NCBI GenBank assembly: GCA_026387915.1
Contig: JAPLKS010000017.1
Span: 310,001 to 374,000, forward strand
DNA from: Gemmatimonadota bacterium
GTDB taxonomy: Bacteria; Gemmatimonadota; Gemmatimonadetes; Gemmatimonadales; Gemmatimonadaceae
DNA length: 64,000 nucleotides
Direction of reading: 5' to 3'
This document shows, in pieces, positions 1 through 64,000 of the stretch. Every line of letters starts with the position of its first letter. Within the stretch, counting starts at the first letter, position 1. Below the pieces are notes generated by a model. It was not told the origin of the DNA. It saw nothing but the letters and a program-made list of their open reading frames with translations, and searched no databases. A program made the translations under genes and the position numbers.

Positions 1-2
1 TT

Positions 3-1208
3 CCACAGGATCATCCGCTCGCGTACGCCATGAGCATTGCCGAAAACCCGAATCGCAAGGGTATGCTCTTTGCGAGCACGGGGCACGAAATATTCTATTC
101 GCTCAACGATGGTGCCAAGTGGACGAAGCTCGACGCCGGGCTTCCGGCGGCGCCGGCGTCGTGGATCACCATCAACAAGCACCAGCACGATGTGGTCGTC
201 TCGACCTATGGGCGCGGGCTCTGGGTGCTGCGCGACATCACGCTGTTGGAGCAATCGGACAAGCAGGTGGCCGACGCCCCGATTCGTATTTTTGAACCGC
301 GTCCCGGCCTTCGCACGGCGCGCGGTGGAAGTGCGGATGTCACCTTCACGCTCAAGGACGCGCCGCGCGATTCGCTCGCCATTGAGATTGTGGACTCGGC
401 TGGTACGGTGGTGCGCACCCTGCGGACGCTGGCGCGTGCCGGCACCAATCGCGTGACGTGGGATCTGCGGCACGAAGGGCCCAAACAGCCGGAGTTGCGC
501 ACGACGCCGCCCGATAACCCGCGCATTTGGGACGAGCCGCGCTTCAAGAACAAAGACACGCGCATTGTCGATCACTGGGGCATTCAGCAACCGCAGCGCG
601 CGGGTGCCTTGGCGGCGCCGGGGCGGTATTCCGTGAAAATCGTGTCAGGTAACGCCACGGCGACGCAGGCATTCACGGTGGCCAAGGATCCCTCGTTGCC
701 GAGCAACATCGCGGATTTGCAGGCGGCCACGTCGGCGCAGGTGCGGGCGGTGAGCGCCATTAATGGCACGGTGGATCTCATCAACCGGCTTGAGGTGTTG
801 CGTAAGCAGATCGAGGATCTCACTGCGGCCGACGGCACGAGCGCAGCCACCAAGGCGCGACTCGCGGAGGTGGAGGCGAAAGCGCTCGAAGTGGAGCTGC
901 AGTTACTGTCGCGCACTGAGCTCCACAGCGACGACAAGTGGTTCACCGAACGGCACAAACTCTACCTCGGGTTGATCTGGCTGTCGGCCGAGGTGGGTAC
1001 GGGCGGCGGCGACGTGGCGGGCGGCGCTGAGTATCGGCCGACGGACGCGCAGGCGGCCACGCTCGGGGAGCTCGAAAAGGATCTGAGCGTGGCGAAAGCC
1101 GCGTTCACGAAGCTGATGGAGAAGGACGTGAAGGCCTTCAACGCGGCAAAGGGACCACAGTTGTCCGACATTCTGGCCAAAAAGGCGGTGCCGGCGATCC
1201 TGCCGTAG
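3..1208 (+). CDS. VPS10/sortilin-type BNR-repeat protein, C-terminal part (5' cut by window edge)
   Basis: The reading frame is already open at base 3 and continues upstream, so only the last ~400 residues are here. Near the start is one Asp-box/BNR blade (SLNDGAKW) followed by a TYGRGLWVL strand. The same arrangement, a last SLDDGAHW blade then THGRAFWIL, ends the propeller of the complete protein at 11227-14511, so the two are paralogues. The rest is a beta-rich region and a predicted helical segment rich in Ala, Glu and Lys (about residues 230-390). Proteins of this type are exported multi-bladed propellers often annotated as glycosyl hydrolase or sortilin-like; no enzymatic function is shown by this fragment. 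The stop TAG is at 1206-1208. Confidence 0.8.
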   Translation, partial: PQDHPLAYAMSIAENPNRKGMLFASTGHEIFYSLNDGAKWTKLDAGLPAAPASWITINKHQHDVVVSTYGRGLWVLRDITLLEQSDKQVADAPIRIFEPRPGLRTARGGSADVTFTLKDAPRDSLAIEIVDSAGTVVRTLRTLARAGTNRVTWDLRHEGPKQPELRTTPPDNPRIWDEPRFKNKDTRIVDHWGIQQPQRAGALAAPGRYSVKIVSGNATATQAFTVAKDPSLPSNIADLQAATSAQVRAVSAINGTVDLINRLEVLRKQIEDLTAADGTSAATKARLAEVEAKALEVELQLLSRTELHSDDKWFTERHKLYLGLIWLSAEVGTGGGDVAGGAEYRPTDAQAATLGELEKDLSVAKAAFTKLMEKDVKAFNAAKGPQLSDILAKKAVPAILP

Positions 1209-1245
1209 CTGCGGGGGTGGGGAAATCAGGGAATTTGAGGGTATT

Positions 1246-1276
1246 TTGAACCCGATTCCGACCTGCTGCGTATATA
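1246..1276 (+). promoter_or_regulatory. Candidate promoter of the TonB receptor gene
   Basis: TTGAAC at 1246-1251 and TATATA at 1271-1276 are separated by 19 bp. The spacing is long for a sigma-70 promoter, but the -10 hexamer is good and lies in the only non-GC-rich stretch of the gap. It would start a transcript just before the hairpin at 1286-1315. Confidence 0.4.
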
Positions 1277-1285
1277 GGTTAAGGA

Positions 1286-1315
1286 GCCGCCGGTTCCCCG
1301 AGGGGGACCGGCGGC
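1286..1315 (+). terminator. Strong hairpin between the VPS10 gene and the TonB receptor gene
   Basis: A 14-bp stem (GCCGCCGGTTCCCC with GGGGGACCGGCGGC, one G:T pair) closes a very short loop, and TTTT follows four bases after the stem. It could terminate the upstream VPS10 transcript. If the promoter at 1246-1276 is real, it is instead the first element of the receptor mRNA leader. Confidence 0.5.
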
Positions 1316-1416
1316 AACCTTTTACTAGCCTCGTGGTGTCTCACTACTCGCAGGAACCACGGGCCTCAGGGGCAGAGGACCGCCCCCCGCTCTATCCACT
1401 ATCCGCCCCTCCCTCC

Positions 1417-4400
1417 GTGTCGTTGCGCCGCCTGCAGTTTCTGCTCTGCGTGTTATTCCTGATTGCCGCCAAGCCGCTCGCCGCCCAAACGGACGTGATC
1501 CGCGGCAAGGTGATCAACCAAGATTCGGTCCCGATCGAAGGGGTGCGGGTCACTGTCACGTCGATCTCTGGCGCGGTGAACCGGCAGGCCCGTACCGATA
1601 AGGGCGGCCGCTTTACCGTCACCTTTCCGAATGGCGAGGGCGACTATTTCGTCACCTTCAATCAGATCGGCTACGCGCAGAAGCGATTTGAGGTCAAGCG
1701 CACGGCGGATCAGGATATCCTGATCGCCGACGCCAAGTTGAGTCGCTCGCAGGAGCTCGACGCGATGCGCATTACCGGCTCTCGCGATCGTGTAGATCGC
1801 AACGATGCCAACAAAGACATCTCCGGGACGGAGAAGGCCGTCAACACGTCGGCGCTCGCGGCCGACCAACTCGGCAACTTGGCCGCGATGGCGGCGTCGC
1901 TTCCCGGCGTGACGCTCATTCCCGGCGCTGACGGCGATCCGTCGGGCTTCTCCGTGCTCGGCCTCTCCGCCGATCAGAGCAGCACGACGCTGAACGGCGC
2001 AGCGTTCGGCGGCGGCGACCTGCCGCGCGACGCGGCGCTCTCGAGTTCGCTCAACTCCTCGCAGTGGGACGTGAGCAGTGGCGGGTCGAGCGGTGGTCGG
2101 TTCAGCGTGCGCACGAGTGGTGGGTCGAACTTCAAAATTCGCTCGGCGTCACTCAATCTCGACTCGCCCGCGCTACAGTGGACCGACCGCGCGGCACGCG
2201 CGCTGGGGCAGGAATACAGCAACGCGTCGCTCAGCGGCCGTTTCTCTGGTCCGGTGAAGCTCGACGAATCGTTCTACACCTTCAGCTATCAGCTTGGGCG
2301 GCGGTCGAACGAACTCAAAACGTTGCTCAACACGGACGCGCTTGGTTTGCAAACGAGCGGCATCTCCGCCGACTCTGTGACACGACTCACGAATATTCTG
2401 AATCAGCTCAAGGTGCCGACCACGCTCGGGGGCATCCCGAGCAACCGTATGAGTGATCAGGGGCTAGTGCTGGGGACGATTGATGTGGCCCCAACGGGTT
2501 CGCGGAGCGGCACGGCGTGGAACCTTACGTATCAGGGCTCGTGGGGAAAGAACACGCCGGTGCTCAACGCCACGGGCGAGTTTCCGGCGCACAGCGGCGA
2601 CCGCACCAACTGGAACGGCATGGTGCAGGGGCGCCACTCGACGTATTTCGGATTCGGGGTGCTCAGCGAAACACAGCTCTCTTACAGTTCGGCCAAGAAC
2701 TGGGGGACGCCGTATCTGTCGTTGCCGAGCGGAAGTGTGCTCGTCAATTCGGCGTTTGCCGACGGCACCAATGGCGTGAAGTTCGTCCAGTTCGGCGGCA
2801 GCGCGTTTCTCAATGCATCGTCGCGCAATGGGACGGCGCAGTTCTCGAACCTGCTCAGTTGGTTTAGCGAGAACAACAAGCATCGCATTAAGCTCACCAC
2901 CGAACTGCGCCGCGACGATTACACGCAGGACCAGACCACCAACCTGCTGGGTTCGTTCTCGTTCAACTCGCTGGCCGATGTGCAGGCCGGACGCCCCGCG
3001 GTGTTCAGTCGCAATCTGTCGCCGCGTCAGCGTGAAGGTGCGCAGTATATCGGTGGCATCGCGCTCGGTGATTCGTACCGCCGCACCAGTGACTTGCAGA
3101 TTCAGTACGGTCTGCGCGTGGACGGCAATCAGTACGAAGGGATTCCCGTTCGGAATACGAAGCTCGAAGAGACGTTTGGCGTGCGCAACGATTACGTGCC
3201 GAACAAAGTCTACCTGAGTCCGCGCGTTGGTTTTTCGTGGACCTACGGCACGGCGCAGCAGATTGGGGGTTTTGAAGGTGCCATGCGCGGCCCGCGCGCG
3301 GTGGTGCGCGGCGGCATTGGCGTATTCCAGAACACCCCGCAGACGCAGTTGGTCGGCAACGCGATCGACAACACTGGTCTGCCAAGTGCGGTGCAGCAGG
3401 TGACGTGCATGGGACCTGCGGCGCCGTTGCCCAACTGGGACGCCTACAGCACGAGCTTGGCGAATATTCCGTCGGCGTGTGTTGACGGATCGGCCGGGAC
3501 TGTGTTTGCCAACAGTGCGCCCAACGTGACGTTGTTTTCCAAAGATTATGCCGCGCAACGTGCGCTTCGCTCCGTGCTGTCGTGGAGCGGTTCGATTCTC
3601 AATAACACGTTTCAGGCCACGTTCCAGGGTACGTACTCGCGCAACATGAACCAGACCGGCGCTGGCGTGGATCTGAATTTTTCACCCGTGCAGCGGTTTG
3701 CGCTGGCCAGCGAAGCTGGGCGTCCCGTGTACGTACAGCCCACCAGCATTGTGCCAACCTCGGGCGCGATTGCCTCGCGCGACGCGCGGGTGACGAGTTT
3801 GTACAACCGCGTGTCAGAGATGCGGAGCGATCTCACCTCAGAGAGTCAGCAGTTGCAGGCGAGTTTCTCTCCAGTGACGTTCAATACCAGCTGGTCGTGG
3901 AACCTCGCGTACGTGTACTCGAACTTCCGCGAGCAGTATCGCGGCTTTTCGAGCACGGCCGGAAATCCGCTCGATGTGACGTGGGGGCGGTCGTCGATGG
4001 ACGCGCATCATCAGGTGACGTACACGGTGGGCTACAACTTCTTTGACGCCGTGCGCGTGTCGTGGAACGGCCGCGTACAGTCGGGATCACCGTTCACGCC
4101 GACGATCGCGGGCGACGTCAACGGCGACGGCTATTCCAACGACCGTGCCTTCATCTACAATCCCGCCACGGCTCCCGATCCGACGGTGGCGAGCGCCATG
4201 CGGTCGTTGCTTGCCAAGAGCAGCGCCAATGTGCGCAACTGTCTGCAGGGGCAGCTTGGGCGCATTGCCGACCGCAACAGCTGCGAAGGTCCGTGGACGA
4301 CCACAGCGAATATGTCGATCTCGTTTAACCCGCTCAAACTCGGGTTGCCGCAGCGCGCCACGCTCAGTTTGGCTATCAACAATCCGCTCGGTGCGGCGGA

Positions 4401-5148
4401 TTTGGTGTTGCACGGCGAGAACAACCTGAAGGGATGGGGGCAGCCGGCGACGCCGGATAATCAGCTGCTGTACGTGCGTGGCTACGACCCGACGGCGCAG
4501 CGCTTCAAGTACGAAGTCAACCAGCGCTTTGGCAACACCAGCCCGGCCACCAACGCCTTCCGCCAGCCGGTGGTGGTGACGGCGATGATGCGCTTTGATC
4601 TTGGCCCGGCTCGCGAAAAACAACAGTTGGTGTCGCAGCTCAATGTTGGCCGCCGTTCGGCGGGGAACAAGATGAGCGAGCAGATTCTGAAAATGGTCTA
4701 TGCGAATGCCGGCGGTCTCGTCAATCCAATGGCCACCATGCTACGCCAGGCGGATTCCCTGGGCCTCACGCAGAAGCAGGCCGACAGCCTCGCGACACTC
4801 AATCGTTGGTACACGGTGCGCCTCGACTCCATCTGGAGCCCGGCCGCCAAGTTGCTCGCTGCACTTCCGGACAAGTACGACGAAGATGAGGCGTACCGCG
4901 TGTACCGTCGGGCCCGCGAGGGAACGGTGGATGTGCTCACCAAGCTCGCCCCAGGTACCAAGGGACTTCTATCGCCGGAACAGCGCCGCAAGCTGCCAGC
5001 CATCGTGGCCAGTTATCTTGAACCGCGGTACCTCGCGGCGATCCGCAGCGGCACGGCGGGCGCTGGCGGCAGCGCGTTCGGCGGCGGTGGCGGCATGGGC
5101 ATGCCCGTCGGCGACGGCGGCGAACGCCACTTCATCATCATGCGCTGA
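1417..5148 (+). CDS. TonB-dependent receptor with N-terminal carboxypeptidase-like domain and C-terminal LTxxQ tail
   Basis: Outer-membrane receptor of about 1243 residues. GTG at 1417 is chosen because it directly precedes a signal peptide (RRLQFLLCVLFLIAAKPLAAQ). An in-frame TTG at 1246 would put about 57 atypical residues before it. After the signal come a carboxypeptidase regulatory-like/CarbopepD_reg domain (VIRGKVINQDSVPIEGVRV), a plug-like region (LGNLAAMAASLPGVTLIPG) and a long beta barrel that appears to end near residue 1060 (MMRFDLG). Unusually, about 180 residues follow the barrel. They contain LTQKQ (about 1117) and LSPEQRRKL (about 1185), resembling the paired LTxxQ motifs of Spy/CpxP proteins, and a Gly-rich end. 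No ligand can be assigned. The stop is followed closely by the gene at 5196. Confidence 0.85.
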   Translation: MSLRRLQFLLCVLFLIAAKPLAAQTDVIRGKVINQDSVPIEGVRVTVTSISGAVNRQARTDKGGRFTVTFPNGEGDYFVTFNQIGYAQKRFEVKRTADQDILIADAKLSRSQELDAMRITGSRDRVDRNDANKDISGTEKAVNTSALAADQLGNLAAMAASLPGVTLIPGADGDPSGFSVLGLSADQSSTTLNGAAFGGGDLPRDAALSSSLNSSQWDVSSGGSSGGRFSVRTSGGSNFKIRSASLNLDSPALQWTDRAARALGQEYSNASLSGRFSGPVKLDESFYTFSYQLGRRSNELKTLLNTDALGLQTSGISADSVTRLTNILNQLKVPTTLGGIPSNRMSDQGLVLGTIDVAPTGSRSGTAWNLTYQGSWGKNTPVLNATGEFPAHSGDRTNWNGMVQGRHSTYFGFGVLSETQLSYSSAKNWGTPYLSLPSGSVLVNSAFADGTNGVKFVQFGGSAFLNASSRNGTAQFSNLLSWFSENNKHRIKLTTELRRDDYTQDQTTNLLGSFSFNSLADVQAGRPAVFSRNLSPRQREGAQYIGGIALGDSYRRTSDLQIQYGLRVDGNQYEGIPVRNTKLEETFGVRNDYVPNKVYLSPRVGFSWTYGTAQQIGGFEGAMRGPRAVVRGGIGVFQNTPQTQLVGNAIDNTGLPSAVQQVTCMGPAAPLPNWDAYSTSLANIPSACVDGSAGTVFANSAPNVTLFSKDYAAQRALRSVLSWSGSILNNTFQATFQGTYSRNMNQTGAGVDLNFSPVQRFALASEAGRPVYVQPTSIVPTSGAIASRDARVTSLYNRVSEMRSDLTSESQQLQASFSPVTFNTSWSWNLAYVYSNFREQYRGFSSTAGNPLDVTWGRSSMDAHHQVTYTVGYNFFDAVRVSWNGRVQSGSPFTPTIAGDVNGDGYSNDRAFIYNPATAPDPTVASAMRSLLAKSSANVRNCLQGQLGRIADRNSCEGPWTTTANMSISFNPLKLGLPQRATLSLAINNPLGAADLVLHGENNLKGWGQPATPDNQLLYVRGYDPTAQRFKYEVNQRFGNTSPATNAFRQPVVVTAMMRFDLGPAREKQQLVSQLNVGRRSAGNKMSEQILKMVYANAGGLVNPMATMLRQADSLGLTQKQADSLATLNRWYTVRLDSIWSPAAKLLAALPDKYDEDEAYRVYRRAREGTVDVLTKLAPGTKGLLSPEQRRKLPAIVASYLEPRYLAAIRSGTAGAGGSAFGGGGGMGMPVGDGGERHFIIMR

Positions 5149-5195
5149 TGCGCTCGCAAAACAACCATTACGACCACCGTTCAACCAACACTGCC

Positions 5196-6602
5196 ATGCC
5201 TCTCGCTCGAACGTTCTTTGCCACCGTCGCCCTCGCGGGCGCCCTCGGGGCCCAGCAGCCGGTGCGCGAGCGTCCGCTCGGTCCGGTCACGCACGTGTCA
5301 AAGGAACTGCTGGGCGCGGTGTCGCAGGCGCGTCAGCTTCCCGATGGCCGCGTCATCATCAACGACTTGAATGGGCGTAAGGTGGTGCTGTTCGACACGA
5401 CGCTTGCCTCGTACGCGGTGATCGCCGACACGACCAGCGCCACCGCCAACGCGTACAGCTCGCGTGCGGGCGGCCTCATTCCGTGGAAGGGTGACACCAC
5501 GCTGTTCGTCGACCCGCAGTCGCTTTCTATGCTCGTACTCGACGGTCAGGGGAAGATTGCCCGCGTGATGAGTGTGCCGCGCGCCAATGAGGCGGGGCTG
5601 CTGATCGGTGGGCCCAATGGCACGCCGGGCACCGACCGCGACGGCCGTCTGCTGTTTCGCGGCATGCCGGCGTTCCGCATGTCGATGCCCGCGGCCGGGG
5701 GCGATCACAATCACAGTAGTGGTGCCACGCCGCAGCCCACGATGCCAGACTCGGCACCGCTAATGCGCATGGATTTGGCGACGCGTAAGGTGGACACGCT
5801 CGCGTATCTGAAGGTTCCGAAGTCAAGCGTGTTAGTGTCGCGCGACGATGCCGGCCGTGTGTCGGTGAACGTGACGATGAACCCGTTGCCAACGGTTGAC
5901 GACTGGGCAATCCTTTCCGACGGATCGGTGGCCGTGTTGCGCGGGCAGGACTACCACATCGAGTGGACGCGTCCGGATGGCACCAAGGCGACGACGCCCA
6001 AGGTGCCGTTCGATTGGAAGCGGATGACGGAAGAGGACAAGATCGCATTCCTCGACTCGGCGCGCGTCGCGATGGAAAAGGTTCGCTCGGCGGCGATGTC
6101 GGGCAATGCCGGTGCGATGCAGGCGGGTGCCGCGGCAGTGATGGGCGGCGGCGTTGCGGGACTCGGAGGAGGCGGGCAGCAGCTGCGTGTGCAGATCAGC
6201 GGTGACGGTCCGATGCCGCCGATGCGCGGCGGCGGCGAAGGCGGTCGTGGCGGTGCGGACACGCATACCGATGGCCGGGGCGGCGGCGAAGGCGGCCGCG
6301 GTGGCTTTGGTGGGGTCAATGTGCCGCCGATCAACATGGTCTCCCCGAGCGAACTGCCCGACTACGCACCGCCGTTCCAGGCCGGTTCGGCGCGCGGTGA
6401 TCTCGACGGCAATATGTGGGTGCGCACCACCAAGGTGGTGCAGGGCGGCTCCGTGTACGATGTGATCAACGCCAAGGGTGAGTTGATCGATCGCGTGCTG
6501 ATGCCTGCGGGTCGCGTGATTGCCGGCTTTGGTCACGGCGTGGTGTACATGGGCGTCCGCGATGGCGCTGGCGTACGTCTCGAAGTGGCGAAGATGAAGT
6601 GA
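5196..6602 (+). CDS. Secreted propeller-like protein with Gly/Arg-rich insert
   Basis: About 468 residues. ATG at 5196 starts a clear signal peptide (MPLARTFFATVALAGALGAQQ); an ATG at 5148, overlapping the upstream stop, would add 16 non-signal residues. The mature part has repeated beta-strand stretches (LPDGRVIINDLNGRKVVLFD, WAILSDGSVAVLRGQDYHIE), like a six-bladed beta-propeller or NHL-type fold. Around residues 315-385 is a low-complexity Gly/Arg-rich insert (GGGEGGRGG repeated). The last section (YAPPFQAGSARGDLDGNMWV) resembles another blade. It lies 47 bp after the TonB receptor and is probably cotranscribed, so a role as a surface or periplasmic partner is possible. No enzyme motif is seen and the function is unknown. 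Confidence 0.7.
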   Translation: MPLARTFFATVALAGALGAQQPVRERPLGPVTHVSKELLGAVSQARQLPDGRVIINDLNGRKVVLFDTTLASYAVIADTTSATANAYSSRAGGLIPWKGDTTLFVDPQSLSMLVLDGQGKIARVMSVPRANEAGLLIGGPNGTPGTDRDGRLLFRGMPAFRMSMPAAGGDHNHSSGATPQPTMPDSAPLMRMDLATRKVDTLAYLKVPKSSVLVSRDDAGRVSVNVTMNPLPTVDDWAILSDGSVAVLRGQDYHIEWTRPDGTKATTPKVPFDWKRMTEEDKIAFLDSARVAMEKVRSAAMSGNAGAMQAGAAAVMGGGVAGLGGGGQQLRVQISGDGPMPPMRGGGEGGRGGADTHTDGRGGGEGGRGGFGGVNVPPINMVSPSELPDYAPPFQAGSARGDLDGNMWVRTTKVVQGGSVYDVINAKGELIDRVLMPAGRVIAGFGHGVVYMGVRDGAGVRLEVAKMK

Positions 6603-6616
6603 GGCGCGCGCGGCGC

Positions 6617-9130
6617 CTACGAACCGTCCGACCGCTCGTGGTCGGACGGTTCGTCTTTTCCGGTTAGAGCGGCACTCACGATACGAATGAAGTTCTTGGC
6701 GTTGAACGGCTTGGCGAGAATCGCTTTCACGGCCGGATCCAGCGGTGACTGATCGATCCCCTCAGCCGCAAAGCCGGTCACGACGATGATCGGCGTGGCG
6801 GGTCGCAACGTCACGAAGCGCTCAATCACGTCGTGGCCCGACACATCGGGCATCATCATGTCGGTCACCAGAATGTCGATCGCGAGCTCCGGCTGCGCGG
6901 CGAGCGCAATGGCTTCGGCTCCGCCCCCCGCTTCGATGACCGCATAGCCGGCGCGCTCGAGCATACGTCGGCTGACGCGACGGACACCCGTTTCGTCGTC
7001 CACGAGCAGAACCGTCCCGCGGCGGGGGGCGGCGGACGGCGCCGTCGGAGCCTCCAGAATAGTCTGCGCGGGGGCAGTCGTGCGTGGCAGGTGCAGCGAA
7101 ACGGTGGTGCCACGGCCCTCGGTGCTTTCTACGGCCACACGCCCGCTCGCGCGCCGCACAATTGTGTCGACCATCGCGAGACCGAGCCCGGTGCCCATTC
7201 CGGGGGCCTTCGTCGTGAAGAATGGTTCGAAGATGTGATGCAGCGACTCCGCCGGAATACCAGTCCCGTCGTCGTGCACGCGAATCACGACCACGTCGCG
7301 ATCGGCGTCAAACAGTTCAGCGACCGCAGCAATTCGGATCACGCCCCCCTTGGGCATGGCGTCGCGTGCGTTGATGACGAGGTTGAGCAAGACCTGCTCG
7401 AACTGTGACCGATCGAACAGCACGTGGGCGTCAGGGGCGTTCAGCGCGAGATCGAGTCTGATGTTTTGGGGAAGGGTTCGCACGAGCGCGGGCGCGAGCG
7501 CGTCGATGGTCGCGGTCACGGGAAGCTGCACCGCCTGAATGACATGCGAGCCAGTGAAGCCGAGGAGCTGGCGCGTGATTCCCGCGCCGCGATCAGCCGC
7601 TGCTCGTATGGCTGCAATGTCGGCGCTCGCGCTCGGATCGTCGGCGAGGTCGGTCGCGAGCAACTCGGCGTGCCCAGAGATCATCGCCAGCAGGTTGTTG
7701 AAGGCGTGCGCAATGCGTCCCGCAATATCGTGGAGCGTCGTGAGCTTGGCAGCGTGTCGGAGCCGCCCTTCCAACGCGTGTTCGGCCGCGAGGTCGCGCC
7801 CGTTGATGACAAAGCCGCCGACGCTGGGATCATTGCGGCGGTCTTCGACCCGTAGTTCGACCTCCATCCACCCGTCGGCGCCGCGCACTCGGCACTGCCG
7901 AGACGGCGCGCGCTCGTCGGACTCAGAATGGACGAGCCAGCGCAGCGTGAACGCGCGATCGTCGGGATGCACGAGGTCGGCAAACGGCGCGACGCGTTCG
8001 GCCGCGGAGAGAAACCCGAGTGACGGGCTCACCCAACGAAGCCGGAGTTGCGGATCGATGACGATGATGTAGTCGCTTGCATTGGCGAGTAAGGTCTGGA
8101 AACGCCTCGTCAGGGCGACATGGGTTTGCGACAGGCTTTGGTTTGCCGTGAGTTCCGCGCGCTGGCGAACGAGGAGGAGCAGCGTGAGCAGCGTCGCCAC
8201 AATGATGATGCCGCGCGTATCCGCGTCACCCGTCAGGACGACCTTCACCAGCAGTGTGTAGGTGAATGCCACCACCAACGTCGGCGCGATGCCACTGCGG
8301 TACGTGCCATCCCACCGCTCACCGTTCCCGACCCTCGGACGCCGACCGGCGTGCCACTGATGTCGTGCGGCGGCCCATCGGAGCACCCACGTCCCGAACC
8401 AAAAGGCGTCGATGGCATCGCCGGGGCGATACGCCGTGGCATTGACCCAGGCGTAGTCGGAAAGTGTGGCAAACAGATGGGCGGCGAGATTAATCGATAT
8501 GGCGGTGCGTAAGATTCGGCTGCGTGATCGGATAAGCGCGGCGGCGGCGCCGAGGTAGACCGCCCAGTCGCCGATGATATTGACGACGTCCACCGCACGG
8601 ATCGGTACATTCGTGCGCTCGAGCAGCAGGCGAACGGAAAAGTGCCACGAGAGGGTTACGCCGCCGACGACAAGCAATGCAATGTCGAGCAAGACGCGCG
8701 GATCGCGCGCAGACACGCGCGGATCCCGCGGGACCAAGCGATACCCCACGATCGCAAAGGGCACATATGCGAGGGCGAGCCAATCGCTCCACTCGGGCGT
8801 TACCGCCTGATGATGGAGAGCCGCCCACGTGGTCCACGTGCCACCACTGACGAAGAGCATCCCAGACGCCGCCGCGAGCCACTGCCAGACGCGGCGCGTG
8901 GCCGGATCGAGGTTGGGATCGTCCGCGTTCTGCCATTGGGCGACGATCGTGAACACGGCCGCGCCAAAGAACGCAACGTTCACGATGTCCCGCGCGACAG
9001 GCGGCAGAACCGCCATCATCCGCAACGCCAGAAGATACAAGGCGGCGAAGGCGAGGAATGCTTGGTCGCCCAACGTCAGCGAAAACCCAGCTGACGGTGT
9101 CCGCGCCGAGGCGGTGGTGGAGCCGTTCAT
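6617..9130 (-). CDS. Membrane PAS hybrid histidine kinase with His-Ala H-box
   Basis: 837 residues. The first ~330 contain about nine or ten hydrophobic segments (an uncharacterised membrane sensor region). A PAS domain follows (about 345-450, ending VINGRDL), then a HisKA-type dimerisation helix, HATPase_c and a C-terminal receiver with phospho-acceptor Asp near residue 756 (VTDMMMPD). The ATPase looks intact: N-box LVINARDAM, G1 DDGTGIP, G2 GMGTGLGLAM. The H-box reads RIAHAFNNLL: His475 is followed by Ala476 where the family normally has Asp or Glu, the residue that activates the His. It overlaps by 4 bp with the upstream paralogous kinase-like gene and is probably translationally coupled to it. 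The + strand terminator at 6619-6654 lies within its final codons. Confidence 0.9.
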   Translation of the reverse strand: MNGSTTASARTPSAGFSLTLGDQAFLAFAALYLLALRMMAVLPPVARDIVNVAFFGAAVFTIVAQWQNADDPNLDPATRRVWQWLAAASGMLFVSGGTWTTWAALHHQAVTPEWSDWLALAYVPFAIVGYRLVPRDPRVSARDPRVLLDIALLVVGGVTLSWHFSVRLLLERTNVPIRAVDVVNIIGDWAVYLGAAAALIRSRSRILRTAISINLAAHLFATLSDYAWVNATAYRPGDAIDAFWFGTWVLRWAAARHQWHAGRRPRVGNGERWDGTYRSGIAPTLVVAFTYTLLVKVVLTGDADTRGIIIVATLLTLLLLVRQRAELTANQSLSQTHVALTRRFQTLLANASDYIIVIDPQLRLRWVSPSLGFLSAAERVAPFADLVHPDDRAFTLRWLVHSESDERAPSRQCRVRGADGWMEVELRVEDRRNDPSVGGFVINGRDLAAEHALEGRLRHAAKLTTLHDIAGRIAHAFNNLLAMISGHAELLATDLADDPSASADIAAIRAAADRGAGITRQLLGFTGSHVIQAVQLPVTATIDALAPALVRTLPQNIRLDLALNAPDAHVLFDRSQFEQVLLNLVINARDAMPKGGVIRIAAVAELFDADRDVVVIRVHDDGTGIPAESLHHIFEPFFTTKAPGMGTGLGLAMVDTIVRRASGRVAVESTEGRGTTVSLHLPRTTAPAQTILEAPTAPSAAPRRGTVLLVDDETGVRRVSRRMLERAGYAVIEAGGGAEAIALAAQPELAIDILVTDMMMPDVSGHDVIERFVTLRPATPIIVVTGFAAEGIDQSPLDPAVKAILAKPFNAKNFIRIVSAALTGKDEPSDHERSDGS
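6619..6654 (+). terminator. Rho-independent terminator overlapping the end of the convergent kinase gene
   Basis: A perfect 15-bp stem (ACGAACCGTCCGACC with GGTCGGACGGTTCGT), loop GCTCGT, is followed on the + strand by CTTTTC. It ends the TonB receptor/propeller transcription unit. The stem also encodes the last codons of the leftward kinase, whose stop is at 6617-6619. Confidence 0.8.
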
Positions 9131-11208
9131 CGCGCGGCACTCGGCAGGAAGAGCGTCACACTCGATCCGTTCGCGCGGCTCTTGGCCTCGATGGCTCCGC
9201 CCGCTTCGCGCACGGCGGCGTGCACCAGCACCGTGCTGAGATCGTCTGGTGCGTTCTCCCAGTTGCCCGTGGATGGGCCGGTCACTTCGAGTGTGTGTGC
9301 CGACGACGTGGCAATGCGCACCGCCACGTAGGGCCCCGCCGCGAGGTTCAGTGATTCGGCGTGCGCGCCACCAAGCTCAACCGCATCAATCGACACGACA
9401 AACGGAACGAGCGGTCCGTGTTGCGCCACCTGATCGTTGAGGACCGCATCCAGTGCGTTGCGGAGCGACGGCACATCCGATCGGACCCCAAGGCGGTCTA
9501 TGCCGCTGGTGACATCGACGGCCGCGCCGAGCCGGGTGATACGTTCGCGCAGGAACTGCTCGATGTTCACCACTTCGCGTTGGACCGCTTTACGACGGCT
9601 GAGGCTCAGGAGTCCGCTCGTGAGCACGTTCGCTCTCCGGGCCGCTGTCCCGATGGCCATTAGGTCGGCGTGCGCCTCCCGTCGTGCGGCGGGAAGATCG
9701 TTGATGAGCAGTTCCACATGCGACGCAATCACCATCAGGAAATTATTGAGATCGTGCGCGAGGCCGCCGGCAAAAACTCCGAGTGCTTCGACGTCGCGTG
9801 ACGCACGCAGTTGCGTCGCCATTTGCAATTCACGCGACACGTCATGCCCGTTGATGACCACCGCGCCGACGTTCGGTTCGTGGCGCAGGTCGCGCAGTCG
9901 TAGCGCGGCCTCCCGCCATTCACCGTTTGATGCGCGCATACGCACGGTTCGCTCGATCGGTTCGAAATGTGGCGACTGAAGAATGGCCACAAATTTTGTC
10001 CGATCGTCAGGGTGCAGGAGGTCCGAGAATGACGACGCTGCGTCGGTGGACTTCGCGCCAAGAAACTGTGCGGTGGCTGGGCTGGCGTAGACGACACGAC
10101 CCTCGTTGTCCACGAGCGCGAGCACGTCATATGCGTGCTGGAGTACCGCGCTGAACCAGTGGTGTTCGTCCTCCTGCTTGCGGAGCAGTCGATCGTGCTC
10201 TTGCAGTTCCACGACTTGCCTCGCGACCACCAAGATGGCCAGTCCCACGCTGCTATACAGAAATACGACGTCGTCCGCTCGCCCTGGCGACGCGAGCGCG
10301 TACAGCATCCCGACGGGGGCCGCAGCCACGAGCGCCGTGGGAAGAAATCCGCTACGATACCCACGCTCATCCCCCGCGGCGCTCTGCGGCGATGTGGCGA
10401 GGAGGTAGAGCGACCACCGGGCCGAAACCCATCGGATGGCCCATGAGGCGCACCAAATGCCGGAGACGATGCCCGCCGGCGCATGGGACGCGACGGCTGG
10501 AGACGCGTGCCATAGTTCCGGCACGAGCTGAAGGACGTGTGCCGCGAGCAACGCGACCGCGACGTCTCGCGTGAGTGCCGATCCGCTCCGGAGGTAGAGG
10601 ACGGCAGCGAAGACGACCGACAGCGCATCGCCCGCGACGACGGATAGGTCGTTCAGAGGTTCAGTGGGCGTACTCAGGTAGGTGTTCGCCGCGACCGCCC
10701 ACATCACCAATCCACCGGTCACAATGGCGGCATCGATGGCGAATCGCGGGCGGTCAGCGCGGCGCCACGCGGCGGCGGGAAACACGAGCAGCGCCGTGAT
10801 TCCGGAAAATTGGAATATCCACGTGAGTGCGATGATCCACGCGGGGGTCGTGAACGTGCCAAACGTGAGTGACGCCTGCCAGAAGTGTCGGGCCAGCATC
10901 TGCCCCAGCGACGCGACGGCGAGCATCCGCGTAACTGACGCGACGGCGAGGAGTCGCCACGCAAGGCGCTCGCGCAGGTTATCTCGCATGGCGCCCATGC
11001 GCCACTGGAGCGCGCCAACGCCGAGGCCCACCAAGACGTGGGGTATGCTATCGATGACGCCGGTCTGTTCGCTTCCCCTCCAGCCGAACGCGACCCATCC
11101 CACATAGAGCAACCCAAGCAGGACGGCGACGGAGTCGGTCGCGCGCCAGTGTGCATCGCGCGGATCCGCACGAGTGCAGTCGGCCTGGGGGGGCGGCACC
11201 GCCAGCAT
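9127..11208 (-). CDS. Membrane PAS kinase-like protein with degenerate ATPase domain (pseudokinase)
   Basis: 693 residues, paralogous to the downstream kinase along most of its length: a multi-helix membrane region, the same RWxxAR...YRSG linker, a PAS domain (FSDLLHPDDR, VVINGHDVS) and a dimerisation helix with a normal H-box (GLAHDLNNFL, His485-Asp486). The ATP-binding domain is degenerate. The N-box is LDAVLNDQVAQHG, the G1 position reads RIATSSAHTL with no DxGxG, and the G2 position (DLSTVLVHAAVREAGG) lacks the GxGLGL glycines. There is no receiver domain. It should still dimerise and accept phosphate but probably cannot bind ATP. It starts 18 bp after the VPS10 gene and overlaps the next kinase by 4 bp, so the three are likely one operon. 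Confidence 0.85.
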   Translation of the reverse strand: MLAVPPPQADCTRADPRDAHWRATDSVAVLLGLLYVGWVAFGWRGSEQTGVIDSIPHVLVGLGVGALQWRMGAMRDNLRERLAWRLLAVASVTRMLAVASLGQMLARHFWQASLTFGTFTTPAWIIALTWIFQFSGITALLVFPAAAWRRADRPRFAIDAAIVTGGLVMWAVAANTYLSTPTEPLNDLSVVAGDALSVVFAAVLYLRSGSALTRDVAVALLAAHVLQLVPELWHASPAVASHAPAGIVSGIWCASWAIRWVSARWSLYLLATSPQSAAGDERGYRSGFLPTALVAAAPVGMLYALASPGRADDVVFLYSSVGLAILVVARQVVELQEHDRLLRKQEDEHHWFSAVLQHAYDVLALVDNEGRVVYASPATAQFLGAKSTDAASSFSDLLHPDDRTKFVAILQSPHFEPIERTVRMRASNGEWREAALRLRDLRHEPNVGAVVINGHDVSRELQMATQLRASRDVEALGVFAGGLAHDLNNFLMVIASHVELLINDLPAARREAHADLMAIGTAARRANVLTSGLLSLSRRKAVQREVVNIEQFLRERITRLGAAVDVTSGIDRLGVRSDVPSLRNALDAVLNDQVAQHGPLVPFVVSIDAVELGGAHAESLNLAAGPYVAVRIATSSAHTLEVTGPSTGNWENAPDDLSTVLVHAAVREAGGAIEAKSRANGSSVTLFLPSAAR

Positions 11209-11226
11209 GAGAAGGTCCGTTGTTTC

Positions 11227-14200
11227 CTATAGAATAGTCTTGCGGGGTCGCTGGTAGATGGGCGGAAGCCCCACGTCCTGCAGCAGTTTGTTGAACGCCG
11301 CCAGTTCTGCATTCTCAAGCTGTTGCAGGCGCTGGAGCACCGCGCCAACCTTGGTCGCCAGCTCTACGGACACGTCACCGTGCTGCTTCGTCGGACCGTA
11401 GTCGCCCGACTGAATCTGCGCGTTGAGCGAGATCAGCATGTTGTAGAGGCGAATGGGCTGATCCAGCGTGCACTGGTCCACGTGACAGCTGACTTCTGTG
11501 AGTTCGTCGCGCAGCGCTTCGAAACGCACGCGCAATGGCGTGGCCGCGTCCGCGACGCGCTTGGCGAATCCCTGATCCTTGCTCTGCTCGACGCGCGCGT
11601 CAATCTGTGACTGCGTGTCCTCGATGCGGCCCACCGACTCCGCCAACTCGGTGATCTTGTTCCGCACACGGAGCGCGGCCTGAAACTGTGCGATGAGGTC
11701 GGCGGCGGTCGTCTTCACCCGCGGATCGGCCACGACGGCGAAGGTTCGCACCAGCGAATCCGCGCCCACGATGAGTCGCACGCGATACGTGCCTGGCGGC
11801 GCCATCGGTCCGTCGAGCGTCCCTTCGTCGAGGACGGTGTTTTTGAGCGCAGTCGCGCCAGGATACCGCAGGTTCCAGGAGAAGCGATTGCTACCCGCGC
11901 GCGCACTCACCACAGAGTCGGCGGCGTCAAAGGCGAGGGAATCGCCTCGTGCGGCCAACGTGGCGCGCGTCGCGGAATCGGCCCGCGCGCTCACAGAGTC
12001 AACGGGGGGTAGTTCGCTGTCGTACGTGCGGATCACCGTCCCCGAAGCGTCGAGGAACTGTAGGTGCACCTTGTCCTTTGGCGTGTCCTTGAGCCAGTAG
12101 TCAATCGTCGCGCCGCCGCGCGGGTTTTCCCCTTCGGTGGCGCTCTGTCCGCCGCCGGTCACCCATCGCAGGGCCGGTGCCGGCTGAAAGAGATGCGCAC
12201 GCGCCGTAGTTACGCTGTCCGCCATTTGACGGAGCGACGAAATGTCGTCGAGAATCCAGAACGCGCGCCCGTGCGTTGCGGCCACGAGATCGTGACCGTG
12301 CACGGCGAGATCGCGCACGCTGACGCGCGGCAGGTTGAGCTGCAGTGGCTCCCAGTGCGCCCCGTCGTCGAGCGACACATACACGCCCGTCTCGGTGCCC
12401 GCGTACAGCAGGCCCCGTCGCACGGGGTCTTCGCGCACGGTACGCACATACGCGCCGTTCGGGAGTCCGGTGCTGATGGATGTCCAGTTGCGTCCTTCGT
12501 CCGTGGTCTTCCAGATGTACGCGTGGAAGTCGTCCTGCTGATACCGGTTGGCCGCGACATACGCCGTGGCCGCGTCAAAGTGCGAGGGTTCAATGCCCGC
12601 CGTGCGCGTAAACGCGCCATAGGCGCGCGGCGTGACGTTCGTCCAGTGCGCGCCGGCATCGGTGGAGATGTTCACCAGGCCGTCGTCACTGCCGGCCCAG
12701 AGCACGCCCTTGCGGCGCGGCGATTCTGCGAACGCGTAGATGGTGGCATACCACTCCGTGCCCGTCATGTCGCCGTGAATCGGGCCACCGGAACGCCCGA
12801 GCGTCGCGGCGTCGTGGCGCGTGAGGTCGGGCGAGATCTTCTCCCAGCTGGCGCCCTCGTTGGTGGAACGGTGCACAAACTGCGAGGTCGCGTAGAGCGT
12901 GCTCGGGTCATGCGGAGAGAGCAAAATCGGGAACGTCCACTGAAAACGATAGGGCACGTCGCGCGCGGCCCACCCATCGTAGTTGGAGAGCCACACCGAC
13001 ACGTCGCGATCCTGTCGCGTCGCACGGTCGTTGCGCGTGAGAATGCCGGTGTAGCAGCCGCCGTACGTCACGTTCGGGTCGCGCGGATCGACGGCAATCG
13101 TCGCATTCTCGCAGCCGGCCACAGAAAAGAAATCACGGATCCCAATGGCGCCGTCATCACTGCGGCTCGCAATCGAGACGGTCGAGTTGTCCTGCTGCGC
13201 GCCGTACACGCGATAGGGAAACTGCTGATCGGTGGTGACGTGATAAAACTGCGCGGTCGGTTGGTTCTGCTGCGTAGACCACGACGTGCCGCCATCGTAC
13301 GAGATGGTCGCGCCCCCGTCGTTGGCGTTGATCATCCGCTTGGGGTCCTTGGGGTCAATCCACAACTGGTGGGTGTCGCCATGCGGCACGCGCACCTGCG
13401 AGAAGGCGTGCCCGCCGTCCACCGAACGCCACACCTGCAGGTTCATGATGTAGACGGTGTTCTCGTCCACCGGGTCGGCAGTCAGCGCAGAGTAATAGAA
13501 GGGGCGGACCGCCCACTTTTGATCGCCGCTCGTCCGCTCCCACGTGGCGCCACCGTTGTCGGAGCGGAACACGCCGCCTGCGGAATCCGGCGCTTCGATG
13601 CTGGCCCAGAGGCGCTGCGGCCGCGTCGGCGAAACCGCGATGCCGATTTTACCGAGCGGCGTGCGCGGGATGCCGGCATTGAAGCTCAGTTCGCTCCACG
13701 TGTCGCCACCGTCAAGGCTTTTCCAGAGGCCACTGCGTCCGGCCCCTGCGTTCATCCCCCACGGCGTGCGCTGAAACTTCCACATTGACGCATACAAAAT
13801 GCGCGGGTTACCGGGATCCATGGCAAGGTCAATGGCGCCGGTGGAGTCATTCAGGAACAGCACCTTCGACCAATGACGGCCGCCGTCGGCGCTGCGGAAG
13901 ATGCCGCGCTCCGCGTTGGGGCCAAAAGCATGTCCCATCGCGGCCACGAACACGCGCTCTGGGTCACGCGGATCCACCACGATCTTCGAGATGTGCTGCG
14001 TGTCGCCGAGTCCGAGATGCTGCCAATGCTCACCGCCGTCGGTGGAGCGATACACGCCGGTGCCGTAGGTGAGATCTTCGCGCAACTGCGCCTCACCGGT
14101 CCCCACATAGATGACGTTGTGATCCGACGGAGCGAGCGTGACCGCTCCCACCGACGAAATGTCACTGCGTCCGTCGGTCACGTTGCGCCACGTTTGCCCG

Positions 14201-14511
14201 CCGTTGGCGGTCTTCCAAACGCCACCGTTCACGGCACCAAACCAGAACACGCGGGCATCGGAGGGATCGCCGGCCACCGCGACGGAACGCCCGCCGCGGA
14301 ACGGTCCTACTAAGCGCCAGCGCATGGCCTTAAATCGCGACGCGGTCGCGCCGGGATCGGTGTAGAGCGCGGCCGAGTAGCTGGTGGAGGGCGCGGTGGA
14401 AGCGGCGGTGGAAGCGGCCGCAGCTTTCGGACGCTGAGCCATGGCGATGGTGCTGCTCAGGGAGCAGGCGAGGGCCGCTACGGCGATCCGTGTCTGGAGA
14501 CGAGCATTCAT
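11227..14511 (-). CDS. Secreted VPS10/sortilin-type BNR-repeat propeller protein
   Basis: 1094 residues. ATG at 14511 precedes a signal peptide (ARLQTRIAVAALACSLSSTIAMAQ); the frame is open further upstream but without signal-like sequence. The mature protein carries roughly ten Asp-box/BNR motifs (STDGGEHW, SADGGRHW, SLDGGDTW, SDNGGATW, SYDGGTSW, STDAGAHW, SLDDGAHW and others), giving one or two large beta-propellers. A beta-sandwich-like region and a predicted helical C-terminus (about 1000-1094) follow. The family is exported and often labelled glycosyl hydrolase, but binding or scaffolding is equally possible. It is the first gene of a leftward set with the two membrane kinases, 18 bp before the first. 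It shares a 249-bp promoter region with the divergent tricorn protease gene. Confidence 0.85.
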   Translation of the reverse strand: MNARLQTRIAVAALACSLSSTIAMAQRPKAAAASTAASTAPSTSYSAALYTDPGATASRFKAMRWRLVGPFRGGRSVAVAGDPSDARVFWFGAVNGGVWKTANGGQTWRNVTDGRSDISSVGAVTLAPSDHNVIYVGTGEAQLREDLTYGTGVYRSTDGGEHWQHLGLGDTQHISKIVVDPRDPERVFVAAMGHAFGPNAERGIFRSADGGRHWSKVLFLNDSTGAIDLAMDPGNPRILYASMWKFQRTPWGMNAGAGRSGLWKSLDGGDTWSELSFNAGIPRTPLGKIGIAVSPTRPQRLWASIEAPDSAGGVFRSDNGGATWERTSGDQKWAVRPFYYSALTADPVDENTVYIMNLQVWRSVDGGHAFSQVRVPHGDTHQLWIDPKDPKRMINANDGGATISYDGGTSWSTQQNQPTAQFYHVTTDQQFPYRVYGAQQDNSTVSIASRSDDGAIGIRDFFSVAGCENATIAVDPRDPNVTYGGCYTGILTRNDRATRQDRDVSVWLSNYDGWAARDVPYRFQWTFPILLSPHDPSTLYATSQFVHRSTNEGASWEKISPDLTRHDAATLGRSGGPIHGDMTGTEWYATIYAFAESPRRKGVLWAGSDDGLVNISTDAGAHWTNVTPRAYGAFTRTAGIEPSHFDAATAYVAANRYQQDDFHAYIWKTTDEGRNWTSISTGLPNGAYVRTVREDPVRRGLLYAGTETGVYVSLDDGAHWEPLQLNLPRVSVRDLAVHGHDLVAATHGRAFWILDDISSLRQMADSVTTARAHLFQPAPALRWVTGGGQSATEGENPRGGATIDYWLKDTPKDKVHLQFLDASGTVIRTYDSELPPVDSVSARADSATRATLAARGDSLAFDAADSVVSARAGSNRFSWNLRYPGATALKNTVLDEGTLDGPMAPPGTYRVRLIVGADSLVRTFAVVADPRVKTTAADLIAQFQAALRVRNKITELAESVGRIEDTQSQIDARVEQSKDQGFAKRVADAATPLRVRFEALRDELTEVSCHVDQCTLDQPIRLYNMLISLNAQIQSGDYGPTKQHGDVSVELATKVGAVLQRLQQLENAELAAFNKLLQDVGLPPIYQRPRKTIL

Positions 14512-14544
14512 GGGTTCGATTGGTCCGAGGAGCGCGGTCGATTC

Positions 14545-14571
14545 GGTATAGGAATGTACGGGCCACACCAA
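14545..14571 (-). promoter_or_regulatory. Possible promoter of the VPS10-kinase operon
   Basis: On the minus strand TTGGTG is followed after 15 bp by TATACC, about 35 bp before the start codon at 14511. Both hexamers are imperfect and the spacing is short, so this is tentative. Confidence 0.25.
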
Positions 14572-14688
14572 TGAGACGCGACGGGATGCGCTCCCCCAGA
14601 GAGGTTCGGCGGCGGCATGCGTACAAGTGTCGGGGTTTCGCCGACAGGCGCGGTCAATCCCCCTAGCCGTGGGGAGCGGCTGGCGCGA

Positions 14689-14697
14689 TGCTATAGG
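14689..14697 (+). promoter_or_regulatory. Extended -10 element before the tricorn gene
   Basis: TG-C-TATAGG at 14689-14697 matches the extended -10 form (TGnTATAAT), about 65 bp before the ATG at 14761. No good -35 is visible, as is allowed for extended -10 promoters. The sequence resembles the TATATAGG before the TonB receptor gene. Confidence 0.3.
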
Positions 14698-14760
14698 GAC
14701 GTCGTGCGAGCTTCCCATTCCACTCGTGTTCGCACCCAGAACCTCTTGCCCCGTCCTCCG

Positions 14761-17700
14761 ATGCTACGTTTGCGCCCGTTCCTCGCCCTCGCGGCGGTCG
14801 CGGTGCTCACCCCAGCGCTGTCCGCCCAAACGCGGATGTTGCGCAGCCCGTCCGTGAGCGCCGACCACATTGCCTTTGCTTACGCGCAGAACATCTGGAC
14901 CGTGCCGCGCGCCGGCGGGCTCGCTCGTCGACTCACCAGCTTTCAGGGCACGACCGAGAATCCCAAGCTGAGCCCCGACGGCAAGTGGGTGGCCTTCAGC
15001 GGCTCCTACAATGGCAACACCGACGTCTACGTTGTGGCCGTTGATGGTGGCACGCCCAAGCGCCTCACCTGGCACACCGCCGCCGATATCGTGCAGGGGT
15101 GGACGCCCGACGGCACCAAGGTGCTCTTTGCCTCCGCGCGCGAAACGAACGGGCCGACGGCGGCACCGCGCTTTTTCACGGTGAGCGTCGCTGGCGGGCC
15201 AGAAGAAGCGCTCCCGATGAATCGCGCCTTCCAAGGGCGCATCTCGCCGGACGGCAAGCGCGTGGCCTACCGCATGAACAACTCGTGGGACGAAGAACGC
15301 CGCAACTATCGTGGCGGCAAGAACCGTCCCATCTGGATTGTGGACCTCAAGTCACTCGAACTTGAGTCGCCGCCCTGGACGGACTCCAAGGACATGGAGC
15401 CGGCGTGGGTTGGGGATGTCGTGCATTTCATCTCGGACCGTGACGGCGTCGCCAATGTGTGGGCGTACGACACCAAGGCCAAAAAGCTGAAGCAGGAAAC
15501 CGATTTCGCCGACTACGACGTCAAGATGCTCGACGCCGGCGCGGGCGTGGTGGTGTTTGAGCAGGGCGGTTATGTACACGAGCTCGACCCCAAGACGGGG
15601 AAGCAGCACATCGTGAACATCACCGTGAATGGCGACTTTCCGTGGATGATGGCGGAGTGGAAAGATCTCTCGTCGCGCATTTCGGCGATGGCCATCTCCC
15701 CCACGGGCAAGCGCGCCGCGGTGGAAGCGCGGGGCGAAGTCTTCAGCATTCCCGCGGAGAAGGGGGATGCGCGCAATCTCACCAACTCCAGCGGTTCCGC
15801 CGAACGCGATCCGGCGTGGAGCCCCGACGGCAAATTCATCTCGTACTTCTCCGACAAGTCGGGCGAGTACGAGCTGGTGATTGAGCCGCAGGACGGCATC
15901 TCGCCGCCTCGCATCATCAAGCTGCCGAACCACAAGCACTACTACACACCAGCGTGGAGCCCCGACGGCAAGAAGCTCCTCTACACCGACACTGACCTCA
16001 AACTCTGGGTGCTCGACGTGGCGTCGGGCCAAGCGAAGATTGTCGGTGAAGATCCGTGGATGGTGCCGTCGCGCACCATGAACCCGGTGTGGAGCCCGGA
16101 CTCGCGTTGGATTGCGTATGTGAAGCACCTGAACTCGTTGTACAAGGCGGTCGTGGTAGTGAACGCCGAGTCGGGGCAGGCCAAGCAGGTCACCGACGGG
16201 CTCGCCGATGCGACGTGGCCCGCGTGGGATGCGAGCGGCAAGTATCTGTGGTTCTTCGCGTCGACCGACTTCGCTCTCAAGTCGCAGTGGCTCGACATGT
16301 CGAACTACGATCACGAGGAGAACTTCGCGCTCTACGTGACGCTGCTCAAGAAGAACGAAACGACGCCCTTCGGGCCAGAAAGCGATGAAGAAATCGGCGC
16401 CCCTGCGGCCGCCGCGGGTGGCGCAGCCGGTGGACGCGGTGGACGCGGCGCCGGTGCGGGCGCCGCAGCACCGGACGCTGCCGCTACCGCTGCCGAACGT
16501 CCGGCCACGCCGCGGAGCGCGGCGGTGACGGTGGACATCGACTTTGACGGCATCAGCAATCGCATTCTCGCCGTACCGGGGATCGCCGAACGTCAATACA
16601 CTCGCCTCAAGGCCGGTGCTGCCGGCACGGTGTACTTCCTCGAACCGACGCCGGCCTCTGGCACCGCCGGTGGTGGTGGCGGACGTGGCGGTGCAGGCGG
16701 GGCGGGGAACACCCTCCACCGGTATCAGCTGCGTGATCGGCGCGCGACGGCGTTCGTGTCCGGCGTTGCCGACTATGACGTGAGTCTCGACGGGCACAAA
16801 CTGTTGTATCGCGGTGGTGGCGGCGGCGGTGGCCGCGGTGCCGCTGCGGGCGGGGCGGGGGGCGGTGCCAATCTGTTTATCGTCGACGCCGACCGTACGC
16901 CGCCGCAGGCGGGCGCTGGACGTCTCAACGCCTCGCTGCGCGCGCAGATCGATCCCAAACTCGAGTTTGCGCAAATCTTCAATGAAGGGTGGCGCAACCA
17001 GCGCGACTATTTGTACGTGCCGAACATGCACGGCTCCGACTGGCCGCGTATGAAGCAACTCTACGGTCAGCTGTTGCCATTCGTAAACCACCGCGCCGAT
17101 CTCAATTATCTGCTTGATATGATGGGCTCGGAAATCGCCGTCGGTCACTCGTACGTGCGTGGCGGCGATATGCCCGACGTGCCAGCGTCCACGGGCGGAC
17201 AGTTGGGCGCCGATCTCACCATTGAGCAGGGGCGTTACCGCATCAGCAAGATTTTCGATGCCGAAAGCTGGAACCCCGACCTCCGCGCGCCGCTCGGCGA
17301 ACCGGGGCTCGATGCAAAGGTTGGTGATTACATCGTGGCCGTGAATGGCGAAGAGCTCAAGACGCCGGATAACATCTATCGTCTGCTCGATGGCACCGCG
17401 AATCGTCAGGTGGTGCTGAGTCTCAACGACAAGCCGCAGCTCGAGGGCGCGCGTCGTGTGACCGTGGTGCCGATCGCCAACGATCAGGGGCTCCGCACCC
17501 GCGCGTGGGTGGAACACAATCGTCGCGTGGTGGACTCGCTCTCCAAGGGACAACTCGCGTACGTCTATCTGCCCAACACCGGTCAGCCGGGCTACACGAG
17601 CTTCAATCGCTACTACTTCGCTCAGCAGGATCGCAAAGGCGCGGTGATTGACGAACGCTTCAACGGCGGCGGACAGGCGGCCGATTACATCATTGACGTA

Positions 17701-18180
17701 CTGCAGCGCGACTTTGACGGCTACTTCAACAACGTGGCCGGTGACCGTATGCCGTTCACGAGTCCGGCGGCCGGCATCTGGGGCCCGAAGGTGATGATTA
17801 TCAACGAAATGGCGGGCTCCGGCGGCGACCTCATGCCCTGGATGTTCCACAACCGCAAGATCGGCACGCTGGTTGGTAAGCGCACGTGGGGCGGCCTTGT
17901 GCACACGGCCGACACACCAGGCTTCATTGACGGCGGCTCAATGATCGCACCGCGTGGCGGCTTCTTCCGGCGCGACGACAAGTGGGACGTCGAGAATGTC
18001 GGGCAGGCACCAGATATTGACGTAGAGAACTGGCCCAAGGATATGGCGGCCGGACGCGACCCGCAGCTCGAACGTGCCATTCAGGAAGCGCTCAAGCAGT
18101 TGGCAGCGAAGCCGGTGCAACGCGCCACCAAGGAGCCGGCATCGCCGACGTGGGGCAAGCGGGTGAAGCCGCTGCCGTAG
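14761..18180 (+). CDS. Tricorn-type protease (S41 family) with signal peptide
   Basis: 1139 residues. ATG at 14761 starts a signal peptide (MLRLRPFLALAAVAVLTPALSAQ); the frame is open upstream without signal-like sequence. Two WD/TolB-like propeller regions follow (LSPDGKWVAFSG, WSPDGKFISYFSD, WSPDGKKLLYTD). Gly/Arg/Ala-rich inserts lie around residues 545-580 and 640-705. A PDZ domain (about 850-905, GDYIVAVNGEEL) and a C-terminal S41 peptidase core complete it. Probable catalytic residues are the His in GHSYVRGGD (about 797), the Ser in MAGSGGD (about 1020) and the Glu in VENVGQAPDI, as in archaeal tricorn. It should degrade oligopeptides in the periplasm or outside the cell. It is divergent from the VPS10-kinase operon. 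Confidence 0.92.
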   Translation: MLRLRPFLALAAVAVLTPALSAQTRMLRSPSVSADHIAFAYAQNIWTVPRAGGLARRLTSFQGTTENPKLSPDGKWVAFSGSYNGNTDVYVVAVDGGTPKRLTWHTAADIVQGWTPDGTKVLFASARETNGPTAAPRFFTVSVAGGPEEALPMNRAFQGRISPDGKRVAYRMNNSWDEERRNYRGGKNRPIWIVDLKSLELESPPWTDSKDMEPAWVGDVVHFISDRDGVANVWAYDTKAKKLKQETDFADYDVKMLDAGAGVVVFEQGGYVHELDPKTGKQHIVNITVNGDFPWMMAEWKDLSSRISAMAISPTGKRAAVEARGEVFSIPAEKGDARNLTNSSGSAERDPAWSPDGKFISYFSDKSGEYELVIEPQDGISPPRIIKLPNHKHYYTPAWSPDGKKLLYTDTDLKLWVLDVASGQAKIVGEDPWMVPSRTMNPVWSPDSRWIAYVKHLNSLYKAVVVVNAESGQAKQVTDGLADATWPAWDASGKYLWFFASTDFALKSQWLDMSNYDHEENFALYVTLLKKNETTPFGPESDEEIGAPAAAAGGAAGGRGGRGAGAGAAAPDAAATAAERPATPRSAAVTVDIDFDGISNRILAVPGIAERQYTRLKAGAAGTVYFLEPTPASGTAGGGGGRGGAGGAGNTLHRYQLRDRRATAFVSGVADYDVSLDGHKLLYRGGGGGGGRGAAAGGAGGGANLFIVDADRTPPQAGAGRLNASLRAQIDPKLEFAQIFNEGWRNQRDYLYVPNMHGSDWPRMKQLYGQLLPFVNHRADLNYLLDMMGSEIAVGHSYVRGGDMPDVPASTGGQLGADLTIEQGRYRISKIFDAESWNPDLRAPLGEPGLDAKVGDYIVAVNGEELKTPDNIYRLLDGTANRQVVLSLNDKPQLEGARRVTVVPIANDQGLRTRAWVEHNRRVVDSLSKGQLAYVYLPNTGQPGYTSFNRYYFAQQDRKGAVIDERFNGGGQAADYIIDVLQRDFDGYFNNVAGDRMPFTSPAAGIWGPKVMIINEMAGSGGDLMPWMFHNRKIGTLVGKRTWGGLVHTADTPGFIDGGSMIAPRGGFFRRDDKWDVENVGQAPDIDVENWPKDMAAGRDPQLERAIQEALKQLAAKPVQRATKEPASPTWGKRVKPLP

Positions 18181-18194
18181 TCGTTGGCCGCGTA

Positions 18195-18240
18195 ATGTGA
18201 GACGGGGGCGACGCAGCATGCGGCGCCCCCGTTCTCACAT
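18195..18240 (+). terminator. Hairpin downstream of the tricorn gene
   Basis: ATGTGAGACGGGGGCG pairs with CGCCCCCGTTCTCACAT (one bulged T) across a 13-nt loop, starting 14 bp after the tricorn stop. There is no T-run after it, so it is terminator-like but not a classic intrinsic terminator. The rest of the 18181-18404 gap shows nothing else I can support. Confidence 0.55.
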
Positions 18241-18404
18241 CGCCCGTCGCCGCTGGCGCGTCGGGGAAGCCTCTACCCGCGGACGGGTTTCCGCTGACGG
18301 CGCGTCAGTTGGCGACGTCGTAGTTTCTTGCGATTGTCCGGCCGAGTCCCCCCCCCCTCGGCATTCCACGCGCCCGATGGAGCGCACGAACTGGATTACC
18401 GCAG

Positions 18405-20471
18405 ATGACGGTGCCGCGCGAGCCGGTGACGAAACGCCACGACGACGACCGCCATGCTGGTCCGGGCGACTGGCGCGTACTGACCGCAGACGGTTTTGGC
18501 CACGAGGCGGCCCGCGAGCTCTCGCGCGCGCGCCTGCAACAGGCTCACCAGCTCGCGGGGCTCGGGTTCTGGGACTGGGACGCCGTAACCGACGAGACCG
18601 TCTGGAACGACGAGATGCTGCGCATCTACGGCATTTCGCGCGGCGAGTTCACCGGACGTGGCGCCGACTATCTCGCGATGACGCACCCGGATGATCGCGA
18701 AATGCAGGCCGCCAATATCCGCCGCGATTTCGAGGCCGCCGCAGTCGGCGAGCCGTCGGACGCGGGACGGTTCGACGCCCGCGCGAGCACCAAGCTTTTC
18801 CGCATCACCCGCACCGATGGAACCGTTCGATGGGTCGAGGGCGACGCTGTCGAGGTCGTTCGGCCGGACGGCACGCCGCTTCGCATGTACGGTGTGCTCC
18901 GCGACGTCACCGAGGCGCAGGAGAGCCAGCGCGAACTCACGGCGAGCCTTGCCCGTTATCGCGCACTCGTTGACACGGCGCTCGACGCGATTGTCTCCAC
19001 CGACCGTTCCGGCAGAATTCTCCTGTTCAATGCTGCGGCCGAACGCATCTTCGCGTGCGCGGCAAGTGACGTGATCGGCCAGTCGCTGGAGCGCTTCATC
19101 CCCGAGAGTTCGCGGGCGCGACATCACGAGCGGCTCGGTCAGTTCTCGGCGGATAACGCCGTCCGCCGAATGTGCGGCGAGGAGGAGGCGGTTCCTGCGC
19201 TGCGAGCGAACGGGGAGCGCTTCTTCCTCACCGCGTCCATCTCCAGCGTGATCGTCGACGGCGTGCCGCTGCTGACGATCATCGCCCGCGACGTCAGCGA
19301 CCGGCTGGCGGCGGACGCCGAGCGCTCCCGGCTGTATGAACAGCTGATGCAGGCGCAGAAGATGGAGGCGATCGGTCACATGACGGGCGGCATCGCCCAC
19401 GATTTCAACAACCTGCTGTCCGTGATCATAGGCAGCGCGTCCATGCTGCAGGAGGACGAGACCCTCTCGGAGGACGCGCGGTCCCTCATCGACGACATCG
19501 CCGCGAGCTCCGAGCGCGCGGCCAGCGTGACGCGTCACCTGCTGGCGTTCTCGCGCAAGCGCGCCATGGTGCGCGCGAAGGTGGACGTCGCCGAAACGAT
19601 GCGGGCCCTCACGCGGCTCCTCGGACGCATGCTCGGCGAACGCATCCGCGTCGATGTCAACGCGCATGGCCCCTGCATCGTGCACGGCGACGCCGGGCTC
19701 ATTGACCAGATGGTGCTCAACCTCGCGCTCAACGCGCGCGACGCAATGCCGGAGGGGGGCGTCCTGCGCGTCGTCGTCGCGGTCTCTCCGCTGCCGCCAC
19801 CGTCGCTCGGCCCGGAAGGAGCGTTGCACGACTGGGTGTGTGTCAGCGTCATCGACAGCGGCGCGGGGATTGCGCCCGACGTCCTTCCGCACATTTTTGA
19901 GCCGTTCTACACCACGAAATCGGCGGAACATGGTACTGGGCTCGGGCTCGCGATGGTCGCATCGGAGATCAAGCAGCACGGTGGCGCGGCGACGGTCGAG
20001 AGCGAACTCGGCCAAGGCACCACCTTCCGGCTCTGGTTCCCGCAGTCGCTTTCCGAGGGCTCTGCGGCCGCGCAGAAGGAACCGACGATGCGCGGCCACG
20101 GCGAGGTGGTGCTGCTCGTGGAGGATGAGCCTGCCCTGCGGCATATGGCGGCGCGCCTGCTCCGCGAGGCCAACTTCCGTGTGCTCGAGGCATCCGACGC
20201 GATGGCCGCGCTGAAGCTCTCGCACGAAACCGACGTCGCCATCGACGTGCTGTTCACCGACCTCATTCTGCCGGGGGAGATGAACGGCGTGGAACTGGCG
20301 GCGGCGCTACAGGCGCGCTATCCGCAGGCAACCGTGCTACTGACTACGGGCTATGACAGCGCTGCCATGCTCTCCACGGAGCGCCTACGCGCGCACCACG
20401 TATTGCTCAAGCCGTATCGGCCGTTCGACCTGATCTCGGCGATCTCGGGGATCGTGGCGGCGCGAACCTAG
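18405..20471 (+). CDS. Soluble PAS-PAS hybrid histidine kinase
   Basis: 688 residues with no membrane segment, so cytosolic. The order is PAS_3-type domain (about 50-165, FWDWDAVTDETVWNDEMLRI), second PAS (about 185-300), HisKA with H-box GGIAHDFNNLL (His332), HATPase_c (ALNARDAMPEGG, DSGAGI, EHGTGLGLAM) and a C-terminal receiver with phospho-acceptor Asp619 (FTDLILPG) and a Lys in LLKPYRP. All catalytic boxes are intact, unlike the membrane kinase pair at 6617-11208. The signal is unknown. No response-regulator gene is adjacent, so phosphate may pass through the built-in receiver to a remote partner. It is convergent with the mgtA-like gene, 90 bp away. Confidence 0.93.
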   Translation: MTVPREPVTKRHDDDRHAGPGDWRVLTADGFGHEAARELSRARLQQAHQLAGLGFWDWDAVTDETVWNDEMLRIYGISRGEFTGRGADYLAMTHPDDREMQAANIRRDFEAAAVGEPSDAGRFDARASTKLFRITRTDGTVRWVEGDAVEVVRPDGTPLRMYGVLRDVTEAQESQRELTASLARYRALVDTALDAIVSTDRSGRILLFNAAAERIFACAASDVIGQSLERFIPESSRARHHERLGQFSADNAVRRMCGEEEAVPALRANGERFFLTASISSVIVDGVPLLTIIARDVSDRLAADAERSRLYEQLMQAQKMEAIGHMTGGIAHDFNNLLSVIIGSASMLQEDETLSEDARSLIDDIAASSERAASVTRHLLAFSRKRAMVRAKVDVAETMRALTRLLGRMLGERIRVDVNAHGPCIVHGDAGLIDQMVLNLALNARDAMPEGGVLRVVVAVSPLPPPSLGPEGALHDWVCVSVIDSGAGIAPDVLPHIFEPFYTTKSAEHGTGLGLAMVASEIKQHGGAATVESELGQGTTFRLWFPQSLSEGSAAAQKEPTMRGHGEVVLLVEDEPALRHMAARLLREANFRVLEASDAMAALKLSHETDVAIDVLFTDLILPGEMNGVELAAALQARYPQATVLLTTGYDSAAMLSTERLRAHHVLLKPYRPFDLISAISGIVAART

Positions 20472-20519
20472 CAACGGTGGGCGCGGTGGGCGGTGGCTCC
20501 GGCTCGCGCGCAACGCCAG

Positions 20520-20550
20520 CCACGCGTGCCACGCGTGCCACGCGTGCCAC
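20520..20550. repeat. Tandem 9-bp repeat CCACGCGTG, about 3.5 copies
   Basis: Three exact copies of CCACGCGTG and part of a fourth lie in the 90-bp gap between two convergent genes. Each unit contains the self-complementary octamer CACGCGTG, so non-adjacent copies can pair into a hairpin. This may act as a bidirectional transcription end. Confidence 0.75.
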
Positions 20551-20561
20551 GTCGGTGCGCC

Positions 20562-23213
20562 CTAGAGCCAGGTCCTGAACTTCTTCAGATACCAGCGCTT
20601 TACGATCTGCGTGAGCATCAGATAGCAGCCAAGCACCATGCCGAGGAAGAGAAAGTACAACCCAGGTGGCGGCTCAAAGCCGAGCTTCGCGCCGAGCGGG
20701 AGATACGGAATCGCGATTCCCGCCGTCATCACGAGCGCGGTCATCACCAACACGGGCCAACTCGCTCGGCTCTGGAGGAAGGGCACTTTCTCCGTGCGGA
20801 TCATGTGCACGATCAGTGTCTGCGAGAGCAGCCCTTCAATGAACCACCCTGCTTGGAACAACGACGCGTGCTCGAGGCCGTCCGCACCGAACACGTACCA
20901 GAGGCACAGGAACGTGGCGATGTCAAATACCGAACTGATGGGCCCCACAAACAACATGAAGCGCCCAATGTCATCCGCTTTCCATTGGCGCGGAACGTCG
21001 AGATACTCGGGGTCGAGGTCATCCCAGGGAATGGCCACCTGCGAAAAATCATAGAGCAGGTTCTGCGTGAGCATCTGCACGGGGAGCATCGGCAGAAATG
21101 GGAGGAACGCACTCGCCGCGAGTACGCTAAACACATTTCCGAAGTTCGAACTCGCCGCCATCTTGATGTACTTGATGGTGTTGCCGAACGTTTTGCGCCC
21201 CTCGATGACGCCTTCCTCCAGCACCATCAGACTCTTTTCGAGCAGAATGATATCGGCCGATTCTTTGGCAATGTCCACGGCCGTGTCCACGGAAATACCG
21301 ACATCGGCTTCGCGTAACGCGCCGGCGTCGTTGATGCCGTCGCCGAGGAATCCCACGGTGTGACCGCGTCGCCGTAGCGCTTGCACAATGCGCGTTTTAT
21401 CCTGCGGCGAGAGTTTCGCAAAGACGGTCGTGCGATCGGCGAGCGCTTCCAGTTCCACATCGCTTGTGGCGCTGACTACGGTGCCGAGCACCACCTCGCC
21501 CGCCTCGAGCCCCACGTCGTGGCAGATCTTGACCGTCACCGCATCGTTGTCGCCGGTGAGAATCTTCACGCGCACGCCGCTCTTGCGGAGTGCTTCGAGC
21601 GCCGGTCGTGCGGATTCCTTCGGCGGGTCGAGAAAGGCAATGAAGCCGGCGAGGATCATTTCACACTCGTCGGCCACCGTGAACGGATGCTGCCGCGTCG
21701 GGAACTCGCGGTACGCCACCGCCACCACACGAAGGCCGTCTTCATTCAGTTCCCGCGCGACTTCCTTGGCCGCTTCAATCGCGTCGGCGTCGAGCGGTTC
21801 AATGCGGTCTTCGTCGCGGACCTGCGTGCAGCACCCAATAATCTCCTCGACGGCGCCCTTGCAGATGAGCTCGTGCACTTCGCGGTTTCGATCCAACACC
21901 ACACTCATCCGCCGGCGCACGAAGTCGAACGGAATCTCGTCCACCTTTTTCCAGACGTTGTCGACGCCGAGGATGTCGTGCAGTTCGCCGTGCTCGAGAA
22001 TGGCCACGTCGAGCAGGTTGCGGAGGCCGGTTTGGTAGTAGCTGTTGAGGTAGGCGAGGTCGAGGACGGAGTCATCCTCCTCGCCCACCACGTTGAGGTG
22101 CTGCTCGAGGATGATGTGGTCCTGCGTCAGCGTGCCCGTTTTATCGGTACAGAGCACGTCCATCGCGCCAAAGTTCTGAATGGCGTTGAGACGCTTGACG
22201 ATCGTTTTGCGCTTGGACATCGCCACCGCGCCCTTCGCGAGATTGGCGGTGACAATCATCGGTAACAGCTCTGGCGTAAGCCCCACCGCCACCGCCATGC
22301 CGAACAAGAACGCCTCAAGCCAGTTCCCCTTGGTGAGCCCATTGATCACGAACACAATGGGCACCATCACCGCCATGAACTTGATCAGCAGCCAACTCAC
22401 CTTGTTGACGCCAATGTCAAAGGCCGTGGTGACGCGCTGCCCCACGAGTCCGCGCGCCATCGATCCAAATGTGGTGCGCCCACCAGTATTCACCACGACG
22501 GCAACGGCGGCTCCGCTGATCACGCTCGTCCCCATTAAGCACAGCGTCGGGAGATCGGTGACCGCGCCGGTGAGGTCCGTGGGAGGCACGTCGCTCTTTT
22601 CGACCGGGAGTGCCTCGCCGGTGAGGGCGGACTGACTGACGAACACGTCCTTGGCCGAAAGCAACCGCACGTCGGCCGGAATCATGTCACCAGCGGCAAG
22701 GTGCACAATGTCACCGGGAACCAACTCCTCAATCGGCATCTCGACGCGCTTGGATCCCTTGGAGACCCCTTCGTCGTCCACTTCCTCGCGCTCCACGAGG
22801 GCGCTCGTGCGCACCATCGCGCGCAACGTGAGCGCAGCCTTGTTGGAGCGATATTCCTGAGCGAAGCGCAGAATGGTGGCGAGGGCGACCATCGATCCAA
22901 TAATCAGCGCCGCGTCGCGGTCACCGGTTGCCCACGAGACACCGGCGAGTGCCAGCAGCACGAGCGTGAACGGCGTGGCTAGGGCATGCCAGAACTGCGC
23001 GAACCACGACGGCGGCTTCTCGTGCGCCACTTCGTTGTGGCCGAACTGGGCGCGCCGCTGTTCGACTTCGTCGGGCGACAACCCCGCGCGTCGGCTCTCC
23101 AGCGTGGCGAGCACGTCATCGGCCGACTGAAACGCAAAAGGCCGCAGCGTATCGCCGGACGGTGCGGCGCTCCGCGCAGGCGTGCCGGGCAGAAGTGACC
23201 CAATACTCGTCAT
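20562..23213 (-). CDS. mgtA: Mg2+-transporting P-type ATPase, MgtA/MgtB type
   Basis: About 883 residues. I chose ATG at 23213 (MTSIGSLLPG); an in-frame GTG at 23237 would add eight residues. The N-terminal cation-ATPase domain (ATLESRRAGLSPDEVEQRR) is followed by transmembrane pairs. The phosphorylation site is DKTGTLT, with the stretch ILEQHLNVVGEEDDSVL typical of the Mg2+ (P3B) branch. The hinge GDGINDAGAL and a C-terminal helix bundle with IPWDDLDPEYLDVPRQW complete it. Length matches the family (about 890-900). It should import Mg2+ across the inner membrane. There is no adjacent mgtC or sensor gene and the upstream gap is too short for a long Mg2+-sensing leader. Confidence 0.93.
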   Translation of the reverse strand: MTSIGSLLPGTPARSAAPSGDTLRPFAFQSADDVLATLESRRAGLSPDEVEQRRAQFGHNEVAHEKPPSWFAQFWHALATPFTLVLLALAGVSWATGDRDAALIIGSMVALATILRFAQEYRSNKAALTLRAMVRTSALVEREEVDDEGVSKGSKRVEMPIEELVPGDIVHLAAGDMIPADVRLLSAKDVFVSQSALTGEALPVEKSDVPPTDLTGAVTDLPTLCLMGTSVISGAAVAVVVNTGGRTTFGSMARGLVGQRVTTAFDIGVNKVSWLLIKFMAVMVPIVFVINGLTKGNWLEAFLFGMAVAVGLTPELLPMIVTANLAKGAVAMSKRKTIVKRLNAIQNFGAMDVLCTDKTGTLTQDHIILEQHLNVVGEEDDSVLDLAYLNSYYQTGLRNLLDVAILEHGELHDILGVDNVWKKVDEIPFDFVRRRMSVVLDRNREVHELICKGAVEEIIGCCTQVRDEDRIEPLDADAIEAAKEVARELNEDGLRVVAVAYREFPTRQHPFTVADECEMILAGFIAFLDPPKESARPALEALRKSGVRVKILTGDNDAVTVKICHDVGLEAGEVVLGTVVSATSDVELEALADRTTVFAKLSPQDKTRIVQALRRRGHTVGFLGDGINDAGALREADVGISVDTAVDIAKESADIILLEKSLMVLEEGVIEGRKTFGNTIKYIKMAASSNFGNVFSVLAASAFLPFLPMLPVQMLTQNLLYDFSQVAIPWDDLDPEYLDVPRQWKADDIGRFMLFVGPISSVFDIATFLCLWYVFGADGLEHASLFQAGWFIEGLLSQTLIVHMIRTEKVPFLQSRASWPVLVMTALVMTAGIAIPYLPLGAKLGFEPPPGLYFLFLGMVLGCYLMLTQIVKRWYLKKFRTWL

Positions 23214-23310
23214 CCCGTATTGTACATAGTTTGCCACCGTTCGTGCGTTGCATACGTCGCAATCACGTAACCGTGCTGCCGTCGCAGTTCGCGGTCACCG
23301 CCCGCTAGCT

Positions 23311-23348
23311 CGTCGGCCCCCGTACTCTTCCGAGTACGGGGGCCGACG
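23311..23348 (-). terminator. Perfect 17-bp hairpin downstream of the chemoreceptor gene
   Basis: CGTCGGCCCCCGTACTC and GAGTACGGGGGCCGACG form a 17-bp stem with a TTCC loop, 60 bp past the chemoreceptor stop and before the mgtA-like gene, both leftward. No T-run follows on either strand. The rest of the 194-bp gap would hold the mgtA promoter, which I cannot place with confidence. Confidence 0.65.
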
Positions 23349-23407
23349 TCGCTGCTAACCCAGCGCGTCCCGCATCTTGCGTCAGTGCAGCGATTCCTGC
23401 GCGGACC

Positions 23408-25486
23408 TCAGAACGAGGAGAGCGCCTCAGCATCGGCCGCCGCAAACGCGGTGGCCACCTGCGCCCGTGGCTTCGCCTTCGGAGCCGTCGAGGCCGGCTG
23501 CGCCGCATTGCGGCGAGGCGCGGCCTGACGAACCTGCGCCGGCTTCTTCCCCTGCGACGATGCCAGCGTGAACTCGCCCACCACCGACTGCAACTGCGCA
23601 GCCTGGGCACTCATTTCTTCCGACGCCGCCGCCGATTCCTCGGAGTTGGCCGCCGCTTCCTGCGTCAGCTGGCTGATGTCACCCACCGCCTTGCTGATGT
23701 GATCCACACCCTGCGTCTGTTCCGCGCTCGCGGCGGAAATCTCCGCCATCATCTCACCCAAGCGGTTCACCTGCTTGTCGATGTCATTCAGCGCGCTGAG
23801 GACCGTTTCGTTCAACGCCACACCGGTGGCCGTGCTCTGAACCGCCTCCTCAATGAGTGCCGACGTGCTCTTAGCGGCCTCGGCCGAACGCATGGCCAGG
23901 CTCCGCACTTCTTCGGCGACCACCGCGAACCCCTTGCCGGCATCGCCAGCCCGGGCGGCTTCCACGGCCGCGTTGAGCGCCAAGAGGTTCGTCTGGAACG
24001 CGATCTCGTCGATCGTTTTTACAATCTTTGCTGTGGCGTCCGATGCGCCCTTGATGCGGTGCATGGCCTCCGTCAGTTTGCGCATCCCTTCCACGCCGTT
24101 GTGGGCGCTGGCGCGCCCGCCATCGGCGATCGTCTGGGCTTCCTTGGCGTTGGCCGCGTTGGAGCGGCTCATCGACGCCACTTCGGCGAGACTCGACGAC
24201 ACTTCTTCGAGCGCGCTGGCCTGACGCGACGTCCCCTGTGCCAACGACTGGCTCCCCGTGGCCACCTGCGATGACGCGGCCGCCACCTGCTCAGCGCCCG
24301 ACGCCACTTCCGACATCGTCACGTCAAGGTTGGCGACCGCCTGGTTGACCGCTTCCTTGAGGTCCGCAAGATCGTTCCGGTAATCGCCCTCGAGCGTTGC
24401 CGTGAGATCCTTGGCCGCGATCCGGCCGAGGACGGCCGAGGTTTCCTGTAATGGACGCGCGAGGGTGTCGAGCATCTTATTGGTGCCTTCGAGCATTTCG
24501 CGGTACACGCCTTCGTGCTGCGTGGCATCGGCGCGCACGGTCAGGCGGCCGGCGTTGGCTTCTGCGATGAGTCGGTTCGTTTCGGTAATCACGTTGCGCA
24601 GGCGCAACGTGGCCTCGCCAAACGAGGTCGCGAGGTGCTGCGAGTCGTCGATGATCTCGTTGACCGTGACGGCCAACGACCCCATCTCATCCTTTGACTT
24701 GACCTTCAGCGGCTCGACCGTCTCGTTCACTGTTTGCGAGAGGTCCCCGTGCGCGAGTCCGTCGCCGAGCCGCGTCAGGCCGGCAATCAGTCGGCTGCGC
24801 AGGGCTTCGGAGCGCTCGGACACTTCCGCGATGCCGCCCGCGATGATGCGGGAGATGAACAACGCGATGAGAATAGAAGCAATGAAGGCGATCGCGATGG
24901 CACCGGCCATGAAATATTCGGCCTGAGTGGCCGCCGCTTCGCCATCCTTTGCGTACTGTTTGCCCACCGCGAGCTTGGAGGCGCGGAGTTTGTCGATGGC
25001 GGTTTCAGTGGCTTTCTGTTCTCCTATCCCGCGGCCGCGCATCAGGGCGATCCCTTCGAGATCCTTCTTTGCTTCGGCCAGCGCGATGACCTCCAACTCT
25101 GTTTTGCGGCTGATCAGCAGCGCCTTCTCGTACTCTGCGAACTGTTCAATTCCCGCCGGCGTGATCAAGGTGGCTTTGAACACCGCATTCAAGCTGTCCA
25201 TTTCCTTGGCGATGGCCTCGTGATTAGCCTTGAATCTCGAGTCGTCCTCGGGAGTGCCGGGAAGCAGAAGGTCGCGCACATTGATGCGCGAGCGCTGTTG
25301 CAGCTTGGCCAGTGAGGCGAGGTCGTTCATCGGCTGCGTGACCTTGGACTCAACCAGGTCATCGGCGGCGCTCACGGCTTTGATGCCGCGCACGCCGAGC
25401 AGGCCCGTCGCCACGGCGACTGTGGCGAGCACCAAAAACGAGCCGAGTAGCTTGCGTGAAATCGGGAGATCCAGAAACCACTGCAT
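23408..25486 (-). CDS. Methyl-accepting chemotaxis protein
   Basis: 692 residues. ATG at 25486 has the best ribosome site in the window (AGGAGA seven bases upstream); a longer frame to 25585 adds only unlikely residues. The layout is a first transmembrane helix (about 10-32), a periplasmic four-helix-bundle sensor (about 35-190, rich in Ala, Lys and Glu), a second transmembrane helix (about 195-215), HAMP and linker segments, and a signalling domain with the conserved hairpin tip ([32 protein letters not shown]). The C-terminus ends ALSSF with no CheR-docking NWETF pentapeptide, so adaptation enzymes may not be tethered. No che genes are nearby. The ligand is unknown. Confidence 0.93.
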
Positions 25487-25836
25487 GTGCAATTCTCCTC
25501 TGCCGCAGGCCCCGGCGTTCATTACTGGTCGTGGTCGGCGGATGCGTTGATAGGTCAAACGGGGCACCCTGTCGAATGAGGACACAGCTATGACCGCACC
25601 TGCAGCCGACGCCGGTATCCGTGCTTCGATACCGTCCGTATCGGCAAGTCGCGCAAAGACTTGACGGTAACCAGCATTTCCCTGACCGCTCCATCGTCCA
25701 ACCCCTGACCCGCTTCCCTACGCTTCTCCGGATACCACCGCCGCGAGCACGTAGTATCTTTCACGTCCAAGCGGTAACCGCATGAACCGTTGCGAGTTCC
25801 CGACTTGGATCACTCGTAGCATTGGGCATTCGAACC
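25487..25836. other. 350-bp divergent gap between chemoreceptor and citrate synthase genes
   Basis: It contains the AGGAGA ribosome site of the chemoreceptor gene at 25494-25499 (minus strand) and presumably both promoters. TAGTAT near 25753 is a weak -10 candidate for citrate synthase. I see no further gene, long repeat or RNA motif here. Confidence 0.4.
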
Positions 25837-27195
25837 ATGGCGGCCATGACTGAATCAGCGACCAAAGGAGCCGCGGGCACCGCGCCCGCAGGCGACCATC
25901 TCGAGATCAAAGACTCGCGCACCGGCAAAGTGTATTTCGCGCCGATCACCGACGAGACCATTCGCACCTCGGACCTGAAGCAGATCAAAGTGAATGCCGA
26001 TGATTTCGGCATCATGGGCTACGACCCGGCGTTCATGAACACCGCGTCGTGCCGTAGCGCGATCACCTTCATCGATGGCGACAGGGGCATTCTCCGCTAT
26101 CGCGGCTATCCCATTGAACAGCTGGCCGAAAAGGCGAGCTTCCTCGAGGTGGCGTGGCTGCTGCGTCACGGCGAGCTGCCGACGCAGGTCGAATACGACC
26201 AATGGGTGCAGGAAATCACCTATCACACGTATGTGCACGAAAACATCAAGCGGTTCCTCGAAGGGTTCCGCTACGATGCGCATCCGATGTCGATGCTCAC
26301 GGCGGGTGTCGCGGCGCTGTCGTCGTTCTACCCGACCGCCAAGAACATTCACGACAAAAACGAACGCGACATTGCCTTCACGCGCCTGATCGCCAAGATG
26401 CCGACGATCGCCGCGTTCGCGTATCGTCACGTGAAGGGGCTCCCCTTCATCTATCCCGACAACTCGCTGCCGTACGCCGAGAACTACCTCTCGATGATTG
26501 CGCGTATGTCGGAGCCTAAGTACGAAGCCAACCCGATCTTCGCCAAGGCGATCGACATTCTCTTCATCCTGCACGCGGACCACGAGCAGAACTGCTCCAC
26601 CAACGCGGTGCGCGCCGTGGGTTCCTCGCATGTCGATCCGTATTCGGCGATCGCGGCTGGTGTGGCCGCGCTCTATGGCCCGCTGCACGGTGGCGCCAAC
26701 GAAGCCGTGCTCCGCATGCTCGAGGAGATCGGCGACGTCAAGAACATCCCAGCCTTCATTGAGAATGTGAAGAGCGGCAAGGGCGAGAGCCGTCTCATGG
26801 GCTTTGGTCACCGCGTGTACAAGAGCTACGATCCGCGCGCCAAGATCGTGAAGAAGCTCTGCGACGAAGTGCTCAAGGTCACCGGCATGAGCCGCGACAT
26901 GGAGATCGCGCTGGAACTCGAGCGCATCGCCCTCAGCGACGAATACTTCATCAAGCGCAAGCTGTACCCGAACGTGGACTTCTACACCGGGCTGATCTAT
27001 CGGGCCATGCATTTCCCGACGGATTATTTCACGGTGCTGTTCGCCATCGCCCGCACCACGGGCTGGCTGTCGCAGTGGGAAGAGCTGCTCCTCGACAAGG
27101 AACAGAAGATCGCCCGCCCCCGCCAGATCTACACGGGCAACGCCGAACGGCCGTACAAGACGGATCTCGACTACCGGCACAAGATCCTGAAGTAA
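25837..27195 (+). CDS. gltA: Citrate synthase
   Basis: 452 residues if ATG 25837 is used; ATG 25846 is an equally possible start. It condenses oxaloacetate with acetyl-CoA to citrate in the TCA cycle, in the cytosol. The family landmarks are all present: SAITFIDGDRGILRYRGYPI near the N-terminus, the His-containing stretch LHADHEQNCSTNAVR, GPLHGGANEAVLRML with an active-site His, GFGHRVYKSYDPRAK with catalytic His and Arg, and the Asp in YPNVDFYTGLIYRAM. The length and motifs fit the hexameric Gram-negative type or the related eukaryote-like bacterial type; I cannot separate these by eye. It is a single-gene unit ended by a strong bidirectional terminator. Confidence 0.96.
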   Translation: MAAMTESATKGAAGTAPAGDHLEIKDSRTGKVYFAPITDETIRTSDLKQIKVNADDFGIMGYDPAFMNTASCRSAITFIDGDRGILRYRGYPIEQLAEKASFLEVAWLLRHGELPTQVEYDQWVQEITYHTYVHENIKRFLEGFRYDAHPMSMLTAGVAALSSFYPTAKNIHDKNERDIAFTRLIAKMPTIAAFAYRHVKGLPFIYPDNSLPYAENYLSMIARMSEPKYEANPIFAKAIDILFILHADHEQNCSTNAVRAVGSSHVDPYSAIAAGVAALYGPLHGGANEAVLRMLEEIGDVKNIPAFIENVKSGKGESRLMGFGHRVYKSYDPRAKIVKKLCDEVLKVTGMSRDMEIALELERIALSDEYFIKRKLYPNVDFYTGLIYRAMHFPTDYFTVLFAIARTTGWLSQWEELLLDKEQKIARPRQIYTGNAERPYKTDLDYRHKILK

Positions 27196-27240
27196 ACGAA
27201 GGTCGCGCCAACCGCTCCTCGCGGTTCGCGCCGTCACCGC

Positions 27241-27284
27241 AACACACGAAGCGCGCCGGCAACTGCCGGCGCGCTTCGTGTGTT
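27241..27284. terminator. Bidirectional terminator between citrate synthase and mutY
   Basis: AACACACGAAGCGCGCCGGC and its perfect 20-bp complement flank an AACT loop. T-rich sequence follows on the + strand, and the mirrored A-rich start serves the minus strand. It sits between two convergent genes. Confidence 0.85.
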
Positions 27285-27293
27285 TCCGTGCAC

Positions 27294-28010
27294 TTATCGT
27301 TCGACGCTTTTACAGTGGCGCGCCAGCGGACATTTGCCGCAGTGCTTCACGCGCGCGGTACACACCAGCGCGCCGAGCTCCATCACCGCTTGATTGTGTG
27401 TCCACGCCGCTTTCCCCGTGCGTGGCAACACCGACTCGGCGATCTCCCAAAGCCGTGTGAGGTCGCGGGGACGCTTGGGGTTGAGGCGCGGCGCAAAGAC
27501 ACGCGCCAGCACCCGAGCCACGTTCGTGTCCACGAGCGATGCGCGCCGTTCATACGCGAAGCTCGCCACTGCGCCCGCCGTGTAGCGGCCGACACCAGGG
27601 AGCAACACGAGCGCATCGGGGTGATTCGGCAACGTGCCGTCGGCGCCGTCACGGGTGACGTGCCGCGCCAACTTGTGAAGATTGCGTGCGCGGGCATAGT
27701 AGCCGAGTCCTTCCCACGCTTCCATCACGTGGGCCGGACGCGCGTCCGCGAGTGTCTGCAGGGTGGGGAAGCGCGTCAGGAACCGTTCATAGAAGTCCAC
27801 CACGCGCGAGACCTGTGTCTGCTGCAGCATCAGCTCCGACACGAGCACGCGGTACGGATCACGCGTTTCGCGCCACGGTAACGCGCGTGAGTTGCGGCGG
27901 AACCAGCGTCGCAACGCGGTGCTAAATGCGCGGGCGGCGTCGGGCGAAATCGTCGGCGCGGCGGCCGCCGGTCGCGTGGTCCTTTTTTGCGTAGGAGATC
28001 GTCGCGGCAT
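27294..28010 (-). CDS. mutY: A/G-specific adenine glycosylase, short form without NUDIX-like C-terminal domain
   Basis: 238 residues from ATG 28010; an in-frame upstream ATG at 28070 would overlap the preceding gene. It removes adenine mispaired with 8-oxoguanine. The catalytic Glu lies in SELMLQQTQVSRV, the helix-hairpin-helix motif is LPGVGRYTAGA, the catalytic Asp is in VDTNVARV, and the [4Fe-4S] cluster motif is C-x6-C-x2-C-x5-C (CTARVKHCGKCPLARHC). The protein ends a few residues after the cluster. The usual ~100-residue NUDIX-like domain that recognises 8-oxoG is absent, so it is MutY-like or a related glycosylase such as the thymine-mismatch type. It is 31 bp after the NiCoT-like gene and may be cotranscribed with it. 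Confidence 0.85.
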   Translation of the reverse strand: MPRRSPTQKRTTRPAAAAPTISPDAARAFSTALRRWFRRNSRALPWRETRDPYRVLVSELMLQQTQVSRVVDFYERFLTRFPTLQTLADARPAHVMEAWEGLGYYARARNLHKLARHVTRDGADGTLPNHPDALVLLPGVGRYTAGAVASFAYERRASLVDTNVARVLARVFAPRLNPKRPRDLTRLWEIAESVLPRTGKAAWTHNQAVMELGALVCTARVKHCGKCPLARHCKSVER

Positions 28011-28041
28011 CGCGGCGAAAGGTAACGCCGTGCGGAGTGGT

Positions 28042-28707
28042 CTAGCGCGGACTCCATTGCGGCACGGCACGGAACAGCCCGCCGTTGATCACGATCTCGC
28101 GCGCGAGGAGCAATCCGAACACGACGCTCAGCGTCCCTGCCGCAAGGCGGATACCGCGCTGGAACTGGACCATCCGTTCCCCCGCGTACACGGCCGGCGC
28201 GGCGAGAAGACCCGTCACAACCATCATGCCGACAATCGTCCCCACCCCAAACACCAAGAGGTACGCGAGCGCCCACCAGGTGTCGGGGATCGCGGTGAGC
28301 ACGAGAATCGCCACCGCTGCCGAACCCGCGAGTCCGTGCACGATGCCAACCATCACCGGGCGCCGCGGATTGAAGGGGTGCGGGTGCGGGTGAGTGTGGG
28401 AGGCTGCGTCCGCACTTGAGCCGCGCAAATTCGAGAAGCCGAGGAGGATCAACATCAGCGCGACCCCAAACTCAAGGCCGAGCCCCACGCGTGGCGGAAT
28501 CACCAGTCGAAACACGACAATGGCGCCACCCACCACAAACACCGTGAGCGAATGCCCAATCCCCCAGAGTCCACCAATCCAAGCAGCGCGGCGGAACGTC
28601 CGCTCCCGCGCGACAATGGCCGTCACCGCCACCACGTGATCGGCGTCGGTGGCGTGTTTGAGCCCGAGGAGGAATCCGAGCAGGCCGGCGGAGAGAGCAG
28701 ATAACAT
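28042..28707 (-). CDS. NiCoT/UreH-like nickel-cobalt transporter
   Basis: 221 residues with about six membrane helices. The first helix has the signature GLKHATDADHVVAVTAI, an H-x4-DH metal-selectivity motif of nickel/cobalt permeases. A second conserved motif (GLWGIGHSLTVF) is in the next helix. A His-rich cytosolic loop (SHTHPHPHPF) lies in the middle and probably binds metal. At 221 residues it is shorter than classical NixA/HoxN and closer to the UreH-like/HupE group. It begins 12 bp after the TetR gene and precedes mutY, so these three may form one leftward transcript. The metal cannot be told from sequence. Confidence 0.75.
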   Translation of the reverse strand: MLSALSAGLLGFLLGLKHATDADHVVAVTAIVARERTFRRAAWIGGLWGIGHSLTVFVVGGAIVVFRLVIPPRVGLGLEFGVALMLILLGFSNLRGSSADAASHTHPHPHPFNPRRPVMVGIVHGLAGSAAVAILVLTAIPDTWWALAYLLVFGVGTIVGMMVVTGLLAAPAVYAGERMVQFQRGIRLAAGTLSVVFGLLLAREIVINGGLFRAVPQWSPR

Positions 28708-28719
28708 CGTGCGTGAAAA

Positions 28720-29502
28720 CTAATGCCGTGGTGCGGGTACGCCGTACTTGGCATCGAGGGGTTCGAAGTAGCGCACGAGCATGCGCTGTAACTCGCGCAG
28801 GATGGCCGGCTGTAGCTCCACGGGCACCAGTTGCGCTTCGTCGAGGGTGTGGTGCACGACGATGACGGCCAGCCGCGCCACGGGTTGCCGGTCACGCTTG
28901 GGCATGTGCGGGTAGCGCGCAGCGAGAAACCATTCCACCTGACCTATGATGGCGTTGCGCATGGCCTGAAAGTCGGCGAGGGCGCGCGGGTCGTGGCAGA
29001 CGGCATCATGCACCATCTGAAAGGACGGATGCTTTTCCACGAGCCGCACCTGCGCCGTCACAATCCGTTCGAACAGCTGCTCCAGCGGGAGCGTGATGGC
29101 GTCGGGCGGCATGGCCTGTGCGTTCGACTGGCTGGCATACCCTTGGAACCGGCGTGCCAGCGCCTGAATGATGGCGTCGCGGCTCGGAAAGAAATGATAG
29201 AGCGATCCCACCGACGACCCTGCCCGTTCGGCAATGGCATTGGTGGTCGCGCCTTCGACGCCCACCTCAGCGATCACGGCTTCGGCGGCATCGAGGATTT
29301 CCTCGACACGCTTCTGACCGCGCGACTGCTGGGGCGCTCGTGGGGCGCCGAGTTCGGCGGCTGGCACGCTCTCGGCGGCGGCCGCCTTGCCCGAGTGGCC
29401 AGCTGGCTTGGTACGGCCGCGACGGGGCGACCGTGCGCCCACGGCGCTACCAGCGGCCTGTGGGCTGGGCGTTCGGGTGGCTTTCGGGCGGGATGGTGTC
29501 AT
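28720..29502 (-). CDS. TetR/AcrR-family repressor with long basic N-terminal extension
   Basis: 260 residues. A ~60-residue Pro/Ala/Arg/Lys-rich extension precedes a typical TetR DNA-binding domain (about 62-108: EEILDAAEAVIAEVGVEGAT, then AIAERAGSSVGSLYHFFPSR). The rest is a helical ligand-binding and dimerisation domain (TetR_C type). It is divergent from the TolC-MFP-RND efflux operon, and three 16-bp palindromes in the 110-bp intergenic region are its likely operators. One of them is 18 bp in front of its own start, suggesting self-repression. By analogy with AcrR-type regulators it should repress the efflux genes and release DNA on binding a toxic compound. Confidence 0.9.
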   Translation of the reverse strand: MTPSRPKATRTPSPQAAGSAVGARSPRRGRTKPAGHSGKAAAAESVPAAELGAPRAPQQSRGQKRVEEILDAAEAVIAEVGVEGATTNAIAERAGSSVGSLYHFFPSRDAIIQALARRFQGYASQSNAQAMPPDAITLPLEQLFERIVTAQVRLVEKHPSFQMVHDAVCHDPRALADFQAMRNAIIGQVEWFLAARYPHMPKRDRQPVARLAVIVVHHTLDEAQLVPVELQPAILRELQRMLVRYFEPLDAKYGVPAPRH

Positions 29503-29520
29503 AGGGAAACAGAGTCGAAG

Positions 29521-29536
29521 TAGAGCGAATGGTCTA
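29521..29536. promoter_or_regulatory. TetR operator, copy 1
   Basis: A 16-bp site, TAGAGCGAATGGTCTA: the same outer arms as copies 2 and 3 with a degenerate centre. It lies closest to the tetR start and is the likely self-control site. Confidence 0.6.
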
Positions 29537-29539
29537 GTA

Positions 29540-29567
29540 TTGACAAATAGAGCGAGCGCTCTAATTT
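29540..29567 (+). promoter_or_regulatory. Promoter of the efflux operon
   Basis: TTGACA (29540-29545), 16 bp, TAATTT (29562-29567): a near-consensus sigma-70 promoter 46 bp before the TolC-like start. Operator copy 2 fills the spacer. Confidence 0.75.
29548..29563. promoter_or_regulatory. TetR operator, copy 2 (best palindrome)
   Basis: TAGAGCGAGCGCTCTA: 7-bp perfect inverted arms with a 2-bp centre, inside the -35/-10 spacer of the efflux promoter. Bound repressor here would exclude RNA polymerase. Confidence 0.75.
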
Positions 29568-29578
29568 CAACTTCAAAG

Positions 29579-29594
29579 TAGAGCTTTCACTCTA
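29579..29594. promoter_or_regulatory. TetR operator, copy 3
   Basis: TAGAGCTTTCACTCTA: the same 16-bp length and 5-bp TAGAG/CTCTA outer arms, just past the expected transcription start of the efflux operon. Confidence 0.6.
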
Positions 29595-29612
29595 GAAATA
29601 GCAACGCCCCCA

Positions 29613-30965
29613 ATGCTCCGCAACTCCTACCTCCCGTCGGTCCTGCTCGTCGCCTCCGCCGTCGCCGCCCCACTGGCGGCGCAGGCATCGCTCGACGCGT
29701 TCGTGACCGATGCCCTCCGCGCCAGCCGCACCCAGAAGCAGGAACAACTCGCCACGGCGCGCGCCGAAGCCCAAGTCGATGAAGCGCGCGGGCGGTTCCT
29801 CCCGTCGGCCACGGTCAACGCGCGCTACAGTCAGGTTGCCGGCAACGTCGTTGATATTGGATCGCTCATCAATCCGGCGTTCGGTGCGCTCAATCAATTG
29901 ATGCACGCCGAGAAATTTCCCACCAACCTCGACCTGCGGCTTCCGGTCAAACAGGAAACGTCGGTGCGCATCGCGCAGCCGATCTTTCAGCCGGCCATCC
30001 TCGCGGCCTATCAAATTTCCACCAGCCTGCGCGACGCACAACTCGCGCAACGCGACGCCGCCACGCGGCAGGCCGCGCACGACATACGCGCCGCCTACCT
30101 CACCACGCAAAAAGCCAAGCAGGCCGTCGCCATCTATGCGGCGGCACTCCCGCTCGCCGAAGAAGCCGTGCGCCTGGCCGACCGCCTCGTGCAGTCGGGC
30201 AAGGCAACGCCAGACGCCCTCTACCGTGCGCGTGCGTCGCGCAGTGAACTGCAACAGCAGCAGGCCGATGCCGCGCGTCAACTCACTGCCGCGACGGAAT
30301 ATCTCAACCTGCTCGTGGAGCGTCCGCTCGACGCGCCGCTCCCCGAGTTCGACGACGCTGCGCTCGGTATCGATTCGCTTCCCTCACTCGACGCGGCGAT
30401 CACGCACGCCATGAGCGCGCGCGCGGAACGCCGGCAACTGGCCTTTGCCCAAGGCGCCGCGCGCGCGTCACGCCGGCTCGCGCTCGCCAGTTTTCTCCCC
30501 TCCGTTGCGGTGGCGCTCGACTACGGAATTCAGGGCAATAAATATCGGTTCGCGCGCGACGCCGATTTTACGACCACGTCGCTCGTGCTAAGCTGGAACC
30601 TGTTTAACGGCGCGCAGGACGCCGCCCGCGCCCATCAGGCGGGATTCGACGCCGATCGGCTGGGGAATCAGTCGGCGCTCGTGGACCGGCAAATTGAACT
30701 GCAGGTTCGCACGGCCCATCAGGCCGCGCTGGTATCACGGCAGGCCACCACCACCGCCGAGGATCGCGTCGCGGCCGCCCGCCGCTCGTGGGAGTTGGTG
30801 CGCCGGCGCTACGAAGAAGGCATGGCGCCGCAAATCGATCTTCTCGATGTACGCACCGCGCTCACCGCCGCCGAACTCAACCGCCTGATCACCCGCTACG
30901 ATTATTTCGCGCGGCGCGTCGAACTCGACCGCGCCGCCGCACTGTACCCAAGGACGCTGCCGTGA
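29613..30965 (+). CDS. TolC-family outer-membrane efflux protein
   Basis: 450 residues: a signal peptide (SYLPSVLLVASAVAAPLAAQ), then two long alpha-helical repeats rich in Ala, Arg and Gln, as in TolC channels (examples RTQKQEQLATARAEAQVDEA and RQAAHDIRAAYLTTQKAKQA), and beta segments (ATVNARYSQV, VAVALDYGIQG). It forms the outer-membrane exit duct of a tripartite pump. Its stop overlaps the start of the membrane-fusion gene by one base, and the RND gene follows, so all three parts come from one transcript. The promoter in front carries the TetR operators. Confidence 0.92.
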   Translation: MLRNSYLPSVLLVASAVAAPLAAQASLDAFVTDALRASRTQKQEQLATARAEAQVDEARGRFLPSATVNARYSQVAGNVVDIGSLINPAFGALNQLMHAEKFPTNLDLRLPVKQETSVRIAQPIFQPAILAAYQISTSLRDAQLAQRDAATRQAAHDIRAAYLTTQKAKQAVAIYAAALPLAEEAVRLADRLVQSGKATPDALYRARASRSELQQQQADAARQLTAATEYLNLLVERPLDAPLPEFDDAALGIDSLPSLDAAITHAMSARAERRQLAFAQGAARASRRLALASFLPSVAVALDYGIQGNKYRFARDADFTTTSLVLSWNLFNGAQDAARAHQAGFDADRLGNQSALVDRQIELQVRTAHQAALVSRQATTTAEDRVAAARRSWELVRRRYEEGMAPQIDLLDVRTALTAAELNRLITRYDYFARRVELDRAAALYPRTLP

Positions 30966-32008
30966 TGCTGAAACTCCTCCCCGGATTCGCCCTCCTCGCC
31001 CTCGCGTCGTGCACGCGCACCGAGGCGGCACCGCCCCCGCAATCGTCCGCGCAATCCGTGGCGGTGGCGCGCGTCGCGATGGCTCCTGCCGCACCGACGA
31101 TCTTTGCCACCGGAACGCTCGGCGCCAAAGAAGAATTGCCGCTCGCGTTTAAAATTGGCGGCGTCGTGGAGACCGTGTCTGCCGAACCGGGGCAGACGGT
31201 GCACGAAGGTGCGGTGCTCGCGCAGTTAGCTCACACCGAGATCAACGCCGAAGTTGAGAAGGCCAAGCTTGGTGCAGCCAAGGCCGATCGCGACTTTGCG
31301 CGCGTCAAGTCACTGTATAAGGACAGCGTGGCGACGCTCGAACAACTGCAGGACGTCACCACGCAGCGCGACGTGTGGCAGCAGAATGTGAAGATCGCCG
31401 AGTTCAATCGGCGGTATGCGGTGGTTCGCGCCCCGTTCGCAGGTGTGGTGTTGCGCCGGATGGCAGAGCCAGGACAGCTGGTGGCGCCCGGTGCGCCGGT
31501 GGTGCTCTTTCGTTCCAACCGTCGCGGGGTGGTGCTGCGTGCCGGACTTCCGGATCGCGAAGCGGTGCGCGTGCGCGTGGGCGATGCCGCGTCGGTGCGC
31601 TTTGAGGCGATTCCCGGTGAAACATTCACCGGTCGCGTGACGCAGGTCGCGGCCTCGGCCACACCGGGAACGGGAACCTACGATGTAGAGGTCTCGCTCG
31701 GGGACGCCGCGCGCGCGCTGGCGAGTGGGCTGGTGGGGCGCGTGGAGCTCGTGCCGCCTCGTGCTGGACTCGTGCCCACCGTTCCGGTGGAGGCGCTGCT
31801 TGAGGCGCACGGTGACTCGGCGACCGTGTTTGTGCTCGCGCCCGACGGCGTGTCGGCGCAGCGCCGCCGCATTCGCGTCGGCGCGCTCGACGGGGCCCGC
31901 GTAGCGGTGCTCGGCGGTCTCGACACCACCGCGACGGTCGTCGTGGCGGGCGGCGCTTGGCTGCGTGACGGCCAGCGCGTGGTGATGCCCGGGAAGACCG
32001 CTCCGTGA
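30965..32008 (+). CDS. RND efflux membrane-fusion lipoprotein
   Basis: 347 residues from ATG 30965, which overlaps the TolC stop (TGATG); GTG 30962 is an alternative. The N-terminus is a lipoprotein signal with lipobox LASC, so the protein is anchored by lipid and spans the periplasm. After it come the split barrel-sandwich lipoyl halves (AFKIGGVVETVSAEPGQTVH and VVRAPFAGVVLRRMAEPGQ) around a short helical hairpin, then a beta-barrel domain and membrane-proximal domain (ALLEAHGDSATVFVLAPDG). It links the RND pump to the TolC-like duct. Its last codons overlap the RND start (GTGA). Confidence 0.93.
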   Translation: MLKLLPGFALLALASCTRTEAAPPPQSSAQSVAVARVAMAPAAPTIFATGTLGAKEELPLAFKIGGVVETVSAEPGQTVHEGAVLAQLAHTEINAEVEKAKLGAAKADRDFARVKSLYKDSVATLEQLQDVTTQRDVWQQNVKIAEFNRRYAVVRAPFAGVVLRRMAEPGQLVAPGAPVVLFRSNRRGVVLRAGLPDREAVRVRVGDAASVRFEAIPGETFTGRVTQVAASATPGTGTYDVEVSLGDAARALASGLVGRVELVPPRAGLVPTVPVEALLEAHGDSATVFVLAPDGVSAQRRRIRVGALDGARVAVLGGLDTTATVVVAGGAWLRDGQRVVMPGKTAP

Positions 32009-35000
32009 GGATCGCCGAGTTTTCGGTTAAGAACCGGCCGTTTACGATCGTTGCGTTCATCGCCCTGCTGGCAATGGGGCTGAACGCCCTGCTCACCATT
32101 CCGCGCACGGAAGACCCGTCGTTTCCGTTTCCGAACTATACGATCGTGGCCGTGTATCCCGGCGCCGGTCCCACGGACATGGAGCAGTTGATTATTGACC
32201 CCATTGAAAAACGGCTGCGCGCGCTCGACGATGTGGCGCGGGTCAAGACGTTTATCAATGACGGGGCTGGGCTGGTAAATATCGAGTTCGATTTCTCGGT
32301 GGACGCGGACAAGAAATACGACGAAGTGCTGCGCGAGGTGAATAGCCTGCGCGCGTCGCTGCCCCCCGATCTCGCCCGCCTCGACGTGATGCGGTTCGAT
32401 CCGTCGGACGTGAACATCACGCAAGTCGCGCTCGTATCCGATAGCGCCTCGTACACGGATCTCGACCGGCAAGCGCGCGCGCTGCGCGATGAGTTAGAGA
32501 AGGTGCCGGGCATCAAGCGCTCGCAGGTCTGGGCGTATCCGCGTCGCGAGGTGCGCGTCGCCATTGACCTGGGTCGCCTCTCCACGATGCACCTCGCGCT
32601 CGGGCAAGTCCTCAACGCCATCGGCAGCGAGAGTGCAAACATTCCCGGCGGCAGCATCGACGCCGGTGGTCGCAAGTTCAACGTCAAAACCAACGGAAGC
32701 TATCGGTCGATCGAGCAGGTCCGCGAAACGGTCGTTGGCGGTGGCGGCGGAGCCGTGGTGCGCCTCGGCGATGTGGCGCAGGTCACGTGGGACTACGAGG
32801 AGCAAGCGGTGTCGGCGCGCTTCGACGGCCACCGCGCCGTCTGGGTCACCGCGAATATGAAGGATCGGCAGAATATTCTGGCGGTGCGCGATTCCGTGTA
32901 CGCGCGGCTCGCGACGTTCGAAAAACGCTTGCCGCGCGGCATGGCGATGGGGCGCGGCTTCGACCAGTCCGCCAATGTGCGCGCGCGCATCGGGCGGTTG
33001 AGTGAAGACTTTCTCATTGCCATCCTGCTCGTCATCATCACGTTGCTACCACTGGGATGGCGTGCGTCGGGCATCGTGATGGTCTCGATTCCCCTCTCGC
33101 TGGCCATCGGCATCACGCTGCTCAAGCTCACGGGTTTTAGCATCAACCAGATCTCGATCAGCGGGTTCGTGGTGGCGCTCGGCTTGTTAGTGGATGACTC
33201 CATTGTGGTGGTGGAGAATATCTCACGCTTCTTGCGCGAGGGATATTCGCGCGCCGAGGCGGCGATTGCCGCGACGCAGCAGATTTTCGTGGCGGTACTC
33301 GGAACCACGGCGACGCTGGTATTTGCGTTCGTCCCCATTCTCATGTTGCCGGAGGGGGCGGGGGAGTTCATTCGCGGGCTACCGGCGGCGGTGGTGTTCA
33401 CGATTCTCGCGTCGCTGCTCGTGTCGCTGACCGTGGTGCCGTTCTTGGCGAGTTTCATTTTGCGTGAGCAAGATGATCCGCACGGCAACCGCGCGCTGCA
33501 GCTGTTGAACCGTGGCATCGAACTCACCTACTCGCGCTTTTTGCATCGCGCGCTTGCACGGCCGAAAACCGCGATGTTTGCTGCCGTGATCTTGGCGGTG
33601 GCATCACTGGGTATGGTGCCGTTTATTGGATTTTCGCTCTTTCCCAAAGCGGGCACGCCGCAGTTCATGGTGACGGTGCGCGGACCAGACGGGGCGTCGC
33701 TCGCGACGACCGACTCAGCGGTCCGGTTTGTGGAGCGCGCACTCAACGGTCGGCCCGGCATCCAACATGTATACGCGAATATCGGACGCGGCAATCCGGT
33801 GATCTACTACAACGTCCTGTCGCAAAACGAAAACACGGCGGTGGGCGACCTGTTCGTGCTGCTCGACCGCTACGATGGACGACAGACGCCGGCGATGCTC
33901 GATTCCTTGCGCGCCGTGTTTGACGCATATCCGTCCGCCCGCATCGAAGTCAAGGAATTTGAGAATGGCCCGCCGATTGATGCGCCAATTGCGGTTCGGA
34001 TTCACGGACGTGATCTCGACACCCTGCGCTTGCTGGCGGAACAGCTCGAGCACCAGATGGACAGCACCACGGGCACACGGACCGTCGTCAACCCACTGCG
34101 CGTGAAGCGCACGGATTTGCGCGTGGACGTTGACCGCGGCAAGGCTGGGCTCCTCGGCATTCCGATGGTGGAGGTAGACCGCACCGTGCGCCTCGGCATC
34201 GCCGGGCTCTCGGCGGGCCGTCTGCGCGACAGCGATGGGCAAGAATACGATGTCACGGTGCGACTCCCACGCGGCGAACGGCAGACGGCGGATGCGCTCG
34301 CCAAAACGTACGTCACGAGCGTCGCGGGAAATCTCGTGCCCCTCTCGCAGATCGCGTCGTTGCGCTTTGAAAGTTCACCGCCAGTTATTCAGCATTACGA
34401 TGGCGAGCGTTCCGTTACCGTGACGGCGCAGACCCGCACGGGGTTCAACACCGATCGTGTGACGCAGGCGTTGCTCGCCAAGCTCGAGCAGTGGAAGTTG
34501 CCGGTGGGGTATACCTGGCGGGCGTCGGGCGAAGTGGAGAGTCGACGCCGGAGTTTTGGCGGACTCGGTACCGCCATTCTCATTGCGATCTTTGGTATTC
34601 TCGCCATTCTCGTGCTCGAGTTTAAGACGTTCCGCGGCATGTTGATTGTGGCGAGCGTTATTCCGCTTGGCGTCGTGGGCGGATTAACGGCGTTGCTGGC
34701 GAGCGGCTACACGCTCTCGTTCACCGCGATGATTGGGTTCGTAGCGCTGGTCGGCATCGAAATTAAGAATTCGATCTTGCTGGTCGATTTCACCAATCAG
34801 CTCCGCGAGCAAGGGCTCAGCGTAGACGACGCCGTGGAGCGAGCCGGAAAGATTCGCTTTCTGCCGGTGGTGCTCACCACCTGCACGGCAATCGGCGGCC
34901 TGCTACCGCTGGCGTTGCAGGGGTCAGGCCTCTACTCCCCGATGGCCTGGGTGATCATCGGTGGTCTGGTGAGCTCAACATTGCTGGCGCGTGTGGTCAC

Positions 35001-35046
35001 GCCGGTGATGTACAAGCTGATGCCGCCGTCCTTAGGCGAAGCCTAG
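32005..35046 (+). CDS. RND multidrug efflux permease (HAE1/AcrB-like)
   Basis: 1013 residues from GTG 32005, which overlaps the previous stop. It has twelve membrane helices in the 1+5+1+5 arrangement with two large periplasmic loops. The helix-4 proton-relay motif is GLLVDDSIVVVENI (Asp-Asp) and helix 10 has the matching Lys in VGIEIKNSILLVDF. The N-terminus RIAEFSVKNRPFTIV is typical. The family uses proton-motive force to expel drugs, dyes, solvents or lipids; the substrate cannot be predicted. Regulation is probably by the divergent TetR protein. The gene ends 16 bp from the convergent hydrolase gene with no strong terminator hairpin between them. Confidence 0.95.
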   Translation: MRIAEFSVKNRPFTIVAFIALLAMGLNALLTIPRTEDPSFPFPNYTIVAVYPGAGPTDMEQLIIDPIEKRLRALDDVARVKTFINDGAGLVNIEFDFSVDADKKYDEVLREVNSLRASLPPDLARLDVMRFDPSDVNITQVALVSDSASYTDLDRQARALRDELEKVPGIKRSQVWAYPRREVRVAIDLGRLSTMHLALGQVLNAIGSESANIPGGSIDAGGRKFNVKTNGSYRSIEQVRETVVGGGGGAVVRLGDVAQVTWDYEEQAVSARFDGHRAVWVTANMKDRQNILAVRDSVYARLATFEKRLPRGMAMGRGFDQSANVRARIGRLSEDFLIAILLVIITLLPLGWRASGIVMVSIPLSLAIGITLLKLTGFSINQISISGFVVALGLLVDDSIVVVENISRFLREGYSRAEAAIAATQQIFVAVLGTTATLVFAFVPILMLPEGAGEFIRGLPAAVVFTILASLLVSLTVVPFLASFILREQDDPHGNRALQLLNRGIELTYSRFLHRALARPKTAMFAAVILAVASLGMVPFIGFSLFPKAGTPQFMVTVRGPDGASLATTDSAVRFVERALNGRPGIQHVYANIGRGNPVIYYNVLSQNENTAVGDLFVLLDRYDGRQTPAMLDSLRAVFDAYPSARIEVKEFENGPPIDAPIAVRIHGRDLDTLRLLAEQLEHQMDSTTGTRTVVNPLRVKRTDLRVDVDRGKAGLLGIPMVEVDRTVRLGIAGLSAGRLRDSDGQEYDVTVRLPRGERQTADALAKTYVTSVAGNLVPLSQIASLRFESSPPVIQHYDGERSVTVTAQTRTGFNTDRVTQALLAKLEQWKLPVGYTWRASGEVESRRRSFGGLGTAILIAIFGILAILVLEFKTFRGMLIVASVIPLGVVGGLTALLASGYTLSFTAMIGFVALVGIEIKNSILLVDFTNQLREQGLSVDDAVERAGKIRFLPVVLTTCTAIGGLLPLALQGSGLYSPMAWVIIGGLVSSTLLARVVTPVMYKLMPPSLGEA

Positions 35047-35062
35047 CGGCACGCCGAGTCCG

Positions 35063-36214
35063 TTACAGTCCGGTCGCGGCGCAGCTGGTCGCGGCCGTTG
35101 GGACAGCCGCCGGTTGCATGCGGTACACGCCACTTGCGTCGCGTGAGGCGAGCCCGTCGTACACACGGCAGGCGGCAGATTCTCCGCGCACCACGCCGTA
35201 AAAGAAATCGTACAGCGCCGTGCCAGACAGACGCATGGCATGATGCGGGTCGAACACCGCCGGCCACGGCGCCCGCGAGCGAGCGGCGCGCGTGACATCC
35301 ACCACTTCCACGCCCGCATCCGTCAGCACGCGAGCGGTGCCCGTTTGACCGACGCGCGGCGTGTGGTTTACGACGTGCGAAATAGCGAGCATGCGATCGC
35401 TGGCCGACGAGTACACCACACGGCGCGCTGCGAGCGGCGCCACCGACGGCCCCACCGAGTCGTGGAACCACGTCGCCGAAATGTCGGCAGAGAAAAAGAC
35501 GAGCGCCCGGAGCGGCGCGCGCGTCAATGCATCGTGCTCCGGCGATTTCTTGCGCAGTGCCTCGGCCACGAGCTGCGCACCGAGGCTATGACCGACCACG
35601 GTGAGCGCGGCCGGGCGCACGGCGGAGCGCACGACCATCAGCGCTTCGCGGAGGGCGCCTTCACTCGCGTGCGCCACGGCGGAGTCCTGACGGTACGCGC
35701 GCGAAATAATGGCGCCCGGCGTCGGCCACGTAGCCAACGCGGTATGCGCTGGCCAAGAGAACGCAATGAACGGACCGCCAAAGGAGCCGCGATACGCGAT
35801 CTCCGCACTCTGCGACATCGCGCGGCCAAACGAGGTGGCAAAGCCGTGTACGTAAAACACCGCGCCATCCTTTCGGACGGCGGCGCGGGCGTCTGACTCG
35901 CGTAGCCGCCGCACGAACTCCGCACGCGTGAGCGTCACCGAGTCGGCGCGCTGGCCGCGCACGCGCCCCATCAGGCGGTCGTTCGCGCTCGTGGACTTGG
36001 TTTCGGCAAAGCGAAACACTACGTAGCCAAACTCCAGTGAATCCGCCGCAACCCGCGTGGCGCGGCCGTCACGCCGTGCGCGATTCGTGACGTACCAGGT
36101 GGTGTCGGCCACGGTATCGGCGCGCGCGGCCACGTCCAAGCGCCGGGCATCCGCACGAAGGGCGGTGTCCGGAGGGAGCAGGAGCAGCAGGGAAGTGAGA
36201 AGGCGCGCGGGCAT
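35063..36214 (-). CDS. Secreted alpha/beta-hydrolase (DUF900-like)
   Basis: 383 residues with a hydrophobic signal-like N-terminus (ARLLTSLLLLLPPDTALRADA). The core has the oxyanion strand AVFYVHGFATSF, the segment FIAFSWPAH and the nucleophile elbow VVGHSLGAQ, placing the catalytic Ser near residue 210. A His in SHVVNHTPR could complete the triad. The overall pattern (an HGF/HGY motif, then FSWPS-like, then GHSLG) matches the DUF900/EstA-like hydrolases. The substrate is unknown; ester or lipid hydrolysis is likely. It lies 7 bp after the VWA gene on the same strand and is probably cotranscribed with it. Confidence 0.8.
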   Translation of the reverse strand: MPARLLTSLLLLLPPDTALRADARRLDVAARADTVADTTWYVTNRARRDGRATRVAADSLEFGYVVFRFAETKSTSANDRLMGRVRGQRADSVTLTRAEFVRRLRESDARAAVRKDGAVFYVHGFATSFGRAMSQSAEIAYRGSFGGPFIAFSWPAHTALATWPTPGAIISRAYRQDSAVAHASEGALREALMVVRSAVRPAALTVVGHSLGAQLVAEALRKKSPEHDALTRAPLRALVFFSADISATWFHDSVGPSVAPLAARRVVYSSASDRMLAISHVVNHTPRVGQTGTARVLTDAGVEVVDVTRAARSRAPWPAVFDPHHAMRLSGTALYDFFYGVVRGESAACRVYDGLASRDASGVYRMQPAAVPTAATSCAATGL

Positions 36215-36221
36215 GACTCTA

Positions 36222-37502
36222 CTACGAGACGGTACGGGTCTTTCGTTTCAGGAAGTCCATCAAGATAAACTGCCCGAGGGTCATGGTGTTGGTGAAATAC
36301 GCCCGTCCACGGGTTATGGCCGACACCATTTTCACGAATTCCATCAGCGCACGATCCTGCGCGAGCATGAACGTGTTCACCACAATCCCCGAGCGCCGGC
36401 ACTGCGACACCTCGCTCAGTGTCTCCTGGAGCACGTACGCGTCGAGCCCCATCGAGTTCTTATAGATCTGACCGTCCGGCATCGTCAACGCGCTCGGCTT
36501 GCCATCGGTGATCATGACGATCTGGCGCATGTCCTTCTTCTGCGCCATCAGCAAGCGACGGGCGAGCTTGAGCCTTTCGGCGGTGTTCGTGTGATACGGT
36601 CCCACCTGAGCGCCCGCGAGTTTGCCGAGCGGAATTTCTTCCGCGCTGTCGTGGAACAGCACCACGCTCAGAGTATCGGCTGGAAACTGCGTGCGAATGA
36701 GGTGCGTGAGTGCGAGCGCAACCTTCTTGGCCGGCGTAAAACGGTCCTCGCCGTACAGAATCATCGAGTGCGAGCAGTCGAGCATCAGCACCGTGGCGCA
36801 GCTCGAGCGATACTCGGCTTGCCGCACCATCAGGTCGGAATAGTCGAGGTCCATCGGCACTTCGAGTGAGCCGGTGCGCGCCAAGGAACGCATCAGCGTT
36901 TCGGTGACGTCGAGGTTCAGGGTATCGCCAAACTCGTAGGGTTTGGTCCACCCGTCGGACTCAATGCCCGTTGCGAGATACGCGGTGTCGTGCTGCCCGA
37001 ACGACGAGCGCCCGAATCCGGAGAGAATGTTCCGGAGCGCCTTGTAGCCCAGAAAGTCGATCCCTTTGTCGGTGAGATTGAACTGCACGTCGCGCGCCGC
37101 GGCCTGCGCGAGTCCGCCTGGACCCGTGACGTCCTGATGACCCGCTGGCATTTCCGGCGGTTGTTCGAGATTGAGAAAGCCCTCTTTGATGAGGCGCTGC
37201 ACAATGTCGTCGAGCAACTCGGCGAGCTTGCTCTCCGAGAGTTCATCGCCGTCGCCACGCAGGGCCTCAAGCATCTCTGGCGTGAACTGCCCGCCCTGGA
37301 TCAGCGAGTCGAGAATCGCCTGCCGCAGGGCGTCGAGTGACTTGTCGGCGTTCTCGCCCGTTTCGCCCCAGTAGGGGTGATACTGCGCGCCTCCGGCGAA
37401 GCCCGACTGGAGGAGAAAATCCGCCAAGCCGTCGAGCAGGTTCTGCAGATCCACTTGGTCGGCGGACTGCGGACTGAATTTTGTGTAGGTGCGTGCGCGC
37501 AT
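36222..37502 (-). CDS. VWA-domain protein (partner of MoxR-like AAA ATPase)
   Basis: 426 residues from ATG 37502; an in-frame start at 37529 would add nine residues. The N-terminal ~230 residues are helical and charged, with no membrane segment. The C-terminal half is a von Willebrand A domain with a complete MIDAS: DCSHS (Asp near 242), a Thr in the HTNTAE region and the Asp in MITDGKPS. Proteins of this layout normally work with a MoxR/magnesium-chelatase-type AAA ATPase in metal insertion or complex maturation. The matching ATPase is at 38972-40429 on the same strand, with an oppositely oriented transporter gene between them. It is followed closely by the hydrolase gene. Confidence 0.85.
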
Positions 37503-37682
37503 CGGCGTTTCCCAAGGGGGGAACCGCAATCAAACCAGCCGGGCTCCTATGAGCAAACCCCTCGATCGGGCGATCGGTTCCGTTCGGTACACGGTGCCGA
37601 CCTCGGATCCCGTCCAACGAGGCGATGCGCGCCCCACCGCGCCCCTCCCGCCGGTGGTCGCGGACCGCGTAATTGCGACTCA

Positions 37683-38912
37683 GTGGCCACCGACGCCCGC
37701 TCGCTCAACCCGTTCCGCATACTCGCGGTCCACCGCAACTTCCGCCTGTTCCTCATAGGGCAGACGGTGTCGCTGATTGGCACCTGGATGCAGCAGGTGG
37801 CCACGGGCTGGCTCGCGCTCGAGCTGTCGAACGACGCGTTCCTGGTGGGCCTCGTGAGTGCTGCGGGTACCTTTCCCATTCTGCTTCTCTCGCTTCCCGC
37901 CGGTGTGATTGCCGACCGTGCCGAGAAACTGAAGGTGGTGCGCATCGCGCAGTCCGCCATGCTGGTCGAAGCCTCGATTCTCTGGTGGTTCACCTGGTCG
38001 GGGCATATCAACATCGGCTGGCTCTTGGCGCTGAGCCTGTTCGGCGGCACACTCGCGGCCTTCGAGATCCCGGCGCGTCAGTCGCTGATGATCGATTTGG
38101 TGAACAAAGACGATCTGCAGGATGCCATCGCACTCAACTCAGGTGGCTTTAACCTCGCACGCATTCTGGGGCCGTCAGTGGCGGCGTTGGTCATTGCACA
38201 GCTGGGACTCGCCTGGTGCTTTGGCTTCAATGCCCTGAGTTACTTCGCGGTGTTGATTGGCCTCTCCATGATCCGCGTGCCGCGTCGCCACGCCGAGGGT
38301 GCGGTGCATGCGTCGCCGCTTGCGGGCATCGCTGAGGCGCTCCGTTACGTGCGCAACGATCGCGTGATGTGGATCGTGATCCGCGTGGTGGCGGTGTTTT
38401 CGTTCCTCGGCATCCCCGTGCTTACGCTGCTCCCCGTCATGGCGCGCGATCATCTGGGGCTCGACGCATCGGGCTACGGCGCCTTGATGATGTGCTTTGG
38501 TGCCGGCGCATTGCTGGGCGCGCTGACGATCGCCGCGCAGGGGAGTCGCCTGCCGCGCGGCGCAGCGCTCACGGGAAGTTCGCTCATGCTCTGCGTGGCC
38601 ATCATCGCCTTCGCGCTCTCTACATCTGTCATTTTCTCTGGCGCGATGCTCTTTGTGTGTGGCGTGTCGATGGTCATGAACAACGCCCTCATCAACGGCA
38701 TGCTACAGCAACGTGTGAGCGATGCGCTCCGCGGCCGCGTGATGTCGGTGTACGTGATGCTGTATGTGGGGATGAACCCGCTGGGGTCATTCACCGCGGG
38801 GTGGGTGGCGCGCCACGCCGGCGCGCCGTGGGCGGTCGGTGGCGGCGCCGCGTTGATGCTCGCCTTTGCGGTGTGGGCGTTCCGCCGGTATCCGGAACTG
38901 CGCCGCTCGTAA
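37683..38912 (+). CDS. MFS transporter, EntS/MFS_3 type
   Basis: About 409 residues. GTG 37683 is chosen because the first helix begins soon after (NFRLFLIGQTVSLIGTWMQQ). The frame is open upstream to 37377 but there overlaps the VWA gene antisense and encodes unlikely sequence. Twelve helices are visible, with the family A-loop motif AGVIADRAEKLKVV after helix 2 and the repeat ARHAG near the end. The family exports siderophores, macrolides or other small molecules by proton antiport. It is a lone rightward gene between the leftward VWA and AAA genes, and ends at a hairpin shared with the AAA gene. Confidence 0.88.
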   Translation: MATDARSLNPFRILAVHRNFRLFLIGQTVSLIGTWMQQVATGWLALELSNDAFLVGLVSAAGTFPILLLSLPAGVIADRAEKLKVVRIAQSAMLVEASILWWFTWSGHINIGWLLALSLFGGTLAAFEIPARQSLMIDLVNKDDLQDAIALNSGGFNLARILGPSVAALVIAQLGLAWCFGFNALSYFAVLIGLSMIRVPRRHAEGAVHASPLAGIAEALRYVRNDRVMWIVIRVVAVFSFLGIPVLTLLPVMARDHLGLDASGYGALMMCFGAGALLGALTIAAQGSRLPRGAALTGSSLMLCVAIIAFALSTSVIFSGAMLFVCGVSMVMNNALINGMLQQRVSDALRGRVMSVYVMLYVGMNPLGSFTAGWVARHAGAPWAVGGGAALMLAFAVWAFRRYPELRRS

Positions 38913-38926
38913 AGGAGCGGATGCAA

Positions 38927-38958
38927 CAGGCGCGGCGGAGTCCGACTCGCCGCGCCTG
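38927..38958. terminator. Bidirectional hairpin between the MFS and AAA genes
   Basis: CAGGCGCGGC pairs with GCCGCGCCTG (10 bp). After a bulged G, GAGT pairs with ACTC around a CCG loop. It lies between two convergent stops (38912 and 38972). No T-run follows. Confidence 0.6.
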
Positions 38959-38971
38959 CCATCACCCTTCG

Positions 38972-40429
38972 CTACTCGTCGTCCGCGTTGCGCCGCCGCC
39001 GCCCCTCTTCGCGCATCGCTCTTCCGTACCGTCCCTCATCATTCCGCGAAATCTTTCGGCGCGCAACGAGCGCTTCCAGCACCAGTTCGCATCCCAGCGA
39101 GATCAGCGCATCGTCGGTCTCGGGCGCCAACTGTTCGGCCACGACGAGCTCCACGAGCCCCGGCACCGTGCCGAAGGCGGCACGCAGCGTGGCCGCACTG
39201 GCGTCATCCGCGACCTGCAAGGCAGACCCACCGTCAAACCAGATCACAATGTCGTCCGTGGCCGCCTGCGGCGCATGGGCGCGCAACGTCGCATCGGCCG
39301 CTCGTCGAATCAGCTCGCGCGCGATCGTCGCGCCGCCCACCAACTCGCCCTCGTACTCAAGCTCAAGCTTGCCCGTAATCGCGGGGAGAGCCGCGTAGGT
39401 GTCGCTGAGGCGCGGCACAATTTCCGAATCGCCCAATCGCACCGCGCGCTGTTCGGCGTTGCTCACCACATTTTCCAGCGCCGAAATCGGCAGGCGCTGC
39501 GAGACGCCTGAGCGTCGGTCAATGCGCTTGTCCGAGCGCGCCTCAAAGGCCACGCGCTCCACCAACTCCGAGAGCAGCGACGGAATGCGCACCGGCGAAC
39601 CACCGCGCGCCGTCCACGCTTCCTGCGCCGTAATGCGCATGCCGAGTGCCACGTCTTCGGGGTAGTGCGTGATGATTTCACTGCCAATGCGATCCTTGAG
39701 CGGCGTGATGATCTTGCCGCGCGCCGTGTAGTCCTCGGGGTTGGCGGTAAAGCAGAGCATCACGTCGAGCGGCAGGCGCACGGGGTAGCCCTTGATCTGC
39801 ACGTCCCCTTCCTGCATCACGTTGAACATGCCCACCTGCACCTTGCCCGCGAGGTCGGGAAGTTCGTTCAACGCGAAGATGCCGCGATTGGCGCGCGGCA
39901 ACATACCGTAGTGAATCGTGAGCTCGTCGCTCAGCAAATGGCCGCCACGCGCCGCCTTGATGGGGTCGATGTCGCCAATGAGATCGGCCATCGTCACGTC
40001 GGGCGTCGCCAACTTTTCCACGTAGCGCTGATCGCGGCTCACCCAAGCGATGGGCGTGTCGTCGCCGTACTCGTTCAACCGCTCGCGCGCGTACTTCGAC
40101 ACGGGCTGGAAGGCCGAGTCATTGATTTCGCTCCCGGCGACCACCGGCATCTGCTCGTCGAGCAGTGAGGTGAGCGCCCGCAGCAATCGCGACTTGGCCT
40201 GTCCGCGGAGCCCGAGCAGAATGAAGTGGTGTCGCGAGAGCAGGGCGTTTACGAGTTGCGGGACGACCGTGTCCTCGTAGCCGTGCACGCCGGTAAAGAG
40301 CGGACCGCCCTTGGCAATGCGCGCCAACAGATTGGTGCGGATTTCGTCTTTGACGGAGCGCAACGCGCGGTCAGGCGCGCCGAAGGGGGACTGCTTGAGG
40401 GCGCCGAGATTGGTTGGAAGCGTAGGCAT
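38972..40429 (-). CDS. MoxR/magnesium-chelatase-like AAA ATPase
   Basis: 485 residues from ATG 40429; the open frame further upstream runs over the next gene and is not protein-like. Walker A is GLRGQAKS (about 73-80), the MoxR-style form with Ala before Lys. The Walker B region reads GIFALNELPDLA, with Asn where most AAA proteins have Asp. Then come a sensor-1 stretch CFTANPEDYTARGKIITPLKDR and a helical lid. The last ~150 residues form a separate helical/beta domain ending in a basic and acidic tail. It likely remodels or loads metal into a target with the VWA protein at 36222-37502. The Asn form of Walker B may be normal in this subgroup; I could not compare. Confidence 0.85.
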   Translation of the reverse strand: MPTLPTNLGALKQSPFGAPDRALRSVKDEIRTNLLARIAKGGPLFTGVHGYEDTVVPQLVNALLSRHHFILLGLRGQAKSRLLRALTSLLDEQMPVVAGSEINDSAFQPVSKYARERLNEYGDDTPIAWVSRDQRYVEKLATPDVTMADLIGDIDPIKAARGGHLLSDELTIHYGMLPRANRGIFALNELPDLAGKVQVGMFNVMQEGDVQIKGYPVRLPLDVMLCFTANPEDYTARGKIITPLKDRIGSEIITHYPEDVALGMRITAQEAWTARGGSPVRIPSLLSELVERVAFEARSDKRIDRRSGVSQRLPISALENVVSNAEQRAVRLGDSEIVPRLSDTYAALPAITGKLELEYEGELVGGATIARELIRRAADATLRAHAPQAATDDIVIWFDGGSALQVADDASAATLRAAFGTVPGLVELVVAEQLAPETDDALISLGCELVLEALVARRKISRNDEGRYGRAMREEGRRRRNADDE

Positions 40430-40541
40430 ATGAGCTAAACGTCGGAGAGGGAAATCAGTTCCGGTCGTGCCGAACCCGGGTGCGGCGTGTGTGTTCAGCA
40501 ACGGGTGGCGACGCGTGGCCTCACGCGGCGGCGAAATCGGA

Positions 40542-42641
40542 TTACGCCACCGCCACTTCAACCAGATTGTCGTAAAATACCGGCCCGTGCCCCAGGTCGG
40601 TTTCCCGCTGCGACGTGGTGGCATTCGCGTTCGCGCCGTCGTCCGCGTACTTGAGCCACCAAATAGACGGCGCCCACACCACCGTTTCACGCACGGCGTC
40701 CGTGACCCGCGCCACCCCGTGGAACGTGCCGCGGTCGTTCCGCACCGACACCCGCGCTCCACTCACAATGCCGCGTGACAGCGCGTCCTCGGGGTGAATC
40801 ATCACCTCGGGATGCGCGTCGCGCCGGAGTGACTCCACATTCACGAACGTCGTGTTCAAGAACTGGTGCCGCGGCGACGAAATCAGCGTCAGCGGATACT
40901 TGGCCGCGAGTTCCGGTGCCGCCTCGGGATACTCATGCGGCGGCGTGAACGTCGGGAGCGGATCAAGTCCCATCTGCTGCATCCGCTCCGAAAAGAACTC
41001 GCACTTGCCGCTCGGCGTCAAAAATCCACCCTCGGCGAACGGCGTGTAGGGGCGCGGCACGTTGAGCCGCACCCAGCCGTGCTCCACCAAAGCGTCGAAG
41101 GTGACGCCCTGCATGCGCTCGTGCGTGGAATCGAGCGCCTGCCGGATGAGTGTCACATCGTCGTCCGCAAAGCACGGATCGGTGAGCCCCATGCGCGCGG
41201 CGAGCAAACGGAAGATCTCGCTGTTCGGTTTGCACTCGCCCATTGGCGCAATCGCGGGCTGATTGAGCGTGGCGTAGAGGTGGCCGTACGAGAAGTGCAC
41301 GTCCCAGTGCTCGAGTTGCGTGGTGGCCGGCAACACCCAGTCGGCGTAGTCGGCCGTGTCGGTTTGAAAGTGTTCCAGCACCACGGTGAACAAATCGTCG
41401 CGCATCAGGCCGCGTCGCACTTCGTTCGTGTCGGGCGCCACGGCCGCAGGGTTCGAGTTGTACACCACCAACGCCTTCACCGGCGGGCCACCCACGCCAG
41501 CGTCGGGCCGCGTGAGCGCTTCGCCCAGACGGATCATGTTGATCGTCCGAACCGGCGGCGATAAATCGGGGCGCATCAACTTCGCCTTGTTGAACTGGAA
41601 GTTCGCGCTCGTGCTCAGCTGCACGCCGCCACCGGGGCGACGCCAGTGCCCGACCACCGCCGGCAGGCACGCGATGGTGCGCACGGCCATTCCGCCGCCG
41701 CCGTGGCGCTGCATGCCATAGTTGATGCGCACGAATGCCGCCTTGGCGCTGCCATACCGCCGCGCGAGCGACACAATCACTTCTTCCGCCACGCCCGTAA
41801 TTTCTGCCACGCGCGACGGCGGATACTCGGCGGCGCGCGCCCGCAGCGCGTCAGCACCAACGGTGTACTGCGCGAGGTAGTCGTCGTCCTGCAGCCCTTC
41901 GGCGAAGATCACGTGCATCATGCCGAGGGCGAGCGCGGCGTCGGTGCCGGGGCGAATGCCAATCCATTCGTCGCACTGGTCGGCCGTGCGGGTGCGAATC
42001 GGGTCAATGGCAATCACCGTCGCGCCATTTTCCCTCGCCTTGAGCACGTACGGCCAGAGGTGCGGATTCGCGGTGAGCGTGTTTGTGCCCCAGAGCAACA
42101 CGAGATCGCTGTGCGGCATCCCTTCGCCGTCGGCGCCAATGCTCGCGCCCACGGTCATCTGCATGCCGACCATTCCGGCGGTCGCGCAAATTGTGCGATC
42201 GAGTTTTGATGCACCGATCGCGTGAAAGAACCGTCGGTCCATCGACTCGCTCTGCACGTAGCCCATTGTGCCGCCGTACGAGTAGGGCAGAATACTTTCC
42301 GCCCCGTCGCTCGATGTACGAATGGCATTGAGGCGCGCGGCAATATCGGTGAGCGCTTCGTCCCAGGTGGCGGGCGCGAACTGTCCGCTCCCCTTGGGTC
42401 CAACGCGCCGCAGCGGGACCGTGAGCCGGTCCTTATGGTAGGTGCGTTCGAGATAGCGATTTACCTTCGCGCAGAGAAAACCCTGCGTGAATGGGTGCTC
42501 AGGGTCGCCTTGAATCCGAGTGGCGCGACCACGCTCCACCGTGACCATTGTCGCGCAGGTGTCGGGACAGTCGTGGGGGCACGCCCCACGAATGACGCGC
42601 GGCATTTCGTCCGTGTTGGTTATTACGGGAATCGCGGCCAT
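40542..42641 (-). CDS. Molybdopterin oxidoreductase with N-terminal [4Fe-4S] cluster
   Basis: 699 residues. The N-terminal motif CPHDCPDTC (Cys21, 25, 29) plus Cys57 in GFLCAKV binds a [4Fe-4S] cluster. Next are a bis-MGD domain (LLWGTNTLTANPH, TVIAIDPIRTRTADQCDEW) and the C-terminal dinucleotide-binding domain (PLTLISSPRHQFLNTTF, VSVRNDRGTFHGVARV). The Mo ligand is probably in the LDRTICATAG stretch but is not certain. There is no Tat signal, so the enzyme is cytosolic, like formate dehydrogenase or biotin sulfoxide-reductase relatives; the substrate is unknown. ATG 42641 is used, but ATG 42605, just before the cluster motif, is an alternative. A leftward promoter lies at 42714-42742. The 112-bp gap to the next gene holds nothing clear. 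Confidence 0.88.
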   Translation of the reverse strand: MAAIPVITNTDEMPRVIRGACPHDCPDTCATMVTVERGRATRIQGDPEHPFTQGFLCAKVNRYLERTYHKDRLTVPLRRVGPKGSGQFAPATWDEALTDIAARLNAIRTSSDGAESILPYSYGGTMGYVQSESMDRRFFHAIGASKLDRTICATAGMVGMQMTVGASIGADGEGMPHSDLVLLWGTNTLTANPHLWPYVLKARENGATVIAIDPIRTRTADQCDEWIGIRPGTDAALALGMMHVIFAEGLQDDDYLAQYTVGADALRARAAEYPPSRVAEITGVAEEVIVSLARRYGSAKAAFVRINYGMQRHGGGGMAVRTIACLPAVVGHWRRPGGGVQLSTSANFQFNKAKLMRPDLSPPVRTINMIRLGEALTRPDAGVGGPPVKALVVYNSNPAAVAPDTNEVRRGLMRDDLFTVVLEHFQTDTADYADWVLPATTQLEHWDVHFSYGHLYATLNQPAIAPMGECKPNSEIFRLLAARMGLTDPCFADDDVTLIRQALDSTHERMQGVTFDALVEHGWVRLNVPRPYTPFAEGGFLTPSGKCEFFSERMQQMGLDPLPTFTPPHEYPEAAPELAAKYPLTLISSPRHQFLNTTFVNVESLRRDAHPEVMIHPEDALSRGIVSGARVSVRNDRGTFHGVARVTDAVRETVVWAPSIWWLKYADDGANANATTSQRETDLGHGPVFYDNLVEVAVA

Positions 42642-42713
42642 GGTTACGGAGAGGAGGGTGAGCTACCTACCCATAATGTAACCTTTGAGTCCATTAGATT
42701 ATTCCGTTAAGAG

Positions 42714-42742
42714 ATAACACAAAGCCACATATAGGGTTACAA
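42714..42742 (-). promoter_or_regulatory. Promoter of the molybdopterin oxidoreductase gene
   Basis: On the minus strand TTGTAA and TGTTAT are exactly 17 bp apart. The start codon is about 70 bp downstream. The inverted repeat TGTAACC/GGTTACA overlaps the -35 and lies beyond the -10, so a regulator site is plausible. Confidence 0.5.
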
Positions 42743-42871
42743 CGCCATCACAGGTCTAATAATCGTCCAGTAATGTCCAGGAGTGGCAAATAGCGCGTCG
42801 CGGACACTCAGATTGGTGAGGTTGCCAAGGCGAACATATTGTCCTTCTTGAACTTGGGCGAACTCTCGCTC

Positions 42872-42928
42872 TTGACCGTACCCTGAGAAATCGGTATGTT
42901 GACTCGCTGTCCGAGGACTGCGTAAATG
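42872..42928 (+). promoter_or_regulatory. Two overlapping promoters of the small lipoprotein gene
   Basis: TTGACC (42872) and TATGTT (42895) are 17 bp apart. TTGACT (42899), overlapping that -10, is followed after 17-18 bp by GTAAAT/TAAATG (42922-42928). Both direct transcription to the ATG at 42979 and the first pair is close to consensus, suggesting strong expression. Confidence 0.6.
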
Positions 42929-42978
42929 GCGCAGTCTCGACTGTGCCAATTCAGATCCCCGCATTGGAGACACCCACC

Positions 42979-43173
42979 ATGAAGCGTTTTGCTCTTGCTG
43001 CCGCCGTGCTCGCGCTTGCCGCGTGCGCTGGCGAAAAGAAGGAAGAGGCTCCGGCCGCTGCGGCCGCTGCTCCTGCTGCCGCTCCGGCCGCTGACACGAC
43101 CAAGAAGGACACGACGGCCGCCGCTCCGGCTGCTGCCCCGGCTGCTGCCCCGGCTCCTGCCAAGAAGCCGTAA
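42979..43173 (+). CDS. Small Ala/Pro-rich lipoprotein
   Basis: 64 residues. ATG 42979 starts a lipoprotein signal (KRFALAAAVLALAAC, lipobox LAAC, Cys at 16). The mature part of ~49 residues is almost entirely Ala, Pro, Lys, Glu, Thr and Asp in imperfect repeats (APAAAPAA, TTKKDTTAA, APAPAKKP). It would be an extended, charged, membrane-anchored peptide, perhaps a spacer or an envelope component as in other Ala/Pro/Lys-rich small lipoproteins. Two overlapping promoters and a strong terminator make it a compact single-gene unit. No homologue is recognised. Antisense frames over this repeat are judged not to be genes. Confidence 0.75.
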   Translation: MKRFALAAAVLALAACAGEKKEEAPAAAAAAPAAAPAADTTKKDTTAAAPAAAPAAAPAPAKKP

Positions 43174-43196
43174 CACGCTTCTCGTCTGACAGCACA

Positions 43197-43226
43197 AAGG
43201 GCGCGATCTCTCGAGATCGCGCCCTT
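43197..43226 (+). terminator. Terminator after the small lipoprotein gene
   Basis: AAGGGCGCGATCT and AGATCGCGCCCTT form a 13-bp perfect stem around CTCG, followed by CGTGTTTTC. Its mirrored AA/TT ends may also serve the convergent ygfZ transcript. Confidence 0.85.
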
Positions 43227-43249
43227 CGTGTTTTCAGGATCGTTGCGCG

Positions 43250-44305
43250 CTATCCGAACGGCAGTTCCACCACGCGAACGCGCGCTTCAATCAAATCACC
43301 GGCGTCGGTTGCTTCGCCCTCAACGGGACCCACGCGGAGTTCCGCGCCGGTTTCGACTTCGCGACGCACCATTGCCAGCGCAATCGAGCCATAGCGCGGT
43401 GATGCCGCCACCGACCCCACCGCTCCGACCGACTCTCTGTCCTCGCGCAGCAGCGATGCGCCGATCGTCAGCGGCACACTCGCTCGTACTCCGCGCAGCT
43501 GCCGATTCACGTGCCCGCGAAAATGCACGCGTGCGACCGTCTCTTGGCCAGTGTAGCAGCCCTTCGTGTACGAGATGCCATGGAGCACGTCAAAGTTGGC
43601 TTCCTGCACGAGCGTGTTCTCGTCCATGTCGGTGCCGATCAGCGGCCGCCCGGCTTCGACGCGTGCAATCTCCGTCGCCGCCGTTCCTATTGGGTCGGCG
43701 CCCGCCTCCGTGATCCGTTTCCACCACTCGGCGGCGTGCTCGACGGGTACAAATAAATCGAACCCCTCACCGCCGAGGTCCGGCACGCGCGCGATGACCA
43801 CATCGCCCCCTTCACTGGCAACGCGCAAGTGATGGTACGGTCCGAGCAACAACAACTGTCCGCGCTCTGCACCCGTGGCGGCTGTTACGATGTTGGCTGA
43901 ATGCGGTCCGAATACGCCGATGGTGCGCAGTACCACGCTCACATCGGCAAAGCGCGCCATACGCGGATTGACGTACTTGCGGAACATCGTGAGGAGCGCA
44001 AACGCTCCGGCGGCCGGCGCGTCCACGAGAAAATCATCGCTGCGGGCAAAGACGCGCAGGTCGGTGATGATCTTTCCCTTCGCTGTCAGCGCCGCCGCGT
44101 AGATGCCTGATCCATCGGCGAGTGAGCCGACATCATTGGTAATGAGACCGTTCAGCGTGTCGCGTGCCTTCGCTCCCGAAAACAACAAGCGGAGGCGCGC
44201 ACTGCGGTCGATGCACGCGGCGCGTTCGCGCAGCGTCGCGTAGTCCTCCGCAATAGAGGCAAAAGCCTCACGCTCGGCGAACCCTGGTGCGAGAGACTCG
44301 GTCAT
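43250..44305 (-). CDS. ygfZ: YgfZ/GcvT-like folate-binding protein
   Basis: 351 residues. It is related to the glycine-cleavage T-protein and carries the YgfZ signature KGCYTGQE (about 247-254), followed by VARVHFRGHVNRQLRG. YgfZ proteins bind tetrahydrofolate and help maintain or repair certain Fe-S clusters in the cytosol. Here the gene is last in a leftward run with glcD, glcE, glcF and a HAD-like gene, overlapping the HAD stop by 4 bp. A role in keeping the GlcF Fe-S clusters working fits this position, but that is inference. It ends 23 bp from the terminator shared with the lipoprotein gene. Confidence 0.9.
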   Translation of the reverse strand: MTESLAPGFAEREAFASIAEDYATLRERAACIDRSARLRLLFSGAKARDTLNGLITNDVGSLADGSGIYAAALTAKGKIITDLRVFARSDDFLVDAPAAGAFALLTMFRKYVNPRMARFADVSVVLRTIGVFGPHSANIVTAATGAERGQLLLLGPYHHLRVASEGGDVVIARVPDLGGEGFDLFVPVEHAAEWWKRITEAGADPIGTAATEIARVEAGRPLIGTDMDENTLVQEANFDVLHGISYTKGCYTGQETVARVHFRGHVNRQLRGVRASVPLTIGASLLREDRESVGAVGSVAASPRYGSIALAMVRREVETGAELRVGPVEGEATDAGDLIEARVRVVELPFG

Positions 44306-45051
44306 GGCAGCTCCGGACGGCGCGTGAGCGCCAGTACATCATCGGCGTGCGTTGCATCGAGCGCGGGAACCCAGCGATCCGCAAGAAACGCCGTCTCGGT
44401 GGGCAGCGCGCCAACGGCCACGGCCGTCGCGCCAGCCGCGCGTGCGCCGTGAATCGCGGTATGTCCGCCAACCAGCGCGGAGATCACAGTATGCCGTGCT
44501 CGGGTGCGCAGGCGTGTCACGCCGAGCGCCCAGCGCGCGGCCGGCGGTGCATCGTCGGCCGCATCGTCGGCGGTAATCACGAAGGTGAACGCATCCTCGA
44601 TCCCCGCGAATGCGATCGTCGCCGCGACGTCGCGCCGTGCGCTCCAGGCAATGAGCCCGAGCGGCGCGTGTGCGGCGGCCGCTCGCACGAACGCGGCCGC
44701 CCCATCGTGCAACGCAAGACCGCGTTGCGCTCGCGCGGAGAAGTGTCGTTCGGCCAGCAGTGCGACGAGCGCGATTGCGGGCTCGTCGTCCGCGGTGACG
44801 CCCGTGTTTGCGGTGTTCGCCGGGTTTGCCGGGTTTGCCGTTTCACTTGCGGCGTGGCGTACGGCGTCGCGCGCTGCTGCCGCGAACGTGCGTCCTTCGC
44901 ACCATGCACTCCACTGGAGTGCGTCGCGCGAGACGGAGCTGCCAGCGACTTCGCGCATCGCCTCGCAAAGCGCGCTGCCGCGTTCCGCCGCGGTGTTTGC
45001 CAGCACGTCGTCAAAGGCCACAAGCAACGCGGGGCGCGCCGTATGCGTCAC
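44302..45051 (-). CDS. Degenerate HAD-like hydrolase in the glycolate oxidase operon
   Basis: 249 residues with the overall HAD fold: LLVAFDDVLANT at the N-terminus, GLIAWSARRDV in the motif II position and ISALVGGHTAIHGARAAGATAVAVG near the end. The catalytic set is damaged. Motif I should be FDxDGxLxDT but is FDDVLANT (Asp14-Asp15, two residues short). The Lys of motif III is not seen, and the GDS/GDT of motif IV is GGH. A short NPANPANTANT repeat lies in the cap. Position suggests descent from a phosphoglycolate phosphatase (Gph), which makes glycolate for GlcDEF, but activity is doubtful. It overlaps its neighbours on both sides by 4 bp. Confidence 0.6.
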   Translation of the reverse strand: MTHTARPALLVAFDDVLANTAAERGSALCEAMREVAGSSVSRDALQWSAWCEGRTFAAAARDAVRHAASETANPANPANTANTGVTADDEPAIALVALLAERHFSARAQRGLALHDGAAAFVRAAAAHAPLGLIAWSARRDVAATIAFAGIEDAFTFVITADDAADDAPPAARWALGVTRLRTRARHTVISALVGGHTAIHGARAAGATAVAVGALPTETAFLADRWVPALDATHADDVLALTRRPELP

Positions 45052-46310
45052 GGTGTGCGCTCCGCGGCATAGGCGTCATCCAGAAGCTCCACTGGGTGCC
45101 GCGCACAGGCGTGCGCGCCGCTACGCACCAAACCCGCCCCGATGTGCATAAGGCACCCGGGGTTTCCCGTCGCCACAACCTGCGCGCCGGTCGCCGCAAT
45201 GTGCGCGAGTTTCGGCGACAACACGCGCTGCGAGAGCGAGGGTTCCACCAGACTGTAGAGCCCGGCACTGCCGCAGCACTGTTCGGCGTCCGGAAGCGGA
45301 ATCAGGGTGGCGCCCGTGGCCCGCAGCACGCGCATCGGCGCGTCGGCAATGCGTTGCGCGTGCAACAGGTGGCAGGGCGCATCGTAGGTCACGCGTGGCG
45401 CGCCCGCCGACGGCGTGACGGCGCGCGGCCCCGCATCGGCGAGCAGCTCGCTCACATCTTTGACCCGCTTCGAAAAAATCGTCGCGCGCTCGTGCCACGC
45501 CGCGTCTTCCTTCAGTAGGTGTCCGTATTCCTTGAGCATCGCGCCGCAGCCGGCCGAATTCACGGCAACGAATTCGGCGCCGCTCTGTTCGAACGCGGCG
45601 ATGTTCACGCGGGCAAGCGTGCGCGCGGCGTCAGCGTCGCCGGCGTGCACGTGCAACGCGCCGCAGCACTGCTGTCCCGGTGCGGCGGTCACTGCGTAGC
45701 CGTTGATGGCGAGGACGCGCTCGGTGGCGCGGTTGGTGGCGGCGAACAGCCCTTCCATCACGCACCCGTCGAGCGTGGCGACTTTCGTGGGTTTGCCTGC
45801 CGTCGGCAACGTGGACGGCGTCATTGCCACGCGTGCGCGCGCCCCACCCGGGCGGCGCGTCGACTCGAGCATTGCCATCGACGCACCAATGCGCCCCGGG
45901 AGTTTGGCCAAGAGCCAAGGCAAACCCGTGGCGCGGAGCACGCGTGCGCCGAACATCACGACGCCGAGCACAGCCGGCCGTTCGAACACGCGCAGCACGA
46001 TCCGCGACACGAGCGGCGTTGGCCGGACAGTCGCCTGCCGTTCTCGCGTGGCCTCGAGCAGCTGTCCGTACGGCACGCCGGAGGGGCACGCGGTTTCGCA
46101 CGCGCGGCAACCGAGGCACTGATCCAAGTGCAGACCGACGAACGGATCCGAGTCGGCAATCGTACCCGCCGCCAACGCTTTCATAAGCACAATGCGGCCG
46201 CGTGGGGAATCGTTTTCGTCGTCGAGCGCGAGGTACGTGGGGCACGCTTGCATGCAAAAGCCGCAGTGCACGCACAGTTCGCTCCCCGGCAATGGTGCGC
46301 GTGCGGTCAT
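45048..46310 (-). CDS. glcF: Glycolate oxidase iron-sulfur subunit GlcF
   Basis: 420 residues. Two [4Fe-4S] motifs are near the N-terminus: CVHCGFC..C (Cys13, 16, 19, 23) and CLGCRAC..C (Cys65, 68, 71, 75). Two CCG domains follow, with GQQCCGALH and AEQCCGSAG. It passes electrons from the FAD subunits GlcD and GlcE to the membrane quinone pool during oxidation of glycolate to glyoxylate. Its start overlaps the glcE stop and its end overlaps the HAD-like gene, each by 4 bp. Confidence 0.95.
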   Translation of the reverse strand: MTARAPLPGSELCVHCGFCMQACPTYLALDDENDSPRGRIVLMKALAAGTIADSDPFVGLHLDQCLGCRACETACPSGVPYGQLLEATRERQATVRPTPLVSRIVLRVFERPAVLGVVMFGARVLRATGLPWLLAKLPGRIGASMAMLESTRRPGGARARVAMTPSTLPTAGKPTKVATLDGCVMEGLFAATNRATERVLAINGYAVTAAPGQQCCGALHVHAGDADAARTLARVNIAAFEQSGAEFVAVNSAGCGAMLKEYGHLLKEDAAWHERATIFSKRVKDVSELLADAGPRAVTPSAGAPRVTYDAPCHLLHAQRIADAPMRVLRATGATLIPLPDAEQCCGSAGLYSLVEPSLSQRVLSPKLAHIAATGAQVVATGNPGCLMHIGAGLVRSGAHACARHPVELLDDAYAAERTP

Positions 46311-47224
46311 GCGCTCTCCGCGAACAGGCCGGGGTTCAAAATGTGTCGCGGATCGAACTGCGCCTTCACGCGGCGATCCAGCGGCCGGTCAATCGCGCCA
46401 GCCAACGTGTGCAATACGGGTGCGGCGTGCAACTCTCGCACGCGTGTCCACACCGCAGGGTCGTGCGGTATGGCATTGGGGCTCGCCGCGTGCAACGCGC
46501 TCCGTGCTGCCGCCACAAACCCCGCGTTCCCGCCAAGGCGCACAAGCGCGGAGTCCGCGAGCAAACCAGCCGCGCGCGCGGCGGCACCGTGCAACGTTTC
46601 GAACGCGAGCGGTACGTACACGCCCCGTTGGAGCGACTGTAATCGTGCGAACACACCGTCGTCATCGAGCGGAACCGACCACGTTTCATCGACCGCCGGA
46701 CGCGCCCGCAGTCGCACACTGATCTCGGTGAGAATTGCGAGCGTGCCCCACGAACCCACCATCAATCGTGTGAGGTCAAAGCCAGCCACATTCTTCACCA
46801 CGCGCCCGCCGCCGCGAATCACCGCGCCGGTGCCATCCACACATTCGATGCCAAGGGCGAGATCGCGCGGTGCGCCCAACGCGGCCGTCAACGGTCCTCG
46901 GGTCGCCGTCGCCATTGTCGCGCCGAACGATCCGGCATCTGTTCCCCACGGTGACAGCGGGCACCACTGCCCGTGGCGCGCGGTCGCCTCTTCCAACTCG
47001 GCGAGTGTCGTGCCAGCCCGAGCCGTGAGCGTGAGATCGCCCGGGATGTATTCCACAATGCCGGTGATCGCCGAGCAATCGAGCGTCGTCGCGCCGGAGC
47101 GCACGCTCCGCAACGACTCGGGCCAGGTGCCGCAGGTGGTGATACGCAGCGGGGCGCCGTCATCAAACGCCGCGCGCACCGCGTCGGCGAGATCGCGCAC
47201 GCTGGTGATGGTGGTCGTGGTCAC
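46307..47224 (-). CDS. glcE: Glycolate oxidase FAD-binding subunit GlcE
   Basis: 305 residues from GTG 47224, which overlaps the glcD stop as GTGA; an earlier in-frame start at 47329 lies inside glcD. It has a half-size FAD_binding_4 domain: PLRITTCGTWP, then VEYIPGDLTLTARAGTTLAEL, SFGATMATATRGPL and VVKNVAGFDLTRLMVGSWGT. The C-terminal region shares the end pattern HILNPGLF of the family. It works in a complex with GlcD and GlcF at the inner membrane. Confidence 0.93.
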   Translation of the reverse strand: MTTTTITSVRDLADAVRAAFDDGAPLRITTCGTWPESLRSVRSGATTLDCSAITGIVEYIPGDLTLTARAGTTLAELEEATARHGQWCPLSPWGTDAGSFGATMATATRGPLTAALGAPRDLALGIECVDGTGAVIRGGGRVVKNVAGFDLTRLMVGSWGTLAILTEISVRLRARPAVDETWSVPLDDDGVFARLQSLQRGVYVPLAFETLHGAAARAAGLLADSALVRLGGNAGFVAAARSALHAASPNAIPHDPAVWTRVRELHAAPVLHTLAGAIDRPLDRRVKAQFDPRHILNPGLFAESA

Positions 47225-48630
47225 GCGTTTACCCCCACGACGCTCATCCACTCGCGACAATGGCGCGACGGGATCACCTTGCCGGGATTCGCCCGGCGCT
47301 CGGAATCGAACGCGTCGCGCAGCCGGCACATGGCGTCGAGCGACTCGGCCGCAAAGAGCCGATCCATATACGCCATTTTATCGGAACCCACGCCGTGCTC
47401 GCCCGTAATCGAACCGCCCTCGGCGATGCACAACTCCATGACTTCTTTCATGGCGGCGTGTACGCGCGCTGACTCGTCGGCGTCGGAGGCGTCGTATGGA
47501 ATGCACGGGTGAAGGTTGCCGTCGCCCGCGTGGAATACGTTGCACATGCGCACGTTCAAGCGCTCGCTAATCTCCGCGATCTTCGCGAGAATCGGCGCGA
47601 GGCGCGTGCGTGGGACGACCGCATCTTGCACCACAAGGTCTGGTGCGACGCGTCCGAGCGCGCCAAAGGCTTTCTTGCGGCCCTGCCAGAGGCGGGCGCG
47701 GTCGGCGGCGTCGGTGGCGGTGCGCACGTCCGTTGCGCCGCACGCGCGGGAGAGGCGCTCCACGATCTGCACGTCCTCGGCAATACCAGCAGCGGCGCCG
47801 TCGAGCTCGGTGAGCAACACCGCCGCCGCGTCCACCGGATAGCCGGCAGCGTAGATGGACGCTTCGACCGCGCGGATCGTCGGGTTGTCCATCATCTCGA
47901 ATGCAGACGGAAGCACCCCTTCGGCAATCACAGCGGATACGGCACGTGCGGCGTCGTCGAGCGACGTGAATACGGAGAGCAGGGTGACCACTTGCTCCGG
48001 GTTCGGCGTGAGTCGCACCGTCACATCGAGTGCCACGCCAAAGCACCCTTCGCTCCCGACGAATGCTCCCATGAGATCGTAGCCGGCGTGATCGGCGCGC
48101 GGTGCTTCGAGCGAGATGATTTCGCCGTTGGGCAGGAGCACCGTGGCGGCGAGCACGTGGTTCAAGGTCACGCCGTACTTGAGGCAGTGCGGCCCGCCCG
48201 CATTCTCGGCGACATTGCCGCCAATCGTGCAGGCGGTTTGGCTCGACGGGTCGGGAGCGTAGTGCAAACCAAATGGCGTGGCTGCTTTGGTGAGCGTCGC
48301 GTTGACGACCCCAGGCTCCACCGTGGCGGTGCGAGCCCCCGCGTCGAGCGCGAGGACCTTCTTGAGCCGCTGTAGCCCCAGCAACACGATGTCGTCGGCG
48401 ACGGCGCCGCCGCTGAGTCCGGTGCCGGCGCCACGTGGCACAAAGGGCATACCGGCGCGCCAGAGCGCCGCCACCACCGCGATCACTTCGTCGCGTGTGC
48501 CAGGAAAGACGGCGAGACGCGGCCGACGGCGATAGCCCGGGAGCGCGTCGTTCTCATACGCGAGCAACTCGGCGGCACGCCAGAGTACGTGCCGCTCGCC
48601 CACAATGGCTTCAAGCTCACGCTGCAACAT
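47221..48630 (-). CDS. glcD: Glycolate oxidase FAD subunit GlcD
   Basis: 469 residues. FAD_binding_4 domain (PFVPRGAGTGLSGGAVADDI, DPSSQTACTIGGNVAENAGG) and FAD-oxidase C-terminal domain with NVFHAGDGNLHPCIPYD and SITGEHGVGSDKMAYM, the metal/substrate site typical of D-2-hydroxyacid dehydrogenases. It is the catalytic subunit, oxidising glycolate or D-lactate. It heads a five-gene leftward operon (glcD, glcE, glcF, HAD-like, ygfZ) in which all junctions overlap by 4 bp. No glcC-type regulator is next to it. Confidence 0.95.
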   Translation of the reverse strand: MLQRELEAIVGERHVLWRAAELLAYENDALPGYRRRPRLAVFPGTRDEVIAVVAALWRAGMPFVPRGAGTGLSGGAVADDIVLLGLQRLKKVLALDAGARTATVEPGVVNATLTKAATPFGLHYAPDPSSQTACTIGGNVAENAGGPHCLKYGVTLNHVLAATVLLPNGEIISLEAPRADHAGYDLMGAFVGSEGCFGVALDVTVRLTPNPEQVVTLLSVFTSLDDAARAVSAVIAEGVLPSAFEMMDNPTIRAVEASIYAAGYPVDAAAVLLTELDGAAAGIAEDVQIVERLSRACGATDVRTATDAADRARLWQGRKKAFGALGRVAPDLVVQDAVVPRTRLAPILAKIAEISERLNVRMCNVFHAGDGNLHPCIPYDASDADESARVHAAMKEVMELCIAEGGSITGEHGVGSDKMAYMDRLFAAESLDAMCRLRDAFDSERRANPGKVIPSRHCREWMSVVGVNA

Positions 48631-48659
48631 GCAGGAAAGATACGCAGAGGAAACGACAG

Positions 48660-48685
48660 AGGGGACAGCGTGGTGGCTGTCCCCT
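48660..48685 (-). terminator. Hairpin downstream of the sigma factor gene
   Basis: AGGGGACAGC and GCTGTCCCCT form a 10-bp perfect stem with a 6-nt loop, between the sigma factor stop (48720) and glcD start (48630). On the minus strand a loose GTTTCC follows. The glc promoter must lie close by but is not clear. Confidence 0.65.
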
Positions 48686-48719
48686 CGTGGTCATCGGTGG
48701 CCGGAGCGATGGTGCCAAC

Positions 48720-49613
48720 TCAGGTGATGGCCCAGAACCCCGCGAGCGAGCGCCCGTCGGGCGACTCGCGGAGCTTTTCGAATGCGCGCTCGCGAATCTG
48801 ACGGATGCGTTCACGGGTGACGCCCATAAGTGCGCCGATCTTTTCGAGCGTCATGGCCTCGGCCCCTTCGTCGAGCCCGTAGTACAAATACAGGATCTTC
48901 CGTTCGCGGGGCGTGAGGTAGACGCGGAAGACGCGCTCAATGCACTCGCGCATCAGTTTGAAGTCGGTCCGTTCTTCGATCGCGATACCGTCTTCGCCGG
49001 CAAAGCGTTCGCCGAGCGTGGAGGCTTCGCGGTCGCTGCGGTCCACCGGGGCGTCGAGCGAGAGCTCGGCGGCGGACATCTGCTTGGCGTTGCGGACCTG
49101 TTCGGGTGTTTCTTCGAGCAGGCGGCTGATTTCGTGGTCGGTCGGGTCGCGCTTGAGCACCTGAGCGAGCACGGTCTCGGCGCGGGACAGACGAATGAGA
49201 TGGGAGTTCTGGTTGAGCGGGATGCGCACGGAGCGCGTCTGCTCGGCAAGGGCCTTGAGAACGGCCTGTCGCACCCACCACACGGCGTACGAGATGAACT
49301 TGACGCCTTGGTCAGGGTCGAACTTCCGAACGGCCTTGAGGAGGCCTTCGTTGCCAATGGCGACGAGCTCGGAGAGGTCGAGTCCGTGACCCTGATATTT
49401 CTTGACGTAGGAGATGACGAAGCGGAGGTTCGCCGTGACGAGTCGCTCGGCGGCGGCTTCGTCGCCCTTCTGCGCGAGACGCGCGAGACGACGTTCTTCT
49501 TTTACGTCGGTGATGAGCGGGAGTTTTTGAATGTCCTGCAGGTACTGATCAAACGCGGATGAGGGAGAGGAACGGTACAGCGCTTTGGATCTCGGCTCAT
49601 TCGCATGCTGCAT
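48720..49613 (-). CDS. RNA polymerase sigma-70 family factor (short, group 2-like)
   Basis: 297 residues from ATG 49613. Region 1.2 (FDQYLQDIQKLPLITDVKEE), region 2 (LRFVISYVKKYQGHGLDLSE, GNEGLLKAVRKFDP, FISYAVWWVRQAVLKAL), region 3 and region 4 (LTPRERKILYLYYGL, then TRERIRQIRERAFEKLR) are complete. Region 1.1 and the large non-conserved region of the housekeeping factor are missing, and the protein is half the usual RpoD length. It therefore resembles group 2 factors such as RpoS or cyanobacterial SigB-like proteins, though in phyla with short primary factors it could be the main one. A good promoter lies at 49700-49729. It is a single-gene unit bounded by a hairpin. Confidence 0.93.
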   Translation of the reverse strand: MQHANEPRSKALYRSSPSSAFDQYLQDIQKLPLITDVKEERRLARLAQKGDEAAAERLVTANLRFVISYVKKYQGHGLDLSELVAIGNEGLLKAVRKFDPDQGVKFISYAVWWVRQAVLKALAEQTRSVRIPLNQNSHLIRLSRAETVLAQVLKRDPTDHEISRLLEETPEQVRNAKQMSAAELSLDAPVDRSDREASTLGERFAGEDGIAIEERTDFKLMRECIERVFRVYLTPRERKILYLYYGLDEGAEAMTLEKIGALMGVTRERIRQIRERAFEKLRESPDGRSLAGFWAIT

Positions 49614-49948
49614 ACACACTCCGGGCGGGTTCGGAAGTAGTAATCGCAGAGCACCAACGGGGACCCGCTCTGTCGCAAAACGGTCAGGCAGGGACGCGGA
49701 GGATATGTAGAGGTACACGCGCCGGTCAACACCCCGCTTGCACTAAAAGGTGCATGTAAGAAGAAACTAAAGCTGTAACGTGTTGCATCGTATTGAGTTA
49801 CCATAGTGTCACAAAGCTGACAGGGTCAGTCAGTGGCCAAAATATTGCGACTTTCTGACCGACCAAATGGTGCCGTGCGACCACACGCTGTCTAGCTCTC
49901 ACTGTCCGAAATGCGTACTCCGCGCGGGTGACGCAGCTGTGTCTATGG
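49614..49948. other. 335-bp gap between aroB and the sigma factor gene
   Basis: The right end contains an imperfect inverted repeat GGTCAGTCAG/CTGACCGACC (49824-49833 and 49855-49864), which may end the aroB transcript. The left end carries the sigma factor promoter and a leader of about 80 bases. I see no gene. Confidence 0.45.
49700..49729 (-). promoter_or_regulatory. Promoter of the sigma factor gene
   Basis: On the minus strand TTGACC and TATCCT are 18 bp apart, about 85 bp before the ATG at 49613. It is a reasonable sigma-70 promoter. Confidence 0.5.
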
Positions 49949-51052
49949 CTACGCGCTAAACGTGGCGTTGAGTGCCGCGCGCACCACCTCTTCGGAGAGC
50001 GGCGTGCCGTACGCGCGATCCGCTCCCGCCATGACGCCAATGCGCACCGGCAGCGCGTATTCCACTCTGCCTTCGCGTGCTTTCTTGTCGGTGCGCGTCG
50101 CGGCGAGAATGGCGTCGGCGTCGAAGTGGCGCGGTACCTCCGTTGGCAAACCGACGGCAGTGAGTAGCGCGGCAATCGTTTCGGTGAGCCCCGCTTCACC
50201 GATGCCCGCGAGTTCCGCGGCGCGTGCTTCCACGACCATGCCGAGTGCCACGCATTCGCCGTGGAGCAGTTCGTAATGCGAGAGCGACTCGATGGCGTGG
50301 CCGACGGTGTGGCCAAAGTTCAGAATCTTGCGGAGGCCACTTTCGCGTTCGTCGCGGGCGACGACTTCCGCCTTGAGCGTGACGTGTGTGCGCACGAGGC
50401 GTTCGGCGACTGCGGTGCTCGGTCCACCGTCCTGTGTGAGTTCCGCGGCGTGTGTGTCGAGCCAGGTGAACTCGGAAGGGCTCGCGATGACCGCGTGCTT
50501 GACCGCCTCGGCGAGTCCGTTGCGGAGCTGCACAGCAGGGAGCGTGCCCAACGTGGCGGTATCGGCGATGACGAGCGCCGGATGATGGAAGGCGCCGACG
50601 AGATTTTTTCCGGCGCGCGTGTCGACGCCGGTCTTTCCGCCGATGGACGCGTCGATCATTGCGAGCAGCGTCGTGGGGATTTGCACGAACGGAATGCCGC
50701 GGAGGTATGTGGCGGCGACGAAGCCCGTGAGGTCGCCCACCACGCCGCCGCCGAGGGCGAGGAGTGCGGTGTCGCGGCCAAAGCCGGCGTCGAGCAGTTC
50801 GTCGGTGATCCGCGACCAGGTCTTGCGGGTCTTGTTGGCTTCGCCCGCTGGCATGACGAAGCGTGGGGTGCTGGTGTCGCCCGTAGCAGCCGCGAGGCGG
50901 TCGCCCCAGAGTGGCGCGACGGTGTCGTCCGTGACGATGGCGAGGCGACGTGTGCCCAGCGCCCGCCGAAGCTCTGGGCCGCAGCGGTCGAGAAGTCCCG
51001 TGCCGATAAGAATGCGCGACCCGTGGAGGTCGAGCGCGTCGGAGCCGCTCAC
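49949..51052 (-). CDS. aroB: 3-dehydroquinate synthase
   Basis: 367 residues. NAD-binding stretch LALGGGVVGDLTGFVAATYLRG, then VQIPTTLLAMIDASIGGKTGVD (phosphate and metal site), NLVGAFHHP and the metal-ligand region LNFGHTVGHAIE with its His residues, all as in AroB. It converts DAHP to 3-dehydroquinate, the second step of aromatic amino-acid synthesis, in the cytosol. It starts 7 bp after the cobalamin adenosyltransferase gene and is probably on the same transcript. No other aro gene is nearby. Confidence 0.96.
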   Translation of the reverse strand: MSGSDALDLHGSRILIGTGLLDRCGPELRRALGTRRLAIVTDDTVAPLWGDRLAAATGDTSTPRFVMPAGEANKTRKTWSRITDELLDAGFGRDTALLALGGGVVGDLTGFVAATYLRGIPFVQIPTTLLAMIDASIGGKTGVDTRAGKNLVGAFHHPALVIADTATLGTLPAVQLRNGLAEAVKHAVIASPSEFTWLDTHAAELTQDGGPSTAVAERLVRTHVTLKAEVVARDERESGLRKILNFGHTVGHAIESLSHYELLHGECVALGMVVEARAAELAGIGEAGLTETIAALLTAVGLPTEVPRHFDADAILAATRTDKKAREGRVEYALPVRIGVMAGADRAYGTPLSEEVVRAALNATFSA

Positions 51053-51059
51053 TGGATGG

Positions 51060-51611
51060 CTACCAGAGCACTTCGGCTGCGCCGGCGCGCCGGTTGGCGA
51101 CGCGGGCGAGCATAAACAATAAATCGGAGAGTCGGTTCAGGTACACGATCACGATCTGCGGCACGTCGTCGGTGTGCTGCAACTTGATGATCGCGCGCTC
51201 CGCGCGTCGGCAGACGGTGCGTGCGACGTGAAGCGTGGCGGCCTTTGCGGTGCCGCCCGGCAGAATGAACGACTTGAGCGGTGCCAGTTCTTCTTCGCAG
51301 TCGTCGATTGCCGTTTCTAACTGGGCAATGCGTTTGTCGCTGAGCCGCGCTTTTTCGAGTTGCTCCTTGTACTTCTCGGGCTGCGGCGTGGCGAGGAGCG
51401 CGCCGATGGAAAAGAGATCGCGCTGCACGGGGGCGAGAATCTCGTCCACACGCGGCATGAGGTCGATGCTGCGCGCCATGCCGATCACGGCATTGAGTTC
51501 GTCCACGTCGCCGTAGGCCTCGACGCGCGCATGGTCTTTGCCCACGCGGCTGCCGCCGAAGAGAGCGGTCTGCCCGTCGTCGCCGGTTTTGGTATAGATC
51601 TTGGTCGCCAT
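51060..51611 (-). CDS. PduO-type cob(I)alamin adenosyltransferase
   Basis: 183 residues from ATG 51611. The ATP-binding N-terminus KIYTKTGDDGQTALFGGSR and the conserved helix VARTVCRRAERAI with LNRLSDLLFMLAR are the signature of the PduO/MMAB family. It transfers the adenosyl group of ATP to cob(I)alamin to make coenzyme B12, for B12-dependent mutases or similar enzymes not found in the window. It sits between a Ser/Thr kinase gene (38 bp) and aroB (7 bp), a grouping with no obvious pathway reason. Confidence 0.94.
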   Translation of the reverse strand: MATKIYTKTGDDGQTALFGGSRVGKDHARVEAYGDVDELNAVIGMARSIDLMPRVDEILAPVQRDLFSIGALLATPQPEKYKEQLEKARLSDKRIAQLETAIDDCEEELAPLKSFILPGGTAKAATLHVARTVCRRAERAIIKLQHTDDVPQIVIVYLNRLSDLLFMLARVANRRAGAAEVLW

Positions 51612-51649
51612 GCCGAAAGATAATGCCGCCGAGCGTGGCGCGCCCTGTG

Positions 51650-52684
51650 CTATTTGCCGAACACTTTGTCGAGCAGGAGGGAGATCGACTTGGCGTCGCC
51701 GGCCGCGGGCGTGGACTCGGAGCGCGGGGCTTCGCTGAGCGGGCGGTAGGCGTCGGGAAAGTGGCGGGCCAGGTGCTTCTGCAGCTGTTCCGGGGAGCCC
51801 GCCGCATGCTGTTTGGCGCACCACTCGTCGAGCACCAGACCGAACATCGCCGCGTTGGGGCGCACGAGCGGGTCTTTGGCGATGGCGAGCGTGACGAGGC
51901 CGGTGATCGCGAGGTCGAGGTCCGGTAAGAGGCGCCGCACATCGGGCGACGGCGCGATGGTGATTTCGTCGAGCGCGGCCTCGGTTTCGACTTCCCGAAA
52001 GAGCTGTTCGAGCGCGAGCACTTCGAAGAGCACGACCCCAGTAGAAAAAATGTCGGTGCGCCAGTCCACTTTGGCGCTCATCGACTGCTCCGGGCTCATG
52101 TAATGCTTTTTGCCGATCGTGAGCTGCCGCTCTTCCGCTGGGTCGTGCATAAAGCGGGCCTTGGCAACGCCAAAATCGGCGAGCTTCACCTGGCCGTCCC
52201 AGGTGAGGAGGATGTTGCCCGGCGACACATCGCGATGGACGATGTGTAGGCGCTGGCCCGCGCCGTCAATGAAGTTGTGGGCGTAGTCGAGGGCGCGGCA
52301 GACGCGGCTCATGATGTACGCCGCGAGCGTCGGCGGTACCTGCTCCCCGATGGCGCGGTGGTGGTCGATGAGCGCGCGCAGGGTGACGCCGCGCACGTAC
52401 TCCATGGCCATAAAGAACTCACCGTCCACTTCGTGAAACTGGAAGATCTGGACGATGTTGCCGTGAATCAGGTTGGCCGAGAGCTTGGCTTCGTCGATGA
52501 ACAGCTGCAACCACGATGGGTCGCGCGAGTACTTCTCGTGGATGACCTTGAGCGCGACGCGCTTGGTGAAGCCGCGGTCGCCGATCTGTTCGGCTTCGTA
52601 GACCGTGGCCATCCCCCCACGCGCGATACGTCGCACGAGGCGGAAGCTACCAGAAAAGTGGATGGAGCGGCCTTCGGATTTCAC
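51650..52684 (-). CDS. Soluble Ser/Thr protein kinase (Hanks type)
   Basis: 344 residues. Gly-rich loop RRIARGGMATVYEAEQ, catalytic Lys in VALKVIHE, catalytic loop IVHRDVSPGNILL, DFG motif LADFGVAKA, and GKKHYMSPEQ in the activation segment. The kinase domain (about 12-285) is followed by only ~60 residues with no membrane helix, PASTA or sensor domain, so it is cytosolic. HRDVSPGN rather than HRDLKPxN is a common bacterial variant. It is upstream of the adenosyltransferase and aroB on the same strand. It is divergent from the ferredoxin-NADP reductase gene across a 107-bp gap. Its substrate is unknown. Confidence 0.94.
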   Translation of the reverse strand: MKSEGRSIHFSGSFRLVRRIARGGMATVYEAEQIGDRGFTKRVALKVIHEKYSRDPSWLQLFIDEAKLSANLIHGNIVQIFQFHEVDGEFFMAMEYVRGVTLRALIDHHRAIGEQVPPTLAAYIMSRVCRALDYAHNFIDGAGQRLHIVHRDVSPGNILLTWDGQVKLADFGVAKARFMHDPAEERQLTIGKKHYMSPEQSMSAKVDWRTDIFSTGVVLFEVLALEQLFREVETEAALDEITIAPSPDVRRLLPDLDLAITGLVTLAIAKDPLVRPNAAMFGLVLDEWCAKQHAAGSPEQLQKHLARHFPDAYRPLSEAPRSESTPAAGDAKSISLLLDKVFGK

Positions 52685-52791
52685 GGGTGCGTCAGTGGCG
52701 GAGCGAGGGGACGAGGGGCTTTTTTGGCCGGACTACGATCTTCCGGACTCTAAAGGTTGATTCAGCGTCACGCGAGGGCGAAGTTTCACCT

Positions 52792-53808
52792 ATGACACAC
52801 GAAGTGCAAGATGTGACTATTATCGGCGCCGGTCCGGCTGGGCTGTTCGCCCTCTTTTATGCGGGTATGCGGGGGGCGTCCGCCCAGATCGTGGACGCTC
52901 TCAACGAGCCCGGCGGCCAACTCACCGCCCTGTACCCTGAAAAGTACATCTTTGACGTTGCCGGGTTCCCCAAAGTGCTCGCCAAGGACTTGGTCCGGAA
53001 CCTCATCACCCAGGCCGAGCAGTTCAGCGGGCCGGTCCACTGCAACCAGCGCGTGGTGGCGTTGGAGCAGGCGGATGACCATCTGGTGCTCGTGACGGAG
53101 ACCGACCGGTTCCCCACGCGAACGGTGGTAATCGCGGCCGGGATAGGCGCGTTCGCCCCACGCCGGTTACCGCAGGCCTGTGCCGAGCCGTGGTATGGGC
53201 GCGCGATTTTCGACCGGGTGAGTACGCCAGCCGAGTTTGCCGGCAAGCGCGTGGTGATCGTCGGCGGCGGCGACTCGGCGTTTGACTGGGCGCATCAGCT
53301 GCAGGGCGTTGCCGCGAGCGTCGCGCTCGTGCACCGCAGCGACCGGTTCCGCGCGCACGCGGCCACCGTACAGGCCGTGCAGGCCTCGGCGGCGGCGGGG
53401 AATACCGCGATCTACACCTTTCACGAACTCCACGACATTCATGCCGCTGGCGACCAGTTGGTTGGCCTAGAGCTCAAGGACATCAAAGCCAAGACCACCA
53501 AGCGCATCGACGCCGACGTCGTGCTGCCGATGCTTGGATTTGTGAGCGATATCGGGCCATTGATGTCCTGGGGGCTGACGGTGGTGAACGACGAGATTGT
53601 GGTGAACTCGCAAATGGAGACGGGGCGCGCCGGCGTGTATGCCGCTGGCGACGTGACCACGTATCCGGGCAAGCTCAAACTGATTGCCGCCGGTTTTGCT
53701 GAGGCGTCGGTCGCGGTGAATCAGGCGTACCACTGGCTCTATCCGGAAAAGAAGGTGAGCCCCGGACACTCGTCGAATCTCGCAGTGTTCGGCCAGAAGG
53801 ACGACTGA
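52792..53808 (+). CDS. Ferredoxin/flavodoxin-NADP+ reductase, thioredoxin-reductase-like
   Basis: 338 residues from ATG 52792. FAD-binding IIGAGPAGLFALFYAG, then ALNEPGGQLTALYPEKYIFDVAG, the NADP-binding VVIVGGGDSAFDWA and the C-terminal VYAAGDVTTYPGKLKLIAAG. The CxxC redox pair of true thioredoxin reductases is absent, as in the YumC-type reductases. It moves electrons between NADPH and ferredoxin or flavodoxin in the cytosol. Its stop overlaps the start of the Omp85-family gene by one base (TGATGG), so a redox gene is tied to an outer-membrane assembly pair. Confidence 0.93.
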   Translation: MTHEVQDVTIIGAGPAGLFALFYAGMRGASAQIVDALNEPGGQLTALYPEKYIFDVAGFPKVLAKDLVRNLITQAEQFSGPVHCNQRVVALEQADDHLVLVTETDRFPTRTVVIAAGIGAFAPRRLPQACAEPWYGRAIFDRVSTPAEFAGKRVVIVGGGDSAFDWAHQLQGVAASVALVHRSDRFRAHAATVQAVQASAAAGNTAIYTFHELHDIHAAGDQLVGLELKDIKAKTTKRIDADVVLPMLGFVSDIGPLMSWGLTVVNDEIVVNSQMETGRAGVYAAGDVTTYPGKLKLIAAGFAEASVAVNQAYHWLYPEKKVSPGHSSNLAVFGQKDD

Positions 53809-56063
53809 TGGCCGGGTGGCGCCGGCATGCGGTCGCGTGGCTCGTGGCGGCCGGATGCTTCGGGCCGTCTCGGCTCGCGGCGCAGGCGGTGAGTTGCAGT
53901 ACGGGTGAGCTCGAGGTCGCTGCGGTGGCTTTCCAAGGGAACCTCGCCTTTTCCGGCACGGTGCTGGCTGACGGTATTTCCACGACACCGTCGTCGTGGG
54001 CGCGCCGCACCTTTCGTGTGATGGGGCAGCGGCGTTGCGTGGATCGTGCGCGCCTGCCGCTCGATGTGCTCCGGTTGCTGGTGTGGTACCGCAACCACGG
54101 CTACATCGCCGCCACGGTCGACACCTCGGTGACGCTCGTTGGACCCAAGGCGGTGGCAATTCGTTTTGCGATTCGCGAAGGGGATCCGGTGCTGGTGGAT
54201 TCGCTCGTGTTCGCGGGGCTCGATGCGGTACCCGAGCGCGACGCGCTCTTGCGTGGACTCCCGACCGCCGTGGCGAAGCCGTTCGACAAATACGCGAACG
54301 AAGAAACGCGCGCGACGCTCGCGCGGCGCTTGCACAACGGTGGGTATCCGGACGCCGAAGTGTTTGTGGGCTACGACACGCATCGCGGGACGCGCCGCGC
54401 GGCGGTGCAGTTCACGGCCACCACCGGACCGCGCGTGCGCTTAGGCGTGCTGACGACGGAAGTCCGCGGGCTCGCCGGCGCAGCGCCGGCGATGGACAGC
54501 GCCGTGGTGCGCCGCACGACCGGCCTTCGCTCTGGCGATCTCTATTCGCTTGAGGCGCTTGAGCGGGGCAAGCGGGCGCTGTATCAGACGGAGGCATTTT
54601 CGCAGGCCACGGTCACGCCGGATTCTGGATTGTCCGCGAGAGACACGCTCGTGCGCGTCACGTTAGCGGTGACCGAAGGCTTTCGTCGTAGCTCGCGTCT
54701 GGGCGTGGGATACGGCACGCTCGACTGCGTGCGCGCGAACAGCGACTTCACACAGAACGGCGTGCTCGGCGGCGCGGCGCGATTGGATTTGCGTGCGCGC
54801 GTGTCGAAGATCGGCGTAGGCGCGCCGCTGACCGGGCTAGAGTCGTTGTGCCCGCAAGCCAAAGCGGATGCGTACAGCAAGGATATCAACTACTCCGTGG
54901 GTGCGACGCTCACGCAGCCGCCGGTGTTCCGCACGATCGTGCCGTCGCTGACGATGTACAGCGAGCGGCGCTCCGAATACAACGCGTATCTGCGCACCGC
55001 GCCGGCTGGTGGGAGCGCACAGTTTGCGCGCGCCACCGCGACCGGAACGCAAACCGCGGGCTACTCGATTGAGTATGGCCGCACGGAAGCGCAGCCCGCG
55101 TTGCTGTGCGCGGTGTTCAACGCGTGCATCGAGGCGGACCGCGAGGCGTTTGGGCGTCTGCAGCGTTTGGGCGTGGCGAGTGTGTCGTGGTCGCGTGAGT
55201 CGGCGGATAATCCGTCGAATCCCACGCGGGGTAGTGTGTTGCGCGTGGATGTGCGCACCGCTGGCGGCTGGACCGGGTCGGATTCGCATTTGCGATTCAC
55301 CAAGGCGCTCGGCGACGCGTCGTTCTATTTGCCATTGCCCGGTTCCGTAGTGCTCGCGGCGCGCGTGCGCGTGGGTGCCGTGGTTGGGAGCACGCTCTCG
55401 CTTGGCAGTGATGCCGCCTATGTGCCGCCGCAGGAGCGGCTCTTTGCCGGCGGGCCCACGACGGTGCGTGGCTTTCGGCAGAACGAACTCGGGCCCGTGG
55501 TTTATATCCCGACGTCGTACGACACGGTACGCGCTGATGGACGACGTGGCGGCAACCCAGCGAACCCCGCCGATACCGTGTACTTTCGCGCGCACTCGGA
55601 TTCCGGACAGCGCACCATCCCCACGGGCGGCAACACGCTGTTCGTGGCGATGCTTGAGGCGCGGCTGCCGAGTCCGGTGCTGCCGGAGTTGTTGCAGTTT
55701 GCGGCGTTCGCGGATGTGGGTGAGGTGTGGAATCGCGGGGCGGAGGGCACGTCGCTGGGTTTCAACTCGCTCATGGTGACGCCCGGTATTGGCGTGCGCG
55801 TGCAGACGCTGATTGGCTTTGTGCGCCTCGACTGGGCGTACAATCCGTATCAACGTCCGGCGGGCTCGGCGTACTTCGATACGTCCGTGGCTTCGGGGGG
55901 CGCGCTGTTCTGCGTGAGTCCTGAGAACACGCTCCGTGTGACCAGCGCTGGTGGCGCGGTGCAACAAACCGCCGGGGCCTGTCCCGCCACGTTCCGGCCG
56001 ACTCGCTCCAGCACGTTTTTGGGGCGCACCAATCTGAGCTTTAGTATCGGGCAGGCGTTCTAG
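53808..56063 (+). CDS. tamA: Omp85-family outer-membrane protein, TamA-like
   Basis: 751 residues. Signal peptide (about 1-26, ending SRLAAQ); POTRA-like repeats in about residues 30-270 (RLPLDVLRLLVWYRNHGYIA, EETRATLARRLHNGGYPDAE, LYSLEALERGKRALYQTEAF); then a 16-strand-type beta barrel with the Omp85 motif ERLFAGGPTTVRGFR (VRGF/Y motif, loop 6) near residue 545. The C-terminus ends TNLSFSIGQAF, with the aromatic last residue typical of outer-membrane barrels. The next gene, 3 bp on, is TamB-like, which favours TamA over BamA. It probably helps insert outer-membrane proteins or move lipids. Confidence 0.88.
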   Translation: MAGWRRHAVAWLVAAGCFGPSRLAAQAVSCSTGELEVAAVAFQGNLAFSGTVLADGISTTPSSWARRTFRVMGQRRCVDRARLPLDVLRLLVWYRNHGYIAATVDTSVTLVGPKAVAIRFAIREGDPVLVDSLVFAGLDAVPERDALLRGLPTAVAKPFDKYANEETRATLARRLHNGGYPDAEVFVGYDTHRGTRRAAVQFTATTGPRVRLGVLTTEVRGLAGAAPAMDSAVVRRTTGLRSGDLYSLEALERGKRALYQTEAFSQATVTPDSGLSARDTLVRVTLAVTEGFRRSSRLGVGYGTLDCVRANSDFTQNGVLGGAARLDLRARVSKIGVGAPLTGLESLCPQAKADAYSKDINYSVGATLTQPPVFRTIVPSLTMYSERRSEYNAYLRTAPAGGSAQFARATATGTQTAGYSIEYGRTEAQPALLCAVFNACIEADREAFGRLQRLGVASVSWSRESADNPSNPTRGSVLRVDVRTAGGWTGSDSHLRFTKALGDASFYLPLPGSVVLAARVRVGAVVGSTLSLGSDAAYVPPQERLFAGGPTTVRGFRQNELGPVVYIPTSYDTVRADGRRGGNPANPADTVYFRAHSDSGQRTIPTGGNTLFVAMLEARLPSPVLPELLQFAAFADVGEVWNRGAEGTSLGFNSLMVTPGIGVRVQTLIGFVRLDWAYNPYQRPAGSAYFDTSVASGGALFCVSPENTLRVTSAGGAVQQTAGACPATFRPTRSSTFLGRTNLSFSIGQAF

Positions 56064-56066
56064 CGT

Positions 56067-59000
56067 ATGGTCAGACGCCGCCTCGTCGTTCTCGTGAGCG
56101 CCTTGCTGATGATCGCGATCGGCGTGGGCGTGGTGGGCGCGCTCGTCGCGGCCACCCAGAGCGAAGGCGGGCGTGACTGGATTCGCGTGCAGGTGTCGCG
56201 CCAACTCGCGCGCGGCGTGCATGGACGGCTGCATCTCGGACGGCTGTCGGGATCATTCCTCACCGATCTCACGATCGATTCGCTGCAGATCACCGACCCT
56301 GATGATTCGGTGTTCGTGCGCGCCGGTCGCATTCGCCTGACGTACGATCCGCGCGACTTGCTCGACGGCCGCATTATCGTGCGCTCGGTGAACGTGGAGC
56401 ATCCGTTCGTGGTGATGCGGCGTGAGAACGACGACCGGTGGAACATGCACAAGGTGTTTCCGCCGCAACCGCCGACGCCGGCGGTGCGCCCACGTCGCGG
56501 CACGTTTGGGGCGCTCGTGGTCTTCAACAACGTGCATATTCGCGACGCGCACTTTCAGCTGACGCTGCCGTGGGCGCCGGACGACACGCTCGCTGGCGCG
56601 CGACGCGACAGCGCAATCGTCGAGAATCTCGCGCTGCCTGTGCACGAAATCCGACGCGTGACGGTCAAGGGGAAAGCCGGCTTTCAGCGGTCGTGGCATT
56701 GGACGGATTGGAATCTCACGCTGAACCGCGCGCGGTTTCGCGAGCCGGATAGCACGGGTCGTGTCTTTGAGATTGCGCGGATGGACATCGTGGAGAACCT
56801 GCCGCCCTTTGCGTTCCGCAACATGCGCGGAGACGTGCGATGGGTGGGCGACACCATCTGGGCCAACTTCACGCGCTTCGAACTCCCGCACTCCACAGGG
56901 CGCGGGCGCGGTCGGCTCGACTGGGCCGACGGACGCCCCATTCGCTACGACTTTAACATTCACAGCGATTCCACTGGGCTCGAAGATCTGCACTGGATTC
57001 ACTCGACGCTACCAGCCACGGGCGTCGGTTCGATGGATCTGCGCATCGTGAGTGAGGCGAATCCGCACGTCGTGGATTACGTGATCACCCACATGGATAT
57101 GCGCACGGCGTCGTCGCGTTTGCGCGGGGCCATGACCTATGGCGTTGGCGCCCCAGTGTTGATTGTGAAAGACGTGGATCTGCAACTCTCACCGCTGGAT
57201 TTCCGCTTTCTCGAAACACTGAATGGTGGGCCGTTTCCCCAGCCCTGGCGCGGCACGTTCACTGGCACGCTCAAGGGGCGCGGTGGCCCGGTGAACCATT
57301 TCCAGGTGGACGACGCGCGACTGGCCTTTGCCGATGCGAATGTGCCCGGTGCGATGACTCGCGCCGTGCTCCGTGGCGAAGTGGATATTCTCTCGGTGAG
57401 TCGCGCGAAGTTCCACGGGATGCAGGTGGAGCTCGGGCAGTTTGATTTGCGCACGGCGCAGTTTCTGAATCCTGATTTTCCGAAACTTGCCGGTGTGATT
57501 GCGGGTCGTGGGACCCTCGATTCGCTCTGGAACGACGTCCGCGTGCGTGATGCGGACATCACCCACACGGACAGCGACACGGCAACGGTATCGCGCCTCA
57601 AGGGCACGGCGCGCCTCTCCTTTGGTGGTGCGCGGATGTCGTTTGAGTTGGAGGCGGCGGCACTGCCGCTCTCGCTGAGCGCGCTCGCACGTTCGTATCC
57701 GGCGATTCCGCTGCGTGGCACGATGAACGGGCCGTTGCGACTCAATGGCACGACGGCCGACCTCGCGCTCTCGGCGGACCTCGTGGGGACCTTCGGACGA
57801 CTGCAGTTTGACGGCCAGTTCGACGCCGAGTCGCCGGGGCGGGCCGCCGTGATTCGCGGCGCGCTTGGTGACTTCGATTTTCAGACGGCACTGCGGAATT
57901 CCGCCGTCCCGCGCTCGGACTTCAATGGACGTTTTGCGGTGCGACTTGAAGGGGACTCGCTCGCCAATCTGTTTGGGTCGGCGCAGTTGTTTGCCGATCG
58001 CTCGCTGGTGGACAGCGTGCGTATCTATGCCGGTCGCGCGGCGCTACGGTTTGCGGGCGGCGTCGCTCGGGTGGATTCGCTGCGCGTTGAGTCGACGGCG
58101 GGACTCCTGACTGCGCGCGGGGCGTTTGGGCTCACCGGCGCTCAGCGTGGCGATTTGCAGTTCGCGGCGGTGGTGGATTCGCTCGGCGGACTGCGCCGCT
58201 ATCTCGCGTCGAGTTCGTTCGCTGGCGCCGATTCCGCGGTCGCGCTCGTGGACTCCCTCGCCGGGTCTGTTCGTGTGACGGGCACCGTCAGCGGCGGGCT
58301 GCCACGCTTTGGCGTACAGGCAGCGGTCGAGGGCGCGACGCTCCGGTTCGGCACAACGAGCACGCGCGCGCTGACGGCGGCTGTGCGTGCCGTGGGCTTT
58401 CCGGATTCGGCCACGGGCACGCTCTCGCTCGTCCTCGATACGCTGCGCGCCGGCGGGCTGTCGTTCACGCGCGTCACGGCAACCGCTGGTGTTTCTGGGG
58501 ATCACCGCACGACGTGGGCACTCTCCGCCGTGACGCCAGACAGTGTCCGGGCGCAGTTGCAGGCGGTCGTTCGGCGCTCGGGTGACACCACTCACGTCTT
58601 GGTCGATAGTCTTGCCTTGCGCACCACCGGAAACGCGTGGAAGCTCCAGCGCGTAGCGGCATTCCGGTTTTCGGAGGGCGGATTCGCTTTTGATACACTC
58701 GCTCTCGTCGGCGCCAACGGCGGATTTATTGCGTTGCGCGGCAGTGCGCGCGCCGACTCGGCGGTGCTGTTTGATGTGCGTGTGGATGCGGTACCGCTGG
58801 CAGATCTTGGCGAGCTGCTCCAAGCGGACACCCCGTTTGGTGGCGTTGTGACGTTGCGCGGCGATGTGCGCGGCACACGTTCGCGGCCGGACCTCCGCTT
58901 TACCGGCACCATGACCAAAGCCTCGCTCGGCAACCTGCGCCTGGAATCGGTGAGCGCCGAGGGCCGCTACGCCGATCGTCGGCTCACGACGTCGCTGCAG

Positions 59001-60629
59001 GTCGGGCGCGCCGGTGCGGTCGCGTTGCGCGCCGAGGCGTCGCTGCCTGTCGATCTCTCGCTCAGTGCGACGGGCGCGCGCTTGCTGGAAGAGCCGCTCA
59101 CCGCACGCGTGCGTGCCGACAGCGGCGGATTGGTGCTGCTCGAGTCATTCTCGCGCGCGATTGCTGATGCGACCGGCGACATTGTGGCCGACATCGACGT
59201 GCGCGGCACGTGGAAGCATCCGCTGGCCAACGGCGCGCTGCGCATTCACGACGGAAGTTTGCGGTTCACGTCGCTCGGTGATGTCACCTTCAAGGACGTC
59301 GAAGCCGACATTGCGTTCCTCGGCGATAGTATCGCGCTCCGCGGACTGTCGGCTCGCAGTAATCCCGGCCGAACCGGGTCGGCGCGCCTCGGCGGATGGA
59401 TCGGCGTGCGCGATGTCGAGAACCCGACGTTCGACCTCAACCTGAGTACGACCACGTTCACCGTGCTGTCGCGGCCAGATGTTGCCGAGCTCGATCTTTC
59501 GGGTGAGCTCCGCTTGCAGGGCGCCCGTCGTGCCTCGACGCTCAGCGGCGGATTCACGGTGGACCACGGGGTGATTCCCGTGCCGGAGCTTGCACAGAAA
59601 CAGGTGATCTCGTTGGATGATCCGGAGTTCTTACACGTGGTGGACACGTCGGCTTTTGACAACCGACGACTCTTTCCGGCGCCGCCCAGCGATTATCTCA
59701 ACGGCCTCACGATGCGCAACGTGCAGGTGCAAATGGGGCGCGATGTGTGGCTGCGGTCCGAAGAGGCGAACATCAATCTCGGCGGGCGCGTGAATATCAC
59801 GCGGAGCCGCGGTGAGCGCGGGGTGCCCGCCGATTTTGCGCTCGACGGATCGCTGCAGACCGTGCGCGGAACGTATCGCCTCAACCTCGGTCCCGTGCAG
59901 CGGCCCTTTGACGTGGAAAACGGGGAGCTCCGGTGGTTTGGTGACCCCGACTTCCGCAGCGCAACGATGAGCATCAACGCCCTGCACACCGTGCGTCAGT
60001 TCAGTAGTGTGGTGGCGCGTCCTGACGTGCGGGTGCGCGTGCACCTCGGGGGCACGCTCCGCGCCCCACTGGCGGAGTTGTCGAGCCCCGATTCGTTGCG
60101 TGTGACGAACGGCGACTTGGTGAGTTATCTCGTGACCGGCGGGCCGAGTAATGAAATCGGCGCGCGTGGCGGCGACTACACCTCCACGGCGGCGCGCGTA
60201 CTGTCGAGTTCGCTGTTTAGCCAACTTGGCGCCAAGGCCACTGGCAGCATCTGTGATGACGCCCAACTCAGTGCGGCGGGGCTCGATGCGTATCAGGGCG
60301 GCATTCGGAGTGTTGGCGGCAATATTCTCTCTGGCACGCGGTTCAACTGCGCGAAGCAGCTCAGTGATAAAGCATTCGTGCGGCTGGACGCCGGGCTCTG
60401 CCAGGTCGGGCAGCTCGTCGGAGGGACCGCGGGATCGAGCGATCCGCTGACTTTTGCAGACGCCATCGGGCTCAAGTTCGATTACCGGCTCAGTCCCTCG
60501 GTGACGCTGTCGGCCGGTATGGACCCGCCAACCAAGGCCGTCCTCTGCACGCCAGAGGCCAATGCGCGCGGTTTTGCGCCCACGCCGCGGCAATACGGCT
60601 TTGACCTGTTCCGGATCTGGCGTTTCTGA
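56067..60629 (+). CDS. tamB: TamB-like translocation/assembly module protein (DUF490/AsmA-like)
   Basis: 1520 residues. One N-terminal signal anchor (LVVLVSALLMIAIGVGVVGAL), then an AsmA-like start (LHLGRLSGSFLTDLTIDSLQ) and more than 1000 residues of repetitive beta structure with Asp-Ser-Leu and LRG repeats, expected to form a long groove across the periplasm. The DUF490/TamB C-terminal domain covers about 1150-1520 (LSGELRLQGARRASTLSGGF, VRGTYRLNLGPVQRPFDVEN) and ends in FRIWRF. TamB-type proteins carry phospholipids or help TamA with outer-membrane proteins. It begins 3 bp after the TamA-like gene. Confidence 0.9.
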   Translation: MVRRRLVVLVSALLMIAIGVGVVGALVAATQSEGGRDWIRVQVSRQLARGVHGRLHLGRLSGSFLTDLTIDSLQITDPDDSVFVRAGRIRLTYDPRDLLDGRIIVRSVNVEHPFVVMRRENDDRWNMHKVFPPQPPTPAVRPRRGTFGALVVFNNVHIRDAHFQLTLPWAPDDTLAGARRDSAIVENLALPVHEIRRVTVKGKAGFQRSWHWTDWNLTLNRARFREPDSTGRVFEIARMDIVENLPPFAFRNMRGDVRWVGDTIWANFTRFELPHSTGRGRGRLDWADGRPIRYDFNIHSDSTGLEDLHWIHSTLPATGVGSMDLRIVSEANPHVVDYVITHMDMRTASSRLRGAMTYGVGAPVLIVKDVDLQLSPLDFRFLETLNGGPFPQPWRGTFTGTLKGRGGPVNHFQVDDARLAFADANVPGAMTRAVLRGEVDILSVSRAKFHGMQVELGQFDLRTAQFLNPDFPKLAGVIAGRGTLDSLWNDVRVRDADITHTDSDTATVSRLKGTARLSFGGARMSFELEAAALPLSLSALARSYPAIPLRGTMNGPLRLNGTTADLALSADLVGTFGRLQFDGQFDAESPGRAAVIRGALGDFDFQTALRNSAVPRSDFNGRFAVRLEGDSLANLFGSAQLFADRSLVDSVRIYAGRAALRFAGGVARVDSLRVESTAGLLTARGAFGLTGAQRGDLQFAAVVDSLGGLRRYLASSSFAGADSAVALVDSLAGSVRVTGTVSGGLPRFGVQAAVEGATLRFGTTSTRALTAAVRAVGFPDSATGTLSLVLDTLRAGGLSFTRVTATAGVSGDHRTTWALSAVTPDSVRAQLQAVVRRSGDTTHVLVDSLALRTTGNAWKLQRVAAFRFSEGGFAFDTLALVGANGGFIALRGSARADSAVLFDVRVDAVPLADLGELLQADTPFGGVVTLRGDVRGTRSRPDLRFTGTMTKASLGNLRLESVSAEGRYADRRLTTSLQVGRAGAVALRAEASLPVDLSLSATGARLLEEPLTARVRADSGGLVLLESFSRAIADATGDIVADIDVRGTWKHPLANGALRIHDGSLRFTSLGDVTFKDVEADIAFLGDSIALRGLSARSNPGRTGSARLGGWIGVRDVENPTFDLNLSTTTFTVLSRPDVAELDLSGELRLQGARRASTLSGGFTVDHGVIPVPELAQKQVISLDDPEFLHVVDTSAFDNRRLFPAPPSDYLNGLTMRNVQVQMGRDVWLRSEEANINLGGRVNITRSRGERGVPADFALDGSLQTVRGTYRLNLGPVQRPFDVENGELRWFGDPDFRSATMSINALHTVRQFSSVVARPDVRVRVHLGGTLRAPLAELSSPDSLRVTNGDLVSYLVTGGPSNEIGARGGDYTSTAARVLSSSLFSQLGAKATGSICDDAQLSAAGLDAYQGGIRSVGGNILSGTRFNCAKQLSDKAFVRLDAGLCQVGQLVGGTAGSSDPLTFADAIGLKFDYRLSPSVTLSAGMDPPTKAVLCTPEANARGFAPTPRQYGFDLFRIWRF

Positions 60630-60710
60630 CCGGTTGGGTATTGCGTCGGCGCATCACGCGCCCATTTTCAACTGTATAGTTGTTAGACGCTGAAATCACG
60701 TAACAACCGG
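60630..60710. promoter_or_regulatory. Leader with nested inverted repeats before the NtrC-like gene
   Basis: CCGGTTG (60630) pairs with CAACCGG (60704), GTTGTTA (60679) with TAACAAC (60701), and CAACT/AGTTG (60669-60682) is a third small palindrome containing TATAGT. The last pair ends about 14 bp before the start codon. This may be a regulator site or an RNA structure over the ribosome site; no good -35 is seen. Confidence 0.35.
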
Positions 60711-60723
60711 AAAGCGCTCCCCC

Positions 60724-62076
60724 ATGGCCAGTATTCTCATCATCGACGACGAAGTCGCCATTGCGACGGCCTTCGCAATGTTCTTCCGTCACGACGGCCA
60801 CCACGTCGTGACCGAGGCGCACACGGGTGCGGATGGGATTGAAGCCTACCGGCGCGTGCGTCCCGACCTCGTGTTGCTCGACGTGCGGCTCCCGGACATG
60901 ACGGGGTTCGATGTTCTCGCCAAGATTCGCGAGGATAATCCCGTGGTGATCATGGTGACGGCGTACGGCGATGTGCAGATGGCTGTCGATGCGCTCCACA
61001 AGGGCGCCGAGAACTTCCTCACCAAGCCGGTCGATCTGAGCCATCTCGCGGCGGCGTCTGAGCGCGCGCTCGAAAAGGCGGTGCTCCGTCGTATGAACCG
61101 CTATCTGAGCGAGCGGCGTGGTGGCGGGGCCAATATCATCTTCGGGTCGTCGCCGGCGATGAGCGAGTTGGGTGCGCAGCTTTCGCTGCTCGCGGCGAGC
61201 GACCGCACCACGGCGCTCATTGTTGGTGAAAGCGGATCGGGCAAGGGGCGCGTGGCCGAGTTGATTCATGCGCAGAGCCCGCGCGCGACGAAGCCGTTTG
61301 TTGAGGTCAACTGCGCGGCGCTGACCGCCGAATCGCTTGAGTCGGAGTTGTTCGGCGTGGAAAGCGGGCCTGCCGGCGCGGGCGGGCAGACCCGCAAGGG
61401 ACTGTTCGAGATCGCCGACGGTGGCACACTGTTTCTCGACGAAATCGGCGATCTGGATCCGCACCTGCAGCCCAAATTGGTGCGCGTGCTCGAAGGCAAA
61501 GGCTTCCGGCGGCACGGCGGCACGGCGGAAATTACGGTTAATGTTCGCTTGATTGCGGCGACGAGTAAGGATCTCGCCAGCCAGGTGGCGGCCGGCCGGT
61601 TCCGCGAAGATCTGTACTACCGCCTGTCGGTCATGCCGATCACGTTGCCGCCGTTGCGCGCTCGCTCGCGCGAGGATCTCGTGGAACTCGGGGCGCATCT
61701 GCTCGACGAACTGTCGCCCTCACTGCCCAGCGCGCCGTTACAGCTCGCCGATGACGCGCTCGACGCCATTCTGCGCTATTCGTGGCCCGGGAATATTCGC
61801 GAACTGCGGAACGTGCTCGAACGCGCCATGCTCATGTCGCGCGGGATGCCGAAAATCGAAGCGCAAGCGCTGCCGCGCGAAGTGGCCGGCGCGACGGGGG
61901 CCGATGTCTCGCACCATGTGCCGCGTTCGCTGTCGGAAGTTGAACGGGCGCACATTGATCGCACGCTCAAGGCCAATCAGCACAATCGCACGCATGCCGC
62001 GCGTGAACTCGGGATTTCCCGCGCCACACTGATCAAGAAAATCCGCGAGTATGATCTCGCCGAAAAACCGCGCTGA
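60724..62076 (+). CDS. NtrC-type response regulator with altered GAFTGA loop
   Basis: 450 residues: receiver domain (about 1-120, acidic pair IIDDE, phospho-acceptor Asp53 in LLDVRLPD, Lys in FLTKPVD), AAA+ domain (about 140-365) and Fis-type helix-turn-helix (THAARELGISRATLIKKI). Walker A GESGSGKG, Walker B GGTLFLDEIGDL and the arginine-finger region FREDLYYRLSVMP are normal. The sigma-54 contact loop, normally GAFTGA, reads GPAGAG (residues 215-220) with flanking sequence conserved and no change in length. So it may hydrolyse ATP and bind DNA yet not activate sigma-54 polymerase in the standard way. No partner kinase is adjacent. Confidence 0.92.
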   Translation: MASILIIDDEVAIATAFAMFFRHDGHHVVTEAHTGADGIEAYRRVRPDLVLLDVRLPDMTGFDVLAKIREDNPVVIMVTAYGDVQMAVDALHKGAENFLTKPVDLSHLAAASERALEKAVLRRMNRYLSERRGGGANIIFGSSPAMSELGAQLSLLAASDRTTALIVGESGSGKGRVAELIHAQSPRATKPFVEVNCAALTAESLESELFGVESGPAGAGGQTRKGLFEIADGGTLFLDEIGDLDPHLQPKLVRVLEGKGFRRHGGTAEITVNVRLIAATSKDLASQVAAGRFREDLYYRLSVMPITLPPLRARSREDLVELGAHLLDELSPSLPSAPLQLADDALDAILRYSWPGNIRELRNVLERAMLMSRGMPKIEAQALPREVAGATGADVSHHVPRSLSEVERAHIDRTLKANQHNRTHAARELGISRATLIKKIREYDLAEKPR

Positions 62077-62083
62077 GGCTGAG

Positions 62084-62266
62084 ATGACCACCGACCGCAT
62101 GGCGTGCCGCTCCTGCGGCAGGGAAGAACGGGCGTCGGAAGGCTACCCGTGCCAGCAGTGTGGCACCTTTATTTGCCAGCTGTGCAACCTGCGCGGCGTC
62201 GTCCTGTGCGCGAAGTGCGAAGCCGCCTCGACGGCATCCCCCGGCCGCGCAGACTCCGCTAGCTGA
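62084..62266 (+). CDS. Small 8-cysteine zinc-ribbon protein
   Basis: 60 residues from ATG 62084, seven bases after the NtrC-like stop. Four CxxC pairs (CRSC, CQQC, CQLC, CAKC) occur within about 40 residues, suggesting two zinc sites in a rubredoxin-like or B-box-like knuckle. There is no signal peptide. Its coupling to the regulator suggests a joint role, perhaps in DNA or protein binding, but the function is unknown. Its last 8 bp overlap the end of the convergent gene at 62259. Confidence 0.65.
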   Translation: MTTDRMACRSCGREERASEGYPCQQCGTFICQLCNLRGVVLCAKCEAASTASPGRADSAS

Positions 62267-62681
62267 CCAGTCCGTGCATGGGCGCCACAGGGGCGCCGAT
62301 GCGCACGTGCAGCGTGAGTTCAGCGCGCGCGTCACCGTCCACGTCGATGCGCATCGTGTGTGCACCCGCCACCTGGATCGGCAGGTCAATCGACGCGATG
62401 ACGGGAATATCCAGATCGTACGCCCCGGGCGGCGGCGTCCCGACTTCAAGCTCGCCGGACGACGACCAGATCTCCTCACCGGTGGGGCTTTGCCAGCAGA
62501 AGGCCAGTGAGTGCAGGCCGGCATCCTCAGCGTCGGCCTTCAGGCGCACGACGAGCGTGGCCCTCGGGTGTACCGCCGGCAGGCTGCCAATTGATAGCGC
62601 ATCGAACACGCCGAGGATATTGAGTTTGCCTTCCTGCGAGAGGTTGGCGGCGTCGGCGAAGAGAGCGAAGGAGACATGCAT
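62259..62681 (-). CDS. DUF6941-like small beta-sandwich protein
   Basis: 140 residues from ATG 62681 (MHVSFALFADAANLSQEGKL, then NILGVFD). The frame is open further upstream but without protein-like sequence. The pattern (a first strand with ALFADAAN, a GKLNILGVFD turn, several amphipathic strands and a C-terminal ELTLHVRIG) resembles the DUF6941 family of unknown function. It is acidic, has no signal peptide and is predicted all-beta. It is convergent with the small zinc protein (8-bp overlap) and divergent from the DMT transporter. Confidence 0.65.
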   Translation of the reverse strand: MHVSFALFADAANLSQEGKLNILGVFDALSIGSLPAVHPRATLVVRLKADAEDAGLHSLAFCWQSPTGEEIWSSSGELEVGTPPPGAYDLDIPVIASIDLPIQVAGAHTMRIDVDGDARAELTLHVRIGAPVAPMHGLVS

Positions 62682-62730
62682 GCCGTAAAGGTACGAACCC
62701 GGCGCACCGTTCAACAGCGACCCGCTCGGC

Positions 62731-62751
62731 CTGCGGGCGATTTGCCCGCAG
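62731..62751. promoter_or_regulatory. Palindrome in the divergent DUF6941-DMT promoter region
   Basis: CTGCGGGC-GATTT-GCCCGCAG is a perfect 8-bp inverted repeat in a 116-bp gap between divergent genes. Since no transcript should end here, it is more likely a regulator site than a terminator. Confidence 0.4.
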
Positions 62752-62797
62752 CACGCAATGTGTCCGCAGGGGTTCCACGAGGGGTTAGTTTTCAACT

Positions 62798-63727
62798 ATG
62801 AGCGTACACGCAAAGAGCCAAGTAGCACGACGCGAGGTGCTGGTCACCGAGGCCTTACTGCTGATTATGGTGGTGGTGTGGGGCGTGAACTTTGCCGTGC
62901 TCAAGTACGGCACCACCCAGTTCGCACCGCTCGCCTACAACGGCATCCGTATGACTGTCGGGGCCCTTGCGCTGTTGGCAGTGACCTTCTGGTCGCGCGA
63001 GCCGCATCCTATACGCGCCGACATTCGGCGCCTGATGGTGCTCGGCGTGCTCGGTCACGGCATGTATCAACTGTTCTTCATCCTCGGCCTGTCGCGCGCG
63101 CGCGCCGGTACCGCCTCGCTGGTGGTGGCGTCGAGCCCGGCGATCATTGCGATCGTCGGCCGACTCCTCGGCGTGGAACGCATTTCGCGGCGCGCGGTGA
63201 TGGGAATCGCGTGCTCGATCACCGGCATTGCGTTCGTCATTCTCGGCTCCGCGGCCACGCACAGCGAAGACGCGAGCGTCGTGGGTGATTTGCTCATTCT
63301 GATCTCGGTGGTGTGCTGGTCCTTCTATACGCATCTGATGACGCCGATGCTCTCGCGCGTCAGCGGCCTCCAGATCACCACCTGGACGGTCGTGGGCGGC
63401 ACGATTCCGATGCTGATGTTCGCCATGCCCGACATCGTCCACGTGCAGTGGTCGCAGGTGGGGCCGCTCGCGTGGGGTGCGGTGTTCTACAGCGGGCTCG
63501 CCGCCATGGGGGTCGCGAACCTCTTTTGGTTTCGCGGCGTACGCGTGATCGGACCAACGCGCACCGCCATGTTCTCCAATCTGCAGCCGATTGTGGCCGT
63601 GCTCGTGAGTTGGCCGCTCCTCGGTGAAATCCCCACGATGTGGCAGGGCGTGGGCGCGGCGGGCGTGTTGGGTGGCTTGTTGCTGACGCGACAGTCGTCC
63701 GCTACCGAACCGGCGCACGGCGAATGA
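62798..63727 (+). CDS. EamA/DMT-family transporter
   Basis: 309 residues with ten predicted helices in two EamA repeats. The first begins EALLLIMVVVWGVNFAVLKYG and contains SRARAGTASLVVASSPAIIA. The second contains FYSGLAAMGVANLFWFRGV and ends NLQPIVAVLVSWPLLGEIP. The family exports metabolites or amino acids; the substrate is unknown. ATG 62798 follows TTTTCAACT with no strong ribosome site. Its stop overlaps the start of the HAD gene (ATGA). Confidence 0.92.
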   Translation: MSVHAKSQVARREVLVTEALLLIMVVVWGVNFAVLKYGTTQFAPLAYNGIRMTVGALALLAVTFWSREPHPIRADIRRLMVLGVLGHGMYQLFFILGLSRARAGTASLVVASSPAIIAIVGRLLGVERISRRAVMGIACSITGIAFVILGSAATHSEDASVVGDLLILISVVCWSFYTHLMTPMLSRVSGLQITTWTVVGGTIPMLMFAMPDIVHVQWSQVGPLAWGAVFYSGLAAMGVANLFWFRGVRVIGPTRTAMFSNLQPIVAVLVSWPLLGEIPTMWQGVGAAGVLGGLLLTRQSSATEPAHGE

Positions 63728-64000
63728 AGATCGCGCTGTTCGACATTGACGGCACCATCCTCTGGTCCCGCGGCGCGGGGCGTCGCTCGATGGAGCGTGC
63801 GCTCATGGCGGTGCATGGCGCAGTAGGCGCCCCAGGGTATCGCTACGATGGCAAAACCGATCGGCAGATTGTGCGCGAGTCCATGCGCGACGCGGGTATT
63901 CTCGAAGCCGACGTCGATGCTCGCATGGACGAAGTGCTCGATCGCTATTTGACGGAACTCGCCGTGGAGCTTTCGGGCGCCGATCACCAGTCCATGCTCC
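63724..64000 (+). CDS. HAD-superfamily phosphatase, N-terminal part (3' cut by window edge)
   Basis: The first 92 codons are present. Motif I is intact: KIALFDIDGTILWS, with nucleophile Asp and acid/base Asp. A helical cap begins with RRSMERALMAVHG and YDGKTDRQIVRESM, resembling phosphoglycolate-phosphatase-like HADs. It starts by overlapping the DMT stop by 4 bp, so the pair is probably cotranscribed. Unlike the HAD-like protein at 44302-45051 its visible catalytic motif is normal. Confidence 0.85.
   Translation, partial: MKIALFDIDGTILWSRGAGRRSMERALMAVHGAVGAPGYRYDGKTDRQIVRESMRDAGILEADVDARMDEVLDRYLTELAVELSGADHQSML

Follow-up and report, generated by a model that had tools for sequence, protein, structure and literature searches.

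The window analysed here is the whole stretch of DNA, 64,000 nucleotides in length, and belongs to a genome of 3.58 Mb. Two adjacent genes on its minus strand, P0002 and P0001, encode putative membrane sensor proteins with the following features.

9127-11208, minus strand: P0002, first gene of the pair, 693 aa, putative pseudokinase and phosphoacceptor subunit
10213-11142, minus strand: membrane region of P0002, residues 23-332, with about 10 hydrophobic segments
9595-9819, minus strand: DHp domain of P0002, residues 464-538
9751-9756, minus strand: His485-Asp486 of P0002, invariant in 10/10 orthologues
9139-9546, minus strand: degenerate ATPase-like region of P0002, residues 555-690
9127-9130, minus strand: ATGA stop-start overlap of P0002 and P0001, 4 bp
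6617-9130, minus strand: P0001, second gene of the pair, 837 aa, putative catalytic subunit
8168-9061, minus strand: membrane region of P0001, residues 24-321, with at least 8 hydrophobic segments
7550-7774, minus strand: DHp domain of P0001, residues 453-527
7703-7708, minus strand: His475-Ala476 of P0001, codons CAC GCC
7079-7414, minus strand: HATPase_c domain of P0001, every box invariant within the kinase-partner clade (P0001 and its orthologues)
6680-7012, minus strand: receiver domain of P0001, with the phosphoacceptor D757, T785 and K807 invariant

Both proteins run from an N-terminal multi-helix membrane region through a PAS domain to a HisKA-type DHp domain, and they are homologous over nearly their full length, the receiver excepted, at 29-31 % identity (BLASTP and MAFFT). 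An earlier sequence-only reading of the locus had described adjacent genes overlapping by 4 bp and alike across the membrane region, PAS domain and DHp; the coordinates and the minus strand are correct, the shared bases are ATGA, and the likeness is borne out by an hhalign probability of 100 (E-value 3e-83) over 654 columns, which include the C-terminal region. The membrane regions are homologous by profile-profile alignment. P0001 has matches to HATPase_c (E-value 6.8e-26) and Response_reg (E-value 3.3e-19) and carries an N-box (NLVINARDAM), a G1 box (DDGTG), an F-box (FEPFFTTK) and a G2 box (GTGLGL), and HisKA, HATPase_c and Response_reg were matched in 9/9 of its orthologues. Its full set of ATP boxes, its receiver and the Ala476 (GCC) that follows His475, all of which had been claimed from the letters, are confirmed by these domain matches and by the codons. 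The best-scoring models for the DHp, ATPase and receiver domains of P0001 taken together are those of CckA (NF046020, E-value 4.7e-80; also PDB 5IDJ).

P0002 was matched to HisKA (E-value 4e-4), and a domain search found neither HATPase_c nor a receiver in it; the HATPase_c match was likewise absent in 8/8 of the P0002 orthologues checked. The C-terminal region of P0002 can be aligned to the ATPase domain despite its changed ATP-binding residues. N583, N587, D590, D620, F637, K641 and G646 (P0001 numbering) are replaced or missing in the P0002 orthologues and are kept by the kinase partner and by the single homologues, and the ATP boxes are lost in all eight P0002 orthologues with complete genes. 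The proposal that P0002 keeps His485-Asp486 without N, G1 and G2 boxes thus stands, with the HATPase_c match absent and the ATP-site residues gone.

The distribution of the pair was surveyed in 179 genomes of the Gemmatimonadaceae, which are soil bacteria, queried with P0002 and with P0001. The P0002 query returned ten orthologues and one single full kinase (G074). The orthologues returned by the P0001 query, with scores of at least 442 bits, came from the identical ten genomes, all other matches scoring 322 bits or less. The pair-bearing genomes (10/179) fall into six genera, neither orthologue was found in any other genome of the family, and joint occurrence among the 179 genomes was therefore 10/10. 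Eight of the ten genomes have the two genes side by side on a single contig; the G154 contig with the second gene opens with the tail of the first gene, and in G176 the two genes lie on two separate short contigs. A stop-start overlap is present at 9/9 readable junctions, as ATGA in G000, G016, G154 and G084 (ATGATG in G084), as TGATG in G017, G028, G152 and G153, and as GTGA in G165. The flanking genes are common only to close relatives, so the conserved unit is the pair itself. Beyond the family, a sample of 394 genomes from the class yielded no P0002 orthologue, and a search of genome contigs with P0002 gave only weak matches to unrelated kinases.

Next to the pair in the window, positions 5148-6602 encode a 484-aa predicted secreted protein, convergent with the pair and without a Pfam or NCBIfam match, a copy of which occurs at 67 % identity in the equivalent place in G016. 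Positions 11227-14718, on the pair's strand, encode a Sortilin/VPS10-BNR propeller protein which ends 18 bp before the P0002 start and has a 78 % identical relative near the G016 pair, with one other gene between. A membrane-PAS region similar to that of the pair occurs in two G034 proteins (L042:4188-6899 and L044:6234-9044) with a C-terminal part that is GGDEF-like (LANRALLRDR...FLDLDNF) and not kinase-like, and the sensor module therefore seems to be used with different outputs.

In all ten pairs the residue after the phosphoacceptor His is non-acidic in the catalytic partner (Ala in 9/10, Thr in G016), which keeps His475 in 10/10 orthologues, and the pseudokinase partner has His-Asp. Single homologues of this architecture combine His-Asp with intact ATP boxes in 16/16 cases. 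The covariation of the two defects suggested by the sequence-only reading accordingly holds in every pair, with neither defect in the sixteen singles, and a search of the 179 genomes for single homologues in which the defects fail to covary returned none. The dependence of HisKA kinases on the acidic residue, on which that reading had relied, is established experimentally: the residue is required for autophosphorylation and not for phosphatase activity, and mutants of CrdS, HK853, HK4262 and HK1190 lacking it are kinase-negative and phosphatase-positive (PMC3510030). The kinase-partner clade has in addition lost E464, G467, G472 and R527 along with D476, all of which are kept by the P0002 orthologues and nearly all singles; P0001 itself carries His at position 467, Arg at 472 and Gly at 527. 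The losses on both sides are thus wider than one residue, which indicates that the phosphoacceptor module is intact in P0002 and the catalytic module in P0001. As far as sequence comparison can tell, the ATPase and the competent phosphoacceptor His would sit on two different proteins.

One of the changed positions, Arg472 of P0001 (window 7715-7717), is Arg at H-3 in 10/10 kinase partners, Gly in the P0002 orthologues, and Gly or Ser in the single homologues. With Ala476 one turn of the helix away, the positive charge gained here may go together with the lost acid.

In the main tree, which was built without the H+1 column, the kinase-partner clade and the P0002 clade each have support of 100/99, and the two are joined against the singles at 100/99; an earlier tree with other outgroups agrees (93/95 for the union of the partner clades). 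The subtrees of the two partners mirror each other, with a distance-matrix correlation of 0.93 (0/5000 permutations as high), as expected from joint inheritance. From these trees the partners are read as sister clades derived from one duplication and one set of reciprocal losses. Since all ten pairs come from a single duplication, the covariation of the defects counts as one conserved event and not as ten origins. Mean pairwise identity among the kinase partners is 66 % in the DHp, 55 % in the ATPase, 53 % in the receiver and 36 % in the membrane region, and among the P0002 orthologues it is 55 % in the DHp, 35 % in the membrane region and 27.5 % in the ATPase-like region. The DHp of P0002 is therefore conserved while its ATPase-like region drifts, which argues that selection keeps the phosphoacceptor half.

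The background frequency of a non-acidic residue at this position was estimated with the motif AHx[FY]NN in 41 related genomes. Among the matches listed there were 150 sites, 142 with Asp and one with Glu; of the seven non-acidic sites among them three are the kinase partner and the rest carry R, Q, G or F, the R-bearing site lying outside any kinase frame. The missing acid of the kinase partner is thus no chance feature. The narrower motif AH[AT][FY]NN occurs in 12/288 genomes of the order, namely the ten pair genomes, one with a TPR protein and one with an unrelated kinase. Matches set aside on inspection were the TPR protein, which is not a kinase (G256), a molybdopterin oxidoreductase, also not a kinase (G289), a site without a kinase frame (G451), and the AHAFNN protein of G141, an unrelated kinase whose ATPase domain is degraded. 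This last protein (L078:5344-6978) has the order receiver-DHp-ATPase-receiver and unites both defects in one chain. An unrelated unpaired histidine kinase in G001 (L080:4685-6199) has AHGFNN and an intact ATPase domain, and a hybrid kinase outside the order (G426, L087:64-1656, at the contig start) has AHAFNN with an intact ATPase domain and receiver. HWE/HisKA_2 kinases have Arg directly after the His. Absence of the acid is, in view of G001, G426 and the HWE kinases, no proof of a dead site.

Such rare single kinases with Gly or Ala after the His and an intact ATPase domain lend some weight to an arrangement in which P0002 is an allosteric pseudokinase that tunes P0001, P0001 autophosphorylates His475 despite Ala476, and His485 is no phosphate carrier. 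The invariance of His475 and Asn479 in P0001 agrees with it, as does the existence of regulatory pseudokinases and of inhibiting partners, DivL and RetS among them. It is nevertheless considered unlikely: P0002 retains His-Asp-x-Asn-Asn throughout the ten species despite the drift of its ATPase region described above, no reason is given for loss of the acid in 10/10 kinase partners against 0/16 singles, and all four HisKA kinases in which substitution by Ala was tested lost their kinase activity (PMC3510030).

The interpretation that the evidence on balance favours is a heterodimeric hybrid kinase, derived by duplication and complementary loss, in which the ATPase of P0001 would phosphorylate His485 of P0002 and the phosphoryl group would pass to the receiver of P0001. 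P0001 would be the ATP-binding catalytic subunit, with its own His475, beside Ala, a poor target, and P0002, predicted not to bind ATP and with His485-Asp486 intact, would be the phosphoacceptor subunit. The two proteins are envisaged to pair in the membrane via their DHp helices, so that the P0001 ATPase domain would act on His485 in trans, and the phosphoryl group would move from His485 to Asp757 of the receiver and onward to an unlinked HPt protein or regulator. Six Hpt matches are present in the genome, none of them adjoining the pair, and no dedicated output regulator was found next to it. The stop-start overlap may couple translation of the two genes and so balance the subunits. Each protein alone is expected to be kinase-dead, and the pair would probably work only as a mixed dimer that requires both sensors; with both sensor modules needed in one dimer, it could act as a coincidence detector.

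P0001 keeps Asn479, of the phosphatase motif, without the acid, and it is therefore predicted to act, when alone, as a phosphatase and not to be inert, a role that free P0001 would share with the kinase-negative, phosphatase-positive mutants of other HisKA kinases. The fullest form of the model, an obligate heterodimer produced by complementary degeneration in which the kinase step runs only across the dimer, two inputs must coincide and the free catalytic subunit is a phosphatase, is given an even chance. The pair could instead be a dedicated phosphatase, with P0001 kinase-negative and phosphatase-positive by virtue of Ala476 and Asn479, ATP a mere cofactor, P0002 a regulator, and the phosphate made by an unlinked kinase. 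Acid-to-Ala mutants retain full phosphatase activity (PMC3510030), and neither Asn479 nor the ATP site varies among the P0001 orthologues, in keeping with such a function. This explanation leaves the conservation of His485-Asp486 in P0002 unaccounted for and sits poorly with a receiver on P0001 itself, and it is judged very improbable.

The direction of phosphotransfer could also be reversed. The DHp of P0002 followed by a degenerate ATPase-like domain repeats the anatomy of Spo0B and ChpT, and the nearest relative of P0001 is CckA, which relays through ChpT. P0002 might then be a membrane phosphotransferase that takes phosphate from the P0001 receiver to a regulator, P0001 receiving its phosphate from a different kinase or, weakly, through its own activity. 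P0002, however, comes with a complete membrane sensor and a PAS domain, the sisters of those in P0001, as would suit a co-receptor; the loss of the acid in P0001 is left unexplained; and PF10090 (HPTransfase, the ChpT-type C-terminal domain) gave no match in eight P0002 members at an E-value of 0.1. Such a relay is held to be quite improbable.

The heterodimeric hybrid kinase has weak points of its own. His475 would be expected to drift if it were unused, and its invariance in ten species is odd if it never takes part; the proposal leaves this unexplained. His475 may serve the geometry of the phosphatase reaction or accept phosphate from the receiver. The model would break if the DHp hairpin had cis geometry, because P0001 could then not reach His485 of P0002. 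Single-chain AlphaFold models from an alignment of the two window proteins only had a mean pLDDT of 41 in the DHp/ATPase-like region of P0002 and 46 in the membrane region of P0001, a confidence too low for them to bear on the model.

Histidine kinases are normally homodimers, and very few natural heterodimers of the obligate kind came up in the literature; the literature searched held no report of this pair, nor of histidine kinase heterodimers in Gemmatimonadota. The family offers a clear evolutionary picture that leads from complete singles through one duplication to reciprocal loss, long kept in six genera. Should biochemical data bear this out, the pair would be a naturally evolved sensor of two inputs whose kinase step has to pass from one protein to another. 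It would also provide a ready test system for cis versus trans phosphorylation, for the acid beside the His, and for the sharp switching predicted of split kinases in which the phosphatase subunit is free.

Separation of the ATPase and the His on two kinases, and a heterodimer of kinase and pseudokinase, are ideas already known from CheA3/CheA4 and FasBC. In Rhodobacter sphaeroides the ATPase and the phosphoaccepting His are on separate proteins, CheA3 and CheA4, neither of which is active alone; one partner also has phosphatase function, and modelling indicates that very sharp responses are possible for a split kinase whose free subunit is the phosphatase (PMC3591291). There, whole domains are missing, the setting is a cytoplasmic chemotaxis cluster and the phosphatase is the His-carrying subunit, whereas P0001 and P0002 are membrane sensors that keep all segments of the kinase core and are split by residue changes, with the phosphatase role proposed for the catalytic subunit P0001. 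FasB and FasC of group A Streptococcus are, like P0001 and P0002, adjacent sensor kinases of which one, a proposed pseudokinase, would supply the His: the ATPase domain of FasC is dispensable, FasB is proposed to phosphorylate FasC His246, and two-hybrid data favour heterodimers over homodimers, the proposal dating from 2025 and resting on genetic and two-hybrid evidence (PMC12675982). For FasB/FasC neither a receiver on the kinase subunit nor a lost acid is described, and phosphate goes directly to the regulator FasA; P0001, by contrast, belongs to the PAS hybrid kinases of HisKA HDxxNN type, and the complementary loss extends across ten species.

Among other relatives, CckA-type hybrids resemble P0001 in DHp, ATPase domain and receiver, and P0001 differs from CckA by its membrane region, by the lack of the acid after the His and by its constant neighbour P0002. 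RetS/GacS and DivL/CckA are comparable in that a kinase-like partner modulates a kinase, RetS, which inhibits, by forming a heterodimer with GacS, and DivL, which stimulates, through direct contact with CckA. Neither is described as an obligatory phosphoacceptor, unlike the role proposed for P0002. DivL has Tyr in place of the His, a replacement absent from P0002, in which His485 is present in 10/10 orthologues. Spo0B and ChpT share with P0002 the DHp fold and the degenerate ATPase-like domain and are soluble relay proteins, whereas P0002, a PAS protein with a membrane region, is the sister of its partner and gave no PF10090 match. What sets the pair apart from these precedents is the PAS hybrid type, the receiver on the catalytic subunit, the complementary loss at the level of residues, and the clear link to complete single kinases.
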